Below, piece after piece: positions 1 through 64,000 of a stretch of DNA of 64,000 nucleotides. The position numbers and the translations under genes were made by a program. This DNA comes from Rhodothermia bacterium (lineage in GTDB: Bacteria > Bacteroidota > Rhodothermia > Rhodothermales > JAAAOL01), in the NCBI GenBank assembly GCA_030428385.1, contig JAUIDY010000019.1:1-64000 (forward strand), written 5' to 3'. The first letter of the stretch is position 1. Each line of letters starts with the position of its first letter. The notes below the pieces were generated by a model. The model worked only from the letters and a program-made list of their open reading frames with translations, had not been told where the DNA came from and ran no database searches.

Positions 1-86
1 CCCACAGCGGTAGGACCTGCGATAATTGGAATCTTGAAGTTTTTTCCCAAAAAGGGATTCTCGTTATTCATTAATGGTTTGTTCAT
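1..86 (-). CDS. miaA: tRNA dimethylallyltransferase, N-terminal fragment
   Basis: Only the first 28 codons are in the window and the gene runs off the left edge. After a short leader the protein reads NFKIPIIAGPTAVG, which matches the P-loop start (xxxxAGPTAxGK) typical of MiaA, the enzyme that prenylates A37 of tRNAs reading UNN codons. The Walker A lysine lies just outside the window. Two in-frame ATGs (86 and 71) are possible starts; the second lies closer to the usual family start. It is divergent from the phosphate transporter at 237. The call rests on a short but characteristic motif. Confidence 0.75.
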   Translation of the reverse strand, partial: MNKPLMNNENPFLGKNFKIPIIAGPTAV

Positions 87-236
87 GTAGTTTATTTGGT
101 CCGCCCTTAATATCTCGCTTTGACCAAAAGTACCTCTGTAGCGACCTTTTACTCCTGCCAGGCTCCACAAAGACTACCCGTGCGAAGTCGCTTGGCTTTT
201 TGAGGCTGTCTTTCATGTTTGACCTTTTTTAGCTGA

Positions 237-1499
237 ATGGCAGGTCTTAGATCTGCTGCAAAACCGTTCTGTATGCGTTCGTTCCGTACACTCCTTCAAC
301 TCATTGGCCTGCTCGCCGTCCTCTTGCTTTTTTTTACAAGCATTGAGCTTATGGGCGATTCGTTTAAGCTCATGGGAAGCGATTTTGCGAAGATGCTTCT
401 TGAGACAACGGCCAATCCATTTGTAGGGCTTTTTGTAGGAATCCTCGCAACGTCCCTGGTTCAGAGTTCTTCTACTGTTACGACAATGGCAGTAACCTTG
501 GTCGCAGGAGGAGGATTAAGTATATCAGGTGCTATCCCTATCATTATGGGGGCGAACATTGGGACGAGTGTAACCAATACCATCGTTTCGCTGGGCTCCG
601 TATCGAGGAAGGATGAGTTTGGCCGGGCGATGGCTGGAGCGACTGTCCACGACTTTTTTAATTTGCTCGCAGTCGCTCTTCTTTTTCCTATTGAGTTATT
701 TACCCATGTGATTTCAAAGAGTGCGGCCTGGTTAACCAATGTCGCCTATGGCATCCACGCAGATAAGCTCCTAAGCCCCGTACAAGTTGTCGTGGATCCC
801 ATTGCAGCCTTCATAGCGCAGCAAGCAGGGGAGAATGGATTTCTTGTGCTAGGTATTGGGCTCGTTTTTTTATTCATTTCGCTACGGTATCTGGTTATCC
901 TTTTAAAGGCATTGGTTCTGGGAAGATCAGAACGGTTGCTGCATAAGTATATCTTTGGCGCGCCCGCATTATCTATGTTATTTGGGGTTCTTATCACCTT
1001 TTTTGTTCAGAGTTCGTCGATTACCACGTCACTCATCGTTCCACTGGTGGCGGCGGGCCTGGTTACAGTGCCTCAAATTTTCCCTTTTGTTCTTGGTGCG
1101 AATGTTGGAACCACCATGACGGCACTCTTGGCTGCACTTGCAGCAGCAGCAAGTGGTTCTCCCGAAGCAGGGATTGCAGCGTTAACCGTAGCATTTGCAC
1201 ATCTTACTTTTAACATGCTGGGAATATTAATCTTTTTCCCCATTCCCAAACTGCGAAACATTCCTATAAAACTAGCCGAATCACTTGGGCAGCTATCAAT
1301 AAAGAATCGTGGGTATGCACTTGGATATATTCTGTGTGTCTTTTTTGTAGTACCGCTGTTAATGATATTGGCCACCAATAATTTTAATCTGACTTACGAT
1401 CCAGAGCCGCCGAGCCCACAATCGGTCGAGACGACTGTACCTCCGGAATCTGAACCGTTGGTGGAGCCCGTGGAAGCAGACTCTATTCCTGCTTTTTGA
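237..1499 (+). CDS. Na+/phosphate cotransporter, NptA/PF02690 type
   Basis: The 420-residue membrane protein carries the two inverted Na/Pi-cotransporter repeats of this family. Each has a QSSS motif (residues 76-79 and 258-261) followed by a GAN(I/V)GT motif (about 105-111 and 287-293). These are the substrate and sodium-binding elements in SLC34/NptA proteins. The C-terminal PhoU-like domain found in many bacterial members is absent; the protein ends in an acidic Pro/Glu-rich tail. It probably imports inorganic phosphate across the inner membrane. An alternative start is the ATG at 273, just before the first membrane helix; neither start has a clear ribosome site. Confidence 0.9.
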   Translation: MAGLRSAAKPFCMRSFRTLLQLIGLLAVLLLFFTSIELMGDSFKLMGSDFAKMLLETTANPFVGLFVGILATSLVQSSSTVTTMAVTLVAGGGLSISGAIPIIMGANIGTSVTNTIVSLGSVSRKDEFGRAMAGATVHDFFNLLAVALLFPIELFTHVISKSAAWLTNVAYGIHADKLLSPVQVVVDPIAAFIAQQAGENGFLVLGIGLVFLFISLRYLVILLKALVLGRSERLLHKYIFGAPALSMLFGVLITFFVQSSSITTSLIVPLVAAGLVTVPQIFPFVLGANVGTTMTALLAALAAAASGSPEAGIAALTVAFAHLTFNMLGILIFFPIPKLRNIPIKLAESLGQLSIKNRGYALGYILCVFFVVPLLMILATNNFNLTYDPEPPSPQSVETTVPPESEPLVEPVEADSIPAF

Positions 1500-1601
1500 G
1501 AGAAGGGGAGACGATGAAAAAAGAGATTGCCGGTTGCTATCTCAACAGTTTTTTCATAATAATTCAGCACACCATGTCGATGCAGAAGCAGGGTTTTAGA
1601 A

Positions 1602-1832
1602 ATGAATGGGGTAATTCATATTATCGGGGCACTAATTGCATTGGCCCCAATAATCATCACTGTAATAATTTGGAGACAGGTAATTGGAAAGCGTTCCGGG
1701 CCGTCACCAGATTCACCTCGGGGAGGTGGACCCCGTCGACAGCCGGTGCCACCACGTCCCCGGCTTAGCGGGGACCGGCGACCTCGCCGTTACTTGATGG
1801 GTCCTCCATCTAGCTCCAACATAAAAAAGTGA
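1602..1832 (+). CDS. Small single-pass membrane protein, uncharacterised
   Basis: The 76-residue product has one strongly hydrophobic helix (residues 4-24, rich in Ile, Ala and Val). An Arg/Pro-rich, positively charged tail follows and would remain in the cytoplasm. I do not recognise a family. It lies about 100 bp after the phosphate transporter and converges on purC. A second frame starting at ATG 1514 has a better Shine-Dalgarno sequence (AGAAGGGGAG) but encodes no recognisable protein and overlaps this helix region, so only one of the two is likely to be real. Function cannot be assigned. Confidence 0.4.
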   Translation: MNGVIHIIGALIALAPIIITVIIWRQVIGKRSGPSPDSPRGGGPRRQPVPPRPRLSGDRRPRRYLMGPPSSSNIKK

Positions 1833-1854
1833 ATTCCATGGACACATAAGTCCG

Positions 1855-2823
1855 TTATTGCATATCAAGATAACTTAAAAGATTATTCTCTAGACGCTGG
1901 ACAGGATTCATTGATGTGTCAGGGACAAATGGCGCACCGGTAATCACCTCATATAATTCTATATATCTCTTTGAAATTGCAACACGAAAACTGTCTGGTA
2001 AGTCAGGTAAATGTTGACCTTCTAATCCCATAAATTCGTGCTCTATGAGCCACTCGCGAACGAATTCTTTCGATAACTGACGTTGCGGTTTGTCTTCTTT
2101 TAACAAGGAGGGATACGTATCACTATAAAAGAACCGGGATGAATCGGGTGTGTGTATTTCATCTATAACTATGTATTCGCCAGACGCGGTTTTTCCAAAT
2201 TCATATTTCGTGTCTACGAGAATAAGCCCTCGTTCCTGAGCCATTTGTGTCCCACGACGAAATAATGAAAGTGCCCACGACTTAAGTTGATCAAAAACGT
2301 CTTCTGTCAAGATTTCTTGGGTTAATATTTCTTCTCTTGAAATATCCTCATCATGGCCTCGTATTGCTTTAGTTGCAGGAGTCAAAATGGGTTCGGGAAG
2401 CTTGCTATTTTGGCGCAGTCCTTCCGGAAGAGGCACACCACAAAGGGTTCTTTGACCGCTTTTATAGGTTCGCCATGCATGTCCGGCCAAGTATCCTCTC
2501 ACAACAAATTCTACCGGAATAGGATCACATTTGTGGGCAACCGTGACATTCGGGTCTGGCAGGTCGATGAAGTGATTGGGTACGATATCAGCCGTGGCCT
2601 TAAAGAAGAAGGCGGCTATTTGATTTAGTACCTGACCTTTAAACGGGATGGTTTGTCGAAGGATGTGATCGAAGGCTGATATTCGGTCCGTTGCTACCAA
2701 TACCAAGCGATCTCCAACGCTGTATGTATCACGTACTTTTCCCTGGTAGCGTACACCAACATTGGCGAGTGTCGTTTGTGAAATTGTATGCGCAAGCTGG
2801 TTTTCGATTACATAGTCATTCAT
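1855..2823 (-). CDS. purC: Phosphoribosylaminoimidazole-succinocarboxamide synthase
   Basis: The 322-residue SAICAR synthetase joins CAIR and aspartate with ATP in step 8 of de novo purine synthesis. It shows the GKVRDTYSVGDRLVLVATDRISAFD start, the VEFVVRGYLAGHAW and GLILVDTKYEFG motifs and the EIHTPDSSRF motif of the family. The longer open frame to 2898 would add 25 unrelated residues and overlap the upstream gene, so I chose the ATG at 2823 (MNDYVIENQL). It follows the LacI-family gene by 29 bp and may be co-transcribed with it. Confidence 0.95.
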   Translation of the reverse strand: MNDYVIENQLAHTISQTTLANVGVRYQGKVRDTYSVGDRLVLVATDRISAFDHILRQTIPFKGQVLNQIAAFFFKATADIVPNHFIDLPDPNVTVAHKCDPIPVEFVVRGYLAGHAWRTYKSGQRTLCGVPLPEGLRQNSKLPEPILTPATKAIRGHDEDISREEILTQEILTEDVFDQLKSWALSLFRRGTQMAQERGLILVDTKYEFGKTASGEYIVIDEIHTPDSSRFFYSDTYPSLLKEDKPQRQLSKEFVREWLIEHEFMGLEGQHLPDLPDSFRVAISKRYIELYEVITGAPFVPDTSMNPVQRLENNLLSYLDMQ

Positions 2824-2852
2824 CACAAAAAGAAGTAATAAAAAGATGGTGC

Positions 2853-3890
2853 TTAATTGCTTGAATCCCGCTTTAATGCACTGGATTCTCTCACACAAAG
2901 TTTGGGGACAATTAGTTGGGCAACAGGATCTTCCAAGTTGCCCTGTTCGATGCGTTTAAGCAGTTGCTCGATAGCCATTTTTCCAACACCCTCCATGTCC
3001 TGGTCTACACTTGACAAGCCCAAGTATTCACTCGTTTTTATGTCATCATATCCAACCAGGGCAATGTCTTGGGGAACGCGCTTGCCAGCATCGCGGATTG
3101 CTTTCCAGGCGCCTATGGCCTGGACATCACTACTTGCAAATACGGCGGTGACTTCTGGAGCCGCAGCCAGCAGTTTTTTCATCGCCTCATACCCATGTTC
3201 TTCACTAAACCCAGCATGTTTTTCTGTTTCACCACTTTGAATGTGGTGTTCATGTATAGGTAGATGAGCCTCTTCCAGGGCGTCTTTATATCCTTCGATA
3301 CGCTTTGTCTGCAGATAACCATCTGTATAAGCTCTGATTAAACCAATATTGCGATGGCCCCGCTCAATCAGGTGATCAACAGCATTTTTTGCACCGGTAT
3401 CATTGTCCCAATAAAAACAGTCAAAGTCGGTATGATGATTACCTACAAGTACAACCGGTGCCTGAAAGGCTTTTAACTCCACCGTTAATCGCTTATCTAC
3501 AGGAACACCTGCAAGCAAAAGGCCATCAACCGTTCCTCGTTTAAGGAAGTTAAGCAACGTTTCTTCAGGCTGAACCGAGCCTAAATCGAAGAGTAATAAG
3601 TCACTTTCTCTGTTGTGTAATTTACTGCGTACTCCTTTGAGTAATTCGTTATGAAAAGGGGTTGTAAACGTTGGGATTGCAATTGCAATTGAGCGGGTTC
3701 TTTTTTGTGCAAGCGTGCGCGCAACGCGATCTGGTCGAAATTTTAATTCCTCAATCGCTTCCCAAACACGCTCCCGCGTTTGATCGGAGACATCGCTGGA
3801 ATCGTTAAGAACACGAGAGACCGTAGAAATGGCAACACCGGCGCGTGCGGCGACATCGTAGATGGTCACTTTGGCTTTATCCTGTGCCAT
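2853..3890 (-). CDS. LacI/GalR-family transcriptional regulator
   Basis: The 345-residue protein has the classic LacI-type helix-turn-helix at its N-terminus (VTIYDVAARAGVAISTVSRVLN, roughly residues 7-28), a hinge helix near RVARTLAQKRT, and a periplasmic-binding-like effector domain to the end. It sits immediately upstream of purC on the same strand. In enterobacteria the purine repressor PurR is also a LacI-family protein, so control of purC is possible, but sugar-responsive members are more common in this phylum and the effector is unknown. No certain operator was seen in the 160-bp upstream gap. Confidence 0.9.
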   Translation of the reverse strand: MAQDKAKVTIYDVAARAGVAISTVSRVLNDSSDVSDQTRERVWEAIEELKFRPDRVARTLAQKRTRSIAIAIPTFTTPFHNELLKGVRSKLHNRESDLLLFDLGSVQPEETLLNFLKRGTVDGLLLAGVPVDKRLTVELKAFQAPVVLVGNHHTDFDCFYWDNDTGAKNAVDHLIERGHRNIGLIRAYTDGYLQTKRIEGYKDALEEAHLPIHEHHIQSGETEKHAGFSEEHGYEAMKKLLAAAPEVTAVFASSDVQAIGAWKAIRDAGKRVPQDIALVGYDDIKTSEYLGLSSVDQDMEGVGKMAIEQLLKRIEQGNLEDPVAQLIVPKLCVRESSALKRDSSN

Positions 3891-4021
3891 GAGATTACTC
3901 GTTTATGCATTTAAGTATGGCGTGTAGGCATCTTGCCTGTGATCAATATACGCCTTCATCAGAATGAATGATTAATTCCATGCCGTCTTATGCTCGTTTT
4001 CTGATTAATATTATTCTTAAC

Positions 4022-4052
4022 TAAACAAAAAACCCAGACTGGCCTTTGTTTT
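4022..4052 (-). terminator. Rho-independent terminator after the ThiD-like gene
   Basis: Read on the minus strand, an AAACAAA...TTTGTTT outer stem with an inner CCA-gtc-TGG hairpin is followed by a run of six T. It begins directly after the stop codon of the ThiD-like gene. Confidence 0.6.
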
Positions 4053-4814
4053 TTAGGAATACTGCTTTCCCATAAATACAATCGAGCCACGAAGGGCGTC
4101 TTCAATTGGATTTATTGAGTCAATATGAGATCCTAGATAAATGGATTGAAAAGAGGAAAGTGAAAAGCTAAGCCGCTCAACATCGAAGGGGAGTTCGAAT
4201 AGCGAAAAGTCTGACCCATCATAGAACAGTTCAATGGATTTAACATCGCCGTTTTGGCGCGTTGGACCAGAGAAAAGGGTCGGGAGCGCTTCGCCTCGAA
4301 TGATCACCTTTGAAGCACCGAGTTTGTGTATACGCTGAATAGCTACTTGCACGTCATCGAGCGTATTAATCTGCATGCTTGCAAGCAAACAGGCATCCTG
4401 TTGATTGATCATGATCAGGTCAGCCAGAGGAAAAAATGAAGTTAGGGTTTCGGTAGAGCAATCTAGTAAGTCTTCTCCACTTGGCCCACTCAATATCACA
4501 TTCCAAATGACGATGGGAATGGACGCAGTACCTAACCGTGCCCACAAATATTCAAGCCCTTCTTTGTCGCAGACAGCCCCGACAACACAAAACCGGGGGG
4601 TTGAGGTCTTTAGGATGTGATCAATCTGAACGTCAATGGTGTCGGCAGGAACAGGAAGTACATCGGAGACTTGCCCATGACTCGCAGAAACCAATGCGGT
4701 GCATACGGAAAGCGCTTCGATGCCGAGCTGGTGGGCAGCCACCCAATCAGCACCGAGGCCGAAGGTAAGTCCTGCATAATGAGCGCCAACGACAAGTGCT
4801 TGATTCTCGATCAT
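4053..4814 (-). CDS. Degenerate ThiD-like (HMP/HMP-P) kinase
   Basis: The 253-residue protein aligns by eye with hydroxymethylpyrimidine kinase ThiD along most of its length: GADWVAAHQLGIEALSVCTALVSA near the N-terminus, VPADTIDVQIDHIL, an FFPLADLIMINQQDACLLA segment and LGASKVIIRGE. The family's C-terminal HGTGC(T/A)xSS anion-hole and catalytic motif is missing; the equivalent stretch reads LSFSLSSFQSIYLGS. The protein may therefore be inactive as a ThiD kinase or act as a regulator or paralogue. It is the last host gene before the prophage and is divergent from it. Confidence 0.65.
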   Translation of the reverse strand: MIENQALVVGAHYAGLTFGLGADWVAAHQLGIEALSVCTALVSASHGQVSDVLPVPADTIDVQIDHILKTSTPRFCVVGAVCDKEGLEYLWARLGTASIPIVIWNVILSGPSGEDLLDCSTETLTSFFPLADLIMINQQDACLLASMQINTLDDVQVAIQRIHKLGASKVIIRGEALPTLFSGPTRQNGDVKSIELFYDGSDFSLFELPFDVERLSFSLSSFQSIYLGSHIDSINPIEDALRGSIVFMGKQYS

Positions 4815-4906
4815 AAAAAACTGATTTCATGTTGGATTGCGCCCCAAACGCATGAACACCTGTTTACTTCCCAACACACCAGAAAAAGAAGACTATTGCA
4901 TATTCA

Positions 4907-4934
4907 ACGTTTGATAACTATTAATCACATTTGT
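4907..4934. other. attL: half dif-like site at the left prophage end
   Basis: ACGTTTGATAA, CTATTA and then ATCACATTTGT. The first 17 bases are identical to 49098-49114. The right-hand arm (4924-4934) is phage sequence and does not match the inverted arm seen at the other end. This is the pattern expected of attL when only one recombinase-binding arm and the central region are conserved in the phage site. Confidence 0.75.
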
Positions 4935-4946
4935 TCTCCTCGTACC

Positions 4947-5369
4947 TCATGATAGGGCACTAATAATGCTCTGCGTTACGGGTTCAACTGCCCTCGCGAT
5001 TGCGTCGATATTGTCGCTAGTGGCTCCCATTGCGCGAAGATAGGGGTAGATGGGCGGCTCCTCGATGATACGACCCCGCCGCTTTTCGAGAACGCCCCGG
5101 TACTCCTCTGCCAGTTCAGGTAGCTGCGAGGTTATCAATCGTCGGGAGCGCGTTGAAAGATTGAGACCGTTAACGGCTTTCCATATCGTTTTCGTGGATA
5201 CGCCAAGACGATCCGACAATTCCGCCCTGGCGTCGCTCATGGGTCCGGGCGGGTAGGCGGCCAGCACATCGGCAAGTAGTTCCCGGTTCGCGGGAGAGAG
5301 GGGCTGGGCACGCTTGCGCAGGCGTTCGCTGCGGTTGGCGGCGTTGATGAGTGGTTGGTCGTTAGGCAT
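4947..5369 (-). CDS. Prophage HTH protein next to attL, unknown function
   Basis: The 140-residue protein has a central helix-turn-helix-like segment (ARAELSDRLGVSTKTIWKAVNG, about residues 44-65) resembling homeodomain-like resolvase or terminase small-subunit HTHs, in a basic Arg-rich context. It is the gene closest to attL and lies two bases downstream of the RNA ligase gene in the leftward operon. Being next to the attachment site would suit an excisionase or directionality factor, but that is positional inference only. No family is firmly recognised. Confidence 0.6.
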   Translation of the reverse strand: MPNDQPLINAANRSERLRKRAQPLSPANRELLADVLAAYPPGPMSDARAELSDRLGVSTKTIWKAVNGLNLSTRSRRLITSQLPELAEEYRGVLEKRRGRIIEEPPIYPYLRAMGATSDNIDAIARAVEPVTQSIISALS

Positions 5370-5371
5370 GG

Positions 5372-6361
5372 TTATTCAGGCTTTACGAGTTTCCAAATAG
5401 CATCTTCATAGGGCTTTTTATCAAGCAGCTTGAACAACACACTTGGGTAGGTTTGTGTGAGAAAATACATGGCGGTTTCTTTCCGAGTGGGAAAGGTTTT
5501 GAATACACGCCTGCACTCAGTCTCAATCTCGCCAAACCTTTCCCACAGAACCGCCGTAGTCTCTGTTATCCATTCGTGGATTTCGTCAGGAATACCGTCA
5601 CCGATTAGCCCGTCAATATCCCCACCCGCCCGCAGGTGCTCCCACACGTACTTTTCAGACATCATCGAAATGATGCGGTGGAGCCGCACGTATTCCTCAA
5701 ACTTCACCTTGACACGAAAGCCGCTCTTGAAGCGAACCACAAACCCTTCTCGGTTGCTTTCTTCAAGTGCTTTCAAAGCGTGCAGGTCATTGAGTCCGTC
5801 GTAGTGCTTTGCAACAGGAAATCCGATTTCGGGGAGGGGCAGGATTTCTTCCCCGGTCTCAGTATTGATTACGGCAAGAAGCACGAGTTCTTCGCGCTCG
5901 CCATAGTCAACCACGATTCGATTGCTGGGGTAGATGATTTCAAACAGGTACGTATAGGCGGGGTCAAGCGAAACGCCGAGATACTTTGAGTGAAGCATCT
6001 CGTTAGCGTGCTGGGCCTGCTCGCCCGTGAAACTGCCCCGCGTTGCGATGCACGGAAATCCGCCGTGCCAGTACGTAATGCCAAGGCTACCATCAAGCTT
6101 CTCGAATACATCGAATGGCTCATTGGGGATTTCGCCGGGGGCGTGCTCTTCCAGATTGAAAAACTTTCGGAAGGGACGGGCCGCTATCGTTCCGTCATTG
6201 CGCAGGATCAGACCGCGAGATGTCAAGGTAGCATCATTCCATACGCGCTCATATTGCGCCTGCGGGGTGTAGTTGAATAGGCGAAGCTCACCTGAGGGGT
6301 GAATCACCTCGTTGATGTATCCGCCGTCAGTCATGTTTTTTAGCAATTGCCTATCAATCAT
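5372..6361 (-). CDS. T4 Rnl1-like RNA ligase
   Basis: The 329-residue protein shows the ordered nucleotidyltransferase motifs of the T4 RNA ligase 1 group: motif I KLDG (Lys88 would be adenylated), a motif III-like FEIIYPSNRIVVDY (140-153), motif IV EGFVVR (205-210) and motif V KVKFEEY (218-224). Before motif I the LTSRGLIL and RKFFNLEE segments match the family's N-terminal region. T4 RNA ligase 1 reseals tRNAs cut by host anticodon nucleases, and thermophilic phages such as Rhodothermus phage RM378 also encode one. A purine-rich AGAGGA lies upstream of the start. A tRNA-like gene is also present in this prophage, which fits a tRNA-repair role. Confidence 0.85.
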   Translation of the reverse strand: MIDRQLLKNMTDGGYINEVIHPSGELRLFNYTPQAQYERVWNDATLTSRGLILRNDGTIAARPFRKFFNLEEHAPGEIPNEPFDVFEKLDGSLGITYWHGGFPCIATRGSFTGEQAQHANEMLHSKYLGVSLDPAYTYLFEIIYPSNRIVVDYGEREELVLLAVINTETGEEILPLPEIGFPVAKHYDGLNDLHALKALEESNREGFVVRFKSGFRVKVKFEEYVRLHRIISMMSEKYVWEHLRAGGDIDGLIGDGIPDEIHEWITETTAVLWERFGEIETECRRVFKTFPTRKETAMYFLTQTYPSVLFKLLDKKPYEDAIWKLVKPE

Positions 6362-6584
6362 GCCTGCTTTTCCTCTTTTTACAGGTTAAAGTGCTTTGTC
6401 GTTGTGAGTTTGATAAGAACAATTATGGAACGTTCAGGCGCTAGTTGTACGGCTTTAACTCCTCCTCCATCAACCGGCGCACCAGACAGTCAGCGCAGCG
6501 AGACGAGGCATTATTTCTTCCGGTAGGCTGGGCATTAGGGGATTAGGCTTTTTCGGTCAACAACTCAATTGCATTGCGGCGTGC

Positions 6585-6767
6585 TCAGTCACACACGTCC
6601 TCGGTCAAACGGAGGGTGTAGGCGTCTCGCCACGTGAAGGCGTCAACCACAACGCCAAGCTTGGCAAACCACCAATCGGGGTCATAGGCATCAGCGAGAG
6701 GGCCGTAGCGCTCCTCGACAAAGGCTTTCGCGTCTTGGTGTGCCCGAGCAGTCTCTGTTGGTTCCAT
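6585..6767 (-). CDS. Small acidic prophage protein, unknown
   Basis: The 60-residue product (starts MEPTETARAHQDAKAF) is rich in Asp, Tyr and Trp and matches no family I know. Its start is preceded by CCTGACACCGAAAAGAC, nearly the same leader as the next gene upstream (before 7138), which supports translation from this ATG. The 220 bp between it and the RNA ligase gene contain no convincing reading frame. Confidence 0.5.
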   Translation of the reverse strand: MEPTETARAHQDAKAFVEERYGPLADAYDPDWWFAKLGVVVDAFTWRDAYTLRLTEDVCD

Positions 6768-6808
6768 CGTCTTTTCGGTGTCAGGTTGTGAGTTTGCGGG
6801 GCGGGGAT

Positions 6809-7138
6809 TTAGGAAAGTTTCCTTGGGTCGAAATCCTCAATCCTGATCTCGGCTTGCGCCACCTGAGTCCTCCCGTTCACGAAGTATTTCTTCCACACGT
6901 CCCCAGCCTCCTCGCCTTCGCCACTGAGCGTGAATAGTAAGTCGGGATATTTTTTGGAGTGTGCTCGTAGGTCGCGTTCGTGGTCGTACCACTTGCCAGA
7001 CTCGTTCGGCTCGCCATCTTCGCACAGGCAGTACGCTGCTTCTTTGTTAGACCGCACAAGATCATAAATCGCCTTCGCGGGATCGGAGGTGACTGGTACA
7101 GGTGCCGCTTCTAGTTTGAAAGAGGTTTGGTGTCCCAT
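6809..7138 (-). CDS. Prophage protein of unknown function
   Basis: The 109-residue protein begins MGHQTSFKLEAAPVPV and has charged, mixed alpha/beta composition with two close cysteines (AAYCLCEDGE). The leader ACACCGAAAAAGACA before ATG 7138 repeats that of the gene at 6767, which is why I chose this start. The frame is open further to ATG 7255, which overlaps the preceding stop and would add a hydrophobic 39-residue N-terminus; that segment could be a separate tiny membrane peptide. No family assigned. Confidence 0.55.
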   Translation of the reverse strand: MGHQTSFKLEAAPVPVTSDPAKAIYDLVRSNKEAAYCLCEDGEPNESGKWYDHERDLRAHSKKYPDLLFTLSGEGEEAGDVWKKYFVNGRTQVAQAEIRIEDFDPRKLS

Positions 7139-7251
7139 TGTCTTTTTCGGTGTCAGGTTATGCAGGTAGTTACAGTTCCAGGTATTGCGCAAGGCCCTCG
7201 ACGAGCGCAGGCACGCTACGCCGATCACGAGGAGGGCGGTGGATAGGGTTT

Positions 7252-7537
7252 TCATGTCATCAGCCCGTCAAAGAGCCCCGGTTGCAAGCGGAGCAGGTCA
7301 TCAATGAGGTGTACCGCATGGTTGACCGTCGAGTTGTCGCGGTCGAAGTGGCGGGCGATGCTGGGCATGGACTCGTCCGTCATGTGGTAGATGAGGTACA
7401 TGGCGACCTGCCGGGGGAAGGCGATGCGGCGGGCTTTGGAGTTCGTCCACCGTGAGCCCTGCCCGGTGTGCCACCGCCTGCTCTATGATGCGTCCGGTTG
7501 CGTTCATGGCGTCTGTGTGGTTTGATGTTGTCATCAT
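7252..7537 (-). pseudogene. DnaA domain IV homologue interrupted by a +1 frameshift
   Basis: From ATG 7537 the first frame encodes a short helix ending GLTVDELQ. Skipping one base near 7446 brings in a frame reading KARRIAFPRQVAMYLIYHM, then TDESMPSIARHFDRDNSTVNHAVHLIDDLL, and ends at a TGA at 7252. This matches the DnaA C-terminal DNA-binding domain (RQIAMYL...LT..S...IG..F..RDH(T/S)TV.HA). The consensus Arg/Asp/Ser/Thr of the DnaA-box helix is kept with the usual His replaced by Asn. It overlaps its neighbours by ATGA on both sides, as working genes here do. Programmed frameshifting, recent decay or an assembly error are all possible. Confidence 0.7.
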
Positions 7538-7926
7538 GCGTGATTAGGCAGGGATTGTGGTTCGATGTCCGTGGGACGAACGTGCCTGTTTGGCCTGCGG
7601 ATGGGCGGCCAGTTCAGTACCGCGCAAACGTCGTTATATGCCGTGGAGGTGCTGACTCCAAGGCGCTCTGCCACAGCCTCGTAGGTTAGCCCTTCGTGGT
7701 AGTACAGCGCGTAGGCCTGTGCCCTGCGCCGGTCGATGGCCGGGTTGCGGTGGCGGTGCCATGTCTCCACGGCAGCCCCCTGCGCCCGGCTCACCCCCGC
7801 CGCACGGACCCACCTCGCTACGGTGGTATGCGGGATGCTAAGGGCCTGTGCGATTTGGCGGTAGCTCATCTGCTTTTCGGTGCTCAACCACAGGGCTGTT
7901 TGGCGCAGATAGATGGGGTGATTCAT
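7534..7926 (-). CDS. Double helix-turn-helix DNA-binding protein
   Basis: The 130-residue protein has two HTH segments: MSYRQIAQALSIPHTTVARWV near residues 20-40 and LTYEAVAERLGVSTSTAYNDV near 80-100, both of the homeodomain-like/transposase-regulator type. It overlaps the next gene at ATGA and so is translationally coupled to the DnaA-like frame. A role in early transcription or replication control is plausible; there is no catalytic domain. Confidence 0.65.
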   Translation of the reverse strand: MNHPIYLRQTALWLSTEKQMSYRQIAQALSIPHTTVARWVRAAGVSRAQGAAVETWHRHRNPAIDRRRAQAYALYYHEGLTYEAVAERLGVSTSTAYNDVCAVLNWPPIRRPNRHVRPTDIEPQSLPNHA

Positions 7927-8153
7927 TTTCTCACTCGTCTATTGCTTGTAAAAATCACCTGCTGTTTCCCCGCCCTCCACACCTCGACAACCTCCACAAA
8001 GCGCCCCTGCCGCCTCTCTGTCCGCTCTGCCAGTTCCAGGCGGGGCAGCACCTCACCCGATGGGCGATTTGCGCCCTTGGGCTTGGGTTTGGCCTTCGTG
8101 CCTTTCGCAGCGGCTTGCAAGCCGGGGTTACGTTTGAGAACATCAGGGCTCAT
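7923..8153 (-). CDS. Small basic prophage protein
   Basis: The 76-residue Lys/Arg-rich protein begins MSPDVLKRNPGLQAAAKGTKAK and ends in a basic NRRVRK tail. The opening resembles phage proteins that carry a VLRRNP-type start, but no domain is identifiable. ATGA overlaps join it to the genes on either side, supporting that it is translated. Confidence 0.5.
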   Translation of the reverse strand: MSPDVLKRNPGLQAAAKGTKAKPKPKGANRPSGEVLPRLELAERTERRQGRFVEVVEVWRAGKQQVIFTSNRRVRK

Positions 8154-8380
8154 GCTGCCTCCCCCGTCAGCAAACTTGCATCAATGCCAAATCTATGTAT
8201 CAGGGCGTTAATCAGAATCAGGGCGTCCCCCGCGTCCATCGTGCCGGAATAAATGCAGGTATAGCGGTCTTCCTCTTTCGAGAAATAGGCGCTAATAAGC
8301 ACGTCGCCGCGCCTATCTGCCGCCTCTGCGTCTAGGAAAGCCTGGGTTTCAAACTGCCTGATTGTCATGGTTTTACTCAT
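8150..8380 (-). CDS. Small prophage protein, unknown
   Basis: The 76-residue protein (MSKTMTIRQFETQAFLDAE) has predicted mixed alpha/beta structure and no recognisable family. A strong GGAGGCAGC ribosome site precedes the ATG. It is coupled to the downstream gene by an ATGA overlap. Confidence 0.55.
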   Translation of the reverse strand: MSKTMTIRQFETQAFLDAEAADRRGDVLISAYFSKEEDRYTCIYSGTMDAGDALILINALIHRFGIDASLLTGEAA

Positions 8381-8388
8381 GCTGCCTC

Positions 8389-8610
8389 CTAAAACAGTTG
8401 GGGTTCACTGCCACGCCCTTCGATAATCTGCGCGGCCTGCGTGGCTTCAAAAGGGGTGCGGTATTCCATGGGGCGCTCTGTGCCATCCGGGGCGCGTTCC
8501 ATAGCGAAGGCGTGGTTGGCCTTCATGCGGATGCGGAATAGCCCATCGTGGCAGCGCATCACGGCGCAAAGCGGGCCGTCGTGTAGACCTATGGTGTGGG
8601 GTGTAGTCAT
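8389..8610 (-). CDS. Small prophage protein, unknown
   Basis: The 73-residue protein (MTTPHTIGLHDGPLCAVM) shows no known motif. It overlaps the ASCH-like gene by four bases at its start and precedes the 8380 gene by 8 bp, so it is part of the same leftward operon. Confidence 0.5.
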   Translation of the reverse strand: MTTPHTIGLHDGPLCAVMRCHDGLFRIRMKANHAFAMERAPDGTERPMEYRTPFEATQAAQIIEGRGSEPQLF

Positions 8611-9299
8611 GGCTGCACCCTCCGAAACTCAACCACCCATACCCACGGGTTCACGTCCCATCCGTAGCCGCGCTTTTCGTTGATACTGTCCCATAAGTCA
8701 ATAAAATTATTCCGCATCTGACCCTCCCATGCACGGTCATCAACAAACTGACCAATGTATTTGGGTGTCGGTGTACCTTCTTTCAGCACGTCATCGTGAC
8801 GTATCTCCTGCACCCGCTCCACCCGCACATCTGTCACCTCCAGCGTGATGCGCGACAACGTTCGCGGCATAAAAATGGGCGACTGCCACGGCATATAGGC
8901 GATGTCATCCATGTGAGAGACATCGGCACGGTAGATGGTCTCAACGGCCCGAAGTCCTGGGCTCGGGTTCTTGTATTTCGTGACTATCCCGTTTGACTCG
9001 TGGGTAAGCCAATCCTTAGTGGCTTGCTTGAAAGTCTCCCGCACCCACAGCCTGTCGCCAGGGGCACCGTAGGGGCAGCGAACGTAGCCGAGCGGTTCCC
9101 CCTCGACACCCGACACGCCGCCAACCTCCCATTCGCCATCGTTCGCCTCATGGAAGCACAGGTCATCGTACCCCCATTTGACGGGCTGCGGTTTCATCAC
9201 CCGTCGCAGTTGAGATTGGAGGCCATCGAGGATGCTCCGAACCTCGTGCTGATAAAGGGGGATGGGGCGTTCTTTTACTTGCGTTTCAATCGTTTCCAT
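8607..9299 (-). CDS. ASCH-like phage protein
   Basis: The 230-residue protein has the signature of a common phage family: RRVMKPQP near the N-terminus, PYGAPGDRLWVRETF (about 78-92), a central SPIFMPRTLSRITLEVTDVRVERVQEI and a C-terminal LWDSIN...GYGWDVNPWVWVVEF. Such proteins adopt the ASCH/PUA-like fold that binds nucleic acid, and some annotators call them morphogenetic proteins without proof. Its place among early replication genes argues for an RNA- or DNA-related early role. Confidence 0.75.
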   Translation of the reverse strand: METIETQVKERPIPLYQHEVRSILDGLQSQLRRVMKPQPVKWGYDDLCFHEANDGEWEVGGVSGVEGEPLGYVRCPYGAPGDRLWVRETFKQATKDWLTHESNGIVTKYKNPSPGLRAVETIYRADVSHMDDIAYMPWQSPIFMPRTLSRITLEVTDVRVERVQEIRHDDVLKEGTPTPKYIGQFVDDRAWEGQMRNNFIDLWDSINEKRGYGWDVNPWVWVVEFRRVQP

Positions 9300-9305
9300 T
9301 TTTCC

Positions 9306-9515
9306 TCAAGTGTATGACGGGACAACGACAAGCGTGTATCCGTACAGGTGTTTGATGCGAAGCGTGAGGCGGTGGCGTACGGCTCCGTCCTCGCCTACCT
9401 CCGTGAAGCCGCCGACGATTTCAGCAACCCGCCCATTTAGCCGGGCTTTGTCGCCGATACTACGGCGACGGCGTATGGCGAGGGGTTTGGGGGGTTTGGG
9501 GCGTTTCTTGGTCAT
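9306..9515 (-). CDS. Small basic prophage protein
   Basis: The 69-residue protein begins with a Lys/Pro/Arg-rich stretch and continues with alternating hydrophobic residues that look like a small beta-barrel (GDKARLNGRVAEIVGGFTE). That is similar to KOW-type folds, but the resemblance is too weak to name. It lies between the helicase and ASCH-like genes with 3-6 bp spacing. Confidence 0.5.
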   Translation of the reverse strand: MTKKRPKPPKPLAIRRRRSIGDKARLNGRVAEIVGGFTEVGEDGAVRHRLTLRIKHLYGYTLVVVPSYT

Positions 9516-9518
9516 GGC

Positions 9519-10856
9519 TCAAATGATTGATCGGGTGTCTGCGATACGCAGGGTGCGGGGATCGTAAAAGAGGCGGGCGCGGCGTCCGGCCCCCGGTCCT
9601 TTGTGCTTCAAGATGCTGACGGTGTATTCATCGTCCGCGTATTCGCAGGTGCTCAGGTCGTGCCCCTTCTGCCCCCATTCCGTATGGGCGTGGTAGAGCG
9701 AAAGCACCGTGGCGGCGAAGTTCTTCAAGGCGCTGGACTCGGCAAGGTCTTTCAGGCGGGGCGGGCCGCTGTAGTCCTTCGGCAGCGTGACTTGGCTACA
9801 CAACAGCACCGGGCAATGCAGGGTGCGGGCGAGTTGGTGGAGGTGCTGCGTGCCGTGGATGATCTGTTCGCGCAGCGTGCCGCCCGGCTCGTGTAGGATC
9901 TGCGCGTAGTCTACTACGACCAGTGAGACCGGGACCGAAAGGCTGCGGGCGTAGGCATCGGCGTAGATCGCCCGCGAGGACGATTCCTGAGCGATGCGCA
10001 GGGGCAGCGTACGCAGTTCGGCGGCGGCGGCGGCAACGCGCTTTTCCTCGCGCTCCGTCATCCACCGCGCCCCCTCCATATGATCCTCTATGGCCGGTGT
10101 CGCCACGCCAGAGAGCATCGACACGATGCGGCGGGCTTTTTCCTCGGGCGTGTTCTCAATGTCGTATATGAGCACCTGTCCCTCCCCGCTCGCGTGGCAG
10201 CGGCGGGCGGTGTTGATCGCTTCCCAGTCGGCAAACGTGCTTTTTCCGTGGTTCGTCTCGGCAGCGATGATCGCAAGGCGTCCGATGGTGTAGCCGCGAA
10301 AAAGGCCGTTTAGGCTCCTGAACATCGATGTGTGGCGCACCCGCCGCCGCTCTGCCGTCCGGTCCAGCATCGCTTCGATGTCCGAAGCGATGTCTTCGCC
10401 GGTCTCACCCGCCTTTTCCTCTGATGCCAAGAGCAGCGATGCCGCCGCCTCGCCAATCGCCCCGATCTTCTCCGGCGTACTGATTCCGTTTTGCATCTGG
10501 TAGGCCCCGCGCTCGAAGATGGCGTGGGCCTTGCGGATGGCGTGGGCCTGCGCGACCGCCTCCAGGTGGTAGGCAAGGTCTTCTTCTTCAAAGCCTGCAC
10601 CCAAAAGCCGCCCGTAGGCTTCGTCGCCAAAGAACGCCCCGGCCTGGATCAGTTCCAGGCGCACCGTGGAACGGCTCACCGGGCGTCCGGCCTCAAAGAG
10701 GCGCACTGCTACCGACAGCGCGGCGTGCGCTTCGGCGTCTTCAAGGGCCGCTGCCCCGTCCGTGCCGAGGTGGGCAACCACCGCGCCAAGGGCGGCCCCG
10801 CCATCAACGCACCGGGCAGCGAGGTAGCGTTCGCTATGTGTGGCAAAGACCGGCAT
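9519..10856 (-). CDS. Replicative DNA helicase, DnaB/RecA-fold
   Basis: The 445-residue protein has a divergent N-terminal helical domain and a C-terminal RecA-type ATPase with Walker A AETNHGKST (199-207), Walker B LVVVDYAQI (312-320), a following LLCSQVTLP sensor-like segment, and RLKDLAESSALKNFAATVLSLYH. These are hallmarks of DnaB-type hexameric helicases. With the O-like initiator (overlapping stop/start at 10856) and the zinc-finger protein, it forms a replication module that loads at the origin inside the neighbouring gene. No phage DNA polymerase is present, so the host replisome must complete synthesis. Confidence 0.88.
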   Translation of the reverse strand: MPVFATHSERYLAARCVDGGAALGAVVAHLGTDGAAALEDAEAHAALSVAVRLFEAGRPVSRSTVRLELIQAGAFFGDEAYGRLLGAGFEEEDLAYHLEAVAQAHAIRKAHAIFERGAYQMQNGISTPEKIGAIGEAAASLLLASEEKAGETGEDIASDIEAMLDRTAERRRVRHTSMFRSLNGLFRGYTIGRLAIIAAETNHGKSTFADWEAINTARRCHASGEGQVLIYDIENTPEEKARRIVSMLSGVATPAIEDHMEGARWMTEREEKRVAAAAAELRTLPLRIAQESSSRAIYADAYARSLSVPVSLVVVDYAQILHEPGGTLREQIIHGTQHLHQLARTLHCPVLLCSQVTLPKDYSGPPRLKDLAESSALKNFAATVLSLYHAHTEWGQKGHDLSTCEYADDEYTVSILKHKGPGAGRRARLFYDPRTLRIADTRSII

Positions 10857-11710
10857 CAGGCGCGGGCGGCTTTATCGCCGTACATGGTTTCCCAGTAGGG
10901 GCGGGGGTTGTCCTCGATGGACGCCATCACGCGCCGCTGCGCCTCGCGGGTCTCGCGTTCTTCGCGCTCGGCCCGCGTCTCTCCGGGATGGCCACCGGCA
11001 GCAAGAATCGCCTTTTTCTGCGCCGCCTCGTTGCGGTAGCGGGAAAGGATTTTATCCGGCGTCGGGTGTTTCCACGACTGCGCCGCAATGAGCGCTTCTT
11101 CCCACACTTCCAAATCGCTAACAAGCAGCGGCAGACGCTCTCGAACAGAAAAGGTTAATTTCAAACCGGGATGGTGGAAGCGAAGCAGCGAAACGGCGTC
11201 GTTGGGCAAGGCGCTCGTTTGGCTTTCCGCCTGCTCATCATTGCGCCCCTCGTTAGTATCGTTTACTTCCATCCTTAATAACCTATCAGGTATATATATA
11301 TCTGTGGCGTGCAAATCTGCACGGTTTTGGGGGGCGTTTTTTTGTACTGTTTGGGGCGTTTCGTGCAATTCTGCACGGTGGGTGTGCAATTCTGCACGTT
11401 TCTGCGTTTTTCGTACTGTTTGGGGCGTTTCGTGCAATTCTGCACGCTCCACAGGAAAGAGCGCAAAATGCCCGTCCTGGCGGCCTTTTTTGAGCACGCC
11501 TGCCCGGATCAGATCGCTTATCCATCGGCGCACGGTAGAGGCGTTCACGCCATATTCGGCCTCGAAATAAGCGGGCCGGGCGCGGCAATACCCACGGTCG
11601 GCAGCAAGTTCGCAGATGTCGGTAAAGAGGTTACGCGCGGACGGGTTGATGTCCTTTCGCTTGCGTACGGCGCGGGCAAGCCGCATGAGTTGTTTATACC
11701 GTTCAGACAT
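10856..11710 (-). CDS. Replication initiator, lambda O-like, with embedded origin
   Basis: The 284-residue protein has an N-terminal winged-helix domain (SARNLFTDICELAADRGYC, then YGVNASTVRRWISDLIRAGVLKK), a central segment with four RA(E/D)LH peptides (two in an RAELHETPQTV context), and a C-terminal helical region that could contact the helicase. This layout and the DNA iterons inside the central segment mirror lambda O and P22 gp18. I chose ATG 11710 over the upstream TTG at 11722. Its last codons overlap the helicase start. Confidence 0.8.
   Translation of the reverse strand: MSERYKQLMRLARAVRKRKDINPSARNLFTDICELAADRGYCRARPAYFEAEYGVNASTVRRWISDLIRAGVLKKGRQDGHFALFPVERAELHETPQTVRKTQKRAELHTHRAELHETPQTVQKNAPQNRADLHATDIYIPDRLLRMEVNDTNEGRNDEQAESQTSALPNDAVSLLRFHHPGLKLTFSVRERLPLLVSDLEVWEEALIAAQSWKHPTPDKILSRYRNEAAQKKAILAAGGHPGETRAEREERETREAQRRVMASIEDNPRPYWETMYGDKAARA
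11289..11446. other. Candidate prophage replication origin: four palindromic iterons plus an AT tract
   Basis: Four 16-bp elements of the form CGTGCAATTCTGCACG lie at 11308-11323 (one central mismatch), 11362-11377, 11383-11398 (first base T) and 11431-11446. Each is a dyad with arms CGTGCA/TGCACG. Two of them sit in a 34-bp perfect direct repeat (11344-11377 and 11413-11446). An alternating TA run (11289-11302) lies beside them, downstream in the gene's reading direction. Lambda ori has the same layout: four dyad iterons within gene O followed by an AT-rich unwinding region. Confidence 0.75.
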
Positions 11711-11718
11711 ACTTCGTC

Positions 11719-12252
11719 TCAATTGGTGGGTTGTGGGGATGCAGGTTGCAGGGATGCTTCCCGTTCTTCGTTCACAGCGAATCTTTCGCTGTGAGTGCGG
11801 GCAAGGACGGTCTTTATGTGCAGGTCCAGCAGCGCGGCGGCCTGCTCCATGTCATGCGCTGAGGGGCGCGGGGGAAGGGCACCGTAGGCCATCGCCATCG
11901 TGCGTTCCAGCTCGGTCATCTGGCGGCGTACGCGGCACCACTCCAGCAGCACGTCGGGCGCTTCGTTGCGGCGGATCTGGGCACGCCGCCGCCGCTGCTT
12001 CACCGACTGCAAAAGCGGTGTGCTATGCCGCTGGATACCGAAGGCGGCAAGGGCATCGGCGAACGAGTAGCCGTAGGCATGGACAAGAAGCCCAACCCCG
12101 TCGCCCTTCGCGCCGCACGCGAAGCATTTGTAATACCCGCTCTCCCCGCCATCGCGTACGGAAAAGCTCTTGCCAGAATCGCCATCGTCGCAAAACGGAC
12201 ACGAATGGCGTTTGCCGGGCGCAAGGCGGGTGATGGAGGAAAGCGTGTTCAT
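11719..12252 (-). CDS. Primase-type zinc-finger protein (CHC2-like), no Toprim domain
   Basis: The 177-residue protein begins MNTLSSITRLAPGKRHSCPFC and has a four-cysteine zinc ribbon (Cys18, Cys21, Cys43, Cys46) in the DnaG/CHC2 context KSFSV...YYKCFACGAKGDGVGL. The remainder is helical and too short for a Toprim catalytic domain. It may recruit or assist the host primase at the phage origin. The open frame extends upstream to 12492, but that part overlaps the next gene and looks non-native, so I chose ATG 12252, which overlaps the upstream stop. Confidence 0.7.
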   Translation of the reverse strand: MNTLSSITRLAPGKRHSCPFCDDGDSGKSFSVRDGGESGYYKCFACGAKGDGVGLLVHAYGYSFADALAAFGIQRHSTPLLQSVKQRRRRAQIRRNEAPDVLLEWCRVRRQMTELERTMAMAYGALPPRPSAHDMEQAAALLDLHIKTVLARTHSERFAVNEEREASLQPASPQPTN

Positions 12253-12587
12253 TCGAACAAACTCCCCTGCACCGCAGGCGATGGATCGGCGGCGGGTGCG
12301 GGTGCCCGCTCGTACAGGTGGCAGGTCTTGTTGTAGGGACCGCTTTTGACGGTGGCCTGCAGTTTGAGAAGCCGCCCCTCGGTGGCGAGGTTCGTGATGG
12401 CGCGGCGTATCGAGGTGATGGGGGCGCGTGTCTCTAAGGCGTAGAAGACATCCCACGGCGTGCGGGGCGCACCGTCCTGCATCAACGCCCATACCATGTC
12501 CTCTTGCCGCTCGGCCTGCGCTTCGGCCTGCTCAAGCGCTGCGCTGGAAAGGGCGGTGGTGTTATGGTGGCGCGTGGGGTAGCTCAT
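12249..12587 (-). CDS. Winged-helix protein with a C-terminal sliding-clamp-binding peptide
   Basis: The 112-residue protein has a small winged-helix domain (EDMVWALMQDGAPRTPWDVFYAL through ITSIRRAITNLATEGRLLKL). It ends QGSLFE, a good match to the QxxLF beta-clamp-binding consensus. It is coupled by ATGA overlaps to the Rad52-type gene and the zinc-finger gene. It may tether phage replication or recombination factors to the host clamp; this role is inferred. Confidence 0.6.
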   Translation of the reverse strand: MSYPTRHHNTTALSSAALEQAEAQAERQEDMVWALMQDGAPRTPWDVFYALETRAPITSIRRAITNLATEGRLLKLQATVKSGPYNKTCHLYERAPAPAADPSPAVQGSLFE

Positions 12588-13249
12588 GCCGCCCCCCTGG
12601 CTTTCAGGGCGTCGATGGCCTCCTGCAATTGCCCCATCGAGAGAAGCTCCGGGGCCTTCTCAAACCGGGCGTATGCTGCCTTAATGACTTGCTCCTTATC
12701 GTACCCGGCCTTTCGGCCTGCCGCGTACAGATCGCGTACAGAAAGCTCATTGCCTTCCGGGTAGGTGTTGGCGAGGTGTGGATTCGTCACAGATCCGCCA
12801 CCATCTCCGTGCTGCTGCGGCAAGAACTGGCGGGGCACGGCGGGCGTTGCCTCAAACCGCCCGTACTGGTTGAGCGCCACCCATTGTTCGGGCAGTTCGT
12901 ACAGATACCGCCCGATGCCGAGGGCGCTACCGGCGCGTTTCAGGGCGTTAGACAAACCACCCTTCACGGCTTCGATGTCGGTGTTCTCGGCCCCATCTTC
13001 GCGCCATACCCACTCGCCCTCCTCGTTGCGGAAATAGATCCGGCAGATAACGCCGCCATCGGGGCCTGCTCGGTATTCGTTTTTCCATCCACCGGGCGTA
13101 AAGACTTCATCCAGTCGCGCCTGAATAGCGCGGGCGGTGACGTAGGCAGCGGCAAGGCCCTTCTTTTTATCCTTCGTCGTGGCGATGGGCTTCCATTCCA
13201 AGTCGCTTGCCTCGAAATAGTCGGTTAGGCGTTTCCAGTTGATAGCCAT
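12584..13249 (-). CDS. Rad52-type single-strand annealing protein
   Basis: The 221-residue protein carries the Rad52/Rad22 core: YVTARAIQARLDEVFTPGGW, a beta-rich segment with EGEWVWREDG, AENTDIEAVKGGLSNALKRAGSALGIGRYLYEL. It is about the usual length of bacteriophage annealases that pair complementary single strands during phage recombination. The start at 13249 (MAINWKRLTDYF) forms a TAATG overlap with the previous stop. No partner exonuclease was recognised nearby. Confidence 0.85.
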   Translation of the reverse strand: MAINWKRLTDYFEASDLEWKPIATTKDKKKGLAAAYVTARAIQARLDEVFTPGGWKNEYRAGPDGGVICRIYFRNEEGEWVWREDGAENTDIEAVKGGLSNALKRAGSALGIGRYLYELPEQWVALNQYGRFEATPAVPRQFLPQQHGDGGGSVTNPHLANTYPEGNELSVRDLYAAGRKAGYDKEQVIKAAYARFEKAPELLSMGQLQEAIDALKARGAA

Positions 13250-13482
13250 TATGCCGCCTCCTGAATGTCTAAGATGGCCTCCACGCGCCGTTCCAGCGAT
13301 GCACTCGTGGCGTACGACGCACCGGCCCATGCCCACGAAAGGTTATTGGCAAGGTCGTAATACCCTTGTTCGTCAAGGAAGTCGCGCAGCGTCGCTATGT
13401 CGGTGTAGTCGGCCTGGCGTATCATCGTCCACACGGCGTGTTCTGCGGCCTTGCGGGTTTCGGTTAGGGGATAGGTTATCAT
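13249..13482 (-). CDS. Small prophage protein, unknown
   Basis: The 77-residue acidic, helical protein (MITYPLTETRKAAEHAVW) has no identifiable family. It overlaps the small membrane protein at ATGA and the annealing protein gene at TAATG. Confidence 0.55.
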   Translation of the reverse strand: MITYPLTETRKAAEHAVWTMIRQADYTDIATLRDFLDEQGYYDLANNLSWAWAGASYATSASLERRVEAILDIQEAA

Positions 13483-13604
13483 CGCTGCATCAGTAGGAGG
13501 GTGAGCAGAAGGGCAGCGACCACGAACACAATGCGCAGGATGGTTTTCGCCGCCACGCCTGCGGATTCAAATTCGTAGCTGCCGGTGCGCTGGTTGTGCC
13601 TCAT
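13479..13604 (-). CDS. Tiny single-pass membrane protein (41 residues)
   Basis: From ATG 13604, with a near-perfect GGAGGTGAGGAG ribosome site, the frame encodes MRHNQRTGSYEFESAG and then a hydrophobic helix (AKTILRIVFVVAALLLTLLL) with a short tail. Start and stop overlap the neighbouring genes by four bases, as elsewhere in this operon. Function unknown; small inner-membrane phage peptides often act in exclusion or lysis timing. Confidence 0.6.
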   Translation of the reverse strand: MRHNQRTGSYEFESAGVAAKTILRIVFVVAALLLTLLLMQR

Positions 13605-14131
13605 CTCCTCACCTCCACACGCGCCTGTGCCCCGTCGCCGGAAAGGTCGGGGTAGCCTTGCAAGGCATTGCCCTCGGCCCTTGCGTTGGCGGCGGCTTCA
13701 AGGATGCGGTCCACGGCGGTGTCAATAAACCGCGTGTCGCCGTCCCGGTGGGCCTCTGAAAGCATCGCGGCGGCTTCGACCAGTTCGCGGATTTCGTCGG
13801 AGATGTCGCCGTTGGCGCGTCCGTCCCGGCGCTCAATCTGCAACGTGCCGGGCAGCACGGGGCGCACAAACGACGTGTAGCCCTCTGCCAGCGACCGCAT
13901 AAGCAGCAGCATCGGCACGCGGGCGTATTTGCGGGATTCGGGGTAGTGCCGCCCACTGAGCCAGGAGTAGATGGTAGACGAGGCGTGTTCATACGACGCC
14001 GTGGGGAGAATCCAGCCTTTGATGACCTGCACCGGGTCTTCCCCGCGCTGGCGTATTTCATCTGCTAAGGCCACGAGGCAGCGGTGAAAGCCCACTTCGG
14101 GCGTAAGGGTCTGTAAATCAGGTGTTTGCAT
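13601..14131 (-). CDS. CII-like phage regulatory protein
   Basis: The 176-residue protein has an HTH-like region (QVIKGWILPTASYEHASSTIYSWLSG, early third) and a C-terminal NGDISDEIRELVEAAAMLSEAHRDGD segment. The latter resembles the CP76-type phage CII regulators, which pair a DNA-binding front with a conserved DEI..L.EA...AH.DG tail. It is the first gene of the replication operon behind a long untranslated region with a boxA-like site, so it may control the lysis-lysogeny decision. ATG 14131 is preferred over an upstream in-frame start at 14167. Confidence 0.55.
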   Translation of the reverse strand: MQTPDLQTLTPEVGFHRCLVALADEIRQRGEDPVQVIKGWILPTASYEHASSTIYSWLSGRHYPESRKYARVPMLLLMRSLAEGYTSFVRPVLPGTLQIERRDGRANGDISDEIRELVEAAAMLSEAHRDGDTRFIDTAVDRILEAAANARAEGNALQGYPDLSGDGAQARVEVRR

Positions 14132-14235
14132 TCTAGCGCAAGGGCAGTTAGAATTGAGATAGACCATGTTTGAGGGAGTGAGGGGTTAGCAACATGGCGG
14201 CTATGGGGATAGCGTGAAGCGTGAAGCGGGTGGTA

Positions 14236-14251
14236 GGGTGTTCTTTGAAAT
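14236..14251 (+). promoter_or_regulatory. boxA-like antitermination element
   Basis: GGGTGTTCTTTGAAAT, identical over 16 bp to 21265-21280. The core TGTTCTTTGAAA equals the boxA consensus of Bacillus rRNA leaders and resembles boxA of lambda nut sites, which bind NusB-S10. It reads rightward, although the nearest rightward gene begins at 15625. Confidence 0.5.
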
Positions 14252-14255
14252 TGGT

Positions 14256-14331
14256 GGCGCGGGACGTTGGGATTAAAAACCCACTTTGTTTTGCATCACC
14301 TGTAACACTGTTTAAGTGTCCGTCCCGCGCC
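14256..14331. repeat. Long-spaced 11-bp inverted repeat
   Basis: GGCGCGGGACG (14256-14266) and CGTCCCGCGCC (14321-14331) are perfect inverted copies 54 bp apart, immediately after the boxA-like site. They would form a large stem in RNA read either way. The loop includes TGTAACACTG, related to TGTAACA motifs at 16302 and near 22120. Confidence 0.5.
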
Positions 14332-14436
14332 GATTGCCCTCGGCTGCTTTCCAGCGTCCATGCTCCCACTCAAGGCGCAGTGTGGACGCCTCGGCACACA
14401 CCGGGGCAAAGTCAGAATGTCAAATAGCGTATGCTA

Positions 14437-14508
14437 TGGGCGTAGCGGCGGGGCTCGAACCCGCATAACCTTCTCACAGGGTCAACCCGTCCAACCGGGT
14501 CGCTACGC
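14437..14508 (-). tRNA. tRNA-His-like gene (GUG) with a 9-nt anticodon loop
   Basis: On the minus strand the RNA has a perfect 7-bp acceptor stem (CGTAGCG/CGCTACG) extended by G-1:C73, the identity element specific to bacterial tRNA-His. It has an encoded CCA end, a perfect T arm (GCGGG-TTCGAGC-CCCGC), a 4-bp D stem (CCCG/CGGG) with GG in the loop, and an anticodon stem TGACC/GGTTA. The anticodon loop is CTGTGAGAA, nine bases rather than seven, with U33 then GUG. The variable region is one base. Total length is 72. It may be a decayed or specialised phage tRNA; the histidine call is strong from G-1/C73 and GUG. Confidence 0.65.
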
Positions 14509-14561
14509 GGGGCACCAAGGCAGGAATCCGCCTATCAGGAGAGAGGTGCCCGTGCAGGGTA

Positions 14562-14753
14562 TCACCCAACGCCCTGCATTTCCTCCACAAGCGCTTCAAT
14601 CTGCGCCTGAATCTGGTTTAGTTCGCGCTCCTGCTCCTCGTCAAGGCCGCTGCGGGAGGCATAGAGCCCTTGCATGTCGAGCAGTTGGTTTTCACGGCGT
14701 TCAAGGCGCGCAAGGCGGCTTGCCTGCTGCCATGTGGGAGAGTGGCTATACAT
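14562..14753 (-). CDS. Small coiled-coil prophage protein
   Basis: The 63-residue protein is almost entirely a charged heptad-like helix ([17 protein letters not shown], then [23 protein letters not shown]) and would dimerise as a coiled coil. It overlaps the pentapeptide-repeat gene's stop by eight bases. Function unknown. Confidence 0.5.
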
Positions 14754-15333
14754 GGCTTGCCTCCTCCAAATAAGCTATGGCGTCCTCATTGGAGTCGTAG
14801 AAGTGGCTCGCCGCCTCATCACCCAGGATCAAGCGTCCGATGAGATACGAGTGCATCTTCACCTCTAAAATACGCGGGTCTTTGAGCGCGGCCAGATGCT
14901 CGGCCCATCCCGCAATGCAGTGCGTTGTCCCGCAGGCTTCGACGGGTTTGGCGACGCCGTTTTTCCACTCGCTGTCGCTGTGCCATTCGCCCATTTCGAG
15001 GCGTTCGGGGTGCGCAAGCACTACGCCTGCCACCTCGCTTAGGGATACAAGGCCACGCATCCACTCTCGGTTGGGAATTTCGGCCCCGCGAAGGTCGGCC
15101 TCGCTAAGGTTGGCCTCGCTAAGGTCGGCCCCGCCAAGGTCGGCCCAGCTAAGGTTGGCCCAGCTAAGGTTGGCCCAGCTAAGGTCGGCCCCGCGAAGGT
15201 TGGCCCCGCTAAGGTTGGCCCCGCTAAGGTTGGCCCAGCTAAGGTTGGCCCAGCTAAGGTTGGGCTTTTCTGCCTCACCGCGTCGCCATGCGGCGTGCTG
15301 CTGTACGAGGGCCAATGCTTTTTTTGTAGCCAT
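14746..15333 (-). CDS. Pentapeptide-repeat protein
   Basis: The 195-residue protein has about 12 consecutive A(N/D)LSx pentapeptides (roughly residues 25-85), which fold as a right-handed quadrilateral beta-helix. A C-terminal domain with [17 protein letters not shown] and a DEAASHFYD segment is seen in other bacterial pentapeptide proteins. Some such proteins (Qnr, MfpA) mimic DNA and protect gyrase; no gyrase link can be shown here. The repeat DNA (about 15080-15260) is nearly perfect in 15-bp units, suggesting recent expansion. Confidence 0.8.
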
Positions 15334-15527
15334 TACGCTGCCACCTCCGGGGCTTGCTTGGCGAGGCGTTCATTTGCCGCTCGCTCGTTCCGGCGATGCT
15401 TCACGAAATGCTCAACGGCCTGCACGTAGAAGTCCCCCTTGGAAACCTCCAGGTGCGCCGCTTCGATGCCAGCGTCACGCAAAAGCGGGAGCGGAAGTCG
15501 CAGCGAAGTTTGCTTAACGTTGCTCAT
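15333..15527 (-). CDS. Ribbon-helix-helix-like small DNA-binding protein
   Basis: The 64-residue protein starts [20 protein letters not shown], the strand-helix pattern of Arc/CopG-type ribbon-helix-helix repressors, followed by a basic helix. It is the first gene of the leftward operon at 15.5 kb, directly beside the operator-rich divergent region, which suits an autoregulator. No toxin gene is adjacent. Confidence 0.55.
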
Positions 15528-15534
15528 TTTCTCA

Positions 15535-15615
15535 CTTTGGTATATGTTGTAGAACTGGTACCAAAGGAAGTATAACTAATATCACTGATAGTGTCAATGC
15601 TATTAGTGACAAAAA
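15535..15615. promoter_or_regulatory. Divergent operator/promoter region
   Basis: Between the leftward RHH gene and the rightward winged-helix gene lie an 8-bp inverted repeat CTTTGGTA (15535-15542)/TACCAAAG (15559-15566), then ATCACTGATAGTGTC and an inverted, similar GTCACTAATAGC around 15581-15610. The latter two look like two operator copies for one repressor. This is the most likely immunity control region of the prophage. Confidence 0.55.
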
Positions 15616-15624
15616 GTACAAATT

Positions 15625-16092
15625 ATGGCTGAACCACCCATCACCAATGCGGACCGTGTGCTTGAATATCTCGCAGAGTGCGGGGGAGATGCCCCAACGG
15701 GCGATATCAAGGCGGCACTGAGGGAAAGGACAGGAATGACAGGAGGGACAGTTGCGAACGAACTGTCCAAGCTCAAAGACCGTGGCTATGCGACGAACGC
15801 CGTCTTTGGGAGGTGGACGCTAACAGGGGAGGGGTGGGGCCAATTAAGAAGCCCCCAACCAGACAAGTTGATTGGGGGCGTAGGGGCGGTGGGTGAGCCT
15901 CAGTTATTTGATGAGCTACCCGCGCAATCGGAGGAGGCCGTCGGCTCCCACATACCAGGAGCCGGGCGGGATGTACTGCACATCACCTTCACGTTTGAGG
16001 GCGAGGCTATTCACCGGATCGCTTTTAGCGTTCGGGATCTGCCGGGGGCCTTGGTTGAGCGGCGGCTTGAGCTTGGCGTGAGCCAAGGATGA
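15625..16092 (+). CDS. Winged-helix regulator, candidate prophage repressor
   Basis: The 155-residue protein opens with a winged-helix domain (NADRVLEYLAECGGDAPTGDI, then GGTVANELSKLKDRGYATNAV ending WTLTGEGW). A linker and a short beta-rich C-terminus follow (HITFTFEGEAIHRIAFSVRDL). It is transcribed from the operator-bearing divergent region and is the best-placed candidate for a lysogeny repressor, although it lacks a recognisable S24 cleavage domain. The second half of the frame overlaps a minus-strand open frame (15916-16137) and its terminator-like hairpin, so the true C-terminus is uncertain. Confidence 0.6.
   Translation: MAEPPITNADRVLEYLAECGGDAPTGDIKAALRERTGMTGGTVANELSKLKDRGYATNAVFGRWTLTGEGWGQLRSPQPDKLIGGVGAVGEPQLFDELPAQSEEAVGSHIPGAGRDVLHITFTFEGEAIHRIAFSVRDLPGALVERRLELGVSQG
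15841..15879 (-). terminator. Terminator-like hairpin for a leftward transcript
   Basis: GCCCCCAA...TTGGGGGC hairpin (15851-15858 with 15872-15879), followed on the minus strand by TTCTTAATT. It lies inside the rightward winged-helix frame and 35 bases after the stop of the minus-strand frame 15916-16137. Confidence 0.4.
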
Positions 16093-16137
16093 GGGCGGGT
16101 AGATCGCTGTTACGTGGGTTTCTGTGGGTTCAGGCAT
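15916..16137 (-). CDS. Possible small prophage protein opposite the winged-helix gene
   Basis: The 73-residue product (MPEPTETHVTAIYPPSSLAH ... EGDVQYIPPGSWYVGADG) reads like a genuine protein and is followed by a terminator-like hairpin. It lies wholly opposite the rightward gene's C-terminal half. Both frames cannot be judged from sequence alone; I rate it possible only. Confidence 0.3.
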   Translation of the reverse strand: MPEPTETHVTAIYPPSSLAHAKLKPPLNQGPRQIPNAKSDPVNSLALKREGDVQYIPPGSWYVGADGLLRLRG

Positions 16138-16501
16138 AGCTGCATGAGGGGGGGGGCTTTGGTGCCCCAGCGTTTGAGGGGTACGAGGTGCAACGACGCA
16201 GGAGACGAGGCGACGGGAAGCCCAAGAGGGGAAATCTTGTGAAATCCTGCGCGGGGATTACTACCTAAGAAATTAAGGTGCCACCGCGCAAGTAAACGGT
16301 GTGTAACATTGGCGTAACGTCACCCGCATGGGGGCGCTCCTGCCCCACTTGAACATATCCTATATAGCGTTGTACATTAGGTAAGCCCTCCAAAATGGAG
16401 AGATAGCGGAGGGCTTCATAGAAAGTTTTGCCCGGGTCTGCTCTGCGTTATGCAGGTGGCAGGCGCGGGCTTTTTGCGTTTATACGTTTTTGCCAGCCGC
16501 T
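16093..16501. other. Non-coding stretch, 400 bp
   Basis: No convincing gene lies here apart from the start of the doubtful minus-strand frame. It contains a nine-G run (16148-16156) inside a GGGGC...GCCCC hairpin, a TGTAACATTGGCGTAAC motif near 16302, a sigma70-like TTGAAC/TACATT pair (about 16350-16380), and a hairpin AAGCCCTCC/GGAGGGCTT (16383-16391 and 16408-16416). It may hold the promoter and leader of the 16.5-21 kb genes. Confidence 0.4.
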
Positions 16502-16807
16502 ATGCCCGACGATCCGTTGCACGAAAAAGTGAGGGAGATAGACCGGCGCAGTCAGCAGAATTTCGACACGCTGTTTGTCTCGACGCCCGAAACGCCCTCG
16601 ATGGTTGACACGCTCCGCACGATGCGCTCGGACGTGCAGCGAACAAATGAGGGCCTAAAAACCGTGGACACGAAAGTTACCAACATCACCACGATTCTCG
16701 ACGATAAAACGGGGCAGCGGATGCGATTTTGGGGGCAGGTCATTACCGCCCTTATGTCTGCCGCTGCCGCCCTCGGGGTTGCTTGGCTTGCGATGCGCGG
16801 TGGCTAA
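16502..16807 (+). CDS. Small membrane-anchored prophage protein
   Basis: The 101-residue protein has a helical, possibly coiled-coil N-terminus (LHEKVREIDRRSQQNFDTLF ... VQRTNEGLKTVDTKVTNITT) and one C-terminal membrane helix (ALMSAAAALGVAWLAM). This layout is common in phage lysis cassettes (XhlA-type), and its place ahead of the holin-like and lysozyme genes fits, but the family is not certain. ATG 16502 is preferred to the TTG at 16490. Its 3' end overlaps the convergent lipoprotein gene by 56 bp. Confidence 0.55.
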   Translation: MPDDPLHEKVREIDRRSQQNFDTLFVSTPETPSMVDTLRTMRSDVQRTNEGLKTVDTKVTNITTILDDKTGQRMRFWGQVITALMSAAAALGVAWLAMRGG

Positions 16808-17417
16808 AAGCAAACAGGATACTCACGATAGAAAGCACCGCCGCGATGGCGGCAAGAATCACCATCAGCGCCCCTTCGAAGCGCACCGGAACCACGAACC
16901 GATGCCCCAGCGAATCAAACCGCACGGAATCCCGCTGCATCCAGCGCACGGTTTTGAGGATGGAATCCGCCTCGCTGTGCCCGGCCGCCGTGGCAATCCA
17001 CCATGCCTCCTTGAGCGCGTCTTTGGCGTCGGTGTCCTCATGCTGATGCCAAAGCAAGATGCCCAGGTGATGCAGGTAGAGCGCCTGCTGGGTGTCGGGC
17101 ATCACCCCGACGAACGGGCGAGTGGCCCGGTAGAGTGCCCCCGCGCCGTCTCTGACGGAATCCGCATACAGGAGCGCCCCAAGCCGCCAGATGAGTTTGC
17201 CGACCGCCGCGCTGTCGGTGCGCGTCTCGGGAGGGTACACCGCAAACTGTTCCACCGAACGCCAAAGCAGGGCGCGGGCCGAGTCCTGGTGCCCGCCCTC
17301 CCATAACTCATAACTCGCCACGTTGAGGCCCTGGTAGTCCGGCGCGGCACTTTCGCACGAAGCAAGCATGAGCAAGAAGACAAGGATTGCCCACCCGGAC
17401 CAAAGCCTGGAACGCAT
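16752..17417 (-). CDS. Lipoprotein on the strand opposite its neighbours (moron candidate)
   Basis: The 221-residue protein starts MRSRLWSGWAILVFLLMLASC, a signal peptide with lipobox LASC. It continues with a TPR-like helical region (SARALLWRSVEQFA ... ALYLHHLGILLWHQ ... DALKEAWWIATAAGH) and ends with a second membrane helix (ALMVILAAIAAVLSIVSILF). It is transcribed against all genes from 15.6 to 21.2 kb and overlaps genes at both ends. Lysogenic-conversion genes often have this arrangement, and phage lipoproteins frequently block superinfection at the envelope. Function here is inferred only. Confidence 0.65.
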   Translation of the reverse strand: MRSRLWSGWAILVFLLMLASCESAAPDYQGLNVASYELWEGGHQDSARALLWRSVEQFAVYPPETRTDSAAVGKLIWRLGALLYADSVRDGAGALYRATRPFVGVMPDTQQALYLHHLGILLWHQHEDTDAKDALKEAWWIATAAGHSEADSILKTVRWMQRDSVRFDSLGHRFVVPVRFEGALMVILAAIAAVLSIVSILFAFSHRASQAKQPRGRQRQT

Positions 17418-17556
17418 AGCGGATGCACTGGAAGGCATTTTAGATTTGATGCGGCAAGTGATAGCGGAAAGCGCCCCGTTCCCCGAGACGCAGGAAGGCG
17501 AAGGGGAAGGGCCGGGAGGCGATCCGGGAGAGAATCCGCCGCCCTCGGGGCCGTAA
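17368..17556 (+). CDS. Small acidic prophage protein
   Basis: The 62-residue product has a short helix (SLERIADALEGILDLMRQVIAE) and a Gly/Glu/Pro-rich tail. Its first 50 bp overlap the signal-peptide region of the minus-strand lipoprotein gene, head to head. It is supported only by open frame and sensible composition. Confidence 0.4.
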   Translation: MSKKTRIAHPDQSLERIADALEGILDLMRQVIAESAPFPETQEGEGEGPGGDPGENPPPSGP

Positions 17557-17654
17557 AGGCATCTAAGAAAAGCCGCTTTGGGGATAGCGCGTTAGCTACT
17601 CAAAGGTAAGCAACGCCTAACATATAAGTTTCAACCATTACAAATCGTAACGCG

Positions 17655-18050
17655 ATGGCAGAACTACCACAATGGACCGACGCGATGGAGGAGCGCCTTC
17701 AATACGCCTACGACGTACTTGCAGGCAACCCGACGCGTACCAACCGAAACACCTTCCGACGTTTCGTTGCAGCGGCGCAGGTGATTGAGGATGCGCTCAC
17801 ACATCCGAGGTTCGCGGACCTTATAGCGAACGCCGACTATATTGACTTTATTGGGCATGTCCGCAACTGTGCGGATTCACTCGACGGCACCGACTCCCTG
17901 CCAGACTTGGCATTGATGGAGGGCGCGGCACGGTACGGGAGGGCGGTGCTAACACGGCTTGGCCCCGTGCCCGAACCCGAAGTGACGCTGGAGAGCCTTG
18001 CCGCCGAGATTGAGGCGATCAAGGCGCGGCTAGATGGTGGGGGGCTGTAG
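17655..18050 (+). CDS. Prophage protein, unknown
   Basis: The 131-residue mostly helical protein (MAELPQWTDAMEERLQYAYD) ends with a short coiled-coil-like helix (LESLAAEIEAIKARL). It opens a run of overlapping rightward genes leading to the lysozyme. No family recognised. Confidence 0.55.
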   Translation: MAELPQWTDAMEERLQYAYDVLAGNPTRTNRNTFRRFVAAAQVIEDALTHPRFADLIANADYIDFIGHVRNCADSLDGTDSLPDLALMEGAARYGRAVLTRLGPVPEPEVTLESLAAEIEAIKARLDGGGL

Positions 18051-18052
18051 AG

Positions 18053-18247
18053 ATGCTGAGGAAAATTGAGATTTGCGTTTTAGTGGCAGGCATGGCGGTG
18101 CTGTGCGCTGCCATCGTCGCCTATGCTGGAGGTGGCATTATCGCAAGCTGTATCGGATGGTCCTTAACCATCACGGGAGGCACGGTGGTGATGCAGAGCG
18201 AACCCATCGCCCGCATGATAGCGCGTTACCGGGGCGTCGAAGGATGA
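18053..18247 (+). CDS. Two-helix small membrane protein, holin-like
   Basis: The 64-residue protein has two hydrophobic segments (VLVAGMAVLCAAIVAYAGG and IIASCIGWSLTITGGTVVM) and a basic tail, the size and topology of a class II holin. It lies 2 bp after the previous gene and overlaps the next by ATGA. A second holin-like gene is at 18911; which one acts in lysis is unknown. Confidence 0.5.
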   Translation: MLRKIEICVLVAGMAVLCAAIVAYAGGGIIASCIGWSLTITGGTVVMQSEPIARMIARYRGVEG

Positions 18248-18600
18248 GCGCATACGAAGACCTAATGCAAGCCGTCAAGGAGTTCAGCAGCACGCCCCGC
18301 GTGTTTGGCTATGCCATTGCGACAGATGCTTACCGAAAGCTCCGACAGGAGATTGCCGTGCGGTCGCCCGCCCTTGGCCCGCTTGCGCACAACGCCGCGC
18401 CTCCGATATTCGGGACGCCAATGGTTGAGGATGACGAACTGCAAGATGGTGTGTGCTATGCGTTTTTGAGCCGGGACGCATGGAGGACCTATATGGAATG
18501 GCGAAGCGGACCGAAGCACCTGCGCTTGAGATGGCAGGCGGTTATTGACCCCGAACTCGTCATGCAAGCCGACATCCGCAGCCTCATTGACAGATCATGA
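18244..18600 (+). CDS. Prophage protein, unknown
   Basis: The 118-residue soluble protein (MSAYEDLMQAVKEFSSTPRV) shows no familiar motif. Its ATG overlaps the preceding stop and its stop overlaps the next ATG, so it is translated as part of the lysis-region operon. A longer open frame from 18073 is out of register with the holin-like gene and is not used. Confidence 0.55.
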   Translation: MSAYEDLMQAVKEFSSTPRVFGYAIATDAYRKLRQEIAVRSPALGPLAHNAAPPIFGTPMVEDDELQDGVCYAFLSRDAWRTYMEWRSGPKHLRLRWQAVIDPELVMQADIRSLIDRS

Positions 18601-18914
18601 GCGAACGCCCCCAGCCATACCGCACCGCCAAGATGCCCGCGTTTAACGACGTGGCGAATCTGCCGCCCGTGGACGACCTTCCGCATGAGGGCTTCACGCC
18701 TGCGGACATCGAGCGCTTCAACGAGCGGGCGTCGAAACGCGATGACGTGCTGCTCAGGCTCGACGCGCCGCCCCGCATCATTCAGGGCGTGCGGTGGCTC
18801 GTGGGTTACGCGAAGGATAATGTAGAACTAAAAGACGTGGCACGGCTCGCGCTTTGGCTTGCGCTTGAACTGCTACAGGACCCCGAAATCCGGCTAAAGG
18901 AAGACGAAGAATGA
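18597..18914 (+). CDS. Prophage protein, unknown
   Basis: The 105-residue protein (MSERPQPYRTAKMPAFNDVA) has a helical C-terminal half (VELKDVARLALWLALELLQDPE). It overlaps neighbours by four bases on both sides. No family identified. Confidence 0.55.
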   Translation: MSERPQPYRTAKMPAFNDVANLPPVDDLPHEGFTPADIERFNERASKRDDVLLRLDAPPRIIQGVRWLVGYAKDNVELKDVARLALWLALELLQDPEIRLKEDEE

Positions 18915-19108
18915 AATCCCTCCTACGCTCCCGCAAAGTCCTGCTCGCTGTGCTCGGTGTCGTACAGACGCTTGTACTGCACTACCTCGATTTGCCTACT
19001 GAGGTATGGGCATCCATCAACGCGCTGCTACTTGCTGTGATTGGCGGCATTGCCATTGAGGACGCCGCCACGAAGAAGGCGGGGCAGACGCCGGGGGGCG
19101 GGGCATGA
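18911..19108 (+). CDS. Holin-like membrane protein
   Basis: The 65-residue protein SRKVLLAVLGVVQTLVLHYL ... EVWASINALLLAVIGGIAIEDAA has two membrane helices and resembles a widespread phage family that precedes endolysin genes (SRKFW..LVG...H....P.EVW..I..LI..LIGGIA.EDA). It probably forms the membrane lesion that releases the lysozyme at 19203. Confidence 0.65.
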   Translation: MKSLLRSRKVLLAVLGVVQTLVLHYLDLPTEVWASINALLLAVIGGIAIEDAATKKAGQTPGGGA

Positions 19109-19206
19109 TAGAAATACTGTTTGCCGCCATCGGCGCTACGCTGCTTCTCAACATCGCCGGATGGTCGGTGGTGATGTACGTTCTGTTTAAGCGCGCAGAA
19201 GGATGA
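19105..19206 (+). CDS. Tiny single-helix membrane peptide (33 residues)
   Basis: ATG at 19105 overlaps the holin-like stop and TGA at 19204-19206 overlaps the lysozyme ATG. The product MIEILFAAIGATLLLNIAGW...YVLFKRAEG is a membrane helix with a basic end. Its coupling to both lysis genes suggests a holin partner or antiholin; this is positional inference. Confidence 0.6.
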   Translation: MIEILFAAIGATLLLNIAGWSVVMYVLFKRAEG

Positions 19207-19670
19207 ACCCTGACCGCCTCATAGCAACACTCCAGCGTGACGAGGGCTTTCGCTCGCGTCCGTACGCGGACACCGTGGGCGCTCAAACCATCGGCTACGG
19301 GCGCAACCTCGACGCGAAAGGCATCAGCCAAAAGGAGGCGGCGTACCTCCTTGAGTCCGACATCGAAGAAGCCGCCGCGCAGCTAGACAAGAACTTGCCG
19401 TGGTGGCGGGATCTCGACGCCCCGCGACAGGAGGTGCTTCTAAACATGGCGCTCAACATGGGAGCCGCCGCGCCGGGTAAGGGGCTGCTCTCCTTCAAAA
19501 ACACGCTGGCCCATATCAAAGCCGGGCGCTTCACGAAGGCATCAAGGGGAATGCTCGCCTCCAAATGGGCACGGCAGGTCAAGGGCCGGGCGCGGCGGCT
19601 TGCGCTCGTGATGCAGACCGGGAGCCCGGTGCATTTTGGCGTTCGGTATAAAGCAGATGGGGAGACATGA
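19203..19670 (+). CDS. Endolysin: T4-type lysozyme, GH24
   Basis: The 155-residue muramidase shows the GH24 catalytic start: Glu14 in LQRDEGFRSRPYAD, Asp23, Thr29 and TIGYGRNL, matching T4 lysozyme E11/D20/T26 in identity and spacing. The downstream helical core RQEVLLNMALNMG is also typical. It lacks a signal sequence, so it depends on a holin. It would cleave host peptidoglycan at the end of infection. Confidence 0.92.
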   Translation: MNPDRLIATLQRDEGFRSRPYADTVGAQTIGYGRNLDAKGISQKEAAYLLESDIEEAAAQLDKNLPWWRDLDAPRQEVLLNMALNMGAAAPGKGLLSFKNTLAHIKAGRFTKASRGMLASKWARQVKGRARRLALVMQTGSPVHFGVRYKADGET

Positions 19671-21238
19671 AAACCATCACCAACATACCAACCCTGCTGT
19701 GTTTCGTGCTACTGTTCCTATTCATGGCAGTAGCATCATGCAACGTGGGCGCATTTGCGCAGACCGTCACCGTCACGCTCGACGCCGCCACCGACACGCT
19801 GGCCATCTACGACGCGCCGCCCGATCTGGTTGTCGAGTTTCGCACCACGGAGCCACAGGCCCGCACGCTCGCCTACACCAACGCCAGCTTGCAGGCGGCG
19901 ATCGACCTCTGCGCACCGGATACGACCGGGCTGCTGGATGAGGAGGGGTGTACGTTCGACATTTGCAACCCCGAAGGCGAACGCTTTGACAGCGTGTACG
20001 TGGACGTCACCGGCTTCTTGCCTAGGACCGTCGTTGTGGGGGATGGCGTGGCATGGCGTCAGTCGTGCCCGGTGACAGTAGGCCCGGAGAATTACGGCGA
20101 AGGCATTGACTTCGACGCGCAGAATGAGGTGTATTGGCTGGCATTCAACCCGCGTTCAGCGCCGAGCGGAAACGCTCGGGCCGACACCTTCCGCCATGCC
20201 TTCAATCGCATCTACTTTGAGGACTATTGCACGCTTGATCGGTGGCTATCCACGCCGAACGATGGCGACGATAGCGCCGCCTCGTGGGTATGGAAAAACT
20301 GCACGGCATCGGGCGAAGGGCAATACCGGGGCATTCAGTTCCGGTCCTACGACGATGCCAAAGGCACGCCCTGGGTAATCGAGGGCCTGCACATCTCCGG
20401 CATGAACGGCGGGCATGTAACGGTAGGCAAAGACGCGCCCGTCACCATCCGAAACAGCACGTTTGAATGCCTTGGCTACTGCATGAACGTCGGTAGCGGC
20501 GAACTGGACCTCACGTTTGAGGACGTCCACGCGACCGGCTACCTGCCGGAAGGATGGAACGCGGAGGACACCTGCTCGGGGGCACGCCACAAGTTCTATT
20601 TCGCCTCCGACACCGACCTTACTACCACGAATAGCACGTTCTCGATGGGGCCGCAGGCGGAGTGCCACCTATACAGCAAGCCCCGGTGGCTCCTGCGTAC
20701 GTTTGGCGAGGCGGGCGATGATAGGTGGCAGCGGCACACAAACGCCCGTTTCGGGGCGGGGCAGATCCTTGCCAAGAACTTCTTCTGCCTGGATTGCACG
20801 TTCACGGGCGACATTCTTCTAGGCGTAGGCGGACACCTCGACATCGAGAACAGCGCCGCCGATACCCTGCGCATCACGAGCGACCTATACCGCACGGACG
20901 GCGCGTTTGCCCAGTGGCGTATCGGGGGCAGCGTGTTTCAAAAGGTGGACTTCCGCCTGCATGGCACCCGTGCCCAACGGGAGGTCAAGGTTATGAATAG
21001 CCGGTTCGGGCAGTTCGTGCTCTCGAAATCCGCACCGGGCAACGTGTACGCGGCACGCCTGACGGTTCTCGGATCGTATATCAAAGAGAACGGGAAGCCG
21101 GAGAAGCGCCTTTTTAGCACCAATAAAGACGCCTACCTGTGGCTCCGTGCGTCGGACCTGCGGGGCAGCGGGGTGATGTCCAGGGGGTTCACGGTGGACG
21201 CGGAATCTACGACGTTTAATGGAATCCCGGTAGAATAG
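19667..21238 (+). CDS. Exported beta-helix lipoprotein
   Basis: The 523-residue protein begins with a signal sequence and a plausible lipobox (MAVASC, Cys25). A long beta-rich region with regularly spaced Asn/Thr strands follows (IEGLHISGMNGGHVTVGKDA, VTIRNSTFECLGYC, LDIENSAADTLRITSDL), the pattern of a right-handed parallel beta-helix. Its start overlaps the lysozyme stop. An outer-membrane lipoprotein of this size is unusual in a lysis cassette; it could be a lysogenic-conversion surface protein or block receptors. No enzyme active site is recognisable. Confidence 0.6.
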   Translation: MKTITNIPTLLCFVLLFLFMAVASCNVGAFAQTVTVTLDAATDTLAIYDAPPDLVVEFRTTEPQARTLAYTNASLQAAIDLCAPDTTGLLDEEGCTFDICNPEGERFDSVYVDVTGFLPRTVVVGDGVAWRQSCPVTVGPENYGEGIDFDAQNEVYWLAFNPRSAPSGNARADTFRHAFNRIYFEDYCTLDRWLSTPNDGDDSAASWVWKNCTASGEGQYRGIQFRSYDDAKGTPWVIEGLHISGMNGGHVTVGKDAPVTIRNSTFECLGYCMNVGSGELDLTFEDVHATGYLPEGWNAEDTCSGARHKFYFASDTDLTTTNSTFSMGPQAECHLYSKPRWLLRTFGEAGDDRWQRHTNARFGAGQILAKNFFCLDCTFTGDILLGVGGHLDIENSAADTLRITSDLYRTDGAFAQWRIGGSVFQKVDFRLHGTRAQREVKVMNSRFGQFVLSKSAPGNVYAARLTVLGSYIKENGKPEKRLFSTNKDAYLWLRASDLRGSGVMSRGFTVDAESTTFNGIPVE

Positions 21239-21264
21239 AAAAACCGCCACGTAGTCTGCGGGGC

Positions 21265-21280
21265 GGGTGTTCTTTGAAAT
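21265..21280 (+). promoter_or_regulatory. boxA-like antitermination element in the late leader
   Basis: GGGTGTTCTTTGAAAT, identical to 14236-14251, oriented toward the late operon and 900 bp before its first gene. It lies just after the beta-helix gene's stop. Its core matches the boxA of rRNA and nut sites. Confidence 0.55.
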
Positions 21281-22052
21281 GTTGCAAAAGTGTTGCAAAG
21301 CAAAAAGGGATGCAGGTAAGCCGCTACATCACATCAACACGGCCCGTATCCCTATCGTGCGTGCGTATATTGTGACAAAGCAGATGACGGCAGGACAGGT
21401 GGTAGGCGTGGATAATGCGTATATAATAGGCGTATATGGCTGTATGTAGGAACGACGGTTGTGACAAACCACGTGTCGCACCAAAAGCGTCGATTCTGGC
21501 ACGCTAGGGGCTGTTTTCAATGATTGGTAACGAAGGTTATCAAACGTTGGGCACTCCTATTTAAGCGAAGCGGTGCGTTGATGCGTAGCGGTGCGATTCA
21601 GAGCGGTGTGGTACATGGTGCATACGTATAGCCACGCCAGCTGGTGCAAGGCTGCGGCCTTAGTGGCACGGCGTGGCCTGCGGCCTGCCTGACCGTGCGT
21701 TCCAGGCAGCACGTAGCCCGAAGGTTTTTCAACGAAAAAAAGAGGGGTGCCACCCCCATGCAAGAGGGCGGGGCGTTCTGACATTAAGCCCTTTTATACC
21801 CTCGTGCCGTTTTTACCTTTGCCCTCGTTCACCCTACTGCTGTTTTTAACTTCCTGCAATCCTTGTTTTCATCCGTGGTGGTTTTGCGTGTCAGGAGATA
21901 GGAGTTGTGATAGTTGGTATGGGTGGAGGGTCGTGGTGGGTGGCATCGTGTGGGGGGTAGTCCTTGAGGGCTGGTGGCGCAGCATGGCTATCGCCTACGG
22001 CTATCGCCTGCTGCGGAGAGCGTAGCGTCATCCCTTAAGGTATAGAACGTAT

Positions 22053-22093
22053 CGTGTGTGCGCGTACGCGTATATCGTGCGTGTGCGTGCGCA
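22053..22093. repeat. Alternating purine-pyrimidine tract
   Basis: Two adjoining runs of strict purine-pyrimidine alternation (22053-22075, then 22076-22093), mostly CG, TG and TA steps. Such DNA can adopt the Z form under supercoiling and may act near the late promoter. Confidence 0.55.
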
Positions 22094-22168
22094 GGGGAGC
22101 AACACTTTTGTGACATTTGTAACACAGTTGTAACGTAGATACCAACAACAACAAAAGAGGGTGGGCTT

Positions 22169-22504
22169 ATGAAGGACATGGTGAGGTCAGGTTGGTTTGT
22201 TTCTCTTGTTGCCGGGTGCGTAGTCGCCTTGGGGGCGGGGGCGTGTTATGTGGGGGGGCACGTATTTATGGCGGCGCTGGCGCAGGCGCTGGGCGGCTCT
22301 GTCCGTGCGCATCCTTTTGTGCTGGTGTTGGTGCTTAAGGTGATGCTTGGCGCGGCGGTAGGGTGGCTCCTGTGGCTTATGACCGGGTTGGTGCGCATGG
22401 TCTACGAATGTGCGCACTACCATGTCGAGGGTTATAGGAACCACCACGCGCCTGGGGTGACATACACAGCAACACGAGACTTAAACAGAGGGCGCAATGA
22501 ATGA
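22169..22504 (+). CDS. Small membrane protein, first gene of the late region
   Basis: The 111-residue protein has two or three hydrophobic helices (VSLVAGCVVALGAGACYVGG, FVLVLVLKVMLGAAVGWLLW) and a basic cytoplasmic tail. An AGAGGGTGGG stretch precedes the ATG. No family recognised. Confidence 0.5.
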   Translation: MKDMVRSGWFVSLVAGCVVALGAGACYVGGHVFMAALAQALGGSVRAHPFVLVLVLKVMLGAAVGWLLWLMTGLVRMVYECAHYHVEGYRNHHAPGVTYTATRDLNRGRNE

Positions 22505-22612
22505 ATTATTTAAGGCTGCGGTGAAGGGGATTCACGGCAAGGGGAAAGTGGTTGATAAGGTTTTTTTGCAGGGTGAGGTTGTGGACGGGTACATCACCCT
22601 GGGGGAGTCCCG

Positions 22613-22960
22613 ATGGACGGCTACGGGTTTGACGCCGACACGCCGCTTGTCTCTATGCTTGGGCTCTGCCCGTGCTTCGACCCGTCGGGACCGGAGCGCT
22701 GCCTGCAAGCCGTACTCCGCCATGCGGTGCGCTTGTCTCTGTCCGAGACCGAGCTTTCCGTGGGGACGCTCATTCGTTCGAACGACGCCTACTACCTCGC
22801 CGCGCTAATCCTTGACCGGGAAGGGTACCTGGGTCACGGCACGTCGATTGGCAGCGCATGGGCAGAGCCGGAGGGCATCTTGCTCTACAACACGCTTGTC
22901 TGGAACGGGTTGTGGCAGGCCCATGACCTACCTGACCATGATACTTCCATCCATAAATGA
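22613..22960 (+). CDS. Prophage protein, unknown
   Basis: The 115-residue protein (MDGYGFDADTPLVSMLGLCP) has a good GGGGGAG ribosome site and overlaps the next start. A different frame starting at ATG 22497 (MNELFKAAVKGIHGKGKVVD) looks native for its first 38 residues and then becomes a shadow of this gene. It may be a short upstream gene or a frameshifted N-terminus. No family assigned. Confidence 0.5.
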   Translation: MDGYGFDADTPLVSMLGLCPCFDPSGPERCLQAVLRHAVRLSLSETELSVGTLIRSNDAYYLAALILDREGYLGHGTSIGSAWAEPEGILLYNTLVWNGLWQAHDLPDHDTSIHK

Positions 22961-23580
22961 ACGTGCCCATGAATGAGCTTCCTCCCATTGCAACGATAAG
23001 GCCGCTGCCTGTGAGCGAGGTGCGGCGCTATGCGGCGCTGCTAGGGTTTGCAGACGAAGAGGTGGACCTGTGGCGCGTCTCGCGTGATGACACGTGGGCG
23101 CGTGCGCTTCGGCGCGTGATGACGTTTATGCGCCTGATGTGGCTCCAGCAAGACCCACCCTACTCGCTCCGCGACTTCGACACGCCCGAACGGCTCGCCT
23201 ACATCACACGCCTTTTGGGTTCTAAGAAGCCCTCCGCGACAAAGAGGCGGCTCTTTTTTCAGCAGTTTCGCTCAAAGAGTTACTACAACCGGATTGTTAT
23301 GGCTTCCCTTAACGACGCCCTCGAGCGGGCAGGTATGGATGATGATTTCTTCGCGGGCGAACTCCGCGAGTCGATTGTAGATGCCAAGGGCAAGGATAAG
23401 GTGCCGGGCCTCAAGCTGCTCAAGGAGGTGCGCGAGCACTCCGACCGGGGCATCGAGGAGGATTATTCCAAGTACCTGCCGGGCGGGGCGCTCCCTGCCA
23501 TTGAAGATGCTTCCTTTGAGGATTCCCTTGACGAATCTCTGCTTCCTGCACACGTAGACGAGGCCGACGATGAATATTAG
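22957..23580 (+). CDS. Candidate small terminase subunit
   Basis: The 207-residue mainly helical protein lies 39 bp before the large terminase gene. It has an N-terminal region that could bind DNA (LPVSEVRRYAALLGFADEEV), a charged middle and an acidic C-terminus, which fits small terminase subunits in size and order. The sequence itself does not match a family I can name, so the call is mostly by position. Confidence 0.5.
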   Translation: MNVPMNELPPIATIRPLPVSEVRRYAALLGFADEEVDLWRVSRDDTWARALRRVMTFMRLMWLQQDPPYSLRDFDTPERLAYITRLLGSKKPSATKRRLFFQQFRSKSYYNRIVMASLNDALERAGMDDDFFAGELRESIVDAKGKDKVPGLKLLKEVREHSDRGIEEDYSKYLPGGALPAIEDASFEDSLDESLLPAHVDEADDEY

Positions 23581-23619
23581 AGGTTTTCCCCCTGAGAACG
23601 AACACATGCTGCGCCCGAC

Positions 23620-26600
23620 ATGAGCGTTGACACCTTCCGCAATAGCCCCCGCTACGCCGCCGACATCAAGCGGTTTTGCACAAGCCTTCGTGCGTTCATG
23701 AAGGTGATGTTTCCGCACGCCTTCACGCTGCCGGAGAGCCCCATCCATGCGGAGTTTGACAAACTCGCCACCGACACCACGCTCAAACATGGGGTGATTG
23801 AGGTGTTCCGCGAGTCGGGGAAATGCCTCGCTGCCGGAACGGAGGTATTGATGAGCGATGGTACGCGAAAGCTCATCGAGGACATCGCTGTAGGGGACTA
23901 CATCCTCAGTTACGATGTGGGGGCGGGTTGTTTTGCCACGTCAGATATGATCGTCGGAAAGGTTCATTCTGGCCCGAAGCGCTGCCTGCGCGTCACCACG
24001 GCAAGCGGCAAGCGGGTCACATTGACCCCCGAGCATAAGGTTCTGACCTTTGATGGGTGGAAGATAGCAGGCGAGTTGACCCTAAAAGACCGCATCGCAT
24101 CGCCTCGCCAAAGCGAAAGGTATATGCCCCCCTTGTCTGATTCCTCGGTAAGCGACGAAGAAGTACGCCTCCTAGCATACATGATTGCGGAGGGGAATAC
24201 CACCACGTATGCACAGAAGGATAAAGCGCGCCTCACGCAGGACGGGAACCCGCGCAAGCGCTCAACGAACTGCACCTTCACCAATACAGACTCGGTTATT
24301 CGTGAGGATTTCTGTCGGTGTGCCGAAGCGATGGGGTTCCGGGTGCGCAAAAGAAACAAGACGGCCTTTGGGCTTTCCGCTCCGCAAGGCACGCCCCGCA
24401 AAGACGGCCCCCGCACATGGGCGCGAAAGCATGGGCTTGCTGGCAAAATGGCTCCTGAAAAGCGGGTGCCGGAATGGGTTTTCCGCCTCGGGAGGCGGAA
24501 AACCTGGATGTTTCTTGCCGCGATGATTGACACCGATGGATGGGTGACGACCGCTAAGGCTGAGGTTGGTATCACGCTCGCCAGCGAGGGGCTCATTGAC
24601 GACCTCATGTACCTGTTTATGTCGGTTGGGGTTGTAACCAAAAAGCGGAAGCGCAGCAACAAGTTTGCGGGGGCGTGGGATCTGACCATCGACAAATCAT
24701 ATCTTTTTCGCGCAGCCCAGCGCCTGCCACTTCTGCTAAAAAAAGAGCGCGTGCGCGTTGCGGCAGAAAAGACCTCGCACGGACTGCTTGACACATATCC
24801 GCAGAAAATAGCACGCATGCGGACGAAAACGTGGGGGGCCTACCGCAGGGCAGGTGTTCCTATTGCGGCAAATAAAGTGCACGCCATTACCCGCCCGAAG
24901 ATGCAGGCGATGCTGGCGTTTGATCGGGTACCTGAATGGGAGCATCTTGAGCAAGCGGGCGTGTTCTGGGATCGGATTAAGAAGATAGAGGCTGTTGGCA
25001 TTCGTGACACCTACGACGTGCAGGTGCTGTGCAACAAAAACCTCGTCACGAACGGTCTCGTTACCCATAACTCGACGTTCTTTGCCATCGGGCTCCCCCT
25101 CTGGCACCGCTTCTGCGAGCCCATCGTGCGGTGGGTGCAGGCGGACGGCGACTGGCCCGCTACCTTCAACGAGGTGCAAGCCATCCTGCGGCGCACCGAG
25201 AGCGCGACGTTTACCGTGGTACGATCCAAAAGCCTTAAGGAAGCCAAACGCCGCCTCCGCGCCGTCGGGCTCATCCTCGGCTCGCCCGTCCACCGCTCGA
25301 TGAAACAGGAGGTTATCCAAGGGCGCAGGACCTTTGCGCTCTACTTCGGCGATTGGTCCACGATGTTTGAGAGCGCCACGCAGGAGGAACTACGCATGCG
25401 CGACGGGTCGGTATGGACGGCGATGGGGGCGGACCAGCAGGGACACGGCTTGCAGGAGGACTTCCTGCGCATCACGCTTGCCTTGAACGACGACCCCGAG
25501 ACGGAGAAGAATACCCGCACGCTCGCCACGATGGAAAACAACCTCGACACGTTTATGAACGGGCTCTATGCGGGGCTCGCCCCACGGGGCAGGGCCTATT
25601 CGCTGGGGACGCCGATTGTCGAAGGGTGCCAGATACGGGTGTTGCGCGACCTTGCCGCGACGATGCCCCGCTGGCAGTACCGCCACTACCCACTGCTCGT
25701 GCCGGATGCGGATGCAGGTCCGCATGGCTACCGCAGCGTGTGGCCCGAGAAGTACGGCGTAGACGAGGTGCTTGCCGAGAAAGATGCGATGGCGGCGCAG
25801 GGCAAGGTGTACCTGTGGTATCAGAAATACCAGTGCGAAATAAGGGGGCGTGAAAACCAACTCTTCACCGAGCAGGATATTATGCTCTACCGGGGTGGGC
25901 TAAAGAGGGGGCGCTCGGGCGAGTGGTTCCTTGAAATTACGCATACCGGCTCCTACGCGCACCGCGCCCAGGGAGCGCCCTTCCCCCTCGTGGTGCCCGA
26001 GACGGTGCCGGTGAACCTCTTTGCCGGGCATGACCCGGCCTCGGGGGTGGGCGGCGACGAGGCGGTGTACCTGGTCCGCGCCTACGACGCGACGGGCAAG
26101 ACGGCGTGGGACGGGCGGCACTTTGTGGTGGACTACACAGCGAGTAACACGGCGTCGGTGCCCACGCAGTGCCAGTGGGTGCTGGACGACTACGACAAAC
26201 GCCGCCCCAAGGCCACCTGCGTCGAAGGGGCGTTCTTTGACGAGTCGATGCAGACGGTGATGCAGACCGAGACCTCGGTGCGCGGGGCCTATCCCAACAT
26301 TACCAAAATCACGCCGCGCATGGGCAAGGGCAAGCGCTACATGCAGGAGGTGCAGGGAGCATTCAAAGGCCACCGCGTCTTTGTGCGCCCCGAACACACG
26401 GCGCTCATTGACGAAGCCCTCACGTTCAACATCACGCGCAAAGACAACAAGGACGACCACCTGGACGGGTTTTGGCTTTCGACCAAGGAGAACTGGCCGC
26501 CCTCACACACGCTCTCGGACCTGGGCCCCGCCCCGCCCGCCGCCACGCCCCACGAAACCTACCTCGCCTATGCCCAAGGCACCTTCGCTTCGCGCCGCAC

Positions 26601-26634
26601 GGGCGCACTCAATAACGACTGGCAAACAAGCTAA
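23620..26634 (+). CDS. Large terminase subunit interrupted by an intein
   Basis: The 1,004-residue precursor would splice to a 588-residue terminase. The N-extein ends VFRESGK and the C-extein begins STFFAIGLP, together rebuilding a Walker A motif. Later come a Walker B-like LALNDDPE, a motif III-like YSLGTPIVEG, and the RNase H-type nuclease domain with FAGHDPASGVGGDEA, CVEGAFFDES and KDDHLDG acidic residues. It packages phage DNA into the prohead using ATP. The intein must be removed for ATPase activity because it splits the P-loop between Lys68 and Ser485. Confidence 0.92.
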   Translation: MSVDTFRNSPRYAADIKRFCTSLRAFMKVMFPHAFTLPESPIHAEFDKLATDTTLKHGVIEVFRESGKCLAAGTEVLMSDGTRKLIEDIAVGDYILSYDVGAGCFATSDMIVGKVHSGPKRCLRVTTASGKRVTLTPEHKVLTFDGWKIAGELTLKDRIASPRQSERYMPPLSDSSVSDEEVRLLAYMIAEGNTTTYAQKDKARLTQDGNPRKRSTNCTFTNTDSVIREDFCRCAEAMGFRVRKRNKTAFGLSAPQGTPRKDGPRTWARKHGLAGKMAPEKRVPEWVFRLGRRKTWMFLAAMIDTDGWVTTAKAEVGITLASEGLIDDLMYLFMSVGVVTKKRKRSNKFAGAWDLTIDKSYLFRAAQRLPLLLKKERVRVAAEKTSHGLLDTYPQKIARMRTKTWGAYRRAGVPIAANKVHAITRPKMQAMLAFDRVPEWEHLEQAGVFWDRIKKIEAVGIRDTYDVQVLCNKNLVTNGLVTHNSTFFAIGLPLWHRFCEPIVRWVQADGDWPATFNEVQAILRRTESATFTVVRSKSLKEAKRRLRAVGLILGSPVHRSMKQEVIQGRRTFALYFGDWSTMFESATQEELRMRDGSVWTAMGADQQGHGLQEDFLRITLALNDDPETEKNTRTLATMENNLDTFMNGLYAGLAPRGRAYSLGTPIVEGCQIRVLRDLAATMPRWQYRHYPLLVPDADAGPHGYRSVWPEKYGVDEVLAEKDAMAAQGKVYLWYQKYQCEIRGRENQLFTEQDIMLYRGGLKRGRSGEWFLEITHTGSYAHRAQGAPFPLVVPETVPVNLFAGHDPASGVGGDEAVYLVRAYDATGKTAWDGRHFVVDYTASNTASVPTQCQWVLDDYDKRRPKATCVEGAFFDESMQTVMQTETSVRGAYPNITKITPRMGKGKRYMQEVQGAFKGHRVFVRPEHTALIDEALTFNITRKDNKDDHLDGFWLSTKENWPPSHTLSDLGPAPPAATPHETYLAYAQGTFASRRTGALNNDWQTS
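23824..25071 (+). other. Intein with LAGLIDADG endonuclease domain in terminase
   Basis: The 416-residue intein spans residues 69-484. It begins with Cys69 (CLAAGTEVLMSDGTR, block A), has block B TPEH (136-139), two LAGLIDADG-type motifs (LLAYMIAEGN at 184-193 and LAAMIDTDGW at 299-308), block F-like DTYDVQVLCNKN, and ends HN (483-484) before a Ser +1 residue. All residues needed for standard Cys-type splicing are present. The endonuclease motifs keep Glu191 and Asp305/Asp307-type acids, so homing may be active. Insertion in the most conserved P-loop is typical of inteins. Confidence 0.95.
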
Positions 26635-26650
26635 TGAATAACCTCAAACG

Positions 26651-26677
26651 GTGACAGAGGTGACAGAGATGACAGAG
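26651..26677 (+). repeat. 9-bp tandem repeat at a gene start
   Basis: GTGACAGAG, GTGACAGAG and ATGACAGAG stand in tandem, encoding MTEVTEMTE and offering two start codons. Confidence 0.75.
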
Positions 26678-27289
26678 ATGGAACCCGCGCTTGTTGAGCG
26701 CTCCTATACCGGACCCGTTCCTGATGGATACGATACGTTCTTCGTCATAGATGGCTTTTACCAGTGGCGCGTTTCTGCCGCGTCACGCCGCGCCATACTC
26801 ATTGGCACCGGCCCACGCACAAATGGTGAACCGCCACGATATGATGACAAAGGGTGGCGGGTGCCGGAAGCCGATGACCCACCCATTCCCGATAGCGTAC
26901 GAGGCACGTATGTCTATACGGACAGGTGGCAATCCTCCGCGGATCTACTAACGGAGGGCGGATGCTTTATGACTTCAAACGGAGACGCAATGCCGATGAA
27001 TAACCACGAACTCTACCACCCCTCCGAACTCCCATCGCCCCACGGGACGCCCCACGGGACGCCCCAAGGGACACCTGTCCCGCGCAGCGCCACCCGCGAG
27101 GTGGAGGCCACCTACGTGGTGGAGGGCTACACAGAGGAGGCGGCCCTGACGAGGGATGAGGCCGAGCGCATCCTGCGGGCCGCCCGCCGCGCCAAGGCGC
27201 TTGGCAAGGGTAAGGGCCGCTTTGGTGGGTATTTCCCCCGGAAGGGCGCACTCCGCGTGCAAACATCGGCCTTTGACAGGGAGTATTGA
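26669..27289 (+). CDS. Prophage protein with GTP-type tetrapeptide repeats
   Basis: The 206-residue protein (from ATG 26669; GTG 26651 is an alternative within a 9-bp tandem repeat) has a beta-rich N-terminal half, then PHGTPHGTPQGTP, and a helical basic C-terminus (LTRDEAERILRAARRAKALGKGKG). It sits between terminase and portal. It belongs to no family I recognise. The tetrapeptide repeats match those in the next two genes. Confidence 0.55.
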   Translation: MTEMEPALVERSYTGPVPDGYDTFFVIDGFYQWRVSAASRRAILIGTGPRTNGEPPRYDDKGWRVPEADDPPIPDSVRGTYVYTDRWQSSADLLTEGGCFMTSNGDAMPMNNHELYHPSELPSPHGTPHGTPQGTPVPRSATREVEATYVVEGYTEEAALTRDEAERILRAARRAKALGKGKGRFGGYFPRKGALRVQTSAFDREY

Positions 27290-27392
27290 ATCCTTCTGCG
27301 ATAATTGGTACATTGGTCTATAACACCTAGTCCGTGCCTACGGGCGGGGTGAACATCAGACATCGCGCTTGGCGCATCGGAGCACGCTTCTT

Positions 27393-27451
27393 GGCGGCTT
27401 CTTGCCTGCCTCCCTCGTTTGGGGGAGTCATGGTGAGGAGCCGCCTTTTTT
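27393..27451 (+). terminator. Possible terminator before the portal gene
   Basis: GGCGGCT (27393-27399) pairs with AGCCGCC (27439-27445) and is followed by six T. The loop is long (39 bases), so this may be partial termination. Confidence 0.45.
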
Positions 27452-27499
27452 GTTTACGGGATTTTTTGGGCCCGTTGTGGGCAAAAGACCGCACGCTGC

Positions 27500-29956
27500 A
27501 TGGCACTGGTTCAATCCTTCGACCTAGACACCGGGAAACGCCGGGAAGGCGAGGGGCATGGTGCGTCCGGTGCGTACGGCGCGGATGGACAGCCCGAAGC
27601 GCTCAAAAAAGCCGCCCGCCTCACCGAAGACCTCTTTGCCGAATATGCCCGGCAGCAGAGCGTATGGGCCGAGCAGGGAATCAAGAACGAGGAGATGCGG
27701 CAGAACGTCGTGTTTACGCTTGCGCAGTCCTCAACCATTCAGGCGCGGGGCCTTGCGCCCGTTGCCATCCCCCTGTGGCACCAGATTGAAGAACAGGCGG
27801 TGGCGATGCTCTGCGCCCGCACCCCGCGCTTTCAGGCCGTCGGAGTGGAAGCCTCCGACGCGACGGTGGCGGCGCTCTATAGCGACGTGATGACCCACAT
27901 CTGGCGGCGCTCGTCGGGTGATGGGCTCCTGCGGCGGCTCGTCAAAGACGAGGCAACCCCCGGACGGGGCGTGTTCTACGTCTACGCCGACTTCGCCGCC
28001 GACGGGGGCGCGGGCGAAATCATGCTCGACGTGCTGGACCCGCTTGAAGTGTTTCCTGACCCCGCCTCGCGCAAGAAAGATTGGTCTGACGCCGCCCACA
28101 TCCTCGTGGTGCGCGAGATGACCCGCGAGCAGCTTGAGACGGCCTACCCCGAAAAGAAAGACCTCATCGCCTCGCTCAAGATGTCCTCGGGCGCGGGCGG
28201 GGCCTACGGATATGCGGGCACCTCCTACGGCGCTCGCAGCCGGGGCGAGGGGCAGGTGGTGGGCTACGGACAGCAAGGCATAAGCCGCGCCGGAGACACC
28301 TACGTCATCGCCGAGCGCTACAGCCGCGTCCGCGTCCGCCACATCGAAGCCACCGAACCCGACCCTGCCTCCGCAAGGGGTACGCGCACGCGCCTTCTGC
28401 CCAACGACGAAAATCACACCGTCATCGGACCCGCGCCCTACGCCGCCTACCTTCAGGAACCCGCCTACGAAATCCGCTACGCTTTGCCGGGGGGAACCCC
28501 TGGCCGTTCTATATGGGCGGTCAGTGACAGCGAAGTGGCGTTCTACGAAGACCTCCAGATGCAGTACGGCGACATTCGCTCGGCAGCCGGGACGATGGTG
28601 GAGATTGCGGCGGGCCAGATGCAATTGATTAGCGGGGTGGAGGTGCCTGCGCTGTCCGTGATTGCCACACTCTACCGCCGCACCAAGGCCGCCGCCATCG
28701 GCGCAGGGGTGATTCGCGCACGCACACGCACCGAGAAGCGCGTGCAGGTGACGTGCTCGGCCGGCCTCGCGGCGCTACATCAGTACGTGCTCCCCACGGC
28801 GACCTATCCGCTCTGCCCGTACCACACGCAGCACGAGCGCAACCCCTACCCGACCTCGGTAGCGACGAAGTGCCGCCCGATGATTGAGCTTTACAACAAG
28901 AAGCAGCAGGGCATCATCGCCAACCTGACCGGCGCGATGGGGCAGACGTGGTGGGCCAAGGCCGGAACGCTGGAGGTGAACGGTGGCAAGGAAGCCGTGG
29001 CGCAGCAAATCGCCAACCCCACCCCCAAGATTCTTGAATACACGGGCGATGCGCCGCCGATGCAGGCGCAGTACGTGCCCCTGGCGGCGCAGTTCTTCCA
29101 GAACCAGGACCGCCTCAAGGCGCAGCTTTTTGAAACGACGGGTTTTTACCCGGTCATGCAGGGCGACCAAAGCCAGCGCCCCGAGCGCGAGACGTGGAAA
29201 GGGACGCTGCACTACGACGAGACGGCGCAGCGCCGCACGCGGCAGCAGCAAAACGACCTCTACGACACGCTGAACCTTGCCGGGACGGTGGTGGCAGACC
29301 TCATCCCCTACGTCTACCGTCGCCCGAAGGTGCTACGCCTCTTTGACGCGGACAAGCAGGCCGAAGTCGCCAAAGAAATCAACCGCCCCCTCTACAACTC
29401 CTACGGCGAGGTAGTGGGGCTCATCGATGACGTGACCACCGCCCGCTACGACCTTTACGTGCAATCGGGCTCGACCCTGCCCGAGAATCGCACCGCCCGC
29501 TACATGGCGCAGCTTGAACTACTCCAGGTGCTTGCGCCGTTCGGCCCGGCAGCGGCAGGCATCGTGCTCCCCGAAATCCTCCGCAACGCCGAAATCCCGC
29601 ATTGGGAAGACCGCCTCGCGGACTACTACACACAGGCCGACCTCGCCGCCCAACTCCAGGCCGCGCAGGAGCGCATCAAAGCGCTTGAGGGCGACCAGCA
29701 AACCGCCGACCGCGAACTGCGCAACATGGACCGCAAGGTGGAGCGCGAAAAGGCCAAGGCGCAGATTTCCTCGACGGTGGCCCGCATGGACGAGGGCGTG
29801 AAGAAAGAAGCCGAACTGACCAAGCAGCGCATGGCAGACACCACGGGCGAAGTGGCGCAGCTACAGGCGCTTATTGACCAGATCGGACAGATGCAACCCC
29901 AGGGGCAACCCCAAGGACAACCCCAAGGGCAACCCCAAGGACAAGTAACAACCTAA
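27500..29956 (+). CDS. Portal protein
   Basis: The 818-residue protein follows terminase and precedes scaffold and capsid. Its size and order match the large portals of P22/SU10-type podoviruses. Segments typical of this group include an N-terminal helical region, HQIEEQAVAMLCARTPRFQA, LVKDEATPGRGVFYVYADF, LDVLDPLEVFPDPASR, and a long C-terminal helical barrel (RIKALEGDQQTADRELRNMD). It ends with four QPQG repeats encoded by 12-bp tandem DNA. It forms the dodecameric DNA channel of the head. Confidence 0.8.
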   Translation: MALVQSFDLDTGKRREGEGHGASGAYGADGQPEALKKAARLTEDLFAEYARQQSVWAEQGIKNEEMRQNVVFTLAQSSTIQARGLAPVAIPLWHQIEEQAVAMLCARTPRFQAVGVEASDATVAALYSDVMTHIWRRSSGDGLLRRLVKDEATPGRGVFYVYADFAADGGAGEIMLDVLDPLEVFPDPASRKKDWSDAAHILVVREMTREQLETAYPEKKDLIASLKMSSGAGGAYGYAGTSYGARSRGEGQVVGYGQQGISRAGDTYVIAERYSRVRVRHIEATEPDPASARGTRTRLLPNDENHTVIGPAPYAAYLQEPAYEIRYALPGGTPGRSIWAVSDSEVAFYEDLQMQYGDIRSAAGTMVEIAAGQMQLISGVEVPALSVIATLYRRTKAAAIGAGVIRARTRTEKRVQVTCSAGLAALHQYVLPTATYPLCPYHTQHERNPYPTSVATKCRPMIELYNKKQQGIIANLTGAMGQTWWAKAGTLEVNGGKEAVAQQIANPTPKILEYTGDAPPMQAQYVPLAAQFFQNQDRLKAQLFETTGFYPVMQGDQSQRPERETWKGTLHYDETAQRRTRQQQNDLYDTLNLAGTVVADLIPYVYRRPKVLRLFDADKQAEVAKEINRPLYNSYGEVVGLIDDVTTARYDLYVQSGSTLPENRTARYMAQLELLQVLAPFGPAAAGIVLPEILRNAEIPHWEDRLADYYTQADLAAQLQAAQERIKALEGDQQTADRELRNMDRKVEREKAKAQISSTVARMDEGVKKEAELTKQRMADTTGEVAQLQALIDQIGQMQPQGQPQGQPQGQPQGQVTT
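29889..29950 (+). repeat. 12-bp tandem repeat encoding QPQG at the portal C-terminus
   Basis: Units of CAACCCCAAGG(A/G) or close variants repeat about four times immediately before the stop codon. Confidence 0.8.
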
Positions 29957-29964
29957 AGACGACG

Positions 29965-31335
29965 ATGGCACTATCAAGCGAACACACACCGGCACCGTCC
30001 ATAGGTGGAGCGTCCACCGGACAAGCCGGAGACCATAGCCTCTCAGACGGCAACCCGTGGGGAAACCCCACAGGTAATCCTACGGGGAATCCTGCGGGAA
30101 CCGCTGGGAGTGCGCCCCCCACAACCACCCCCCTTTCGTCACAGGCGGACAGTCAAGCGACAGTCCCAGCGGAGACTCAGAGACCGCAGGGGCGACCCGA
30201 AGGCGACCCCGACCCGGCAGCATGGAAGGCGGATGTACACGGTGGTGTATGGGGCGGCAAGCCCGCAACCGGCGCGGAGCAGGAACGTCCTGCCGCCGCA
30301 CAGGCAACGGTTGCGGGAGAGGGAGCGGTGCAAGGACAACCCTACGCAGCCCCTCAAGACGCAGCACCCCCAAGCGGGCAACCGAACGGAACCACCGAAG
30401 GCGAGCCCAACGGAACCCGCGAGGGCGAGCCCGAAGGCAACCCTGACGGCAACCCGAACGGAACCGGTAGTGCCCCCGATGGGCAAGGCGAGCCCAGTAT
30501 GCAATACTGGATGAGCCAGGCGCACAGCGCACAGGCCAAGCTCAAGAAACTTGAGCAACTAGAGCCGCTTGCCCGCCACATCGACAACCCGCACGTCCTT
30601 GCCGCGCTCGAAGCAGCGGTGCAAGGACAACCCTACGCAGCCCCGAACGGACAACCCTACGCCCCGAACGGGGTACCGAATCGGATACCGAATGGCAATG
30701 CGACCCCCGGCGACCCTGCACAGCAGCAGTCGGGACAGTACGGCCAAGCACCGGGATATGACATGGAGACGTTGCGTGCGGAGTTTGGCGAGAAAGGAGC
30801 GTCTGTTGTGGCGGCTATCCTCCAGCAAAACCAGGCCCTAGAGGCGCAGGTGCGCCAGTTTGGGGCCTTTGCCCAGGAGCAGCGACAGCAGGCCGAGCGG
30901 CAGCAGCAAGCCGCCCGCGCCCGCATGGAGCTTGCTGCCGAACTCAAGGAGGCCGGTGGCTCGGAAGCGATGGTGGAGGCCGCCCTGCGCGACCTGCGCG
31001 ACCCGCAGATGAGCCGCGTCATCCGCCGCTACGGATGGGGTGGATGGGTTCATGCGCGGAAGCAGGCCCACACGCCCCCAAACGGGATACCAAACGGGAA
31101 TCCAAGCGGGATACCGAACGGCAACCCGAACGGAACTCCAAGCGGGAATCCGAACCCCGCCCGGCAGGCCCCTGCAGCGTCTACCCAACACCGCCTGAAC
31201 GAACCTCCACCCGGCAGCGCACACTACGTGCCTCCGGTGGCGGCGCAGTCTGCCCGGCAGACCTCCCGCGCCGACACCGATGAGATGGGCATTTTCTCGA
31301 TGCCCACGCGCCCAAACGGGCTACAGGCCCGGTAG
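29965..31335 (+). CDS. Scaffolding-like head protein with tetrapeptide repeats
   Basis: The 456-residue, low-complexity, Gly/Pro/Gln/Asn-rich protein has a coiled-coil core (AQAKLKKLEQLEPLARHI and ALEAQVRQFGAFAQEQRQQAE) and a basic C-terminal segment. Such composition and its position between portal and capsid genes fit a scaffolding protein. It contains three blocks of xGNP/xGTP-type tetrapeptide repeats (around residues 28-45, 132-160 and 370-395) and a duplicated AVQGQPYAAP segment. It lacks hydrophobic segments. Confidence 0.6.
   Translation: MALSSEHTPAPSIGGASTGQAGDHSLSDGNPWGNPTGNPTGNPAGTAGSAPPTTTPLSSQADSQATVPAETQRPQGRPEGDPDPAAWKADVHGGVWGGKPATGAEQERPAAAQATVAGEGAVQGQPYAAPQDAAPPSGQPNGTTEGEPNGTREGEPEGNPDGNPNGTGSAPDGQGEPSMQYWMSQAHSAQAKLKKLEQLEPLARHIDNPHVLAALEAAVQGQPYAAPNGQPYAPNGVPNRIPNGNATPGDPAQQQSGQYGQAPGYDMETLRAEFGEKGASVVAAILQQNQALEAQVRQFGAFAQEQRQQAERQQQAARARMELAAELKEAGGSEAMVEAALRDLRDPQMSRVIRRYGWGGWVHARKQAHTPPNGIPNGNPSGIPNGNPNGTPSGNPNPARQAPAASTQHRLNEPPPGSAHYVPPVAAQSARQTSRADTDEMGIFSMPTRPNGLQAR
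30049..30112 (+). repeat. 12-bp repeats encoding GNP(W/T/A) near the scaffold N-terminus
   Basis: Units of GGNAAYCCN plus one codon repeat four to five times and give GNPWGNPTGNPTGNPAG. Confidence 0.75.
31072..31163 (+). repeat. 12-bp repeats encoding NGIP/NGNP/SGNP
   Basis: About seven 12-bp units near the scaffold C-terminus encode NGIPNGNPSGIPNGNPNGTP and similar. Confidence 0.8.
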
Positions 31336-31369
31336 CGTCGTGCTTAGGGTGGTTCTCTGAGAACCTATC

Positions 31370-32740
31370 ATGGCAACTTATACGCTCGGAACGAGCGGCG
31401 AACAGTTTAACCACCGCCGCGACTTCTACCCCCGCCCAAATAACATGGCGGAGCTTTATCCGTCAAGCACCCCCTTTCTCTCGCGCCTCTACCAGATGGG
31501 GCCGATTGACATTTCTGGACTCCCCGACCCCACGTACTCCATGTTTGAGTACGAAGCCGGGTGGCGATACCAGTATTTCAGCGTCAACGGCAGTCCGTCG
31601 GCGTGGTCCAACTCGGGCAACCCCGCCCACGCCTCCTACACCGATGTCACCATTGACGTAGACGGCATCACGGGCCTGCCCTCCTCGGTGGACTCGTCGT
31701 GGGTTGGCCTCCAGGTGTGGATCTACAACGAGGACCAGACGACCCTTAAGGGCGTCGCCCGCGTGCATTCGATTACCGACTCGGACACGCTCACGCTGCG
31801 CGGTATTGGTAATCCCACCGTCGCGGCGCAGACGATGACCGCCCTTGCCGACAACGACCACCTCCGCGTGGTTGCCACGGCGTACGGCGAGTCCTCGGAA
31901 AGCCCGGAGGCGAACAGCGAGGAACTGACCTCGGTGCGCAACTCCTGCCAGATTTCGCGCCTGAGCTACCAGGTCTCCACCATCGCCATGAAGGCGAACA
32001 TGCGGGGCAACCCGAACGAACTGCTCCGGCAGCGCAAGAACAAGACGAACGAGTTTAAACTGCACGAGAGCAAGAAAATGCTCTACGGCTACCGCCTGAA
32101 CGGTATTGGTGGCACGGCCTACGGCGCGAGTAGCAATGCGGATGCCACGACCGGCGACAGTCATATTGCCGACAGCGACTCCGATACCGTGCGGACCACG
32201 ATGGGGCTGTTCTCGGCGATGCTGCGCTACGGCATCTCGGACGACACAAACTCGCAGCAGAACGTCTTCTCCCGCGTCTCGGCAAGCTACACCTACGACG
32301 ACTTTGTGGACGACTCGGAAAAGATTTTCCAGTATTCCACCGATGGCGGCGTAAAGGTGGCCTACTGCGGCCCGACGGCGCTGAGTTTCTGGTCGAAGGT
32401 CGGGGCCGATGGGCTCAAAACCTCGGGCGGCAAGCGCGAGACGGTGATGCTCACCAACCCCGAAACCGACCGCTCCCTGGGGCTCAAGTTCCGCGAGTTG
32501 CACACGCCCCACGGCGTCGTTCAACTGGTGCGCGACGACGTGCTGCGCGGGACGCCGGAGACGGGCTGGATGTACATTATTGACGAAGGCAACATCGGCT
32601 TGGTGCAGTACGAGGCCGACATGTTCCGCCAGAACATCAAGACCGACAACGCCCCGAACTACCAGAAGGACGAGCTTTACGCCAACAACGGCCTCAAGCT
32701 CTGTCTGATCAAGAGCCACGCGCTCATCAAGTTCGCCTAA
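31370..32740 (+). CDS. Major capsid protein, SU10/DUF5309-like
   Basis: The 456-residue protein shows features of the SU10-type major head protein: an N-terminal NNMAELYPSSTPFLSRLYQMG, a central NSCQISRLSYQVSTIAMKAN followed by NELLRQRKNKTNEFKLHESKKMLYG, and a C-terminal MYIIDEGNIGLV region. Its position after the scaffold gene and its length support the role. It should adopt the HK97 fold and build the icosahedral shell. Codon use is strongly GC-biased, as expected for a highly expressed gene of this phage. Confidence 0.8.
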   Translation: MATYTLGTSGEQFNHRRDFYPRPNNMAELYPSSTPFLSRLYQMGPIDISGLPDPTYSMFEYEAGWRYQYFSVNGSPSAWSNSGNPAHASYTDVTIDVDGITGLPSSVDSSWVGLQVWIYNEDQTTLKGVARVHSITDSDTLTLRGIGNPTVAAQTMTALADNDHLRVVATAYGESSESPEANSEELTSVRNSCQISRLSYQVSTIAMKANMRGNPNELLRQRKNKTNEFKLHESKKMLYGYRLNGIGGTAYGASSNADATTGDSHIADSDSDTVRTTMGLFSAMLRYGISDDTNSQQNVFSRVSASYTYDDFVDDSEKIFQYSTDGGVKVAYCGPTALSFWSKVGADGLKTSGGKRETVMLTNPETDRSLGLKFRELHTPHGVVQLVRDDVLRGTPETGWMYIIDEGNIGLVQYEADMFRQNIKTDNAPNYQKDELYANNGLKLCLIKSHALIKFA

Positions 32741-32833
32741 AGGAAATCCCCAAGGGACCCTCTTGGGAATCCGAAAGGCGTCTGTAATTGAATCAACCGG
32801 GGGCACAGCGTGCCCCCACATACCCATAGAATC

Positions 32834-33247
32834 ATGGCATGGACCACAACCAGCGTACGGGGCTACGTTACCGGCTTTGAATCGCTCACCCTCGCAGACT
32901 CGGCGGGCGCGAATGTCACTACCGCCAACTCAACCACTCTCGGCGCACGAGAAGATCTCTCAAACCAGATTTTCACCGTCTACCTCACGGTGACGGAGAC
33001 GTGCGCGGGTGATGGAGGGTTGGAGGTGGCGCTGCAAGCCTCACCCGATGGCACCAACTGGGCGACGATTGACACCACGAGCAGCATGGACCTTGACACC
33101 ACGGGCACCAACAGTGCGACAGAAGACCTCGTGGCGACGAACGTGTGGGCTCCGTACTGGCGCTTGCAGGTGCTCTCTGATGGCACCGACACGCAGGACG
33201 ATTGTACCGTCACCCTCGGCTACGCCGCCAAGCGCATCCTGCTCTAA
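32834..33247 (+). CDS. Small beta-rich head protein, possible decoration protein
   Basis: The 137-residue protein (MAWTTTSVRGYVTGFESLTL) is almost all beta, Thr/Asp-rich, with no hydrophobic helix. It follows the capsid gene, where decoration or cement proteins often lie. The protein at 41418 has similar composition. ATG 32834 is preferred to the earlier in-frame start at 32810. A hairpin (GGGGGCAC/GTGCCCCC) precedes it at 32799-32818. Confidence 0.5.
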   Translation: MAWTTTSVRGYVTGFESLTLADSAGANVTTANSTTLGAREDLSNQIFTVYLTVTETCAGDGGLEVALQASPDGTNWATIDTTSSMDLDTTGTNSATEDLVATNVWAPYWRLQVLSDGTDTQDDCTVTLGYAAKRILL

Positions 33248-33279
33248 GCACTTGCTCTAAGCACTTGCTTTAAGCACGC
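33241..33279 (+). repeat. 13-bp tandem duplication of a gene end
   Basis: GCTCTAAGCACTT occurs twice (33241, 33254) with a third variant at 33267. The first copy contains the stop codon of the preceding gene. Confidence 0.8.
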
Positions 33280-33312
33280 AAGCACTTTAGGCGCTGCGCC
33301 CCCTTGCAACCC

Positions 33313-33357
33313 AGCCGGGGGCACCAAGGCATTACGCCTGCCCCCGGCTTCTTCTTT
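33313..33357 (+). terminator. Rho-independent terminator in the late operon
   Basis: A perfect 11-bp stem AGCCGGGGGCA (33313-33323)/TGCCCCCGGCT (33339-33349) with a 15-base loop is followed by TCTTCTTT. It lies between the small head protein and the gene at 33366 and could reduce downstream expression or need antitermination. Confidence 0.7.
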
Positions 33358-33365
33358 GAGACATC

Positions 33366-34349
33366 ATGGCTATTATTGACCAATCCACGGCCCAAACCCG
33401 CGTAGAGAACGAGGTGCGCCACCAGAGCGACCGGGGCTTTTGGCGCGACATCCTTGCCTCCATCGGCGTGGTGCTCTCCGGCACCGAAGGCGTCATTGAC
33501 CTCGGCGGCGTTGCCGACAGTCTGGTGCTTGACGCCGACGGCGACACGACGATCAGCGCCCCCACCGACGACCAACTGGACGTAGAGGTGGGCGGGACGG
33601 ACCTTGCCACCATCTACGGCGGCACCCACGCCCGCACGGCGTTTGTAAGCCCCAACCACATCGAGCCCGGCGGGGCCGTGGTGATGGGCTCCGACTTCCA
33701 TGAGAAAGCCTTCGATGAGACCAACGAGCAGTGGATTCTCAACAGCGGGTCGGACAACCTTGCGGTAGACCCCGCCCTGCCTGTTGGCGAGGGTGGCACG
33801 GCGTTTCTGGACGCAGGCGACGGCGACGGCACCATTGCCGCCGACGGCTCGCAGCTTGTATGGGCCATCCCGGTACAGGCGGATTCGGGCGGGCTCACGG
33901 TCTACGCCCGCGCCCACATCGAAGACATCACCGGATGCTCGGTTAACATCGGCCTCACCGATGTTACGACGCTGGAAGAACCGTTCTCGATTGCCACGGC
34001 GACGATTACCAGCGTCGCCTCCAACGCCGTGTGCGCTGTCTTTGACGATGGGGCGACCACGAAAGAGTGGTTCTTCTGCGGCGTAGATGGTGACACCGAT
34101 GCGACCGGCAACGGCGCAACGGGTATCGCCCCGGTGAACGGCACCTACCAGACCTTCCGCATTGAGATTGACGCCGATGGTGAATCGGCCCGCCTCTACA
34201 TCGATGGCACCCTTGCCGGTACGCTGACCGCCGCCGCGTGCGCCGCCTCGACCAACCTGTATCTCACCGCTGTCATCTGCGGCGATGGGGGCAACTCCGC
34301 CGCCGTCGGCCTCACGCTGGACTACCTGTACGTGAAGCACAACCGCTAG
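33366..34349 (+). CDS. Virion protein with LamG-like jelly-roll domain
   Basis: The 327-residue acidic, beta-rich protein has an N-terminal helix (RVENEVRHQSDRGFWRDIL), then repeated Asp/Gly-rich strands. Its C-terminal FRIEIDADGESARLYIDGTLAGTL is the signature of a concanavalin/LamG-type jelly-roll. It may be a head fibre or decoration protein that binds surface glycans. No enzymatic motif is seen. Confidence 0.55.
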   Translation: MAIIDQSTAQTRVENEVRHQSDRGFWRDILASIGVVLSGTEGVIDLGGVADSLVLDADGDTTISAPTDDQLDVEVGGTDLATIYGGTHARTAFVSPNHIEPGGAVVMGSDFHEKAFDETNEQWILNSGSDNLAVDPALPVGEGGTAFLDAGDGDGTIAADGSQLVWAIPVQADSGGLTVYARAHIEDITGCSVNIGLTDVTTLEEPFSIATATITSVASNAVCAVFDDGATTKEWFFCGVDGDTDATGNGATGIAPVNGTYQTFRIEIDADGESARLYIDGTLAGTLTAAACAASTNLYLTAVICGDGGNSAAVGLTLDYLYVKHNR

Positions 34350-34402
34350 TCCGCGAAGCGCAACCGTCAAGCGCAACCGCTAACAGCAACCGCCTAGCCG
34401 CT

Positions 34403-34921
34403 ATGGCCTACCCTGAATCCGTCCGTACGGACTCCCTCATTGCCCGCGCCCACGCTCAGTCTCTCAGGCTGAACACCCCGACCCGCCATCGTCCTCCGGG
34501 GATGCCGTGGTCCAACGCCGTCATGCTTGTGCTCCTGCCTATGCTGGAGACGGCGTGTACGGCGGCGCGGGCATTGGGGGCCACCCGCGAGCGGCTAGGC
34601 TTCCCGAAAGGCCCGCACCGCTCGGACCACTTCCCACAACTCATGGATGCCTGTGAGGCGTGCCTGGATGCCCTTGAGCAGGTGAAGGTGCCGAAGGCCG
34701 AGTCTGCCCCGGAGCCTGCCGCGCCTACGGAACCGCTGTTTGCGACGCCGCCCGCGCCCACTCAGCCGCCTGTAAGCGCTGAGGAAGAGGTGCCAAAGGC
34801 CGAGACTGCCTCCCTTGAAACGATGACCGTAGCCAAGCTCAAAGCCCTTGCCCGCGAGCAGGGCCTTACGGGGGTTTCCACGCTCCGTAAAGCCGAACTC
34901 ATCGCCCTGCTTCTGGCGTGA
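34403..34921 (+). CDS. Prophage protein with C-terminal Rho-N/SAP-like motif
   Basis: The 172-residue protein has a helical N-terminal part, a Pro/Glu-rich linker and a C-terminal helix-extended-loop-helix motif (MTVAKLKALAREQGLTGVST, then LRKAELIALL) like the HeH/LEM or Rho N-terminal domains of some phage head-completion proteins. Tandem fragments of AAGCGCAACCG occupy the 50-bp spacer before it. Its role is probably structural. Confidence 0.55.
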   Translation: MAYPESVRTDSLIARAHAQSLRLNTPTRHRPPGMPWSNAVMLVLLPMLETACTAARALGATRERLGFPKGPHRSDHFPQLMDACEACLDALEQVKVPKAESAPEPAAPTEPLFATPPAPTQPPVSAEEEVPKAETASLETMTVAKLKALAREQGLTGVSTLRKAELIALLLA

Positions 34922-34946
34922 CCCCAACAACCAACCACAACTCCTC

Positions 34947-35276
34947 ATGAAGTTTATCCCGCAGCACGACCGGCTCCTCGTGGAGCTTATCGAAGTCCCA
35001 TTCAAGACCGAAGCCGGGCTCATCATGCCGGGACAGGCCCCGGGCATCCCTGCCCTCGGGCGCATCCTTGCCACCGGCCCCTTGGTGCCGGACACGCTCT
35101 CTATCGCCGTGGGCGACGTGGTGGCCTTCGCCGCGCACGCCGGGCACTCGCTCTCCGGCCCTTCGCGCCGCCAGGTACTCCTCCCGGCCAAAGACGTGCT
35201 TGCCACCGTCGAAGACCTGCCCGAGGCAAATAAAGAAGAAGACCTCCTCGCAGGCTTTGTGCTTGCCGACAACTAG
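34947..35276 (+). CDS. GroES-like co-chaperonin
   Basis: The 110-residue protein begins MKFIPQHDRLLVELIEVPFK and continues TEAGLIMPG, GRILATGPL, VGDVVAF and QVLLPAKDVLATVED. That is the ordered pattern of GroES (HDR(V/L)(I/L)V, mobile-loop Gly-Ile/Leu, VGD, ILA(I/T)VE) at close to its usual length. T4 gp31 and similar phage proteins replace GroES so that GroEL can fold the major capsid protein. Its place three genes after the capsid gene fits. Start ATG 34947 follows the preceding stop by 25 bp. Confidence 0.85.
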   Translation: MKFIPQHDRLLVELIEVPFKTEAGLIMPGQAPGIPALGRILATGPLVPDTLSIAVGDVVAFAAHAGHSLSGPSRRQVLLPAKDVLATVEDLPEANKEEDLLAGFVLADN

Positions 35277-35306
35277 ACTGATAGGCAACCCTAAGCCGCA
35301 ACCCTC

Positions 35307-36842
35307 ATGGCCCTCTCTGCCGCTGAAATACTTGAGCACCGCTTTGGTGTGACGCTGCCGGGTGAGAACGTGCTTACGCACATGCTCGCCTCGGGCACGC
35401 GCACGGCGCTCTACGCCCTGCCCGACGGCGCACTCTACCGCCAGATGGCGGGCGAGACGGACAGTGGGAGCGGGGTGGACGTGACCGACAAACGGGTGCT
35501 AAAGCTCAAGGATGCCGATGGCTACACGCCCATGCAACTGCCCCTTGAGGACGTGACGCTCTACAACGCGGGCAAAGGGGCGGTAGCGGCGATGGGTTCT
35601 TCGGCGTGGTACATCTCGGCAAACACGGCCTACATCCTCAACTACGGCGGCACGGCAGGCGGCACCATCTACACGCTTTCGGTGCCGACGATTACCGAAA
35701 GCGCGACGAGCGTGAGCGGGTGGCCTACCGACTTCCTTGAACTCGCCTGCTGCGCGACGGCTATCGAACTCAAGGAGCGCGACCTGCGCCTGCTGCGGAG
35801 CGAGCTGCCAAGCCTCATCACGAGCCCCACCGCGCCTACTGCGCCGAGCGCCCCGGCGATTAGCTACTCCGATGCGACGGCGGCTACCGTCTCGGCGACA
35901 ACCATCAGCGCCCTTCCTACGGTGCCCACCTACACCGACGGCACCGGGGGCAGTAAGCCCAGCGCCCCGTCGATCGGCAACCTCACACTTTCTGCAAGCG
36001 CCCCCACCGCCCCGACGCTGACCGACGTGGACCTTGATATTTCGGGGCTCTCGTTCCCGTCAACGCCATCGTGGCCCAGCCTGAGCCTGTCCTACACGCC
36101 GCACGACACGTACTACGGCGAGGAAGACCCGGAGATGATGGAGGCCACGCTTCGGCGGCTGGACCGGCAGATCGAAGAGTTTCTTGCCGACACGAAGGGG
36201 CTTGCTGAACAGTGGCTCGGCGAAATCCGCGCCTACCGCGAGCAGTGGGAAGCCCTTGTTGCCGACGAGAATGTGGACCTTGCCGAGAACGAAACCGACG
36301 TGCGCCTCTATGCGGCACAGGTACAGGGCTACGCCGCCGAAGTCCGCGCCGAGGTGGACGCCTACCTCGCCAACCTGCGGGCTGACATCGACGCCTACCG
36401 CGCCGAGGGCGACATCGAACTTGGTTTTCTTCGCGCCTCAATCGAACAGGAAGTCCACACGCTTAAGCCGCAACTGGACGACTATCAGCGCGAGGTAGAC
36501 CGCCTCATTGAGCAGGCCCGCCTTACGCACCAGGAAGCCGCGCAGAACGCTCAGATGTCCACCGACGTGAGCGTGCAGAACGAACTACGGACGATGGAGG
36601 CGGCCTACCGCGACTACGAACTGGAACTACAACGCTTCCGCTACCAACTGGAACTCTACGCCGCCGAGGCGACCATCCCCGAGCGTGTCTTTAACACGAC
36701 GATGGAGCGGTTTAAGACGAAGGTTATCACGTTCCAGCGCGAGAAGAAGGAACTTGAAAGCCGCCTTGCACTCCTCGTGCAGACCTACACCAAGCACCAC
36801 GCCCGCATGGAGCCCTCACGGGTTGTGCTTTACGACGTATAG
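35307..36842 (+). CDS. Virion protein with long coiled coil
   Basis: The 511-residue protein has an N-terminal globular beta region, a Ser/Thr/Pro-rich stretch (around 180-260), and a 220-residue C-terminal helical coil (MMEATLRRLDRQIEEFLADT ... YRDYELELQRFRYQLELYAA). It may be a neck, tail-adaptor or fibre-anchor protein of the short tail. No family identified. Its position between the co-chaperonin and propeller protein argues for a structural role. Confidence 0.5.
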   Translation: MALSAAEILEHRFGVTLPGENVLTHMLASGTRTALYALPDGALYRQMAGETDSGSGVDVTDKRVLKLKDADGYTPMQLPLEDVTLYNAGKGAVAAMGSSAWYISANTAYILNYGGTAGGTIYTLSVPTITESATSVSGWPTDFLELACCATAIELKERDLRLLRSELPSLITSPTAPTAPSAPAISYSDATAATVSATTISALPTVPTYTDGTGGSKPSAPSIGNLTLSASAPTAPTLTDVDLDISGLSFPSTPSWPSLSLSYTPHDTYYGEEDPEMMEATLRRLDRQIEEFLADTKGLAEQWLGEIRAYREQWEALVADENVDLAENETDVRLYAAQVQGYAAEVRAEVDAYLANLRADIDAYRAEGDIELGFLRASIEQEVHTLKPQLDDYQREVDRLIEQARLTHQEAAQNAQMSTDVSVQNELRTMEAAYRDYELELQRFRYQLELYAAEATIPERVFNTTMERFKTKVITFQREKKELESRLALLVQTYTKHHARMEPSRVVLYDV

Positions 36843-36910
36843 CCCCACCACTGTTTTTTTGAAAATACGAAAGCTCCCCCCGCCAATATAGCACAGGAGT
36901 ACCCCAAAAC

Positions 36911-36950
36911 GTTCTCAACCGTTCTCAACCGTTCTTAACCGTTCTTAATG
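36911..36950 (+). repeat. 10-bp tandem repeat ending in a start codon
   Basis: GTTCTCAACC twice, GTTCTTAACC, then GTTCTTAATG: four units of exactly 10 bp, the last one supplying the ATG of the next gene. Confidence 0.85.
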
Positions 36951-38786
36951 CCGAAGGAAGCCCTTTCCATAACATCGTTTCAAGGACTCTACGGGGCCTA
37001 CGATCCGGCTGACCTACAGCCGGGGATGGCGGCGGCGTGCGAAGGGCTTGACCCCACCTCCAAGCGGGGGCTGTTTACCCCGCTGCCCGAAGATTTGGAC
37101 ATCGGGTCGGCGGCGAATGTCGCCCATGCTGCCCTGTTCGCCGATGGCACCTATGCCGTGGTGTCGGGCTCGGGTAACATCTCGCTCCTTTCGGGGCTTG
37201 ACTCAAACAGCGTCACCGAAGACGTGCTTATGACCGGGGTAAGTGCGCAGGCATCCTCCTCGGGGGCAAGTGTTCACCTCGGGCAGGGCACGGATGCTGA
37301 CCCGGTATGGGTGGGCGACCCAGGCGCGGGCGACGACTACGAGGCGATACAGGGCACCATCACCAACCCCGTCACTACGCTTTCTGCCTCTTTTTCAGGT
37401 TCACTAGGCGACAACCAACCTTTCATTGCGGGAACGTATCGATGGAAGGTAAGCCTTGTCTATGACAATGGACTCCAGGAATCCACACTTTCTACGGCGA
37501 CGAGCCCTATAGGTCATACGGACGAGACACAGGGGTACGCCACCGTAAGCGTCTCGGTGACGGTACCCTCGGGGCTCACCGACCGCGTGACCGGCGTGGC
37601 GCTCTACCGGGCACAGGGCTCGTTCACCGGCAAGGGCGGCTCCTTCGTGGGTACGCCGCTCCCGGTACTGCTTTCGGGTTACGTGTTCGTGGAGGTGCAG
37701 GACTACACCGGGCCGGGTACATACAACTTCGTGGACAGCTACGCGGTGGGCGCACTCTACGAACAGCGCACGGGTTTGCCTGAGACACTCGAGCATATGG
37801 ATGTGCGCTACGGCGTCTCGTGTGTGAGCCAGGGCTTTCATGTGGTGGGCGGCATTGCCCTCACCGGGGAAGAGGGGGATTACACCACCCAACTAATGCG
37901 CAGCCAGCCCTACCGCTTCGATATGTTCGATTGGTCTACGGACTATCTCAACATACGCATGGAGCCTATTGCATTGGTAGACTACCGCTACCGCGTCTAT
38001 GCGTTTTCACGGGGGGCGGTGACGGTGGTAGACGTGGGCACCATGACAGCGGAAGAACCGCTGGAGGGCATTGGCACGTTCTCGGCAGAGAGCATTGCTG
38101 TCACCGACCGGGGCATGTTCTTCGCCTCGGAGAACGGTATCTACTACCACGATGGCACCCGCATCTACCCCGTTGGACAGGGCATCTACCACAACACCGT
38201 GGTGCCCGGGCAGGGCTACCTTGGGCAGGCAGAGAACGCGACGGCCATCGTGTGCGGCTACGACGCGAGGCGCGACATGTTTGTTGTCATCACGCAGGCC
38301 CCTTCGGGAACGCACGCATGGTGCGTGGACGCCCGCACGCTGGGGCGCGAGGAGGTGTGGTCCTATTTCTCTCCCCCCTTTGGCTCCCTGGAGGGCAAGG
38401 TGCAGGCCCGCGACGGGCGGCTCCTCGTTGCCTTCGGGGGCAGGCTCTATGACCTCTTTGGCGACGACGACAGCGCCGAGGGCACCTACCGGGCGTGGAA
38501 CTTCCGCAGCCATGTGCTGCGCACACCGGGACGCAAGGCCACCTATTACAACGCCCGCGTGTATGGGCGTCCCGGCTCCCTTGCGTGGAGCGAAGACGGG
38601 GGTAGTGGCAACAGCGCCTTGCTCTCAGGCACGCTCGACATTCAGGAGCCGGTCATCAACACAAACCCAACGAACCCGTGGACTTCCGTGCGGGAGCTCT
38701 CCTTCTACATTACCGGCGAGGGGGGCACTACCCCCGATGAGGTGCGGCAGATTGACCTCCTGCGCCGCGTACGAACCCCGAGATAA
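36948..38786 (+). CDS. Beta-propeller tail protein, nozzle-like
   Basis: The 612-residue protein is almost entirely beta, with repeated blade-like segments (YRVYAFSRGAVTVVDVGTM, ITDRG/VTDRGMFFASENGIYYHDGT, CGYDARRDMFVVIT, LGREEVWSYF). A fibronectin-like insert (FIAGTYRWKVSLVYDNGLQE ... VALYRA) is included. This architecture is known for nozzle/tubular proteins of podoviral tails (T7 gp12 type). I infer a tail-tip role from fold pattern and location. Confidence 0.6.
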   Translation: MPKEALSITSFQGLYGAYDPADLQPGMAAACEGLDPTSKRGLFTPLPEDLDIGSAANVAHAALFADGTYAVVSGSGNISLLSGLDSNSVTEDVLMTGVSAQASSSGASVHLGQGTDADPVWVGDPGAGDDYEAIQGTITNPVTTLSASFSGSLGDNQPFIAGTYRWKVSLVYDNGLQESTLSTATSPIGHTDETQGYATVSVSVTVPSGLTDRVTGVALYRAQGSFTGKGGSFVGTPLPVLLSGYVFVEVQDYTGPGTYNFVDSYAVGALYEQRTGLPETLEHMDVRYGVSCVSQGFHVVGGIALTGEEGDYTTQLMRSQPYRFDMFDWSTDYLNIRMEPIALVDYRYRVYAFSRGAVTVVDVGTMTAEEPLEGIGTFSAESIAVTDRGMFFASENGIYYHDGTRIYPVGQGIYHNTVVPGQGYLGQAENATAIVCGYDARRDMFVVITQAPSGTHAWCVDARTLGREEVWSYFSPPFGSLEGKVQARDGRLLVAFGGRLYDLFGDDDSAEGTYRAWNFRSHVLRTPGRKATYYNARVYGRPGSLAWSEDGGSGNSALLSGTLDIQEPVINTNPTNPWTSVRELSFYITGEGGTTPDEVRQIDLLRRVRTPR

Positions 38787-38790
38787 TCAA

Positions 38791-38946
38791 ATGCGGAGAA
38801 CAGTGGGCATGGGCACATGGAAAGAGTTTGTTGTAGAGGCTGGCACCAATCCCGAGGGCGAGGCATGTTCGTTTCTGTGTGTCAAGAAACCCTACCTGAA
38901 CTACTACGCCATTGTCTTTCGGCAGTGGGAGATATGGTGTAACTAA
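38791..38946 (+). CDS. Small prophage protein (51 residues)
   Basis: The product MRRTVGMGTWKEFVVEAGTN ... FRQWEIWCN has three cysteines and aromatic residues. It sits between two virion genes with tight spacing (4 and 12 bp). It is too short to classify. Confidence 0.4.
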   Translation: MRRTVGMGTWKEFVVEAGTNPEGEACSFLCVKKPYLNYYAIVFRQWEIWCN

Positions 38947-38958
38947 TAGCCCCCTTAA

Positions 38959-41379
38959 ATGGCATGGCTTGACACCACATATCAGTTTCGCACCGCCCTC
39001 ACGGTTGCTGCCGTGGGCTCGGCGCTCTCTGCGTTTCCGGTGCTGCTGGACTTGGCGCTTGCGCCGGGCTCTTTCCGGTCCCGTTATGACCGCCACGGGC
39101 GGGATCTGCGCATCACCGAAAGCGATGGCACGACAGAGGTGCCCTTTGAGGTGCTGCCCGTAACGTTTGCCTCAACCGTGGAGACCGGGGGTGCAGGCGG
39201 CAAGGTGCGCTATGTGTGGTTTGCCGTGGACCTCTCGACCAGTACCACGGGGCTCTATGTCTACCACGACAATCCATGCAGCCGCCTCTATGCGGCGGGC
39301 GACACCTACGGTAGCGAGGCGGTGTGGTCCGGCTTTGAGTTGGTTTCACACGACGGGTTTGCGGCATCTACTCCCGATAGCGGGCTGCTGCTCGACGCCA
39401 CAACAGCCGATGGGTACTACGGGCGTTGTGTGTCGTTCAACGGCACCGACATGACGGGACACGCCTCCCTCAGTATTGCTGACGCTTCGGCAAGTGGCTC
39501 GTTTCATGCGTCCTACCTGATCAACTATGCCAACCACGGCACCTTCGCCCATGTGCTCGGCGGGCAAGCCTCGGGCAACTCGTGGCAGATGCTTGTTGGC
39601 AATACCTCGGCGGGCATGTCTGTCCGCATGGACAACCCAACGGTGTATGCGGTGGGCACCGCCACGGACTACAGCGGCACATGGAAACTACTGCATGGGC
39701 AGTATGACCACAGCGCCACCACCATTGCCATGTATCTCGATGGCACACTGGAGGACAGCGATGCCACCGTCACGGGAGGTATGGTTAATCCATCGGAGGA
39801 AATCGAGGTGGGCTTCCGCGATTTTAGTGGGACGACCTATTATGAGGGGCTGTTGCAGGAAATCCGTCTCTATGACGGCGCACGCTCTGCGGATTGGGTA
39901 GCCGCCGAGGCCGCCACGCTGCTCACGCCCGGCGCGTTTGTGACGTGGGGGGCGACGGAGGTGTGCCCCACCCCCACGACCTGCACGCCGCCAGGCGACA
40001 TTCCTGTGGCGACCGGGCCCCGCAAACACCTCATGGTGCAGGATGCCGAACCGCTGCCACCGAAGCGGTTCTCTCCCCCGGCGCTCCTGCCGGAAGCCCC
40101 CGAAAGAAACGCAGGAAAACTCTTTGACTATGTAAACGACCTCTACCGGCGCAGCGGGGGGCGGGTGGTCTACGCCGACACGCCCAGCGTGCGGGTACCC
40201 TTTGCGCCCCGCGCCGGCGCCGACGCCGAGACGCAGCGCCTTGCGCAGATGCTTCGCCGCATGGTGCCGTGCGCGGAAGCCGCCGAGCGTGGCATCAGGG
40301 GCGTGCCTTTTGATGGCGTCCGGTTAAGCCGCCCCCGCAAAAGCGGAAACCCCGCCCTTGACCGTGTACACACGAAATTGCAGGACGCCCTCAACGCCTT
40401 TGCCGGGTGCGGCGAACGCCTTGCGGCGAGCCGCTACAACTTCGTCTTGCCCCGCTACAACCACCTCTTCTACGAGCTTTCGGGGAAAATCTACCGGCGT
40501 GCGCTGAATCTAGGAAGCGGCACCGACCGCACGCTTATCATTGACTATATCGCGGAAGGGCTCCATGGCACCTCCGCGACGAGCGCCGTTGCGTGGAGCG
40601 AGGAGCAGCAGCGCCTCTACTTTGGCATCAACAGCGCCTCCGGGAGCCGCATCTACCGATGTGATGTAAACGGCGGGAACGTGGAGCGGGTGTACTACAA
40701 CCTCTTTGCCTCCTCAATCATCGACATCCAGATAGACGACTATAACGACCACACCTTTTTCACGCTCTCCTACCCTGGCACCGCGCAGTATCTCATCTAC
40801 AAGACGCGGGCGCGGTTCGGGCCGTCCACGCTCTTTCATGTCCACCCCCTTTCGAGTAGCGCCGGGAGCGGAGGACGGTTTACCGGGTGCGGCTTCAATC
40901 CCAGGGACCGCCTGTTTTTCCACGGCGAGCGCCCCGATGGAGGCAACCAACCTTGTAATGTTTACAAGGCCCCCTACGACAGCCTGACGAGCGTGCGGGA
41001 CTACCGCGACGGGCGCTCGCTCATCCACACCGAGACGACCGCTATCGGCACGGATGTGGCGATAGATAGCCAGAATAACCGTTTGGTTTTCACTATTTCA
41101 GACCAAGCAGCTCCATCAAGCATTTATCAGATTCACACCTGTGATCTCGACGGCTCGGACTTCTCGTCATCCATCAGCACCTTCTCTTTCTCGTCGGGCG
41201 GGACGGGCAAGATTGTCGTAGATGGTGGCACGGGCTACCTGTTCCACGGCAAAAGCTCCGTGGGGGGGCCGAATATCCCGCGCCGTGCCCTCTCGGACCT
41301 GACGACGGAAGTTGGATGGCACGACGCGGGGGCAACCGGTTCTATTACCAACCTCGGCATAGGCTGGGTAGATGAGTAG
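38959..41379 (+). CDS. Receptor-binding-type tail protein: DUF2341, LamG and propeller domains
   Basis: The 806-residue protein has an N-terminal DUF2341-like domain (TTYQFRTALTVAAVGSALSA, FPVLLDLALAPGSFRSRYDRHGRDL), then a LamG jelly-roll (about 110-320: GRCVSFNGTDMTGHASLSI, TIAMYLDGTLEDS, EIRLYDGARS). After a linker a YWTD-like beta-propeller follows (EQQRLYFGINSASGSRIYRC, DSQNNRLVFTISD, IYQIHTCDLDGS). This mix of sugar- and protein-binding modules suits a receptor-binding tail fibre or spike. No endoglycosidase motif recognised. Confidence 0.65.
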   Translation: MAWLDTTYQFRTALTVAAVGSALSAFPVLLDLALAPGSFRSRYDRHGRDLRITESDGTTEVPFEVLPVTFASTVETGGAGGKVRYVWFAVDLSTSTTGLYVYHDNPCSRLYAAGDTYGSEAVWSGFELVSHDGFAASTPDSGLLLDATTADGYYGRCVSFNGTDMTGHASLSIADASASGSFHASYLINYANHGTFAHVLGGQASGNSWQMLVGNTSAGMSVRMDNPTVYAVGTATDYSGTWKLLHGQYDHSATTIAMYLDGTLEDSDATVTGGMVNPSEEIEVGFRDFSGTTYYEGLLQEIRLYDGARSADWVAAEAATLLTPGAFVTWGATEVCPTPTTCTPPGDIPVATGPRKHLMVQDAEPLPPKRFSPPALLPEAPERNAGKLFDYVNDLYRRSGGRVVYADTPSVRVPFAPRAGADAETQRLAQMLRRMVPCAEAAERGIRGVPFDGVRLSRPRKSGNPALDRVHTKLQDALNAFAGCGERLAASRYNFVLPRYNHLFYELSGKIYRRALNLGSGTDRTLIIDYIAEGLHGTSATSAVAWSEEQQRLYFGINSASGSRIYRCDVNGGNVERVYYNLFASSIIDIQIDDYNDHTFFTLSYPGTAQYLIYKTRARFGPSTLFHVHPLSSSAGSGGRFTGCGFNPRDRLFFHGERPDGGNQPCNVYKAPYDSLTSVRDYRDGRSLIHTETTAIGTDVAIDSQNNRLVFTISDQAAPSSIYQIHTCDLDGSDFSSSISTFSFSSGGTGKIVVDGGTGYLFHGKSSVGGPNIPRRALSDLTTEVGWHDAGATGSITNLGIGWVDE

Positions 41380-41417
41380 CACCCTCTTTAAACATTCATC
41401 CTAAAACGGAATAAGTC

Positions 41418-41825
41418 ATGGCTCTTTTTTCAGCGTGGGACAACACGGACACCGTGCCGCGAGCGGGCGAGCAGTACCGCCTCACCTACGAGACAGGCAT
41501 CGCCCTGCCCGACACATCAAACGACTTCACGCCCGCGATGACCTTCCTTAAGGTGTCGGACAAGAAGCCGGGGATTCAGGGTGTGACGGTGCAGGCGCAG
41601 CTTGTCGGCTCGCTCGTGGGCACCAACATAGACGTAGACCTGTGGGGGGCGTACGATGACAACACGGCGAACGCTATCGAGCTTATCACGACGCTGGATG
41701 CCACGACCACCGCCAATGAGTTCCGCTTCGACCTCAAGGACTATAACTACCCCTTCCTCTACCTCAAGGTCACCACCGACGACACAGAGACCGGGACGCT
41801 CTCGGTCCACGTGTTGTACTTCTAA
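41418..41825 (+). CDS. Small beta-rich virion protein
   Basis: The 135-residue protein (MALFSAWDNTDTVPRAGEQY) consists of short Thr/Asp-rich strands and resembles the protein at 32834 in size and composition, perhaps a second decoration or fibre component. No family recognised. Confidence 0.45.
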   Translation: MALFSAWDNTDTVPRAGEQYRLTYETGIALPDTSNDFTPAMTFLKVSDKKPGIQGVTVQAQLVGSLVGTNIDVDLWGAYDDNTANAIELITTLDATTTANEFRFDLKDYNYPFLYLKVTTDDTETGTLSVHVLYF

Positions 41826-41837
41826 AATGAGCGCACC

Positions 41838-42401
41838 ATGCCTGACTTCAATGCACTTATCAACCAAGCCTACAAGCGGCTACAAGATAGTTCCGGCATG
41901 GGCTACCGGGACATGGCCGACCGATTCGCCGACCCAAACTACGGCTACGACTACTTTCAGCGCATGGCGGCCAGCCTCGCCCCTGCACAAAGCGACTATT
42001 ACGGAATGGCGCAGGCGCGGGGGGGGTCGTTCGCACAAGCCGGTGCGGCCTATGATGCAGCACGGCAGCGGGCAGCGTCGGCGGGGTATGATGCGTTTGA
42101 GCGTTTCCGCCTCGGCGCGGACCAGAACGCAGCGGGCATCTACGGCAACCTCGCGCAGATGCAGTTTCAGGACCAGCAGCGGCGCAGGCAGAACCGGACG
42201 GGCCTGCTTAACAACATTCTTGGACTCGGGGCCTACGCTGCGGGCACTGCCTTGGGCGGTCCCGTTGGCGGTGCGGCAGTCGGAGGCATCGTTGGCGGCA
42301 CCCCCGTATCGAGCAGCAACCCGCAGTGGGATTGGACCATGCCACAGGGAGGCGCGGGAGCCACCGGCAGCAACCCGTGGAGTTATTACGAGGGCTATTA
42401 A
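41838..42401 (+). CDS. Internal/ejection-type virion protein
   Basis: The 187-residue Ala/Gly/Tyr-rich protein has a Gly-rich hydrophobic stretch (LGAYAAGTALGGPVGGAAVGGI) after an amphipathic helical part. Such glycine-zipper segments occur in small DNA-ejection proteins of podoviruses (P22 gp7-like) that cross the cell envelope. It heads the three-gene ejection-like group. The function is inferred from composition and order. Confidence 0.5.
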   Translation: MPDFNALINQAYKRLQDSSGMGYRDMADRFADPNYGYDYFQRMAASLAPAQSDYYGMAQARGGSFAQAGAAYDAARQRAASAGYDAFERFRLGADQNAAGIYGNLAQMQFQDQQRRRQNRTGLLNNILGLGAYAAGTALGGPVGGAAVGGIVGGTPVSSSNPQWDWTMPQGGAGATGSNPWSYYEGY

Positions 42402-42403
42402 CC

Positions 42404-43357
42404 ATGTATGATTTTGCAGACCTGTTTGTGCAGGGGCACCAGAACCGGCAGCGCCAGCGCCTCACCGCGCAGCAGCTTGCCCAGCGGCAGCGGGAGATTG
42501 ACGCGCTCAACCGCTACCGCCAGGGCACCCTCGCCCACCAACAGAATGTGCTTGGCTTTGAGAAAGAGCGGGCGGCCGTGTCGGATGAGCAGTGGCAACA
42601 GGACTATAACGACCGGGGCTTTGATAACCCGTATACCGAGGCGGTGGACCGTGTGACTCCGGCGCAGTTTGGTGCCTACGAGCGCAAGCGTGACTACGAG
42701 AAGGGGCAGGAAATAGTGGACCTGGAGCCGTGGTCGGTCCCCTTTGCACCGGAGGGCGTAACACAGATGACGGTGGATGACGCCAACCGATTCTATGAGC
42801 GGGCGTCCAAGATGAAGGGATATGAAACGCAACTTGAGGTCATGCGCGGCTACGCAGGTGCGCAGGGCGGTGCTACCTCATCAGGGGGCGGAATGTCAGG
42901 GGCGGTGGTACGGCTACGCGAGATAGACCAAGCGCTTGCGGGTAGCAGCGCCAATGATTTTCAGTTTGACGAACTACGCACCGAGCGGGGGCGCATCCTT
43001 GCCAGCCTTACGCCGTCGGAACTCATCGTTTACAATGCCACGCCGCAGCAGTCACCTGACAATAACCCGGTGTCCACCACAAACCCGATTACGGACCCCG
43101 TTTTACAAGACATCATTGCTATGGAGCAGGCACGTTCGTCGCAGGTGCCTAGTATTGACCAAAACCTAGCAGCGGCATACCAAATGCTTGAACACGCACC
43201 CACCCCGGAGGCGAAGCGTCGTATTGAGCAGCGCATCGAGGAACTGACTGCCCTGCGAGCGGCAACGATTTCCGGCAAGGAAAAAATGGGTGCCCCGCGA
43301 GGGGTCTATACCAACCCGCCGCCATCGACGCCGCCACCAGGAAGCCCCTTGTTTTAG
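42404..43357 (+). CDS. Helical virion protein, probable ejection protein
   Basis: The 317-residue protein is largely helical and Gln/Arg-rich at its start (QNRQRQRLTAQQLAQRQREI) and ends in a Pro-rich tail (NPPPSTPPPGSPLF). It lies between the Gly-rich protein and the 1,175-residue protein, as middle-sized internal proteins do in P22 and T7. ATG 42404 directly follows the previous gene. No specific family identified. Confidence 0.45.
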   Translation: MYDFADLFVQGHQNRQRQRLTAQQLAQRQREIDALNRYRQGTLAHQQNVLGFEKERAAVSDEQWQQDYNDRGFDNPYTEAVDRVTPAQFGAYERKRDYEKGQEIVDLEPWSVPFAPEGVTQMTVDDANRFYERASKMKGYETQLEVMRGYAGAQGGATSSGGGMSGAVVRLREIDQALAGSSANDFQFDELRTERGRILASLTPSELIVYNATPQQSPDNNPVSTTNPITDPVLQDIIAMEQARSSQVPSIDQNLAAAYQMLEHAPTPEAKRRIEQRIEELTALRAATISGKEKMGAPRGVYTNPPPSTPPPGSPLF

Positions 43358-43647
43358 TGTTCACGCATGGCCCATACCAACCCCCCCGCAATGAGCGTAC
43401 AGAAAAGCCCCTGCACAAGCAGACGTCCTATATCAAGGCGCATGGGACGCGGGCGGGTATGCCATCCGCCCGCACTATCCAGATACCCCTCCGACTGATT
43501 AGCTGCCGTAATAGGGTGATACTCAACCTGTCCTGTAGGACGCATTTCCCCTCGGTAGGGTTGGGTGAGTTGATATGGGGGGTAAAGAATGCAGCCAATC
43601 ATGAGGGCTGCCCAAACGAAAATAAGAACGCGCTGCCTTGTATTCAT
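43354..43647 (-). CDS. Two-helix membrane protein on the opposite strand (moron candidate)
   Basis: The 97-residue protein MNTRQRVLIFVWAALMIGCILYPPYQ has an N-terminal membrane helix ending in YPP, a soluble middle (GEMRPTGQVEYHPITAANQS) and a second helix near the C-terminus (LLVQGLFCTLIAGGLVWAM). Similar small bacterial membrane proteins exist but have no known function. It is read against the late operon between two ejection genes, overlapping the previous gene's end by four bases. It is probably expressed in the lysogen. Confidence 0.6.
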   Translation of the reverse strand: MNTRQRVLIFVWAALMIGCILYPPYQLTQPYRGEMRPTGQVEYHPITAANQSEGYLDSAGGWHTRPRPMRLDIGRLLVQGLFCTLIAGGLVWAMREH

Positions 43648-43667
43648 AGCCAACCGTGTTAGGTGAA

Positions 43668-46600
43668 ATGGAAACCAACCCCTTCCTGACATACCAACCA
43701 CCGCAGGCACAGGGCAGTGCTGGCACTGCCTACGATGCCCCCGTTGACCCGGCAGGGGATTCGTTCCTTGATGACCTGGGCGATAGCTTTCTGCGGGCGC
43801 TGTGGTATGAGCCTGCCGCCAACATCGGTACGGCGCTTGATGCGTTTGGATTCGATAGTGCCGGAGACTTCGCAGAACGCATCGAGACGCGCCTAGCCAC
43901 TGACCCGGCCCTACAGACGACCAACGACACGGCGGCGTTCCTGGGCAGCGTGGCGGGCTCTGTGGCCCCGTTTGCGCTCGGCGCAGTAACAGGTGCCCCC
44001 GGACGGGTGGCCGCGCTTGCCTTCGCCGGGGCTTCCGGCTTTGGCGCGGGTTTGCGCCGGTACGACGACTATATGGAGCAGACAGGCGGCGAGGCGTCTA
44101 CCGGCGTGCGCCTCCTGGCGGGCGTGGGGTACGGAGCCGCTGAGTTTGTGGGCGAGAAGTACGGGCTTAAATACCTGTCGAAGATAGGTGGCGAGGCGGC
44201 GCAGCAAATTGGCACCACCCTGCTCAAGCGGGCGGCTTCGCGGCATCCGCAGGTGGTGGCGCAGGGGCTCACGGCGCTCCTCCGGGCGAGCATCACGGGC
44301 GGGGTGGAGGAGGCAGGCACGAGCGCTCTGCAGAACCTCTCGACGCTCCTCTATGACGACGATACGCAGTCAAACCCGCTGCGTGCCCTTGTCGAAGACA
44401 CGGCGTCGTCGTTTGCCGGGGGTGCGCTCGGCGGAACCATGATTGCAGGGACGGCGGGCGTGGCGCAGGCGCTTCGCGGAGGCCGCCCCCCTGGGTACGA
44501 CGACGTTGAGGGGGAGGAAGGAGTAGACCGCGCCGCGCTGGACATTCCCGACCCGGAGGCAGATGTGCTGATTCGCTTCGGGCGCGAGTGGCTGACCTCA
44601 CGGGGCAACCTTCCGCAACCCCTCTTTGAGTCGAAGCTGCGCCGTGACCTGGAGGTGAAGGGGCACATGAAGGAGGCAGAGTTTGCGCAGCGCGAACTCG
44701 AAACCGCTATTAAGGACGCCTATGGCCTTGACCCGAACCGGGTCAGTACGGACGTGGTTGAGCAACTTGATGGGGCGCTCAAGGGGCAGGTGCCGATCGA
44801 TGCGCTACCGGAGGCGGTGCAGGCACCGATTACCCGGATGCGTGGGCACATTGACGCGCTCTCTCGCTTGCTCATCAATGAAGGGGTGGTGGACGGGCCG
44901 CTCGAGGGCGTCATTGAAGACAACATGGGCACGTATGTTCACCGAAGCTACCGCGTGTTTGACGATCCGGCATGGGCCAAAAGCGCGCCCGCCGACGTGC
45001 GCCGCCGCTTCCGTGCGTGGGTGCACCAAGAGTTTCCTGAATACAGCGAAGCGGACATTCAGCGCTTTCAAAACGAACTACTCTACCGCGAAGATGCGCC
45101 CATCGGCACGCTCTCGCGCAAGCAGTTTTCGGGCAAGGAACTCTCCGTGCTCAAGAAAAAGAAAGACCTCCCCGAAGCCGTGCGGGCACTTCTGGGGGAG
45201 TACCGCGACCCGAAGGCCAACTACGTACGCAGCGTACACAAAATGGCCTCCTTGGTGGCCTCACACAAGTTTCTACGCGAAGCCGCCGACTACGACCAAG
45301 GTTTCGGGGGCATGTACTTCTGGCGGGCCGATGACCCCGATGCCCCCCCCGAGGCCGTCGCCCCCGTCGCCGGGGCAGGCAGCGCGGTGATGAGCCCCCT
45401 TAATGGCTACGTGACGCTTCCCGAAATAAAAGCAGCGATGGATGAGGCGGTGTCCCGGCCCCCGGACCTCTCACCCCTCTCTCGCGCCTACATGAAGGCT
45501 CTCTCAGCGACCAAGGGCGCGGCGACCGTCGGAAGCGTGATGACGCAGGTGCGCAACCTCGTCGGCAACGTCGGCTTCGGCGTGGCACAGGCGCATGTGA
45601 ACCCGCTTGACCCGACCTCATGGCGCAACGTGCAAAACTTTTCGCCCGCGTTCCGGGCGATGGTGACGAACGTGCGCCGGAAGGGGGGCGCGGATACGCA
45701 GGCGTATGTGCGCAAGATGGTGGAACTTGGCGTTCTGGACGAAGACGTGCGCAGCGGCGAAATTGCCGACACCTTCCGCGATGCGGGGTTGCGCCTTGAG
45801 GACATGGCCCTGGCGAGTGAAGGGAGCCGTTCGGGCCGTGCGTGGCGCAGGGCCGTGCGCTTTGCCGAGCGCGTGTATAGCGGGTCGGACAGCCTTTGGA
45901 AGGTCTTCGCCTACGAGACCGAGCGGGCGCGGTATGCGAAGGCACTACCCGGCACAAGTCCTGCCGAGATTGACCGCATGGCAGCCCGCATCGTGCGCAA
46001 CACCTACCCCACCTATTCGCTTGTGTCCAAAGGCATCAAGCTCAACCGGCGCAACCCGCTCGTGGGGCCGTTTGTCTCGTTTCCTGCCGAGGTGATGCGT
46101 ACGGCGTACCACACATGGAAGCAGATTGCCACCGAGCTTGCCGACCCGCGCCTGCGCACGATTGGTGCCCGCCGCCTCGCAGGCACGCTCACCGCCATGA
46201 GCGCAAGCGCCGCCGTGGCAACAGCCGCCCGCGCCCTCACCGGCATCGGGGGCGACGAGGACGACGACCTGCGCCGGTTCATGGCTCCGTGGGACCGCAA
46301 TGCGACCTTGGTGCTGACCGGTAAGGACGGCGGCGAGGTGTCGTATATTAACACCAGTTACACCGACCCCTACGCCTATCTGCGCACGCCGTTTGTGGCG
46401 CTCCAGCGCACGATGAAGGAGGGTGGCGACCCGGTAGAGGCGGCCATCGCTTTTGCGGGCGAGTTTGCGCAGCCCTTTCTCAATAGTGAGATTCTGACAC
46501 AGAAGCTCGCCGAGGCGCACGCCAACCGCACCGACACCGGGCGCACCATCTACAACGAGGCGGCAGACATCGGCGCGAAGACCGAAGCGATTATGGCGCA

Positions 46601-47195
46601 TATTGCCACTGCCTTTCGTCCCGGCACCTTGCGGAGTGCCGAGCGCATCATGCAAGGGGTGCAGGGGCAGACACAGGGCTACGGCAGCGCCCCCGATCCG
46701 AAGGTAGAAGCCCTGGCAACCCTGACGGGCATCAAACGGCAGACGATGGACGTACAGCAGGCGCTTACCTTCCGCCGCTATGAGTATGCCCAGCGCCTCC
46801 GCGACGCCAACCGCATCTTTACCGACACCATCCAGCGGCGCGGCGCGGTGTCCGCAGGTGAAATCGCATCGAGCCGCGCCCGCGCCGAGCAGGCCCGCAA
46901 GGGGGTATGGCACGACATCAGCCAGGACCTTGCCGCCGCCCGCCGCCTCGGCCTCACCGACCGGCAAATAGCCAACCTCGTGACGGGTAGCGGGGCGCTC
47001 TCCAAGAAAGACGCCCGCGCCCTCCTTGCCGGCCAGTATGTGCCCTACCGCTACAACCCCGACCGACTACGCCGCCGCGCCCAACAGGTACTCGACACCG
47101 CGCCCGATGAGCAGCAGCGCCTTGCGAACCTGCTTGAACTTGAACGCAGGCAGCGGGCGCTCGCCGGGCTGGCAAGCGCACCCCTAAACCCCTAA
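43668..47195 (+). CDS. Very large internal virion/ejection protein
   Basis: The 1,175-residue protein has an N-terminal part with a hydrophobic Ala/Gly segment (TAAFLGSVAGSVAPFALGAV), a glycine-rich second one (SSFAGGALGGTMIAGTAGVA), long helical regions, and a central KGAATVGSVMTQVRNLVGNVGFG motif seen in large phage polyvalent/ejection proteins. The C-terminal third is helical and basic. It is the largest virion gene and follows two smaller ejection-like genes, as in T7/P22-type ejectosomes. No transglycosylase signature was identified. A GGTGAA ribosome site supports ATG 43668. Confidence 0.6.
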   Translation: METNPFLTYQPPQAQGSAGTAYDAPVDPAGDSFLDDLGDSFLRALWYEPAANIGTALDAFGFDSAGDFAERIETRLATDPALQTTNDTAAFLGSVAGSVAPFALGAVTGAPGRVAALAFAGASGFGAGLRRYDDYMEQTGGEASTGVRLLAGVGYGAAEFVGEKYGLKYLSKIGGEAAQQIGTTLLKRAASRHPQVVAQGLTALLRASITGGVEEAGTSALQNLSTLLYDDDTQSNPLRALVEDTASSFAGGALGGTMIAGTAGVAQALRGGRPPGYDDVEGEEGVDRAALDIPDPEADVLIRFGREWLTSRGNLPQPLFESKLRRDLEVKGHMKEAEFAQRELETAIKDAYGLDPNRVSTDVVEQLDGALKGQVPIDALPEAVQAPITRMRGHIDALSRLLINEGVVDGPLEGVIEDNMGTYVHRSYRVFDDPAWAKSAPADVRRRFRAWVHQEFPEYSEADIQRFQNELLYREDAPIGTLSRKQFSGKELSVLKKKKDLPEAVRALLGEYRDPKANYVRSVHKMASLVASHKFLREAADYDQGFGGMYFWRADDPDAPPEAVAPVAGAGSAVMSPLNGYVTLPEIKAAMDEAVSRPPDLSPLSRAYMKALSATKGAATVGSVMTQVRNLVGNVGFGVAQAHVNPLDPTSWRNVQNFSPAFRAMVTNVRRKGGADTQAYVRKMVELGVLDEDVRSGEIADTFRDAGLRLEDMALASEGSRSGRAWRRAVRFAERVYSGSDSLWKVFAYETERARYAKALPGTSPAEIDRMAARIVRNTYPTYSLVSKGIKLNRRNPLVGPFVSFPAEVMRTAYHTWKQIATELADPRLRTIGARRLAGTLTAMSASAAVATAARALTGIGGDEDDDLRRFMAPWDRNATLVLTGKDGGEVSYINTSYTDPYAYLRTPFVALQRTMKEGGDPVEAAIAFAGEFAQPFLNSEILTQKLAEAHANRTDTGRTIYNEAADIGAKTEAIMAHIATAFRPGTLRSAERIMQGVQGQTQGYGSAPDPKVEALATLTGIKRQTMDVQQALTFRRYEYAQRLRDANRIFTDTIQRRGAVSAGEIASSRARAEQARKGVWHDISQDLAAARRLGLTDRQIANLVTGSGALSKKDARALLAGQYVPYRYNPDRLRRRAQQVLDTAPDEQQRLANLLELERRQRALAGLASAPLNP

Positions 47196-47207
47196 ACCAT
47201 AGATTCG

Positions 47208-47582
47208 ATGGCTTGCACGACCGTATACAAGGGCGAGACAAAAACCATTACGGGCACGTTTGACGATTCGGCCATTCCTGACCAAATCATCTTCACGTTC
47301 ACGCCCGTGGGCGGGACGGCGCTTGTGTATTCGTACGACGAGGGCTCGGGCGGGGGGAAGGTGGACGCCGGGCATGACGGCGAACTAACCCGCACAACAC
47401 CCACGGACGAAGTAGCCTACTCGTGGGATTTTACGTTCACAGAGGCGGGCATCTGGACGGTGACGCGGCAGTATAGTGACAGCGCGGGCGACGACGAACT
47501 AGAGCTTATCACCTACGATGTGAAGCGCCCCTATGCCCGCATCACCATCACCGACCCGCAAGGCGTAACACCAAGCAGTTAA
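47208..47582 (+). CDS. Small Ig-like virion protein
   Basis: The 124-residue protein consists of beta strands with an Ig/PKD-like pattern (YKGETKTITGTF ... SWDFTFTEAGIWTVTRQYSD). Comparable short phage proteins accompany tail-fibre genes. It lies between the ejection protein and the LamG fibre-like protein. Confidence 0.5.
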   Translation: MACTTVYKGETKTITGTFDDSAIPDQIIFTFTPVGGTALVYSYDEGSGGGKVDAGHDGELTRTTPTDEVAYSWDFTFTEAGIWTVTRQYSDSAGDDELELITYDVKRPYARITITDPQGVTPSS

Positions 47583-47598
47583 ACCATGCCCCTCAGTC

Positions 47599-48426
47599 AT
47601 GCCTCTTAGCGAGACCTATACCTGCGCCGACGCGGCAGGCGTTGCCGAGACCTATACCTGCGCGGACAGTGCCGGGGTAGCGGAGACGTATGCGTGCGCG
47701 GGCGCAGCGGGGGTCGTGGAGACGTATACGTGCGCTTCTGCCGCCGATGGCGTAGCCGCGCCCAGTGTGGGGCCGGGCCTTGCAAACGCCGTGGGGTGGT
47801 ACATGCGCAACACCGGCATCACGCTCATGTCGGGCGACGTAGAGCAGTGGGCCGACCAATCGGGGCAGGGCAACCACCTTACGTTCGATGGCGGCTCTAC
47901 CACGCGGCCAGCCGTATCTGGAAGCGGCGACATCGACCTGCAAGAGGCGAGCGACGGGCTGCAAGCCACCGCCGCGCTCAGGGACTTGCTCGACACCGGC
48001 CTTTTCACGATTGGCGTACGTGTGTATATCACGTCAAGCAATCCACGCGCCGCCATTTTTGGCACCCGCAACGCCAACGACGATTCAGGCGGCTTGCTGT
48101 TTTCGGCAGGCTCGGCAACGCAGGTACGCGGCTACGTGGGCGACAACCAGAACGACGGGGCGAATTTCACCGCCGATGAATGGGCGACGTGGATCATGGC
48201 GGCGGACGGCGCGGGTGGTATGTCCATTTACCTGAACGGCGTGGAGGTGGATTCCGACACCGGAGCCACGCCCCAGTGTACGACCATCCCCAGCGTTGGC
48301 AAGAACCTCGCCACGAACACCGATAGCGGCGTGTTGCTTGTTGCTGAAATCCTTGTCTACAGCGACGAAAAGACGGGCGGCGACCTCGCGACCTTAAACA
48401 CCTATTTAACCGGCACGGCGACTTAG
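47599..48426 (+). CDS. LamG adhesin-like protein with cysteine-bearing N-terminal repeats
   Basis: The 275-residue protein starts with four near-identical 12-residue repeats (ETYTCADAAGVA), one cysteine each. It then has a LamG/concanavalin domain (WADQSGQGNHLTFDGG ... GGMSIYLNGVEVDSDTG ... LLVAEILVYSDEKT). It probably binds host surface sugars at the tip of a fibre. The repeats occupy about 47605-47750 in the DNA. The cysteines could cross-link or bind metal. Confidence 0.6.
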   Translation: MPLSETYTCADAAGVAETYTCADSAGVAETYACAGAAGVVETYTCASAADGVAAPSVGPGLANAVGWYMRNTGITLMSGDVEQWADQSGQGNHLTFDGGSTTRPAVSGSGDIDLQEASDGLQATAALRDLLDTGLFTIGVRVYITSSNPRAAIFGTRNANDDSGGLLFSAGSATQVRGYVGDNQNDGANFTADEWATWIMAADGAGGMSIYLNGVEVDSDTGATPQCTTIPSVGKNLATNTDSGVLLVAEILVYSDEKTGGDLATLNTYLTGTAT

Positions 48427-48466
48427 GGCCGCGCCTATCCCCCCCCCCAACAAGACGAGAATGATC

Positions 48467-48817
48467 ATGGCTCTTTCAGCCGAACAGGCCAACCAGAAGC
48501 GTTTCGAGACGGCGCAGAAACTCTTTGCCATCAAGCGTGAATACACCCGCCTTCGCCGCGACACCCAATCGTTTTGGGATAACGTAGAAGACTACGTAGA
48601 CGATGACATCATTGACCCCGAGGCCGGAGGCCAGCAGCCATTCCATGACGCGGAAGAAGCCGCGCTTGTGAACCGCGACTTCTGGAAAGGGGTGCAGGCG
48701 TGCGGGGCGCTGCTCCATGCGTTCGGCGACGAAGATGCGCAGGCCGTCTTGGACCTAACAGGTGAGGCCGTAGAAGATGCGGACCGGGTAGACAACCTGT
48801 TCCGCAAGGTGATTTAG
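48467..48817 (+). CDS. Last late gene, helical acidic protein
   Basis: The 116-residue protein (MALSAEQANQKRFETAQKLF) is helical and acidic with no known domain. An ATG at 48461 in the same frame is an alternative start. A run of ten C (48439-48448) precedes it and could vary in length. It converges on a tiny minus-strand membrane peptide gene. Confidence 0.5.
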   Translation: MALSAEQANQKRFETAQKLFAIKREYTRLRRDTQSFWDNVEDYVDDDIIDPEAGGQQPFHDAEEAALVNRDFWKGVQACGALLHAFGDEDAQAVLDLTGEAVEDADRVDNLFRKVI

Positions 48818-48904
48818 CTACAGCCGCTTCGCCCACCATAGGGCAACGAGGACAATCAAAGCGCCGAACGTGACGCCAGCGAGAAAGATGGGAATGTGTG
48901 GCAT
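48818..48904 (-). CDS. Tiny membrane peptide near the right end (28 residues)
   Basis: ATG at 48904 opens MPHIPIFLAGVTFGALIVLV followed by ALWWAKRL and stop: one clean membrane helix with a basic end. It converges with the last late gene and may be expressed from the lysogen. It could also be chance; the helix pattern is the only support. Confidence 0.4.
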   Translation of the reverse strand: MPHIPIFLAGVTFGALIVLVALWWAKRL

Positions 48905-49097
48905 GGCGGGGGTTTACCTACTACTTCGCCGTTTGCCGGTGGTTTGGCTCACGGCTTTTTGAGTTTGGGCGGGGCGTAGCGTCAAGGTCGTGTCATCCCC
49001 TGAAAAAAAGTTTTCGCCGTTTCCTGCCTTTTTACGCAGTTTGGCACGATTTGGTGTTTTGGTGTAAAGGTACGAAAAAGAACAACTTGCACCTGTT

Positions 49098-49125
49098 ACG
49101 TTTGATAACTATTATTATCAAACTA
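49098..49125. other. attR with a complete dif-like recombination site
   Basis: ACGTTTGATAA, centre CTATTA and TTATCAAACTA form a 28-bp site whose inner 9-bp arms (GTTTGATAA/TTATCAAAC) are perfect inverted copies. This is the 11-6-11 geometry of Xer dif sites. Its first 17 bases repeat attL at 4907-4923. The start codon of the tyrosine recombinase is 13 bp to the right. Confidence 0.8.
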
Positions 49126-49138
49126 TCCAGAAAACGAA

Positions 49139-50089
49139 ATGTATATGCCTCAGTCGCTAGTTCATGCAGATTCTCGCGTCCTTCAAGAAGCGCAAGTTAA
49201 CTTCGGCTCACTGATCGATCTCTATCTAAAAAAATTCGACCGTGTGCAAACGATGCGTGCGTATCGGTCCGACTTGATTGATTTTTTTACGACTGATGAT
49301 GTCACGCTCGACATAGTTCGGCAAGTGTCCTTTGTCCATGTCAATCAATATATCGCCTCATTACAAAACGATGGATATAAGGCGTCGACATTGAAACGCC
49401 GTGTGGCTGCCCTCCGGGGGTTCTTCGATTGGCTCGTCGCCCTCGGCGTTCTTGAGCAGAATCCTGCACATCGGCAGCTCATTCGCCGAATTCGAGGATC
49501 AAGTCAGAAAGATCGCGGGGTTTTGTTTCTATCGGCCGAGCAAGCTGAGCGCCTTCTCGATGCCTCTCAAAATGCTGGAAAAGCATCGGTACGAAATTAT
49601 TCCCTCTTGAAAGTCTTGCTGTATTGTGTATTGAGAAGGTCTGAAGCCGCGTCAATGGACGTAAATCATATTCGTCCGCTTGGTCACTATTGGGTCCTGG
49701 ATTTGCCCTCAACAAAAGGTGGAGCCGATCAATATGTGAAGATTCCTGCGCACGTAGTCGAGCAAATTGAAGTCATGAAAGCCCACTACGGATTCTCGGA
49801 TGGCCCGCTTTGGCGTTCCCTTAGTAATAACAGAAAAAACCAACGGCTTTCGCCTCACTCCATTTATCGCATCGTTAAACAAGCTGCCATAGCTGCCGGA
49901 CTCGATAACGAAATTGGAGCACATACCCTGAGGCATACAGGTTGTACCCTGGCGCTGGAAGCAGGCGCAACGTTACAACAGGTTCAGACCCACGCGCGGC
50001 ATAAGAACATCGAGACAACCATGATATATATCCACCAGCGCGACAAATTACGTGATAGCGCAGCTGACTTTATTCATTTAAAAGGATAA
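49139..50089 (+). CDS. Xer-like tyrosine recombinase
   Basis: The 316-residue protein has an N-terminal SAM-like core-binding domain and a complete tyrosine-recombinase catalytic set: Arg166 (LLYCVLRRSEA), Lys193 (STKGG), His262/Arg265 (AHTLRHTG), His288 (THARHKN) and Tyr297 (TTMIYIH). Length and layout match XerC/XerD/XerH-type proteins rather than lambda-type integrases, which carry an arm-binding domain. Its AT-richer base composition resembles the host genes. It lies outside the 17-bp repeat and directly beside the dif-like site. It may be a host single-recombinase system or the phage integrase; see findings. Confidence 0.88.
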   Translation: MYMPQSLVHADSRVLQEAQVNFGSLIDLYLKKFDRVQTMRAYRSDLIDFFTTDDVTLDIVRQVSFVHVNQYIASLQNDGYKASTLKRRVAALRGFFDWLVALGVLEQNPAHRQLIRRIRGSSQKDRGVLFLSAEQAERLLDASQNAGKASVRNYSLLKVLLYCVLRRSEAASMDVNHIRPLGHYWVLDLPSTKGGADQYVKIPAHVVEQIEVMKAHYGFSDGPLWRSLSNNRKNQRLSPHSIYRIVKQAAIAAGLDNEIGAHTLRHTGCTLALEAGATLQQVQTHARHKNIETTMIYIHQRDKLRDSAADFIHLKG

Positions 50090-50109
50090 AAGGCAATAAC
50101 GGATTAAAC

Positions 50110-50547
50110 TCACACTGAACGAGGATCCACCCATTCCGAAGTCCCATCTGCGTAATACTCCTTCTTCCAAATCGGGACTGTTTTTTTTAAGGAATCGATC
50201 AGAAACCGGCACGCAATAAATGCGGCATCGCGATGGGCGGCGGCAACGCCAATTATTACACTCGCTTCAGCCACTGGCACTAATCCTAGCCGATGGCTTA
50301 CATATACCCTTTCAATTTCCCACCTCTCCACGGCAGATTGAATTAATCGTTCAATTTCGAGCTTAGCCATGGGCGTGTAGGCTTCATATTCAAGCCGATG
50401 AGTCTCTTTTCCTTCGGTCCATTGCCTTGTGGTACCTATAAATACATCAATCCCCCCCACTTCAGGCAAGGTCAAGAAAGACATCATAGTATCAAACTCT
50501 AGGGGTGTTTGTGAGATTACTATTTGATATTTATTTTCCTTTGCAAT
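50110..50547 (-). CDS. moaE: Molybdopterin synthase catalytic subunit, ATT start
   Basis: The 145-residue protein has MoaE features: VGGIDVFIGTTR, LEYEAYTPMAKLEIERLI, VSHRLGLVPVAEASVIIGVAAAHRDAAF and PIWKKE with the catalytic lysines. It transfers sulfur from MoaD to precursor Z in molybdenum-cofactor synthesis. The first in-frame ATG (50487) would cut off the conserved N-terminal strand. An ATT at 50547 lies 8 bp after a GGAGGA ribosome site that overlaps the moaD stop, so ATT is the likely start. Confidence 0.88.
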   Translation of the reverse strand: MAKENKYQIVISQTPLEFDTMMSFLTLPEVGGIDVFIGTTRQWTEGKETHRLEYEAYTPMAKLEIERLIQSAVERWEIERVYVSHRLGLVPVAEASVIIGVAAAHRDAAFIACRFLIDSLKKTVPIWKKEYYADGTSEWVDPRSV

Positions 50548-50552
50548 AACGG

Positions 50553-50798
50553 CTATCCTCCGCTAACCGGGGTGATAAGTGCAACTACGTCGTCATCGTG
50601 AAGTACGGTCGAATCAGAAACGTATTCTTCATTTACAGCAACGCGGATGAAAGCGACATAAGGTTTAAGACTTGGATAATCAATGCTGAGAGTCTCCAGG
50701 AGTTGTTGTGCGGAAGTCTCCTCTTCTACTTCCAAAACCAGCGTCGACATGCCTAGCCGCTCTCGTAAGACACTAAAAAAAATGACCTGTATTCTCAC
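50553..50798 (-). CDS. moaD: Molybdopterin synthase sulfur carrier subunit
   Basis: The 81-residue ubiquitin-like protein ends in Gly-Gly (ITPVSGG), the thiocarboxylated tail of MoaD, and carries the fold's LRERLG start and HDDDVVALITPVSGG end. It lies directly upstream of moaE, its partner in molybdopterin synthase, with six bases between its stop and the ATT start. Confidence 0.9.
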   Translation of the reverse strand: MRIQVIFFSVLRERLGMSTLVLEVEEETSAQQLLETLSIDYPSLKPYVAFIRVAVNEEYVSDSTVLHDDDVVALITPVSGG

Positions 50799-50816
50799 GT
50801 TTTCTTGGGTACTGAG

Positions 50817-52058
50817 TTATCTAAAACGAATTACGCGTAACGGTTCGATTCGGGCGGCGAAACGCGCAGGAAAATACGAGGCGGCCATGCACAATAGTAA
50901 TGCAAGCACAGACACAATAGCGAAATCGAATAAGGCCAAATCGACAGGTGCTGTTTTCATGTAATACGCCTCCTCTGGCAAAGGGATGATACCATACTTT
51001 TTTTGGAGTAATGCTAAAAAAAGCGCCAATACCATCCCAATGGAGGCTCCTGTCCCGCCAACAAAAACACCAAGCCATAAAAAAAGACGCTTGATGACCT
51101 TGGGTGATGCACCCATACTCGACAAAATACCTATTTCGGCAGTTTTCTCCAGAATGATCATCAACAGCGTTCCAATAATATTAAACGCTGCTACCAAGAC
51201 AATCACACTAATCACCAGCGGGATGATGCTCTCCTGCAGCCGTACCCAAGCAAATAGCCCTCGATACACCTCATATATCGAACGAACCATCACCGGAACG
51301 CTGTATTTTTCCTCAATCGCAGAGACGGTTTGGTCCACCTGTTGCACATCGCTTACGGAGACATCGATACGGGTTACCTGGTTCTCGGAATAGCCGAGCA
51401 ACTGCCTCGCGGAGGCTATCTCGGTAAACACAAATTGTTCGTCGAAATTCGCCAACGATGTTTCATACAGCCCAACAATTTGATATTGCTTCACTCGGGG
51501 GCGACGAAGTGTAGACATCGACGGGCCATTTTCGCGCATTGAAAAAACCGTAACGCGTTCTCCGACACTCAACCCCAGTCGATTGGCCAGTTGCTTTCCA
51601 ATTAGCATCGGCTGGATTCCCCCTGGAGGTTGCGCCAGATCACCCGTTCCTTCAAGGATATTTGCTTCCATAAATCGGGGCACCCGAGCTGTTCCCCAAA
51701 GCACCACTCCTTCGATGGCTTGCTCCGAATACCGAAGCAGCACAAACTCATTGATTACTTCTGCCGTCTCCTCAACATATTCAAGTTGTGCTATCCCATG
51801 CATCAATTGGTTGGCATCGTCTAGGGGTTCATCCCTCATGTTTTCGACCTGGATATGCGATCCAAATCCGACTATTTTCTTTTCAATCTCTTTGCTGAAT
51901 CCTCTAACAATAGCTAGTGCCAACAGCAATGCCGCCACCCCCACGGCAACCCCTCCGATGGCCACGTATGTGATAAAGCGTAAAAAACGTTGCCCCTCTT
52001 TTCGTCCCCTAACTCCCACAAGATATCGAAGGGATGCAAAACGTTCGAAGGAGGCCAT
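50817..52058 (-). CDS. LolC/LolE-type ABC transporter permease
   Basis: The 413-residue protein has an N-terminal membrane helix (FLRFITYVAIGGVAVGVAAL), a large MacB-like periplasmic domain (GFGSHIQVENM ... IDVSVSDVQQVDQTV) and three C-terminal helices with the FtsX-domain motif IGTLLMIILEKTAEIGILSSMGAS. This is the layout of LolC/E lipoprotein-release permeases. The upstream extension to 52112 is unlikely; MASFERFASLRYL at 52058 starts the first helix. Its ATPase partner is not in the window. Confidence 0.85.
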   Translation of the reverse strand: MASFERFASLRYLVGVRGRKEGQRFLRFITYVAIGGVAVGVAALLLALAIVRGFSKEIEKKIVGFGSHIQVENMRDEPLDDANQLMHGIAQLEYVEETAEVINEFVLLRYSEQAIEGVVLWGTARVPRFMEANILEGTGDLAQPPGGIQPMLIGKQLANRLGLSVGERVTVFSMRENGPSMSTLRRPRVKQYQIVGLYETSLANFDEQFVFTEIASARQLLGYSENQVTRIDVSVSDVQQVDQTVSAIEEKYSVPVMVRSIYEVYRGLFAWVRLQESIIPLVISVIVLVAAFNIIGTLLMIILEKTAEIGILSSMGASPKVIKRLFLWLGVFVGGTGASIGMVLALFLALLQKKYGIIPLPEEAYYMKTAPVDLALFDFAIVSVLALLLCMAASYFPARFAARIEPLRVIRFR

Positions 52059-52094
52059 AGAGTTAGGATATTGGGAGCCAGAAATATTCCATTT

Positions 52095-52130
52095 ATAAAA
52101 AAGGCCTCTCATCGTGGCAATGAGAGGCCT
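52095..52130 (-). terminator. Strong rho-independent terminator
   Basis: A perfect 11-bp stem AGGCCTCTCAT/ATGAGAGGCCT with a 7-base loop is followed on the minus strand by a run of T. It ends the GvpF/L-domain gene. Confidence 0.85.
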
Positions 52131-52151
52131 ATGAAAAAATTGATTCCGTGC

Positions 52152-54182
52152 TCAACTTGTTCCCTCTGAAGCTTGTACCGGAGTGAACGAATAAGGAGGA
52201 AAAGGGCCAGAAATATTGAACGAAAAGCCCCGTGAACGAAAACGTTCGCGTAAGTTCATCATTTGGGCCATAAAATCTCCTTCATCAGATCGACGCACCA
52301 AATACGTGGCACTCATGACTAGGTCGCCAAGTTCATCGTCTTTCTCTTCTTGAACCTCATCAAGCTTGCTATCTTCCGCGTATTCGAGAAACGACTCGTG
52401 GCTTACCTTGACGCAGTTTTGAGTAGCAGACTCAACCTCCTCATGAATTGCAACAACCATTTGTTTTTTAATGAAATGAGCCACCCCACGAGGTTTACTT
52501 TTAATGTCATTCATTAACTCCTGCACCTTCGTGCTATCTTCCATAACCCGCCGGCGAAGTTGCTCCACATCACTAAAGATTTTCATCCCCCATTCTTGAC
52601 TGCCTTGCAGTTGGCTGAGGGTATCTTTAAACGCCTCCTGGTGCCCATCGAGCATATTTTTTAGCTCATTCTCTGTCTCGAACACCGTCCCGAAACGCAT
52701 CGGGATTAGGGTAGCATGTTGCATGGCCTGCTCCAGTACCTTTTCATGCGCAGGAGCATATTGTTCAACCCATTGGTCATCTTCAATGTGTTCGCGCACC
52801 ATTTCCTTGCTAAACTCAGGAAGCGGTACCCGACTCACCAAGGCTTGAATTGTGCCATGCTGATAAGTAAAGACCTGGTGATCCGCATAAATACTTTGTT
52901 GCGGGAGTACATCATCGTTCATGATTGAGTCATCGGGCATGACCCCATACACATAGTACCCAAACTCCGGTGCCTTAACAGCAGCCTGAAAGTCTTCCCA
53001 GATAATGGTCCGCGTCTCGTCCGTATCGATCAGAATTGTTGCGTCGTCCTCCGGAGCCTCCATGAGTTCGTTCTCTACGGGCTCTTCGACAATTAAATCA
53101 GGTGATTCTGTTGAAGCGCTCGCCAAGGAGTCCCCTTGGGTTTCCGATGCCGTTGCGCTGTCATCGGGTAAAGCCAACCACGCATCCTCTTCCGGTAACT
53201 CTTCGGTCTCGATATCCCCGAAATAGGCAACCTCTTCTTCCCCTGCACTTTCTGAAAAGTCATCGTCGAAAGACAAGGCACTGTCGAGCGCTTCAAGATC
53301 TGAAAACGCCTCTTCGGCCTCGCCATCAATCTCAAGCTGTGCCGTTTCCAAAAAATCTCCTTCGAAGAGCAGCTCTTCGTGCTCAGAAAGATCGCGGATA
53401 AACGTTTCGGCATCCTCGAAACCGGCAGCACTGACACCAGAGGTTTCGACGGCTTCTTCCTCCAGAGCGGCAGCCGCTGCAACCACCCCGGCTGTTTCCT
53501 CTTCGGGCTGATCAATAAAGGCGGTGCCGAGGGCTTCCTGAGCGGCTTGCTCCATGGCTTCTGCTTCATCCGTCACGTGCTCTTCAGGAGACGCCTCATC
53601 TGCCATCACTTGAGGCTGCGCCAATGAATGGTCGGCCTCCTCTTCTGCATCCTCTAGGCCGGAGGTCTCTTCATCAGAGGAGACCTCCTCACTGAAAAAA
53701 GGGTCAGAGGAAGCTTCCTCCCCCAGCTCCTCATCCGCTGGATTTTGTTCGTTCCATTCCCAATCGGGTTCGCTTTCCTCCAAGATGTCGTCATCCATCA
53801 TCTCTTCGAAGACATCAACGACCTCTTCATCAAGGGCATCAAGACCATCGAGGTCATCCAGTGCCTCCTCATCCAAGTCGGCAAGGAGATCATCAGTCGG
53901 TGCTTCACCTACTTCATCTCCGATCTCTTCGATGGCTTCGGACATGATCTTATTTAGCAAGCGCGACTTGAGGGCTTCCTTTGCTTGTTGCAGCACCTCG
54001 GCGTCCTCCCCAAGCGCTTCCATCGCTTCTGATGCCGTGGCCTCCGGATCACTCAATTCATCCATCACCTGCTGAATCATGGTCTGGATGAGCTTCCTTT
54101 TCAGGTTTTTTTTAGCCTTGGTCAGTGATTCACTGCGCCCAAGAAGTTGGCCTAATCCTTTGGGATCTGGGGTTGTTTCCAT
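52152..54182 (-). CDS. GvpF/L-domain protein with a 400-residue acidic N-terminal region
   Basis: The 676-residue protein has a C-terminal GvpF/GvpL gas-vesicle domain (about 408-676): FGYYVYGVMPDD, AHEKVLEQAMQHATLIPMRFGTVF, and SFNISGPFPPYSF. Before it is a helical start (residues 1-100) and about 300 residues dominated by Glu, Asp, Ser and Ala with no globular motif. Normal GvpF/L proteins are near 250 residues. No gvpA, gvpN or other gas-vesicle gene lies in the window. Its own terminator follows. ATG 54182 is preferred to the frame's first ATG at 54293. Confidence 0.75.
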   Translation of the reverse strand: METTPDPKGLGQLLGRSESLTKAKKNLKRKLIQTMIQQVMDELSDPEATASEAMEALGEDAEVLQQAKEALKSRLLNKIMSEAIEEIGDEVGEAPTDDLLADLDEEALDDLDGLDALDEEVVDVFEEMMDDDILEESEPDWEWNEQNPADEELGEEASSDPFFSEEVSSDEETSGLEDAEEEADHSLAQPQVMADEASPEEHVTDEAEAMEQAAQEALGTAFIDQPEEETAGVVAAAAALEEEAVETSGVSAAGFEDAETFIRDLSEHEELLFEGDFLETAQLEIDGEAEEAFSDLEALDSALSFDDDFSESAGEEEVAYFGDIETEELPEEDAWLALPDDSATASETQGDSLASASTESPDLIVEEPVENELMEAPEDDATILIDTDETRTIIWEDFQAAVKAPEFGYYVYGVMPDDSIMNDDVLPQQSIYADHQVFTYQHGTIQALVSRVPLPEFSKEMVREHIEDDQWVEQYAPAHEKVLEQAMQHATLIPMRFGTVFETENELKNMLDGHQEAFKDTLSQLQGSQEWGMKIFSDVEQLRRRVMEDSTKVQELMNDIKSKPRGVAHFIKKQMVVAIHEEVESATQNCVKVSHESFLEYAEDSKLDEVQEEKDDELGDLVMSATYLVRRSDEGDFMAQMMNLRERFRSRGFSFNISGPFPPYSFTPVQASEGTS

Positions 54183-54389
54183 AATACGTTCGCTTGCCCT
54201 TTGGTTATGCTGAATTTCCCCGGTACAAAAATCAACATTGGTATCGGGTAGTTTAGGCAATTCCTTTAACGCACGCAAACAAACAATTTGCACGCTTCAG
54301 GGTATGGAGCCCCCTCAAGGGCTTCTCTCTCGATGGTGCTAAAAACAGATGCAGAACGCCCTCTCTACCTTCGCCCAAACCACTTCGAT

Positions 54390-56027
54390 ATGAATAACTC
54401 AATCGCCCTCCCTCCCATCCCACAAAATGAACCAATAAAATCCTATGCCCCTGGTTCTCCTGAGCGTAAATCGCTTATCACACGCCTGGAGGCGATGAAG
54501 CAGCAGCCGTTGGAAATTCCGGCTTATATTGGGGATCAGGAGATCTTTACCGGGCGGACCGCTTCGCTTCACCCCCCTCACGAAAAAGCACACGTATTAG
54601 GCTCTGTGCATTTGTGCGGCGAACCCGAAGTGACCCTTGCTATCGAGACGGCATTGAAGGCGCGTATCACTTGGTCGAAGATGCACTGGACCGATCGTGC
54701 CGCCATTTTCTTAAAAGCAGCGGATTTACTGGCAGGCCCTTGGCGAGACCTCTTAAACGCATCAACGATGCTGGGGCAGAGCAAAAACGCGTTTCAGGCT
54801 GAAATCGACGCGGCGTGTGAATTGATCGATTTCTTTCGGTACAACGTGCATTTTATGGAGCAGCTTTATCGCGAGCAGCCTTATTCCCCTCCCGGTCAGT
54901 GGAATCGTTCCCAGTATCGCCCCCTTGAAGGATTTGTATTCGCTGTTACACCGTTCAACTTTACCTCCATCCAGGCCAACCTCGCTTTTGCACCGGCCAT
55001 GATGGGTAACGTGGTATTATGGAAACCATCCACAACCGCGGTGTACTCCGCCTATTTCATTTATCATTTACTGCGTGAAGCAGGCCTCCCGCCCGGGGTT
55101 ATCAATTTGCTTCCTGGAGATGGCCCTGACGTAGGCAACCCCACGTTTGCCTCTCCTCACTTGGCGGGCCTACACTTTACGGGCTCAACCCGGACGTTTC
55201 AACACATGTGGAAAACGATAGGGGCGAACATCGAGTCGTATCATAGTTATCCACGTATTGTAGGCGAAACAGGAGGAAAAGACTTTATCGTCGCTCATCC
55301 ATCAGCTCAGCCCAAACCTGTTGCTACGGCCATTGTCCGGGGTGGATTTGAATATCAAGGGCAGAAGTGTTCCGCCGCCTCGCGGGTCTACCTACCCGCA
55401 AGCCTGTGGCCCGATATACGCGCAGAAATGTTAGCGCAGTTGGAAGAGATAAAGATGGGTTCTCCGGAAGACTTTTCCAACTTCGTTAATGCGGTTATTG
55501 ACAAGCGCTCGTATGATAATATTGTCGCATATATAGAAGATGCGCGGGCGAATTCAGCCGTAGAAATCCTTCATGGTGGCACATACTCAGATGAGGTTGG
55601 ATATTTTATCGCGCCGACGGTGCTCGTAACTTCTGATCCAACCTACCGCACCATGTGCGAAGAAATCTTTGGCCCTGTTGTCACCCTTTATGTGTACGAG
55701 GATGAGGATTACGAAGAAACCTTGACGCTGATAAATGAGACGTCACCGTATGCCTTAACAGGCGCTGTGTTTGCCCAAGACCGAGCCGTCCTAGCCCACA
55801 CCATGGACCGACTCGAAGACAGCGCAGGCAATTTTTACCTCAATGATAAGCCAACCGGCGCGGTTGTGGGACAACAACCGTTTGGGGGAGCGCGAGGGTC
55901 GGGTACAAACGACAAAGCCGGGTCGGCCATGAACCTGCTGCGCTGGGTCTCGGCTCGTTCAATTAAAGAGACCTTTGTTCCAGCGACCCACTTCAGCTAT
56001 CCGTTCCTGGGAATGGACAGTGAATGA
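54390..56027 (+). CDS. pruA: 1-pyrroline-5-carboxylate dehydrogenase
   Basis: The 545-residue aldehyde dehydrogenase contains VTPFNFTSIQANLAFAPAMMGN, GETGGKDF with the general-base Glu, EYQGQKCSAASRVY with the catalytic Cys, and EEIFGPVV. The asparagine-phenylalanine context and length match the eukaryote-type P5CDH group, which oxidises glutamate semialdehyde to glutamate in proline catabolism. The ATG at 54390 (MNNSIALPPI) is preferred over the earlier one at 54288. Confidence 0.9.
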   Translation: MNNSIALPPIPQNEPIKSYAPGSPERKSLITRLEAMKQQPLEIPAYIGDQEIFTGRTASLHPPHEKAHVLGSVHLCGEPEVTLAIETALKARITWSKMHWTDRAAIFLKAADLLAGPWRDLLNASTMLGQSKNAFQAEIDAACELIDFFRYNVHFMEQLYREQPYSPPGQWNRSQYRPLEGFVFAVTPFNFTSIQANLAFAPAMMGNVVLWKPSTTAVYSAYFIYHLLREAGLPPGVINLLPGDGPDVGNPTFASPHLAGLHFTGSTRTFQHMWKTIGANIESYHSYPRIVGETGGKDFIVAHPSAQPKPVATAIVRGGFEYQGQKCSAASRVYLPASLWPDIRAEMLAQLEEIKMGSPEDFSNFVNAVIDKRSYDNIVAYIEDARANSAVEILHGGTYSDEVGYFIAPTVLVTSDPTYRTMCEEIFGPVVTLYVYEDEDYEETLTLINETSPYALTGAVFAQDRAVLAHTMDRLEDSAGNFYLNDKPTGAVVGQQPFGGARGSGTNDKAGSAMNLLRWVSARSIKETFVPATHFSYPFLGMDSE

Positions 56028-56530
56028 CAAATCGGCCATTCTCGCTGACACATCAAGTGGAGATAAGCAACGAAAGTCCGTATTTCTCTCGCCATTTTCC
56101 GGCGAACCAAAGCTATCGGTCGGTTCTCTCGACGTGGGTGATCCGACCGATAGCCTTTTGTATGCTTCCTGTAATGATAGGAGCTCTCATTGCTATTTTG
56201 GAAGGATTTCCGGGGCTACCCTTCCTTACGATTGGGTTTCCCCTTGCCCTAATCTGTGCCTCCGTTTGGGCCTGGTTTCGTATTCAGGTTACCCCCGCTG
56301 CACTTTATATTCGCGAAGGCGCTGCGTCACTTCAGACCGTGTGGGAAAGTTTGCGTAGCCCTTCAAAACGTCAATGGCTGCCTATCTTTGAGTTGCGCCG
56401 GGGACCGTCATTTGTTACCCTTGCTCTAGGAGATGCTACCTACTACCTCGAGCACGACGACTGGCCTGACCTAGAGGCACTCTTAAACGCCTTGCACGAA
56501 GCCCGGAGTACCTACCATGGCCGCCCGTGA
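56024..56530 (+). CDS. Two-helix membrane protein, unknown
   Basis: The 168-residue protein has two adjacent membrane helices (IRPIAFCMLPVMIGALIAIL and FLTIGFPLALICASVWAWF), then a soluble C-terminal domain resembling small PH-like membrane-associated modules (FRIQVTPAALYIREGAASLQ). It overlaps the pruA stop by ATGA and so is probably co-translated with it. Confidence 0.6.
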   Translation: MTNRPFSLTHQVEISNESPYFSRHFPANQSYRSVLSTWVIRPIAFCMLPVMIGALIAILEGFPGLPFLTIGFPLALICASVWAWFRIQVTPAALYIREGAASLQTVWESLRSPSKRQWLPIFELRRGPSFVTLALGDATYYLEHDDWPDLEALLNALHEARSTYHGRP

Positions 56531-56732
56531 GCCATCACATCAATACACGCTCCCGTTTCCAGATCCTCATTTGGACCAGGGAAGAGCACGCCCCCTTCCA
56601 GCATCTCCTGACGCAAAGACATGTAATTACTGGGATTATTGCCCCAATTGTGGATCACAGCTCGAAAACGCAGGATGTAAATATCGGTGTCCTCGCTGTA
56701 ATTATTTTATGAGCTGCTCAGATTTTGATTAA
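56517..56732 (+). CDS. Small zinc-ribbon protein
   Basis: The 71-residue protein ends with two CxxC pairs (CPNCGSQLENAGCKYRCPRC) forming a rubredoxin-like zinc ribbon. Its start overlaps the previous gene by 14 bp. Function unknown. Confidence 0.6.
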   Translation: MAAREPSHQYTLPFPDPHLDQGRARPLPASPDAKTCNYWDYCPNCGSQLENAGCKYRCPRCNYFMSCSDFD

Positions 56733-56738
56733 GCGCCC

Positions 56739-57662
56739 ATGATTACGATTGACCGCGACTCCAGTGTTGCCGTCCACGAACAACTTGCGGATCAACTGCG
56801 CTACCTGATCGCAAGTGGACATTATCAGGTAGAAGAGACGCTTCCCTCGACCCGAGCCCTGGGAAAACAACTTGGTATTTCATTCCATACGGTTCGAAAA
56901 GCCTATCAGCAACTGGAGCAGGAAGGGCTACTCGTCTCAAAAGTGGGCAGTGGCTTTTCAGTCATCGAACGTGCTCCCCTAAAAAAAAGCGAACGTATCG
57001 AGCGGGGAGCCATTGTAGTAGAGGATTCCCTTCAACGGCTCATCGCACTTGGTCTTACAGAGCATGAGGTCGAGTATCTGTTTCAGGAGCAATTCAATTC
57101 GTTATCTCATGGCATGCCTGCGCCAAAAATACTTTGTGCCACCGAAGGTAGCGAGCTAGCCGAAGGGTTTGCCGAGCAACTTGCTCATGCCCTCCAACAA
57201 GCAATCACCCCCTGCGACCTGTCCATGCTTGATCAACACCCTGACGTTGACGTAGTGCTTGCTCCGTATTCTGAAATCCCTAAAGCGCGGGGGTTGATGC
57301 CCCGTGCTGATACCGTTGGATTTGTCGCCTATTTTTCGCCCGAAGTGCTCGAGTCAGTTTCACGTCTTCGTTCGAGTCAAACATTAGGCTTGGTCACTCG
57401 ACACGCTGATGCAATTTCTCCATTGACTCGGCGCATCAAATGGGAAACGGGGTATACTGGTCAGACCCTTGCTATCTCGGCTGAAATAGGAGGTGGGAAA
57501 CACCTCTCAGCCTTTGTGGAGCAAACGGATCTGTTATTATTCACCCCGCCCGTAAGAAGACGGTTGCTTCCCCACCTAGGTCGACACCGAAAGTCCGTTC
57601 AAATTACCTCTCATATCAGCAAAGAATCGCTATCCCTACTACGGGAAATGCTGCCAAAATGA
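56739..57662 (+). CDS. GntR-family transcriptional regulator
   Basis: The 307-residue protein has a GntR winged-helix domain (AVHEQLADQLRYLIASGHYQ, LPSTRALGKQLGISFHTVRK, AYQQLEQEGLLVSKVGSGF). Its C-terminal domain of about 220 residues is not the UbiC or aminotransferase type I can place. It starts six bases after the zinc-ribbon gene in the same operon as pruA. Confidence 0.8.
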   Translation: MITIDRDSSVAVHEQLADQLRYLIASGHYQVEETLPSTRALGKQLGISFHTVRKAYQQLEQEGLLVSKVGSGFSVIERAPLKKSERIERGAIVVEDSLQRLIALGLTEHEVEYLFQEQFNSLSHGMPAPKILCATEGSELAEGFAEQLAHALQQAITPCDLSMLDQHPDVDVVLAPYSEIPKARGLMPRADTVGFVAYFSPEVLESVSRLRSSQTLGLVTRHADAISPLTRRIKWETGYTGQTLAISAEIGGGKHLSAFVEQTDLLLFTPPVRRRLLPHLGRHRKSVQITSHISKESLSLLREMLPK

Positions 57663-57692
57663 TTAATTCAGCTTAGGTATTCCGTTCCCAAC

Positions 57693-60224
57693 CTATTCCG
57701 AGGCGGGCGGGGGCAATCTAGGCACGTCTTGGTCATTCTCGGCTTTCGCTACCGACATTATTTCTTCGTCCACAACTGCGGCTTCACCCGACGCAGATAC
57801 CGGATCGGAAGGTTCCTCTTTTTCTTCTAACTGCGGGGCCCCTTTAGCGCTACCCTTCTCTTTCGACTCCCCCTCTTCAGGAATCTGCTCTTTTTCACCT
57901 TTTTGTTGATCCGGGTATTTTACCCGAACATGATAGATACCTAGCAACAAGGTTAGAAAGGTGCTTTTAATTTTGTTCAGGTCTCGGAACGTTAATTCGG
58001 TGTCATCGAGCTGGCCATCCTCAATGCGCGCTGCGATGATCATATCGATCAAGGACTCAAGGCGCTTGTGGGTTGGGTCTGCTAGACTTTTACTAGCTGC
58101 TTCCACACCATCTGCAAGCATTAAGATGCCCGTTTCTTTGGTATGAGGTCGCGGGCCTGGATACCGAAATTCGGATTCTGCAACGGGCGGGTCTCCTTCC
58201 TTCCGCTCATCTTGAGCTTTACGATAGAAGAATTCAATCCGGGTTGTGCCATGGTGCATTGGAATAAAATCCAGGACACGATGCGGCAGGTTATATTGTC
58301 GCCCCATTTCGAGCCCTTCTTTCACGTGGCTTGCAATAATTAGCGCACTCATTCTGGGCTTGAGTTGGTCGTGAGGATTGGTCCCGGTGCGCTGATTTTC
58401 AACAAAATACTCTGGCTTGAGCATTTTCCCGATATCGTGATACAGTGCGCCGACCCGAGTAAGCAAGGCATTTGCTCCGATGGCAGCAGCGGCGGCTTCA
58501 GCCAGATTGGCTACTTGCAAGGAGTGATTAAACGTTCCGGGAGCACGAAGGCTCAGTTCTTTTAAGAGGGGGCGGTTTGTATCAGAAAGCTCCAGAAGCG
58601 TGAGATCGGTGGTGATATCAAACGCACGCTCAAAGACCCAAAGGAGCGGGTAGGCAAGGATAAGAAAAAATGACCCAACCCCAGCAAGTAGCAGCGACTC
58701 ACCTAATCGAATGGGGGTAAGATTTAAAAACAACCAGGTGGCCCCCAAAACGATGGCATATCCAAGAAACACCAACCCCGCACTAACAAAAAACTGCCCC
58801 CGATTCTTGATGTCTCGAACGCTAAATACCCCAAGGGTACCCGCGAATAATGTTGCAAACACATACTCAAAATCATATCCCTGCAACAGCCCGCCTAGGA
58901 GCGCTAGCGTTAGAGTACCGAACAACCCTACCCGGGAATCGAATATTACCGTTAGCAGTACCGAGACGATCACAACCGGAACGGCGTACATGGCTTGAAC
59001 GGGAAGCCTTAGCGCCACAGCGAAGAGACCGATGATCGCGGCAAATAACAACGAAATCAGGAAGATTTTTCGGTTGTCACCAAAGATGGGCTGCCGCACC
59101 ATAAACAGATACAGGAAGAAAATGGCGAAGGTCGAGAGTACCAGAAGGAATTCTCCAAGGGTTCGACGCCATAAAATAGTGGGACCAACCCGTTCGTTCA
59201 GCGCACGCTCCAGTGAGGTTAGCTTGAGCTTGATTTCATCCGTGACCCGCTGCCCTTCATTAACCAAAACCTCCCCCCGGGTGACTTTTCCACGCGTGGG
59301 AGAAATACGGTCCTGGGCACGCTGTAAGGCCTGGGTAGATTCAAGCCGCATATACCGGAGCGAAGGGACAAAAATCGACCGCAACATTGAGGAAGAAAGC
59401 CCCACCAGTTCTGACTGGGCGCCATATTCTCGCTCGAAATAGTTCTGGGCCGCAGCGTATGCCTCATTGAGTCCATACACCTGATCTTTTTGTTTTCTTC
59501 GTTCCGACAACTCGGCTTGGTTCCTGATGATAAGCTCTTCGGTAAAAATGCTGTCCCTTGGAATATCCAAGACGCCTTGTTGGATAAGGGAAGAACCAAA
59601 TTCCCACGCATCTCGCATGAGTACCGTGCTTAACTTCTCCCCTGAAGCCGGTGACCGGGATGCGCTCAATAAGCCCGGCACCCTGGAAATATGATCGTTG
59701 AGGAGGCGCTGCCACTGGGCAGCATTTAGTTTTGGGCGGGCAATCCTGCGCAAAGAGATGTAACGCAAGGAATCTGCCGTGGCCTCATCCAGTCTCCCTC
59801 TTGAATAGTTTATTTTATAAGTCTCGTAGGCTTCAAAGATATGCTGGAGTTGCGCAAGTACGGTATCTCGGTTTGCTGTTAGCTGGGCTTGAGCCCCCGG
59901 TAGGTCTTCAAAAAAAGGCGGGACCTCTAACCGGACAGCCTGGCGCTCCCGAGCAAGGGTTGTATCCGACTTGTAGATGGGAAAATCGAAGGGGGCGACA
60001 AACGCATCTCGTTGCCACTCTTCACCTACTTGAACCGTTTGTTGAAAGAAGTCTCCCCGAGGAAAGGCAGCCAGCGCTAATAACGTAAGCACCCCGATCA
60101 GGGCTCCTTTTACAACACCTTTGCGCCGCCGTATCCCACGCTCATTGGCCGTTGGACCATGTTCTAAAGATCGTCCAACCGGGCGGACTTTCCTTCCTCG
60201 AATAAGACGATCTCTGAGTCGCAT
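57693..60224 (-). CDS. PgpH-type membrane HD phosphodiesterase (7TM-HD)
   Basis: The 843-residue protein has an N-terminal helix, a large extracytoplasmic 7TMR-HDED-like region, seven membrane helices in the middle, and a cytoplasmic HD domain with FNHSLQVANLAEAAAAAIG, GALYHDIGKM, ASHVKEG and IPMHHGTTR. PgpH proteins of this layout hydrolyse c-di-AMP. The C-terminus is a charged, disordered-looking tail (EKEQIPEEGESKEKGSAKGA). It converges on the GntR gene. Confidence 0.85.
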   Translation of the reverse strand: MRLRDRLIRGRKVRPVGRSLEHGPTANERGIRRRKGVVKGALIGVLTLLALAAFPRGDFFQQTVQVGEEWQRDAFVAPFDFPIYKSDTTLARERQAVRLEVPPFFEDLPGAQAQLTANRDTVLAQLQHIFEAYETYKINYSRGRLDEATADSLRYISLRRIARPKLNAAQWQRLLNDHISRVPGLLSASRSPASGEKLSTVLMRDAWEFGSSLIQQGVLDIPRDSIFTEELIIRNQAELSERRKQKDQVYGLNEAYAAAQNYFEREYGAQSELVGLSSSMLRSIFVPSLRYMRLESTQALQRAQDRISPTRGKVTRGEVLVNEGQRVTDEIKLKLTSLERALNERVGPTILWRRTLGEFLLVLSTFAIFFLYLFMVRQPIFGDNRKIFLISLLFAAIIGLFAVALRLPVQAMYAVPVVIVSVLLTVIFDSRVGLFGTLTLALLGGLLQGYDFEYVFATLFAGTLGVFSVRDIKNRGQFFVSAGLVFLGYAIVLGATWLFLNLTPIRLGESLLLAGVGSFFLILAYPLLWVFERAFDITTDLTLLELSDTNRPLLKELSLRAPGTFNHSLQVANLAEAAAAAIGANALLTRVGALYHDIGKMLKPEYFVENQRTGTNPHDQLKPRMSALIIASHVKEGLEMGRQYNLPHRVLDFIPMHHGTTRIEFFYRKAQDERKEGDPPVAESEFRYPGPRPHTKETGILMLADGVEAASKSLADPTHKRLESLIDMIIAARIEDGQLDDTELTFRDLNKIKSTFLTLLLGIYHVRVKYPDQQKGEKEQIPEEGESKEKGSAKGAPQLEEKEEPSDPVSASGEAAVVDEEIMSVAKAENDQDVPRLPPPASE

Positions 60225-60291
60225 TCAGTCAGCCAGGTATTTTGAAAAAACCGCTTGGACAAGTCACCCTCGTCCACCTGAAACGGGAACG

Positions 60292-61845
60292 TTATGAAGT
60301 GATATTGTTCGTCTTCTTCCCTAAGGGCAACAAATTTATGAGAGATCCCAGGCTCAGCAAGAGTACAACCCCAATTACCGTATACCAGGGCCACCCAATC
60401 GAGCGAAGGCTGTAGAGCGAACGCACTTCTTCTGAAGGATTAAAAACAAACATCCACCCCTCCGTTCCATACCAGACCCCACGGATGATAAAGATCATCG
60501 CCACGATGGTAAGTAGAAAAGCGATGAGTGCCTCTCGTTGTTGAGCCTGCTTGTTTAAAAGCCCCAGCAAAAAAGCGCCTAAAAGCCCTCCGTAGGTGAA
60601 GGATGCAATGGCAAGTCCAAGTTCAACAACAGGGTTTTGCTGACTCTGAAACAGACTGGCAAAACCAATAAAAATAATACCCCAAAACAACGTCAGGCCC
60701 CGGGAAAGACGCAGGGCTTGGCCCTCAGAAAGTTTCCGTTTTGTATTCAGCCCGTACAGGTCGAGCATGGAGGAGGAAGCCAGGGAGTTTAGGGACGAGG
60801 ACAGTGTACTCATCGCTGCCGCAATAATACCAGCCAAGATAAAACCAGAAACTCCAGCCGGTAACCCTTCGATAATGAACCGGGGGAAGAGTTCATCACC
60901 CCTGCCCAGTCCCAGCTCTTGCAAGGTTGCACCTTCGTAATAGAGCCAAAGCAAAACGCCCACCCCTAGGAAGAGCGCAAATTGAATCATCACGAGGAGC
61001 CCACTTCCGATGAGCGCTTTTTGACTGTCCTTCAGGTCGCGGCAAGTCAGTAATCGCTGGACGATCAATTGGTCTGTCCCATGCGACGCCATTGAAAAAA
61101 TGGCCCCTCCTACCACGGCCGTGATGAAGACGTAGGGCTGCGTGATCCATGCTGAAAAGCCTTCTCCACTACCCGTATTTATTATCAAGGTTTTTCCCGC
61201 ATCTGCTGCCTGCTGCCATCCATCAGGTGGGACTGCTTGTAACAGGGCAATCAATGCCCATAAGGCCCCGCCGATATACACGACCATTTGGACCACATCC
61301 ATCCAAACAACAGCCTTAATGCCTCCAATTAGGGTGTAGAGAACGGTGAGTATTCCCAGGACAGCAATGATTTCGAAATAGGAAATCGAGAAGCCCGCCT
61401 CGTCTGCGATCACCTTAAGTGGTATCGCTGTAGCAAATAACCGGACGCCATCCGCCAGAAGCCGTGTAACGAGGAAAGTGAACGAAGCCGTGGCACGCAT
61501 TTTATCTCCAAATCGCGCACCTAGGAAGGCATATGCTGTTACCAAATTGCCTTCATAATAGCGTGGCAACAAAAGGACGCTTACCACGATGCGGCCCAGC
61601 AGGTATCCGAAGGTTAATTGTAAAAAAGTAAGGTTTCCGAGATAAGCAACAGCCGGTATCCCGATTACCGTGAGCGTGCTCGTTTCGGTCGCCACTACCG
61701 AGAAACAAACCGCCCACCAGGGAAGGTCACGCCCTCCTAAAAAATAATCGTCGGTGGTGCGTTGTTTACCACCTGCAAGGATCCCAAACCCCGCGACGCC
61801 AAGGAGATAAATTGCAATAACGGCATAATCAAGCGTTGTAAGCAT
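60292..61845 (-). CDS. Sodium:solute symporter family (SSS) transporter
   Basis: The 517-residue protein has about 13 membrane helices and the SSS hallmark start (YAVIAIYLLGVAGFGILAGG ... TTDDYFLGGRDLPWWAVCFS, then ATETSTLTVIGIPAVAY). It most resembles sugar- or acid-type SSS members of Bacteroidota, but the substrate cannot be read from sequence. It lies in a leftward row between ligA and the PgpH gene. Confidence 0.88.
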   Translation of the reverse strand: MLTTLDYAVIAIYLLGVAGFGILAGGKQRTTDDYFLGGRDLPWWAVCFSVVATETSTLTVIGIPAVAYLGNLTFLQLTFGYLLGRIVVSVLLLPRYYEGNLVTAYAFLGARFGDKMRATASFTFLVTRLLADGVRLFATAIPLKVIADEAGFSISYFEIIAVLGILTVLYTLIGGIKAVVWMDVVQMVVYIGGALWALIALLQAVPPDGWQQAADAGKTLIINTGSGEGFSAWITQPYVFITAVVGGAIFSMASHGTDQLIVQRLLTCRDLKDSQKALIGSGLLVMIQFALFLGVGVLLWLYYEGATLQELGLGRGDELFPRFIIEGLPAGVSGFILAGIIAAAMSTLSSSLNSLASSSMLDLYGLNTKRKLSEGQALRLSRGLTLFWGIIFIGFASLFQSQQNPVVELGLAIASFTYGGLLGAFLLGLLNKQAQQREALIAFLLTIVAMIFIIRGVWYGTEGWMFVFNPSEEVRSLYSLRSIGWPWYTVIGVVLLLSLGSLINLLPLGKKTNNITS

Positions 61846-61864
61846 ATCCGATGACGCGACGGTT

Positions 61865-64000
<2,136 letters not shown>

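Follow-up and report, generated by a model that had tools for sequence, protein, structure and literature searches.

An intein splits the P-loop of the terminase large subunit encoded by a prophage of a Rhodothermia bacterium. We are highly confident that it is a canonical class 1 intein with a LAGLIDADG homing endonuclease, and infer splicing, endonuclease activity and homing. The most fitting view is of a selfish mobile gene retained where imprecise loss would kill packaging. The window analyzed here comprises bases 1–64000 of a 64,642-base contig, from a genome of 6.19 Mb in a 245-contig assembly.

The terminase precursor is encoded in a single open frame, of which the intein takes up residues 69–484 (Table 1). 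The junctions read EVFRESGK↓CLAAGTEVL upstream and GLVTHN↓STFFAIGL downstream (arrows mark splice junctions), and the insertion point lies between Lys68 and Ser69 of the terminase P-loop (FRESGK↓ST). Once the intein is removed the exteins total 588 residues (computed), and the spliced protein would read VFRESGK↓STFFAIGL across the joined flanks. The textbook Walker A motif has Gly or Ala where the loop found here, VFRESGKS, has Val; relatives show the same [F/P]R...K[S/T] form. An earlier note on this DNA had described a 416-residue intein with all splicing residues and two LAGLIDADG motifs, lying exactly between Lys and Ser of the P-loop. Its extent proved exact to the residue and in frame, all splicing residues are present, both motifs were found in the intein, and the junctions are exact, with Lys followed directly by Ser or Thr in uninterrupted relatives.

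Table 1 Features of the terminase gene, its intein and the surrounding prophage. Positions are those of the window; A1, A2, and A5 are alignments; residues of blocks and motifs are in intein numbering.
Feature	Position	Strand	Basis
Likely prophage extent, ~44 kb	4907–49114	.	17-bp direct repeat at both ends
Terminase large subunit precursor ORF, 1004 aa	23620–26634	+	ORF and profile match
N-extein, 68 aa, ends ...EVFRESGK, first part of P-loop	23620–23823	+	Junction and alignments
Class 1 intein with nested LAGLIDADG endonuclease domain, 416 aa	23824–25071	+	Profiles, alignment, model
Cys1, N-terminal nucleophile, block A	23824–23826	+	Cys in 35/35 relatives (A5)
Block B TPEH (TxxH), residues 68–71	24025–24036	+	Thr68 34/35 (one S), His71 35/35
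LAGLIDADG motif 1 LLAYMIAEG, predicted helix 111–123	24169–24195	+	Position 123 acidic 35/35 (29 E, 6 D)
LAGLIDADG motif 2 FLAAMIDTDG, predicted helix 224–238	24511–24540	+	Asp238 in 35/35
Block F DTYDVQV	25006–25026	+	D398 in 33/35
Block G GLVTHN, penultimate His415 and terminal Asn416	25054–25071	+	His and Asn 35/35
C-extein, 520 aa plus stop: Ser+1 (P-loop Ser), rest of ATPase, nuclease domain	25072–26634	+	
Walker B acids D208–D209 (spliced numbering)	25489–25494	+	Invariant in A1, A2; position computed from numbering
Portal protein (P22-type), packaging-module context	27500–29956	+	P22_portal 1.5e-38
Major capsid protein (SU10-type)	31370–32740	+	SU10_MCP 3.1e-19

Profiles, conservation, and a structure model support the reading of a complete class 1 intein with a LAGLIDADG homing endonuclease domain (DOD type) whose acidic residues are kept. 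Pfam Intein_splicing (4.4e-14) and LAGLIDADG_3 (1.4e-8) match the precursor, as does NCBIfam intein_Nterm above its cut-off (1.2e-6); Pfam Hint and Hom_end_hint match below theirs. Sequence matches of the intein in the PDB include DnaB inteins, RecA inteins, and PI-SceI. The C-terminal signature of class 1 is present (THN↓S, Ser at +1). Conservation was scored in A5, which holds the window intein and 35 relatives (36 rows chosen from those available); Lys213 is kept in 34 of these relatives, and the two LAGLIDADG acids, E123 and D238, lie one in each of the two predicted helices. From knowledge of class 1 inteins and PI-SceI, we take the conserved residues to be catalytic. The AlphaFold model built with the 35 relatives (pLDDT 87.8, pTM 0.89; pLDDT 32 for the intein sequence alone) shows the Hint fold, judged against PDB inteins, and its best structure matches there are two crystallized inteins with endonucleases, TliVMA (1.4e-18) and PI-PfuI (7.0e-16). 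In the viral structure library, nine of the 50 matches listed are named terminases, P1201 among them. As for the age of the insertion, GC3 was considered as a sign of recent arrival and dropped: the intein value (0.654; own exteins 0.794 and 0.831) falls within the spread of the other listed prophage genes (0.594–0.845; the integrase, outside the repeat, has 0.470 and is not counted).

Two explanations would make the element less than it appears. An assembly artefact or an unrelated in-frame insertion is hardly conceivable: the locus is indeed known from a single contig of the 245, but the intein ends fit the conserved loop exactly, the intein fold is complete, and the frame is kept on both sides. 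A relic, that is, a splicing-dead or endonuclease-dead intein in a defective prophage, is unlikely; the occurrence of the prophage on one contig and the long branch of the intein in the tree would suit it, whereas the 1004-residue open frame, the full set of splicing residues, both endonuclease acids and Lys213, together with the Walker B and nuclease acids of the terminase, argue for an intact element. Even with its motifs intact, the endonuclease may have lost activity.

The identity of the extein rests on PHROG 38 (terminase large subunit), which the C-extein matches at 1.8e-27; in the Pfam search of the precursor no terminase model reached 0.01, and NCBIfam termin_lrg_T7 matched at 5.5e-5, below the model cut-off. 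The viral terminase scan used alignment A1; the best 80 of its 222 relatives were retained. Every one of the 80 (75 distinct sequences) has a hydroxyl residue immediately after the Lys, Ser in 61 and Thr in 19, and the loop is uninterrupted; the count is partly biased toward intact loops, because one of the two scan patterns is the P-loop itself, so that interrupted loops may be under-counted. The earlier note had proposed a search for intein-free terminases with the same P-loop, and viral contigs indeed hold uninterrupted relatives with the loops GFRESGKTT and AFRESGKST. Alignment A1 shows no variation at K68, D208, D209, and D530 (nuclease domain), nor does A2 at D389, at a terminase identity to A1 and A2 relatives of only 20–26%. 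Because the Walker B pair D208–D209 and the nuclease acids (D530, D389) are invariant, the extein looks like a working terminase.

Close relatives of either part were sought more widely. Single-protein scans of IMG/VR with the C-extein and with the intein returned no close relative, nor did the intein scan of the genome collection. The C-extein matched one of 99 relatives' genomes, namely the window's own; the spliced terminase matched two of 50,697 phage records, weakly, and none of the solved structures. No intein-free allele of the terminase close enough to define a homing site was found in IMG/VR, the 99 genomes or the 50,697 phage records. The nearest identities are 31% for the intein and 25% for the terminase.

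The terminase lies in a likely prophage of ~44 kb. The left window end is bacterial (Na/Pi cotransporter, LacI-type regulator), as is the right (MacB-like, GvpL/F, 7TM-HD, sodium symporter, DNA ligase); GC drops from ~0.60 to ~0.45 near 49 kb; and the genome's only two copies of a 17-bp direct repeat stand at 4907 and 49098. Together these features led us to draw the prophage between the two repeat copies. The portal and capsid proteins had no match among phage records. A tyrosine-type integrase gene (49139–50089; PHROG 1, 2.3e-48) with a host-like GC of 0.482 begins 25 bases beyond the right repeat copy; the prophage may use, or may have landed beside, an integrase lying outside its own repeats. 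Other genes of the window are recorded here in their own right. Near the left prophage end a T4-type RNA ligase is encoded on the minus strand (5372–6361; PHROG 562, 4.7e-67; Pfam RNA_lig_T4_1), and the 64-kb window that carries it holds no tRNA genes. Between the portal and capsid genes, 29965–31335 on the plus strand encodes a predicted 456-residue protein rich in NGxPNGNP-like repeats and without a match in PHROG. On the host side, 52152–54293 on the minus strand encodes a 713-residue protein whose final 260 residues match the GvpL/GvpF gas vesicle protein, with ~440 residues ahead of them.

In the proposed mechanism, the gene would be translated as a 1004-residue precursor, Cys1 would begin the acyl shift, Ser+1, which is the P-loop Ser, would take the branch, and Asn416 would cyclize and free the intein, giving a 588-residue terminase with the loop VFRESGKST restored. 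The unspliced precursor should be without packaging activity, because ATPase activity would be lost while the P-loop is split. Given the placement of the intein, the P-loop is whole only once splicing has occurred; that packaging would depend on splicing is a sound inference. Excerpts of PMC6195587 describe both elements in other proteins: the P-loop intein of Pyrococcus horikoshii RadA disrupts ATPase function, and in Mycobacterium smegmatis DnaBi1 the P-loop Ser doubles as splicing nucleophile. The proposed homing step is cleavage of intein-free terminase alleles by the endonuclease domain, with repair then copying the intein in; homing into the terminases of other phages, as the earlier note suggested, is plausible.

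The earlier note had further suggested that splicing acts as a timing or condition-sensitive switch. That idea found no support here: no sequence feature marks the intein as conditional, and its six extra cysteines all lack conservation. That redox, metal or temperature should slow or stop splicing and so time late packaging is very unlikely, even though other P-loop inteins are conditional; according to excerpts of PMC6195587, H2O2 blocks M. smegmatis DnaBi1 by disulfide bonding of the catalytic Cys to Cys48, a residue situated between blocks A and B, the stretch in which the window intein has Cys54 (besides five other extra cysteines). Against this parallel, Cys54 is Cys in just 2/35 relatives of A5, DnaBi1 is a class 3 intein and the window intein class 1, and in the spliced protein the closest extein cysteines, residues 20 and 83, both lie away from the junction; moreover, five TerL inteins assayed elsewhere spliced readily, with precursor readily visible for one only (excerpts of PMC5050341). 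Of the other extra cysteines, Cys166 is shared by 3/35 and Cys150 by 0/35 relatives, and at the remaining three positions Cys is not among the commonest residues listed. A redox switch read from cysteine positions was accordingly rejected for want of conservation. The preferred reading remains that of a mobile intein whose splicing would restore the terminase.

Relatives of the intein were gathered from several collections. The whole precursor matched 40 GenBank phage records at 1e-5, none of them at an identity of at least 60%; in a sample of the phylum, 25 of 394 genomes (own included) match the intein, at best with 31% identity. Inteins are common around the host, since the Pfam intein model is matched in 54 of 244 genomes of the class, own included; the own genome shows one intein only, that of the terminase. 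A wider genome scan with alignment A4, whose patterns lie inside the intein and so do not select for insertion site, gave 117 relatives, of which the best 80 were kept. From these and five viral loci, 60 rows could be aligned end to end, and in most of them the intein interrupts GK↓S in an archaeal ATPase whose loop reads GKRG.GK↓SY; two viral rows have QTGK↓S and KRGK↓T sites. Pfam searches of five of these intein-bearing proteins gave HerA DUF87 for one (4.5e-6, L176), no extein family for two archaeal proteins (L166, L177), and weak matches for two viral ones (terminase, 0.0039; DnaB, 0.001). The archaeal inteins at GKRGGGK↓SYT are the best-scoring full-length relatives (25–28% identity) and share the Lys↓Ser P-loop site with the window intein; their extein is not a terminase, being HerA/DUF87-like by one weak match, whereas that of the window is. 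Among the best 80 of 117, DPANN-type archaeal genomes (L164–L243) very often encode a HerA-like ATPase whose GKRG.GK↓SY loop is split by an intein. One archaeal protein of 1329 residues (L177:2746–6732) has two Intein_splicing stretches and perhaps carries two inteins.

These sites raise the possibility, which we regard as doubtful, that the window intein belongs to a class 1 lineage whose endonuclease tracks P-loop coding sequence (GGN AAR↓TCN or ACN) and that has jumped between non-homologous P-loop ATPases: archaeal HerA-like proteins, phage terminases, and DnaB-like helicases. In its favor, in a scan unbiased for site most full-length relatives with a readable junction interrupt a GK[S] loop between Lys and Ser, and P-loop versus other labels need two changes only on a tree of 39 inteins, in agreement with a 20-row tree drawn from the 39. 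On 12 representatives, one row per extein clade and chosen after seeing the tree, 30 of 792 relabellings need as few changes (~0.04). The tree holds 39 of the 48 inteins gathered, with archaeal rows thinned to every third; nine of at most 340 residues were dropped, namely six DnaB P-loop inteins (252–272 aa; labelled P-loop), which are thus absent from the counts of label changes, and three SIEQ-site inteins (labelled other). Against such a lineage, the window intein is a long branch with no supported neighbor, and grouping it with the HerA set (AU p 0.101), with Rhodothermales DnaE inteins (0.105) or with P1201 (0.083) is in no case rejected and in no case shown. Among the papers found on inteins with HerA and P-loop, or on DPANN and homing endonuclease, titles and abstract openings announce no such lineage. 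If true, the lineage would allow the open question of the inteins' preference for P-loops to be approached directly, and endonuclease target choice, not selective retention alone, would lie behind the preference.

Terminase P-loop inteins are already well known in phages, and the window intein adds one more. Mycobacteriophages carry 50 TerL1 inteins in the list of Kelley et al. 2016 (PMC5050341), excerpts of which locate the TerL1-a insertion between an invariant Lys and the Thr after it and call it a classic P-loop insertion. Of the seven TerL intein types, five were assayed there, TerL1-a not being one of these, and all five spliced; both TerL inteins tested for cleavage cut the intein-free gene of a partner phage. 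TerL1-a resembles the window intein in lying in a terminase large subunit at a P-loop Lys↓hydroxyl site, and differs in having Thr, a terminase_1 family extein, and actinobacterial phage hosts, as against Ser, a PHROG 38 terminase, and a probable Rhodothermales prophage. GenBank phages with terminase inteins at or near the P-loop include P1201, KLEB27-3, CcrRogue, Bajun, and Cp1R7A-A1. The intein of Corynebacterium phage P1201 (PKGSAK↓CLDPET ... THN↓TEL) shares a class 1-type Cys1, an HN↓T end, and a Lys↓Thr P-loop site; it has 358 residues, lies in a different terminase, and shows 24.5% identity over the matched part. Those of Caulobacter phage CcrRogue, Brevundimonas phage Bajun, and Mesorhizobium phage Cp1R7A-A1 use the window's Lys↓Ser site (PPGHAK ... 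HN↓STY) and, lacking the Cys directly after the P-loop Lys (PLDVDTEV, PLHVDTPV, and DMCVTTPV; the window has Cys1), are probably of a splicing class other than class 1. In the 485-kb uncultured phage LR745208.1, two intein-like ends stand in different frames (FITHN↓SSFA and FINHN↓TLEV), possibly from several inteins close together. M. smegmatis DnaBi1 likewise uses a P-loop Ser as nucleophile, but is a class 3 mini-intein, lacks an endonuclease, and lies in a bacterial helicase (excerpts of PMC6195587). With the window intein, this known pattern extends to another phage lineage, new to it, and probably to a new host order, and an intact intein-endonuclease pair is now at hand for testing.

Follow-up and report, generated by a model that had tools for sequence, protein, structure and literature searches.

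Nearly all bacteria resolve chromosome dimers with XerC/XerD, and few replacements are known (XerS, XerH and XerL). In the XerS/difSL and XerH/difH systems, a single recombinase works with a gene-linked dif at the terminus instead of XerCD (PMC2731167, PMC5357621), and in the Legionellales a single recombinase, XerL, is paired with a terminal palindromic dif that was revealed by LME-1 (PMC9765430). Phages are also associated with such sites: TLCphi of Vibrio cholerae, a satellite phage linked to CTXphi, uses XerC/XerD (PMC5357621), and filamentous and tailless prophages sit at dif, host Xer being used by the filamentous ones (PMC4246890, PMC11630473). A narrow search of the openly licensed literature found no tailed phage that integrates at dif, and no paper on Xer/dif in Rhodothermus, Salinibacter or other Rhodothermales was found there.

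Here we describe a locus in the window (that is, the whole stretch of 64,000 nucleotides analysed, from a Rhodothermia bacterium), for which we consider it likely that a host dif/Xer module at the terminus replaces XerCD and is used for integration by a tailed phage that has no integrase. Like XerS and XerH, the module would be gene-linked, with a terminal dif in place of XerCD (PMC2731167, PMC5357621), but its recombinase (P0001) is shorter (316 aa), scores far below the XerS cut-off (NF003462, 50.2 versus 267 bits) and adjoins arms of the GATAA-N6-TTATC type. As with LME-1, a mobile element that carries a dif mimic and integrates at dif exposes the system (PMC9765430), whereas here the site lies directly upstream of the gene, a tailed phage of 44 kb is the mobile element, the host belongs to the Bacteroidota/Rhodothermota and the system is known from sequence alone. 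By analogy, the phage would work like an IMEX (integrative element exploiting Xer) with the attP layout of TLCphi, in which arm and centre are identical to dif, the second arm is divergent and the host recombinase is relied on (PMC5357621); unlike TLCphi, it is of tailed type and its target is gene-linked and non-XerCD. It shares the targeting of dif with the filamentous and tailless prophages and differs from them in its tailed type.

Attachment sites and gene content of the prophage

The right end of the prophage carries a 28-bp dif-like site (attR, 49098–49125, forward strand) that is intergenic, low in G+C and composed of two inverted arms of about 11 bp around a 6-bp centre, ACGTTTGATAA-CTATTA-TTATCAAACTA, the first arm being phage-derived and the second belonging to the host. 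At the left end, the attL core (4907–4923, forward strand) consists of the left arm and centre, ACGTTTGATAACTATTA, and in place of a right arm there is diverged phage sequence, ATCACATTTGT, so that the two-armed right boundary and one-armed left boundary described in the sequence-only reading are borne out. In the whole 6.19-Mb assembly, this 17-mer has exactly two copies, both at the prophage ends (the next best matches have three mismatches), and the full palindrome, with up to three mismatches allowed, occurs on this contig only. When the flanks are joined, a complete site is restored between left flank and recombinase, 13 bp upstream of the ATG at 49139 as had been proposed, with a predicted attB of ...ATATTCAACGTTTGATAACTATTATTATCAAACTATCC... 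and a reconstructed attP of ACGTTTGATAA CTATTA ATCACATTTGT, which has the arm and centre of attB and a divergent second arm. The earlier description of the rebuilt site as perfect was overstated, given that its arms agree at 9 of 11 positions (the inner 9 bp are identical and the outer 2 differ). The reported change in the base preceding the arm, from A at 4906 on the host side to T at 49097 on the phage side, is present; as T is the usual base at this position in the sites of relatives, the phage appears to carry a slightly longer arm. The suggestion that this change creates a promoter, TACGTTTG, upstream of the recombinase is rejected, because there is no −33 TTG element at a suitable spacing and relatives often have T at that position as well.

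Between these sites lies the integrated genome of a tailed phage, about 44.2 kb long (4924–49097), which encodes TerL, a portal protein, a major head protein, a DnaB-like helicase and an Erf-like annealing protein, the matches of the portal, TerL and major head protein showing tailed-phage type and no finer class. Consistent with the earlier claim that the prophage holds no other recombinase, neither tyrosine (PF00589) nor serine (PF00239) recombinases gave a match in it, and no integrase was found among its open reading frames scanned against PHROGs and Pfam, some small frames being outside that scan. The first frame beside attL (4947–5369, reverse strand) has a weak helix–turn–helix match and is, speculatively, a candidate regulator or directionality factor. 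The 28-bp site has no exact match in the viral contigs scanned, and no relatives of the phage portal were found in viral contigs, phage genomes or 114 Rhodothermales genomes.

Several further features of the prophage were observed. Two dif-like palindromes lie outside its main open reading frames (6408–6431 and 21522–21545), each two mismatches from GTTTGATAA-N6-TTATCAAAC, a level at which none of 300 shuffled controls had any; their centres differ from CTATTA and they should therefore not pair with attB. They could serve as accessory sites, in multimer resolution or as sites for a regulator. The terminase large subunit (23620–26634) contains an intein that has a LAGLIDADG domain and seems to interrupt the Walker A motif. 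The translation of the frame at about 14840–15517 is rich in repeats that resemble one 12-residue sequence, which suggests that this stretch of the prophage is a tandem repeat and not a gene.

The recombinase and its linked site in relatives

The recombinase gene (49139–50089, forward strand) encodes a Xer-like tyrosine recombinase that is conserved in Rhodothermales. Its G+C content (0.48) is close to that of the host flanks (0.46–0.51; prophage, 0.609), as expected of a host-like gene. The host left flank comprises a SAICAR synthetase gene (1855–2898), a LacI-family regulator gene (2853–3890) and a gene of the phosphomethylpyrimidine kinase family (4053–4814), all on the reverse strand. In four prophage-free relatives (loci L086, L088, L090 and L095), these gene families lead straight into the recombinase, which there directly adjoins the kinase-family gene, whereas in the window the same three genes stop at 4.8 kb and the recombinase begins at 49.1 kb, with the prophage between them. 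As its orthologue adjoins the left-flank genes in prophage-free Rhodothermales, the recombinase is a host gene; this synteny and the G+C content uphold the earlier statement that it lies outside the repeat and is host-like, and prophage-free relatives have the gene at the same place beside the same neighbours, with an intact palindromic site upstream of it, as that reading anticipated. On the right, moaE (50110–50487, reverse strand) lies beyond the left-flank genes in relatives and thus has been moved by a local rearrangement. Further along this flank, a 713-aa host protein (52152–54293) has a C-terminal part that matches the gas vesicle protein GvpL/GvpF.

Proteins related to P0001 (E ≤ 1e-25) were found in 63 of 113 Rhodothermales genomes, the named best matches being from Rhodothermales/Rhodothermaceae metagenome-assembled genomes and Roseithermus. 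Its catalytic motifs align with those of XerD, its scores are below the canonical XerC/XerD cut-offs (TIGR02224, 123.8 versus 335 bits; TIGR02225, 120.6 versus 330 bits) and XerH is a weak PDB match (42 bits). It belongs to a clade separate from XerC/XerD in a quick tree that has long branches, an uncertain deep placement and no XerH sequences. Eleven PF00589 matches are present in the host genome; they include a close paralogue (55% identical; contig C230, 1035–1910; locus L097) that has no linked dif-like site.

The palindrome follows the orthologous gene. GATAA-N6-TTATC was present within 1 kb upstream in 24 of the 35 orthologue loci (dinucleotide shuffles: mean 0.025, maximum 1; downstream regions: 0) and in none of 7 paralogue loci; the exact motif was absent from that interval in the remaining 11, including most loci of Rhodothermus-type genomes, which have no recognisable linked site. 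The outer arm positions vary between lineages yet resemble each other within a site: their dyad symmetry is 3.35 of 6, above the maximum of 3.2 reached by 2,000 permuted pairings, as would be expected if one protein reads both arms, and some relatives have palindromes matching at 11 of 11 positions. The site belongs to the recombinase gene. Within one genus it lies beside this gene in all six genomes, in each of which the exact left arm and centre occur once (in the host itself, the 17-mer lies at the prophage ends only). One of these genomes, G048, has an additional, inverted half-site of left arm and centre (16 of 17 positions; L091, contig C14, 3121–3137), 118 bp from the intact dif, which resembles the attL layout of the window and may be left over from a further integration event; it was the only second copy of arm and centre found near the dif sites of relatives. 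Reading frames that look HNH-like by eye lie directly upstream of the recombinase at four loci (L078, L082, L093 and L096); at L078 and L082 these separate dif from the gene, and at L079 other DNA lies between the two.

Position at the terminus and rival explanations

The host assembly is fragmented, and the location of the terminus is therefore known from relatives. In four of these (G003, G007, G011 and G013), the recombinase locus lies at 0.47–0.53 of the genome from dnaA. GC skew, sampled in three complete relatives, changes sign within 100 kb of the locus in each (at −48 to +52 kb relative to the gene in G007, −56 to +36 kb in G011 and +36 to +96 kb in G003), so that the switch proposed to lie near the site is found there, opposite dnaA. 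The search for a separate XerC/XerD pair likewise gave a result that favours the linked Xer: canonical XerD was above the cut-off in 0 of 25 Rhodothermales genomes (best score, 176 bits versus 329.6) and present in each of the 35 Bacteroidota sampled from outside the order, of which four belong to the same class. Rhodothermales have lost canonical XerC/XerD. On the basis of this loss, the linked palindrome in relatives and the position of the GC-skew switch, the site is very probably the chromosomal dif of the order, served by the gene-linked Xer. Synteny, the sites of relatives, GC skew and the absence of XerD together support the central proposal of the sequence-only reading, namely that a host gene-linked Xer/dif pair serves as the attachment site.

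We envision that the recombinase at 49139–50089 and the 28-bp site upstream of it would form a dif/Xer module at the replication terminus, taking the place of the XerC/XerD that Rhodothermales lost. Lacking an integrase, a tailed phage would bring an attP that combines the distal (left) arm with the 6-bp centre; the host recombinase may then bind the shared arm and exchange strands within the centre. The left end would thus receive a half-site (attL), an intact dif would be rebuilt beside the recombinase (attR), and the lysogen would keep a working dif. The phage agrees with an IMEX in two respects: no recombinase was detected in it, and its attP has the dif arm and centre, so that integration rebuilds an intact dif. 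Catalysis by P0001, dimer resolution, the involvement of FtsK and a single-recombinase mode are what we infer from the sequences.

The strongest alternative is a two-protein system in which the linked recombinase pairs, in the manner of XerC/XerD, with Xer2, a conserved unlinked Xer-like protein (for example, on contig C17 of the host; L189–L208), the site still being dif. Conservation of Xer2 across the order makes such a system possible: nearly every family sampled has genomes that encode it, and the recombinase-poor genomes G003, G024, G034 and G044 have exactly two Xer-like proteins each. However, arm symmetry exceeds that of chance pairings and is complete at some sites, Xer2 accompanies either type of linked recombinase although their arm sequences differ, and no dif-like site was found at Xer2 loci; we therefore regard this pairing as rather improbable. 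We give still less credence to a recombinase that is the domesticated integrase of an old mobile element, with the site as its attachment site, no role in dimer resolution and reuse by the phage. The distance of P0001 from canonical XerC/XerD (124 and 121 bits versus 335 and 330), its separate clade and the occurrence of paralogues in varied contexts without the site would fit such an origin, but in three genomes the GC skew switches at this locus, its synteny is conserved across families and canonical XerCD has been lost in the same order.

The remaining alternatives change the enzyme or its owner. Given the 11 PF00589 matches in the genome, another host recombinase, such as the 55% identical paralogue on contig C230, could catalyse integration; yet that paralogue has no such site upstream, and the site co-occurs with the orthologous gene and not with paralogues, which makes this very unlikely. 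Phage integrases often adjoin their attachment site, and P0001 might accordingly be read as phage-encoded, with the true boundary further right. This reading has next to no probability: the G+C is host-like, moaE follows at 50110, and in prophage-free relatives the orthologues adjoin the left-flank genes seen here, a synteny on which other boundaries are rejected. We thus favour the host gene-linked dif/Xer module borrowed by the phage.

A second linked recombinase type in Rhodothermales

A P0001-type gene is missing from about half of the Rhodothermales genomes searched, and many of these genomes carry another type, which occurs in many Rhodothermales and is placed with XerC/XerD in the tree. 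This second, XerD-like type (L250, L254, L255, L258, L259 and L261–L290) often has a linked palindrome, ATGTAACATAA-N6-TTATGTTACAT; counted by eye and with mismatches in the outer arms allowed, palindromes of the ATGNAACATAA-N6-TTATGTTNCAT type lie upstream in roughly 20 of 30 loci. The XerD arm of Escherichia coli dif is TTATGTTAAAT, and by their likeness to it both arms of the second-type site look XerD-like. Both recombinase types stand in tandem in Salinibacter-like genomes (L114–L116) and in G052 (L113), with opposite gene order in the two lineages, as if in mid-replacement; from this we infer that one module was replaced by another at the terminus.

On a broader scenario we are evenly divided: Rhodothermales may have given up XerC/XerD, and most of their genomes may now rely on either of two dif/Xer modules that are unrelated, gene-linked and palindromic, namely the XerD-derived one with ATGTAACATAA-N6-TTATGTTACAT or the separate-clade one with GATAA-N6-TTATC, the kind present in the window, which apparently is replacing the first at the terminus; mobile elements, a tailed phage among them, would exploit these modules. 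If true, a whole order without XerCD but with two gene-linked modules would offer a series of natural cases in which the replacement of such a system can be studied. The phage described here shows that a tailed phage may dispense with an integrase by borrowing a gene-linked dif.
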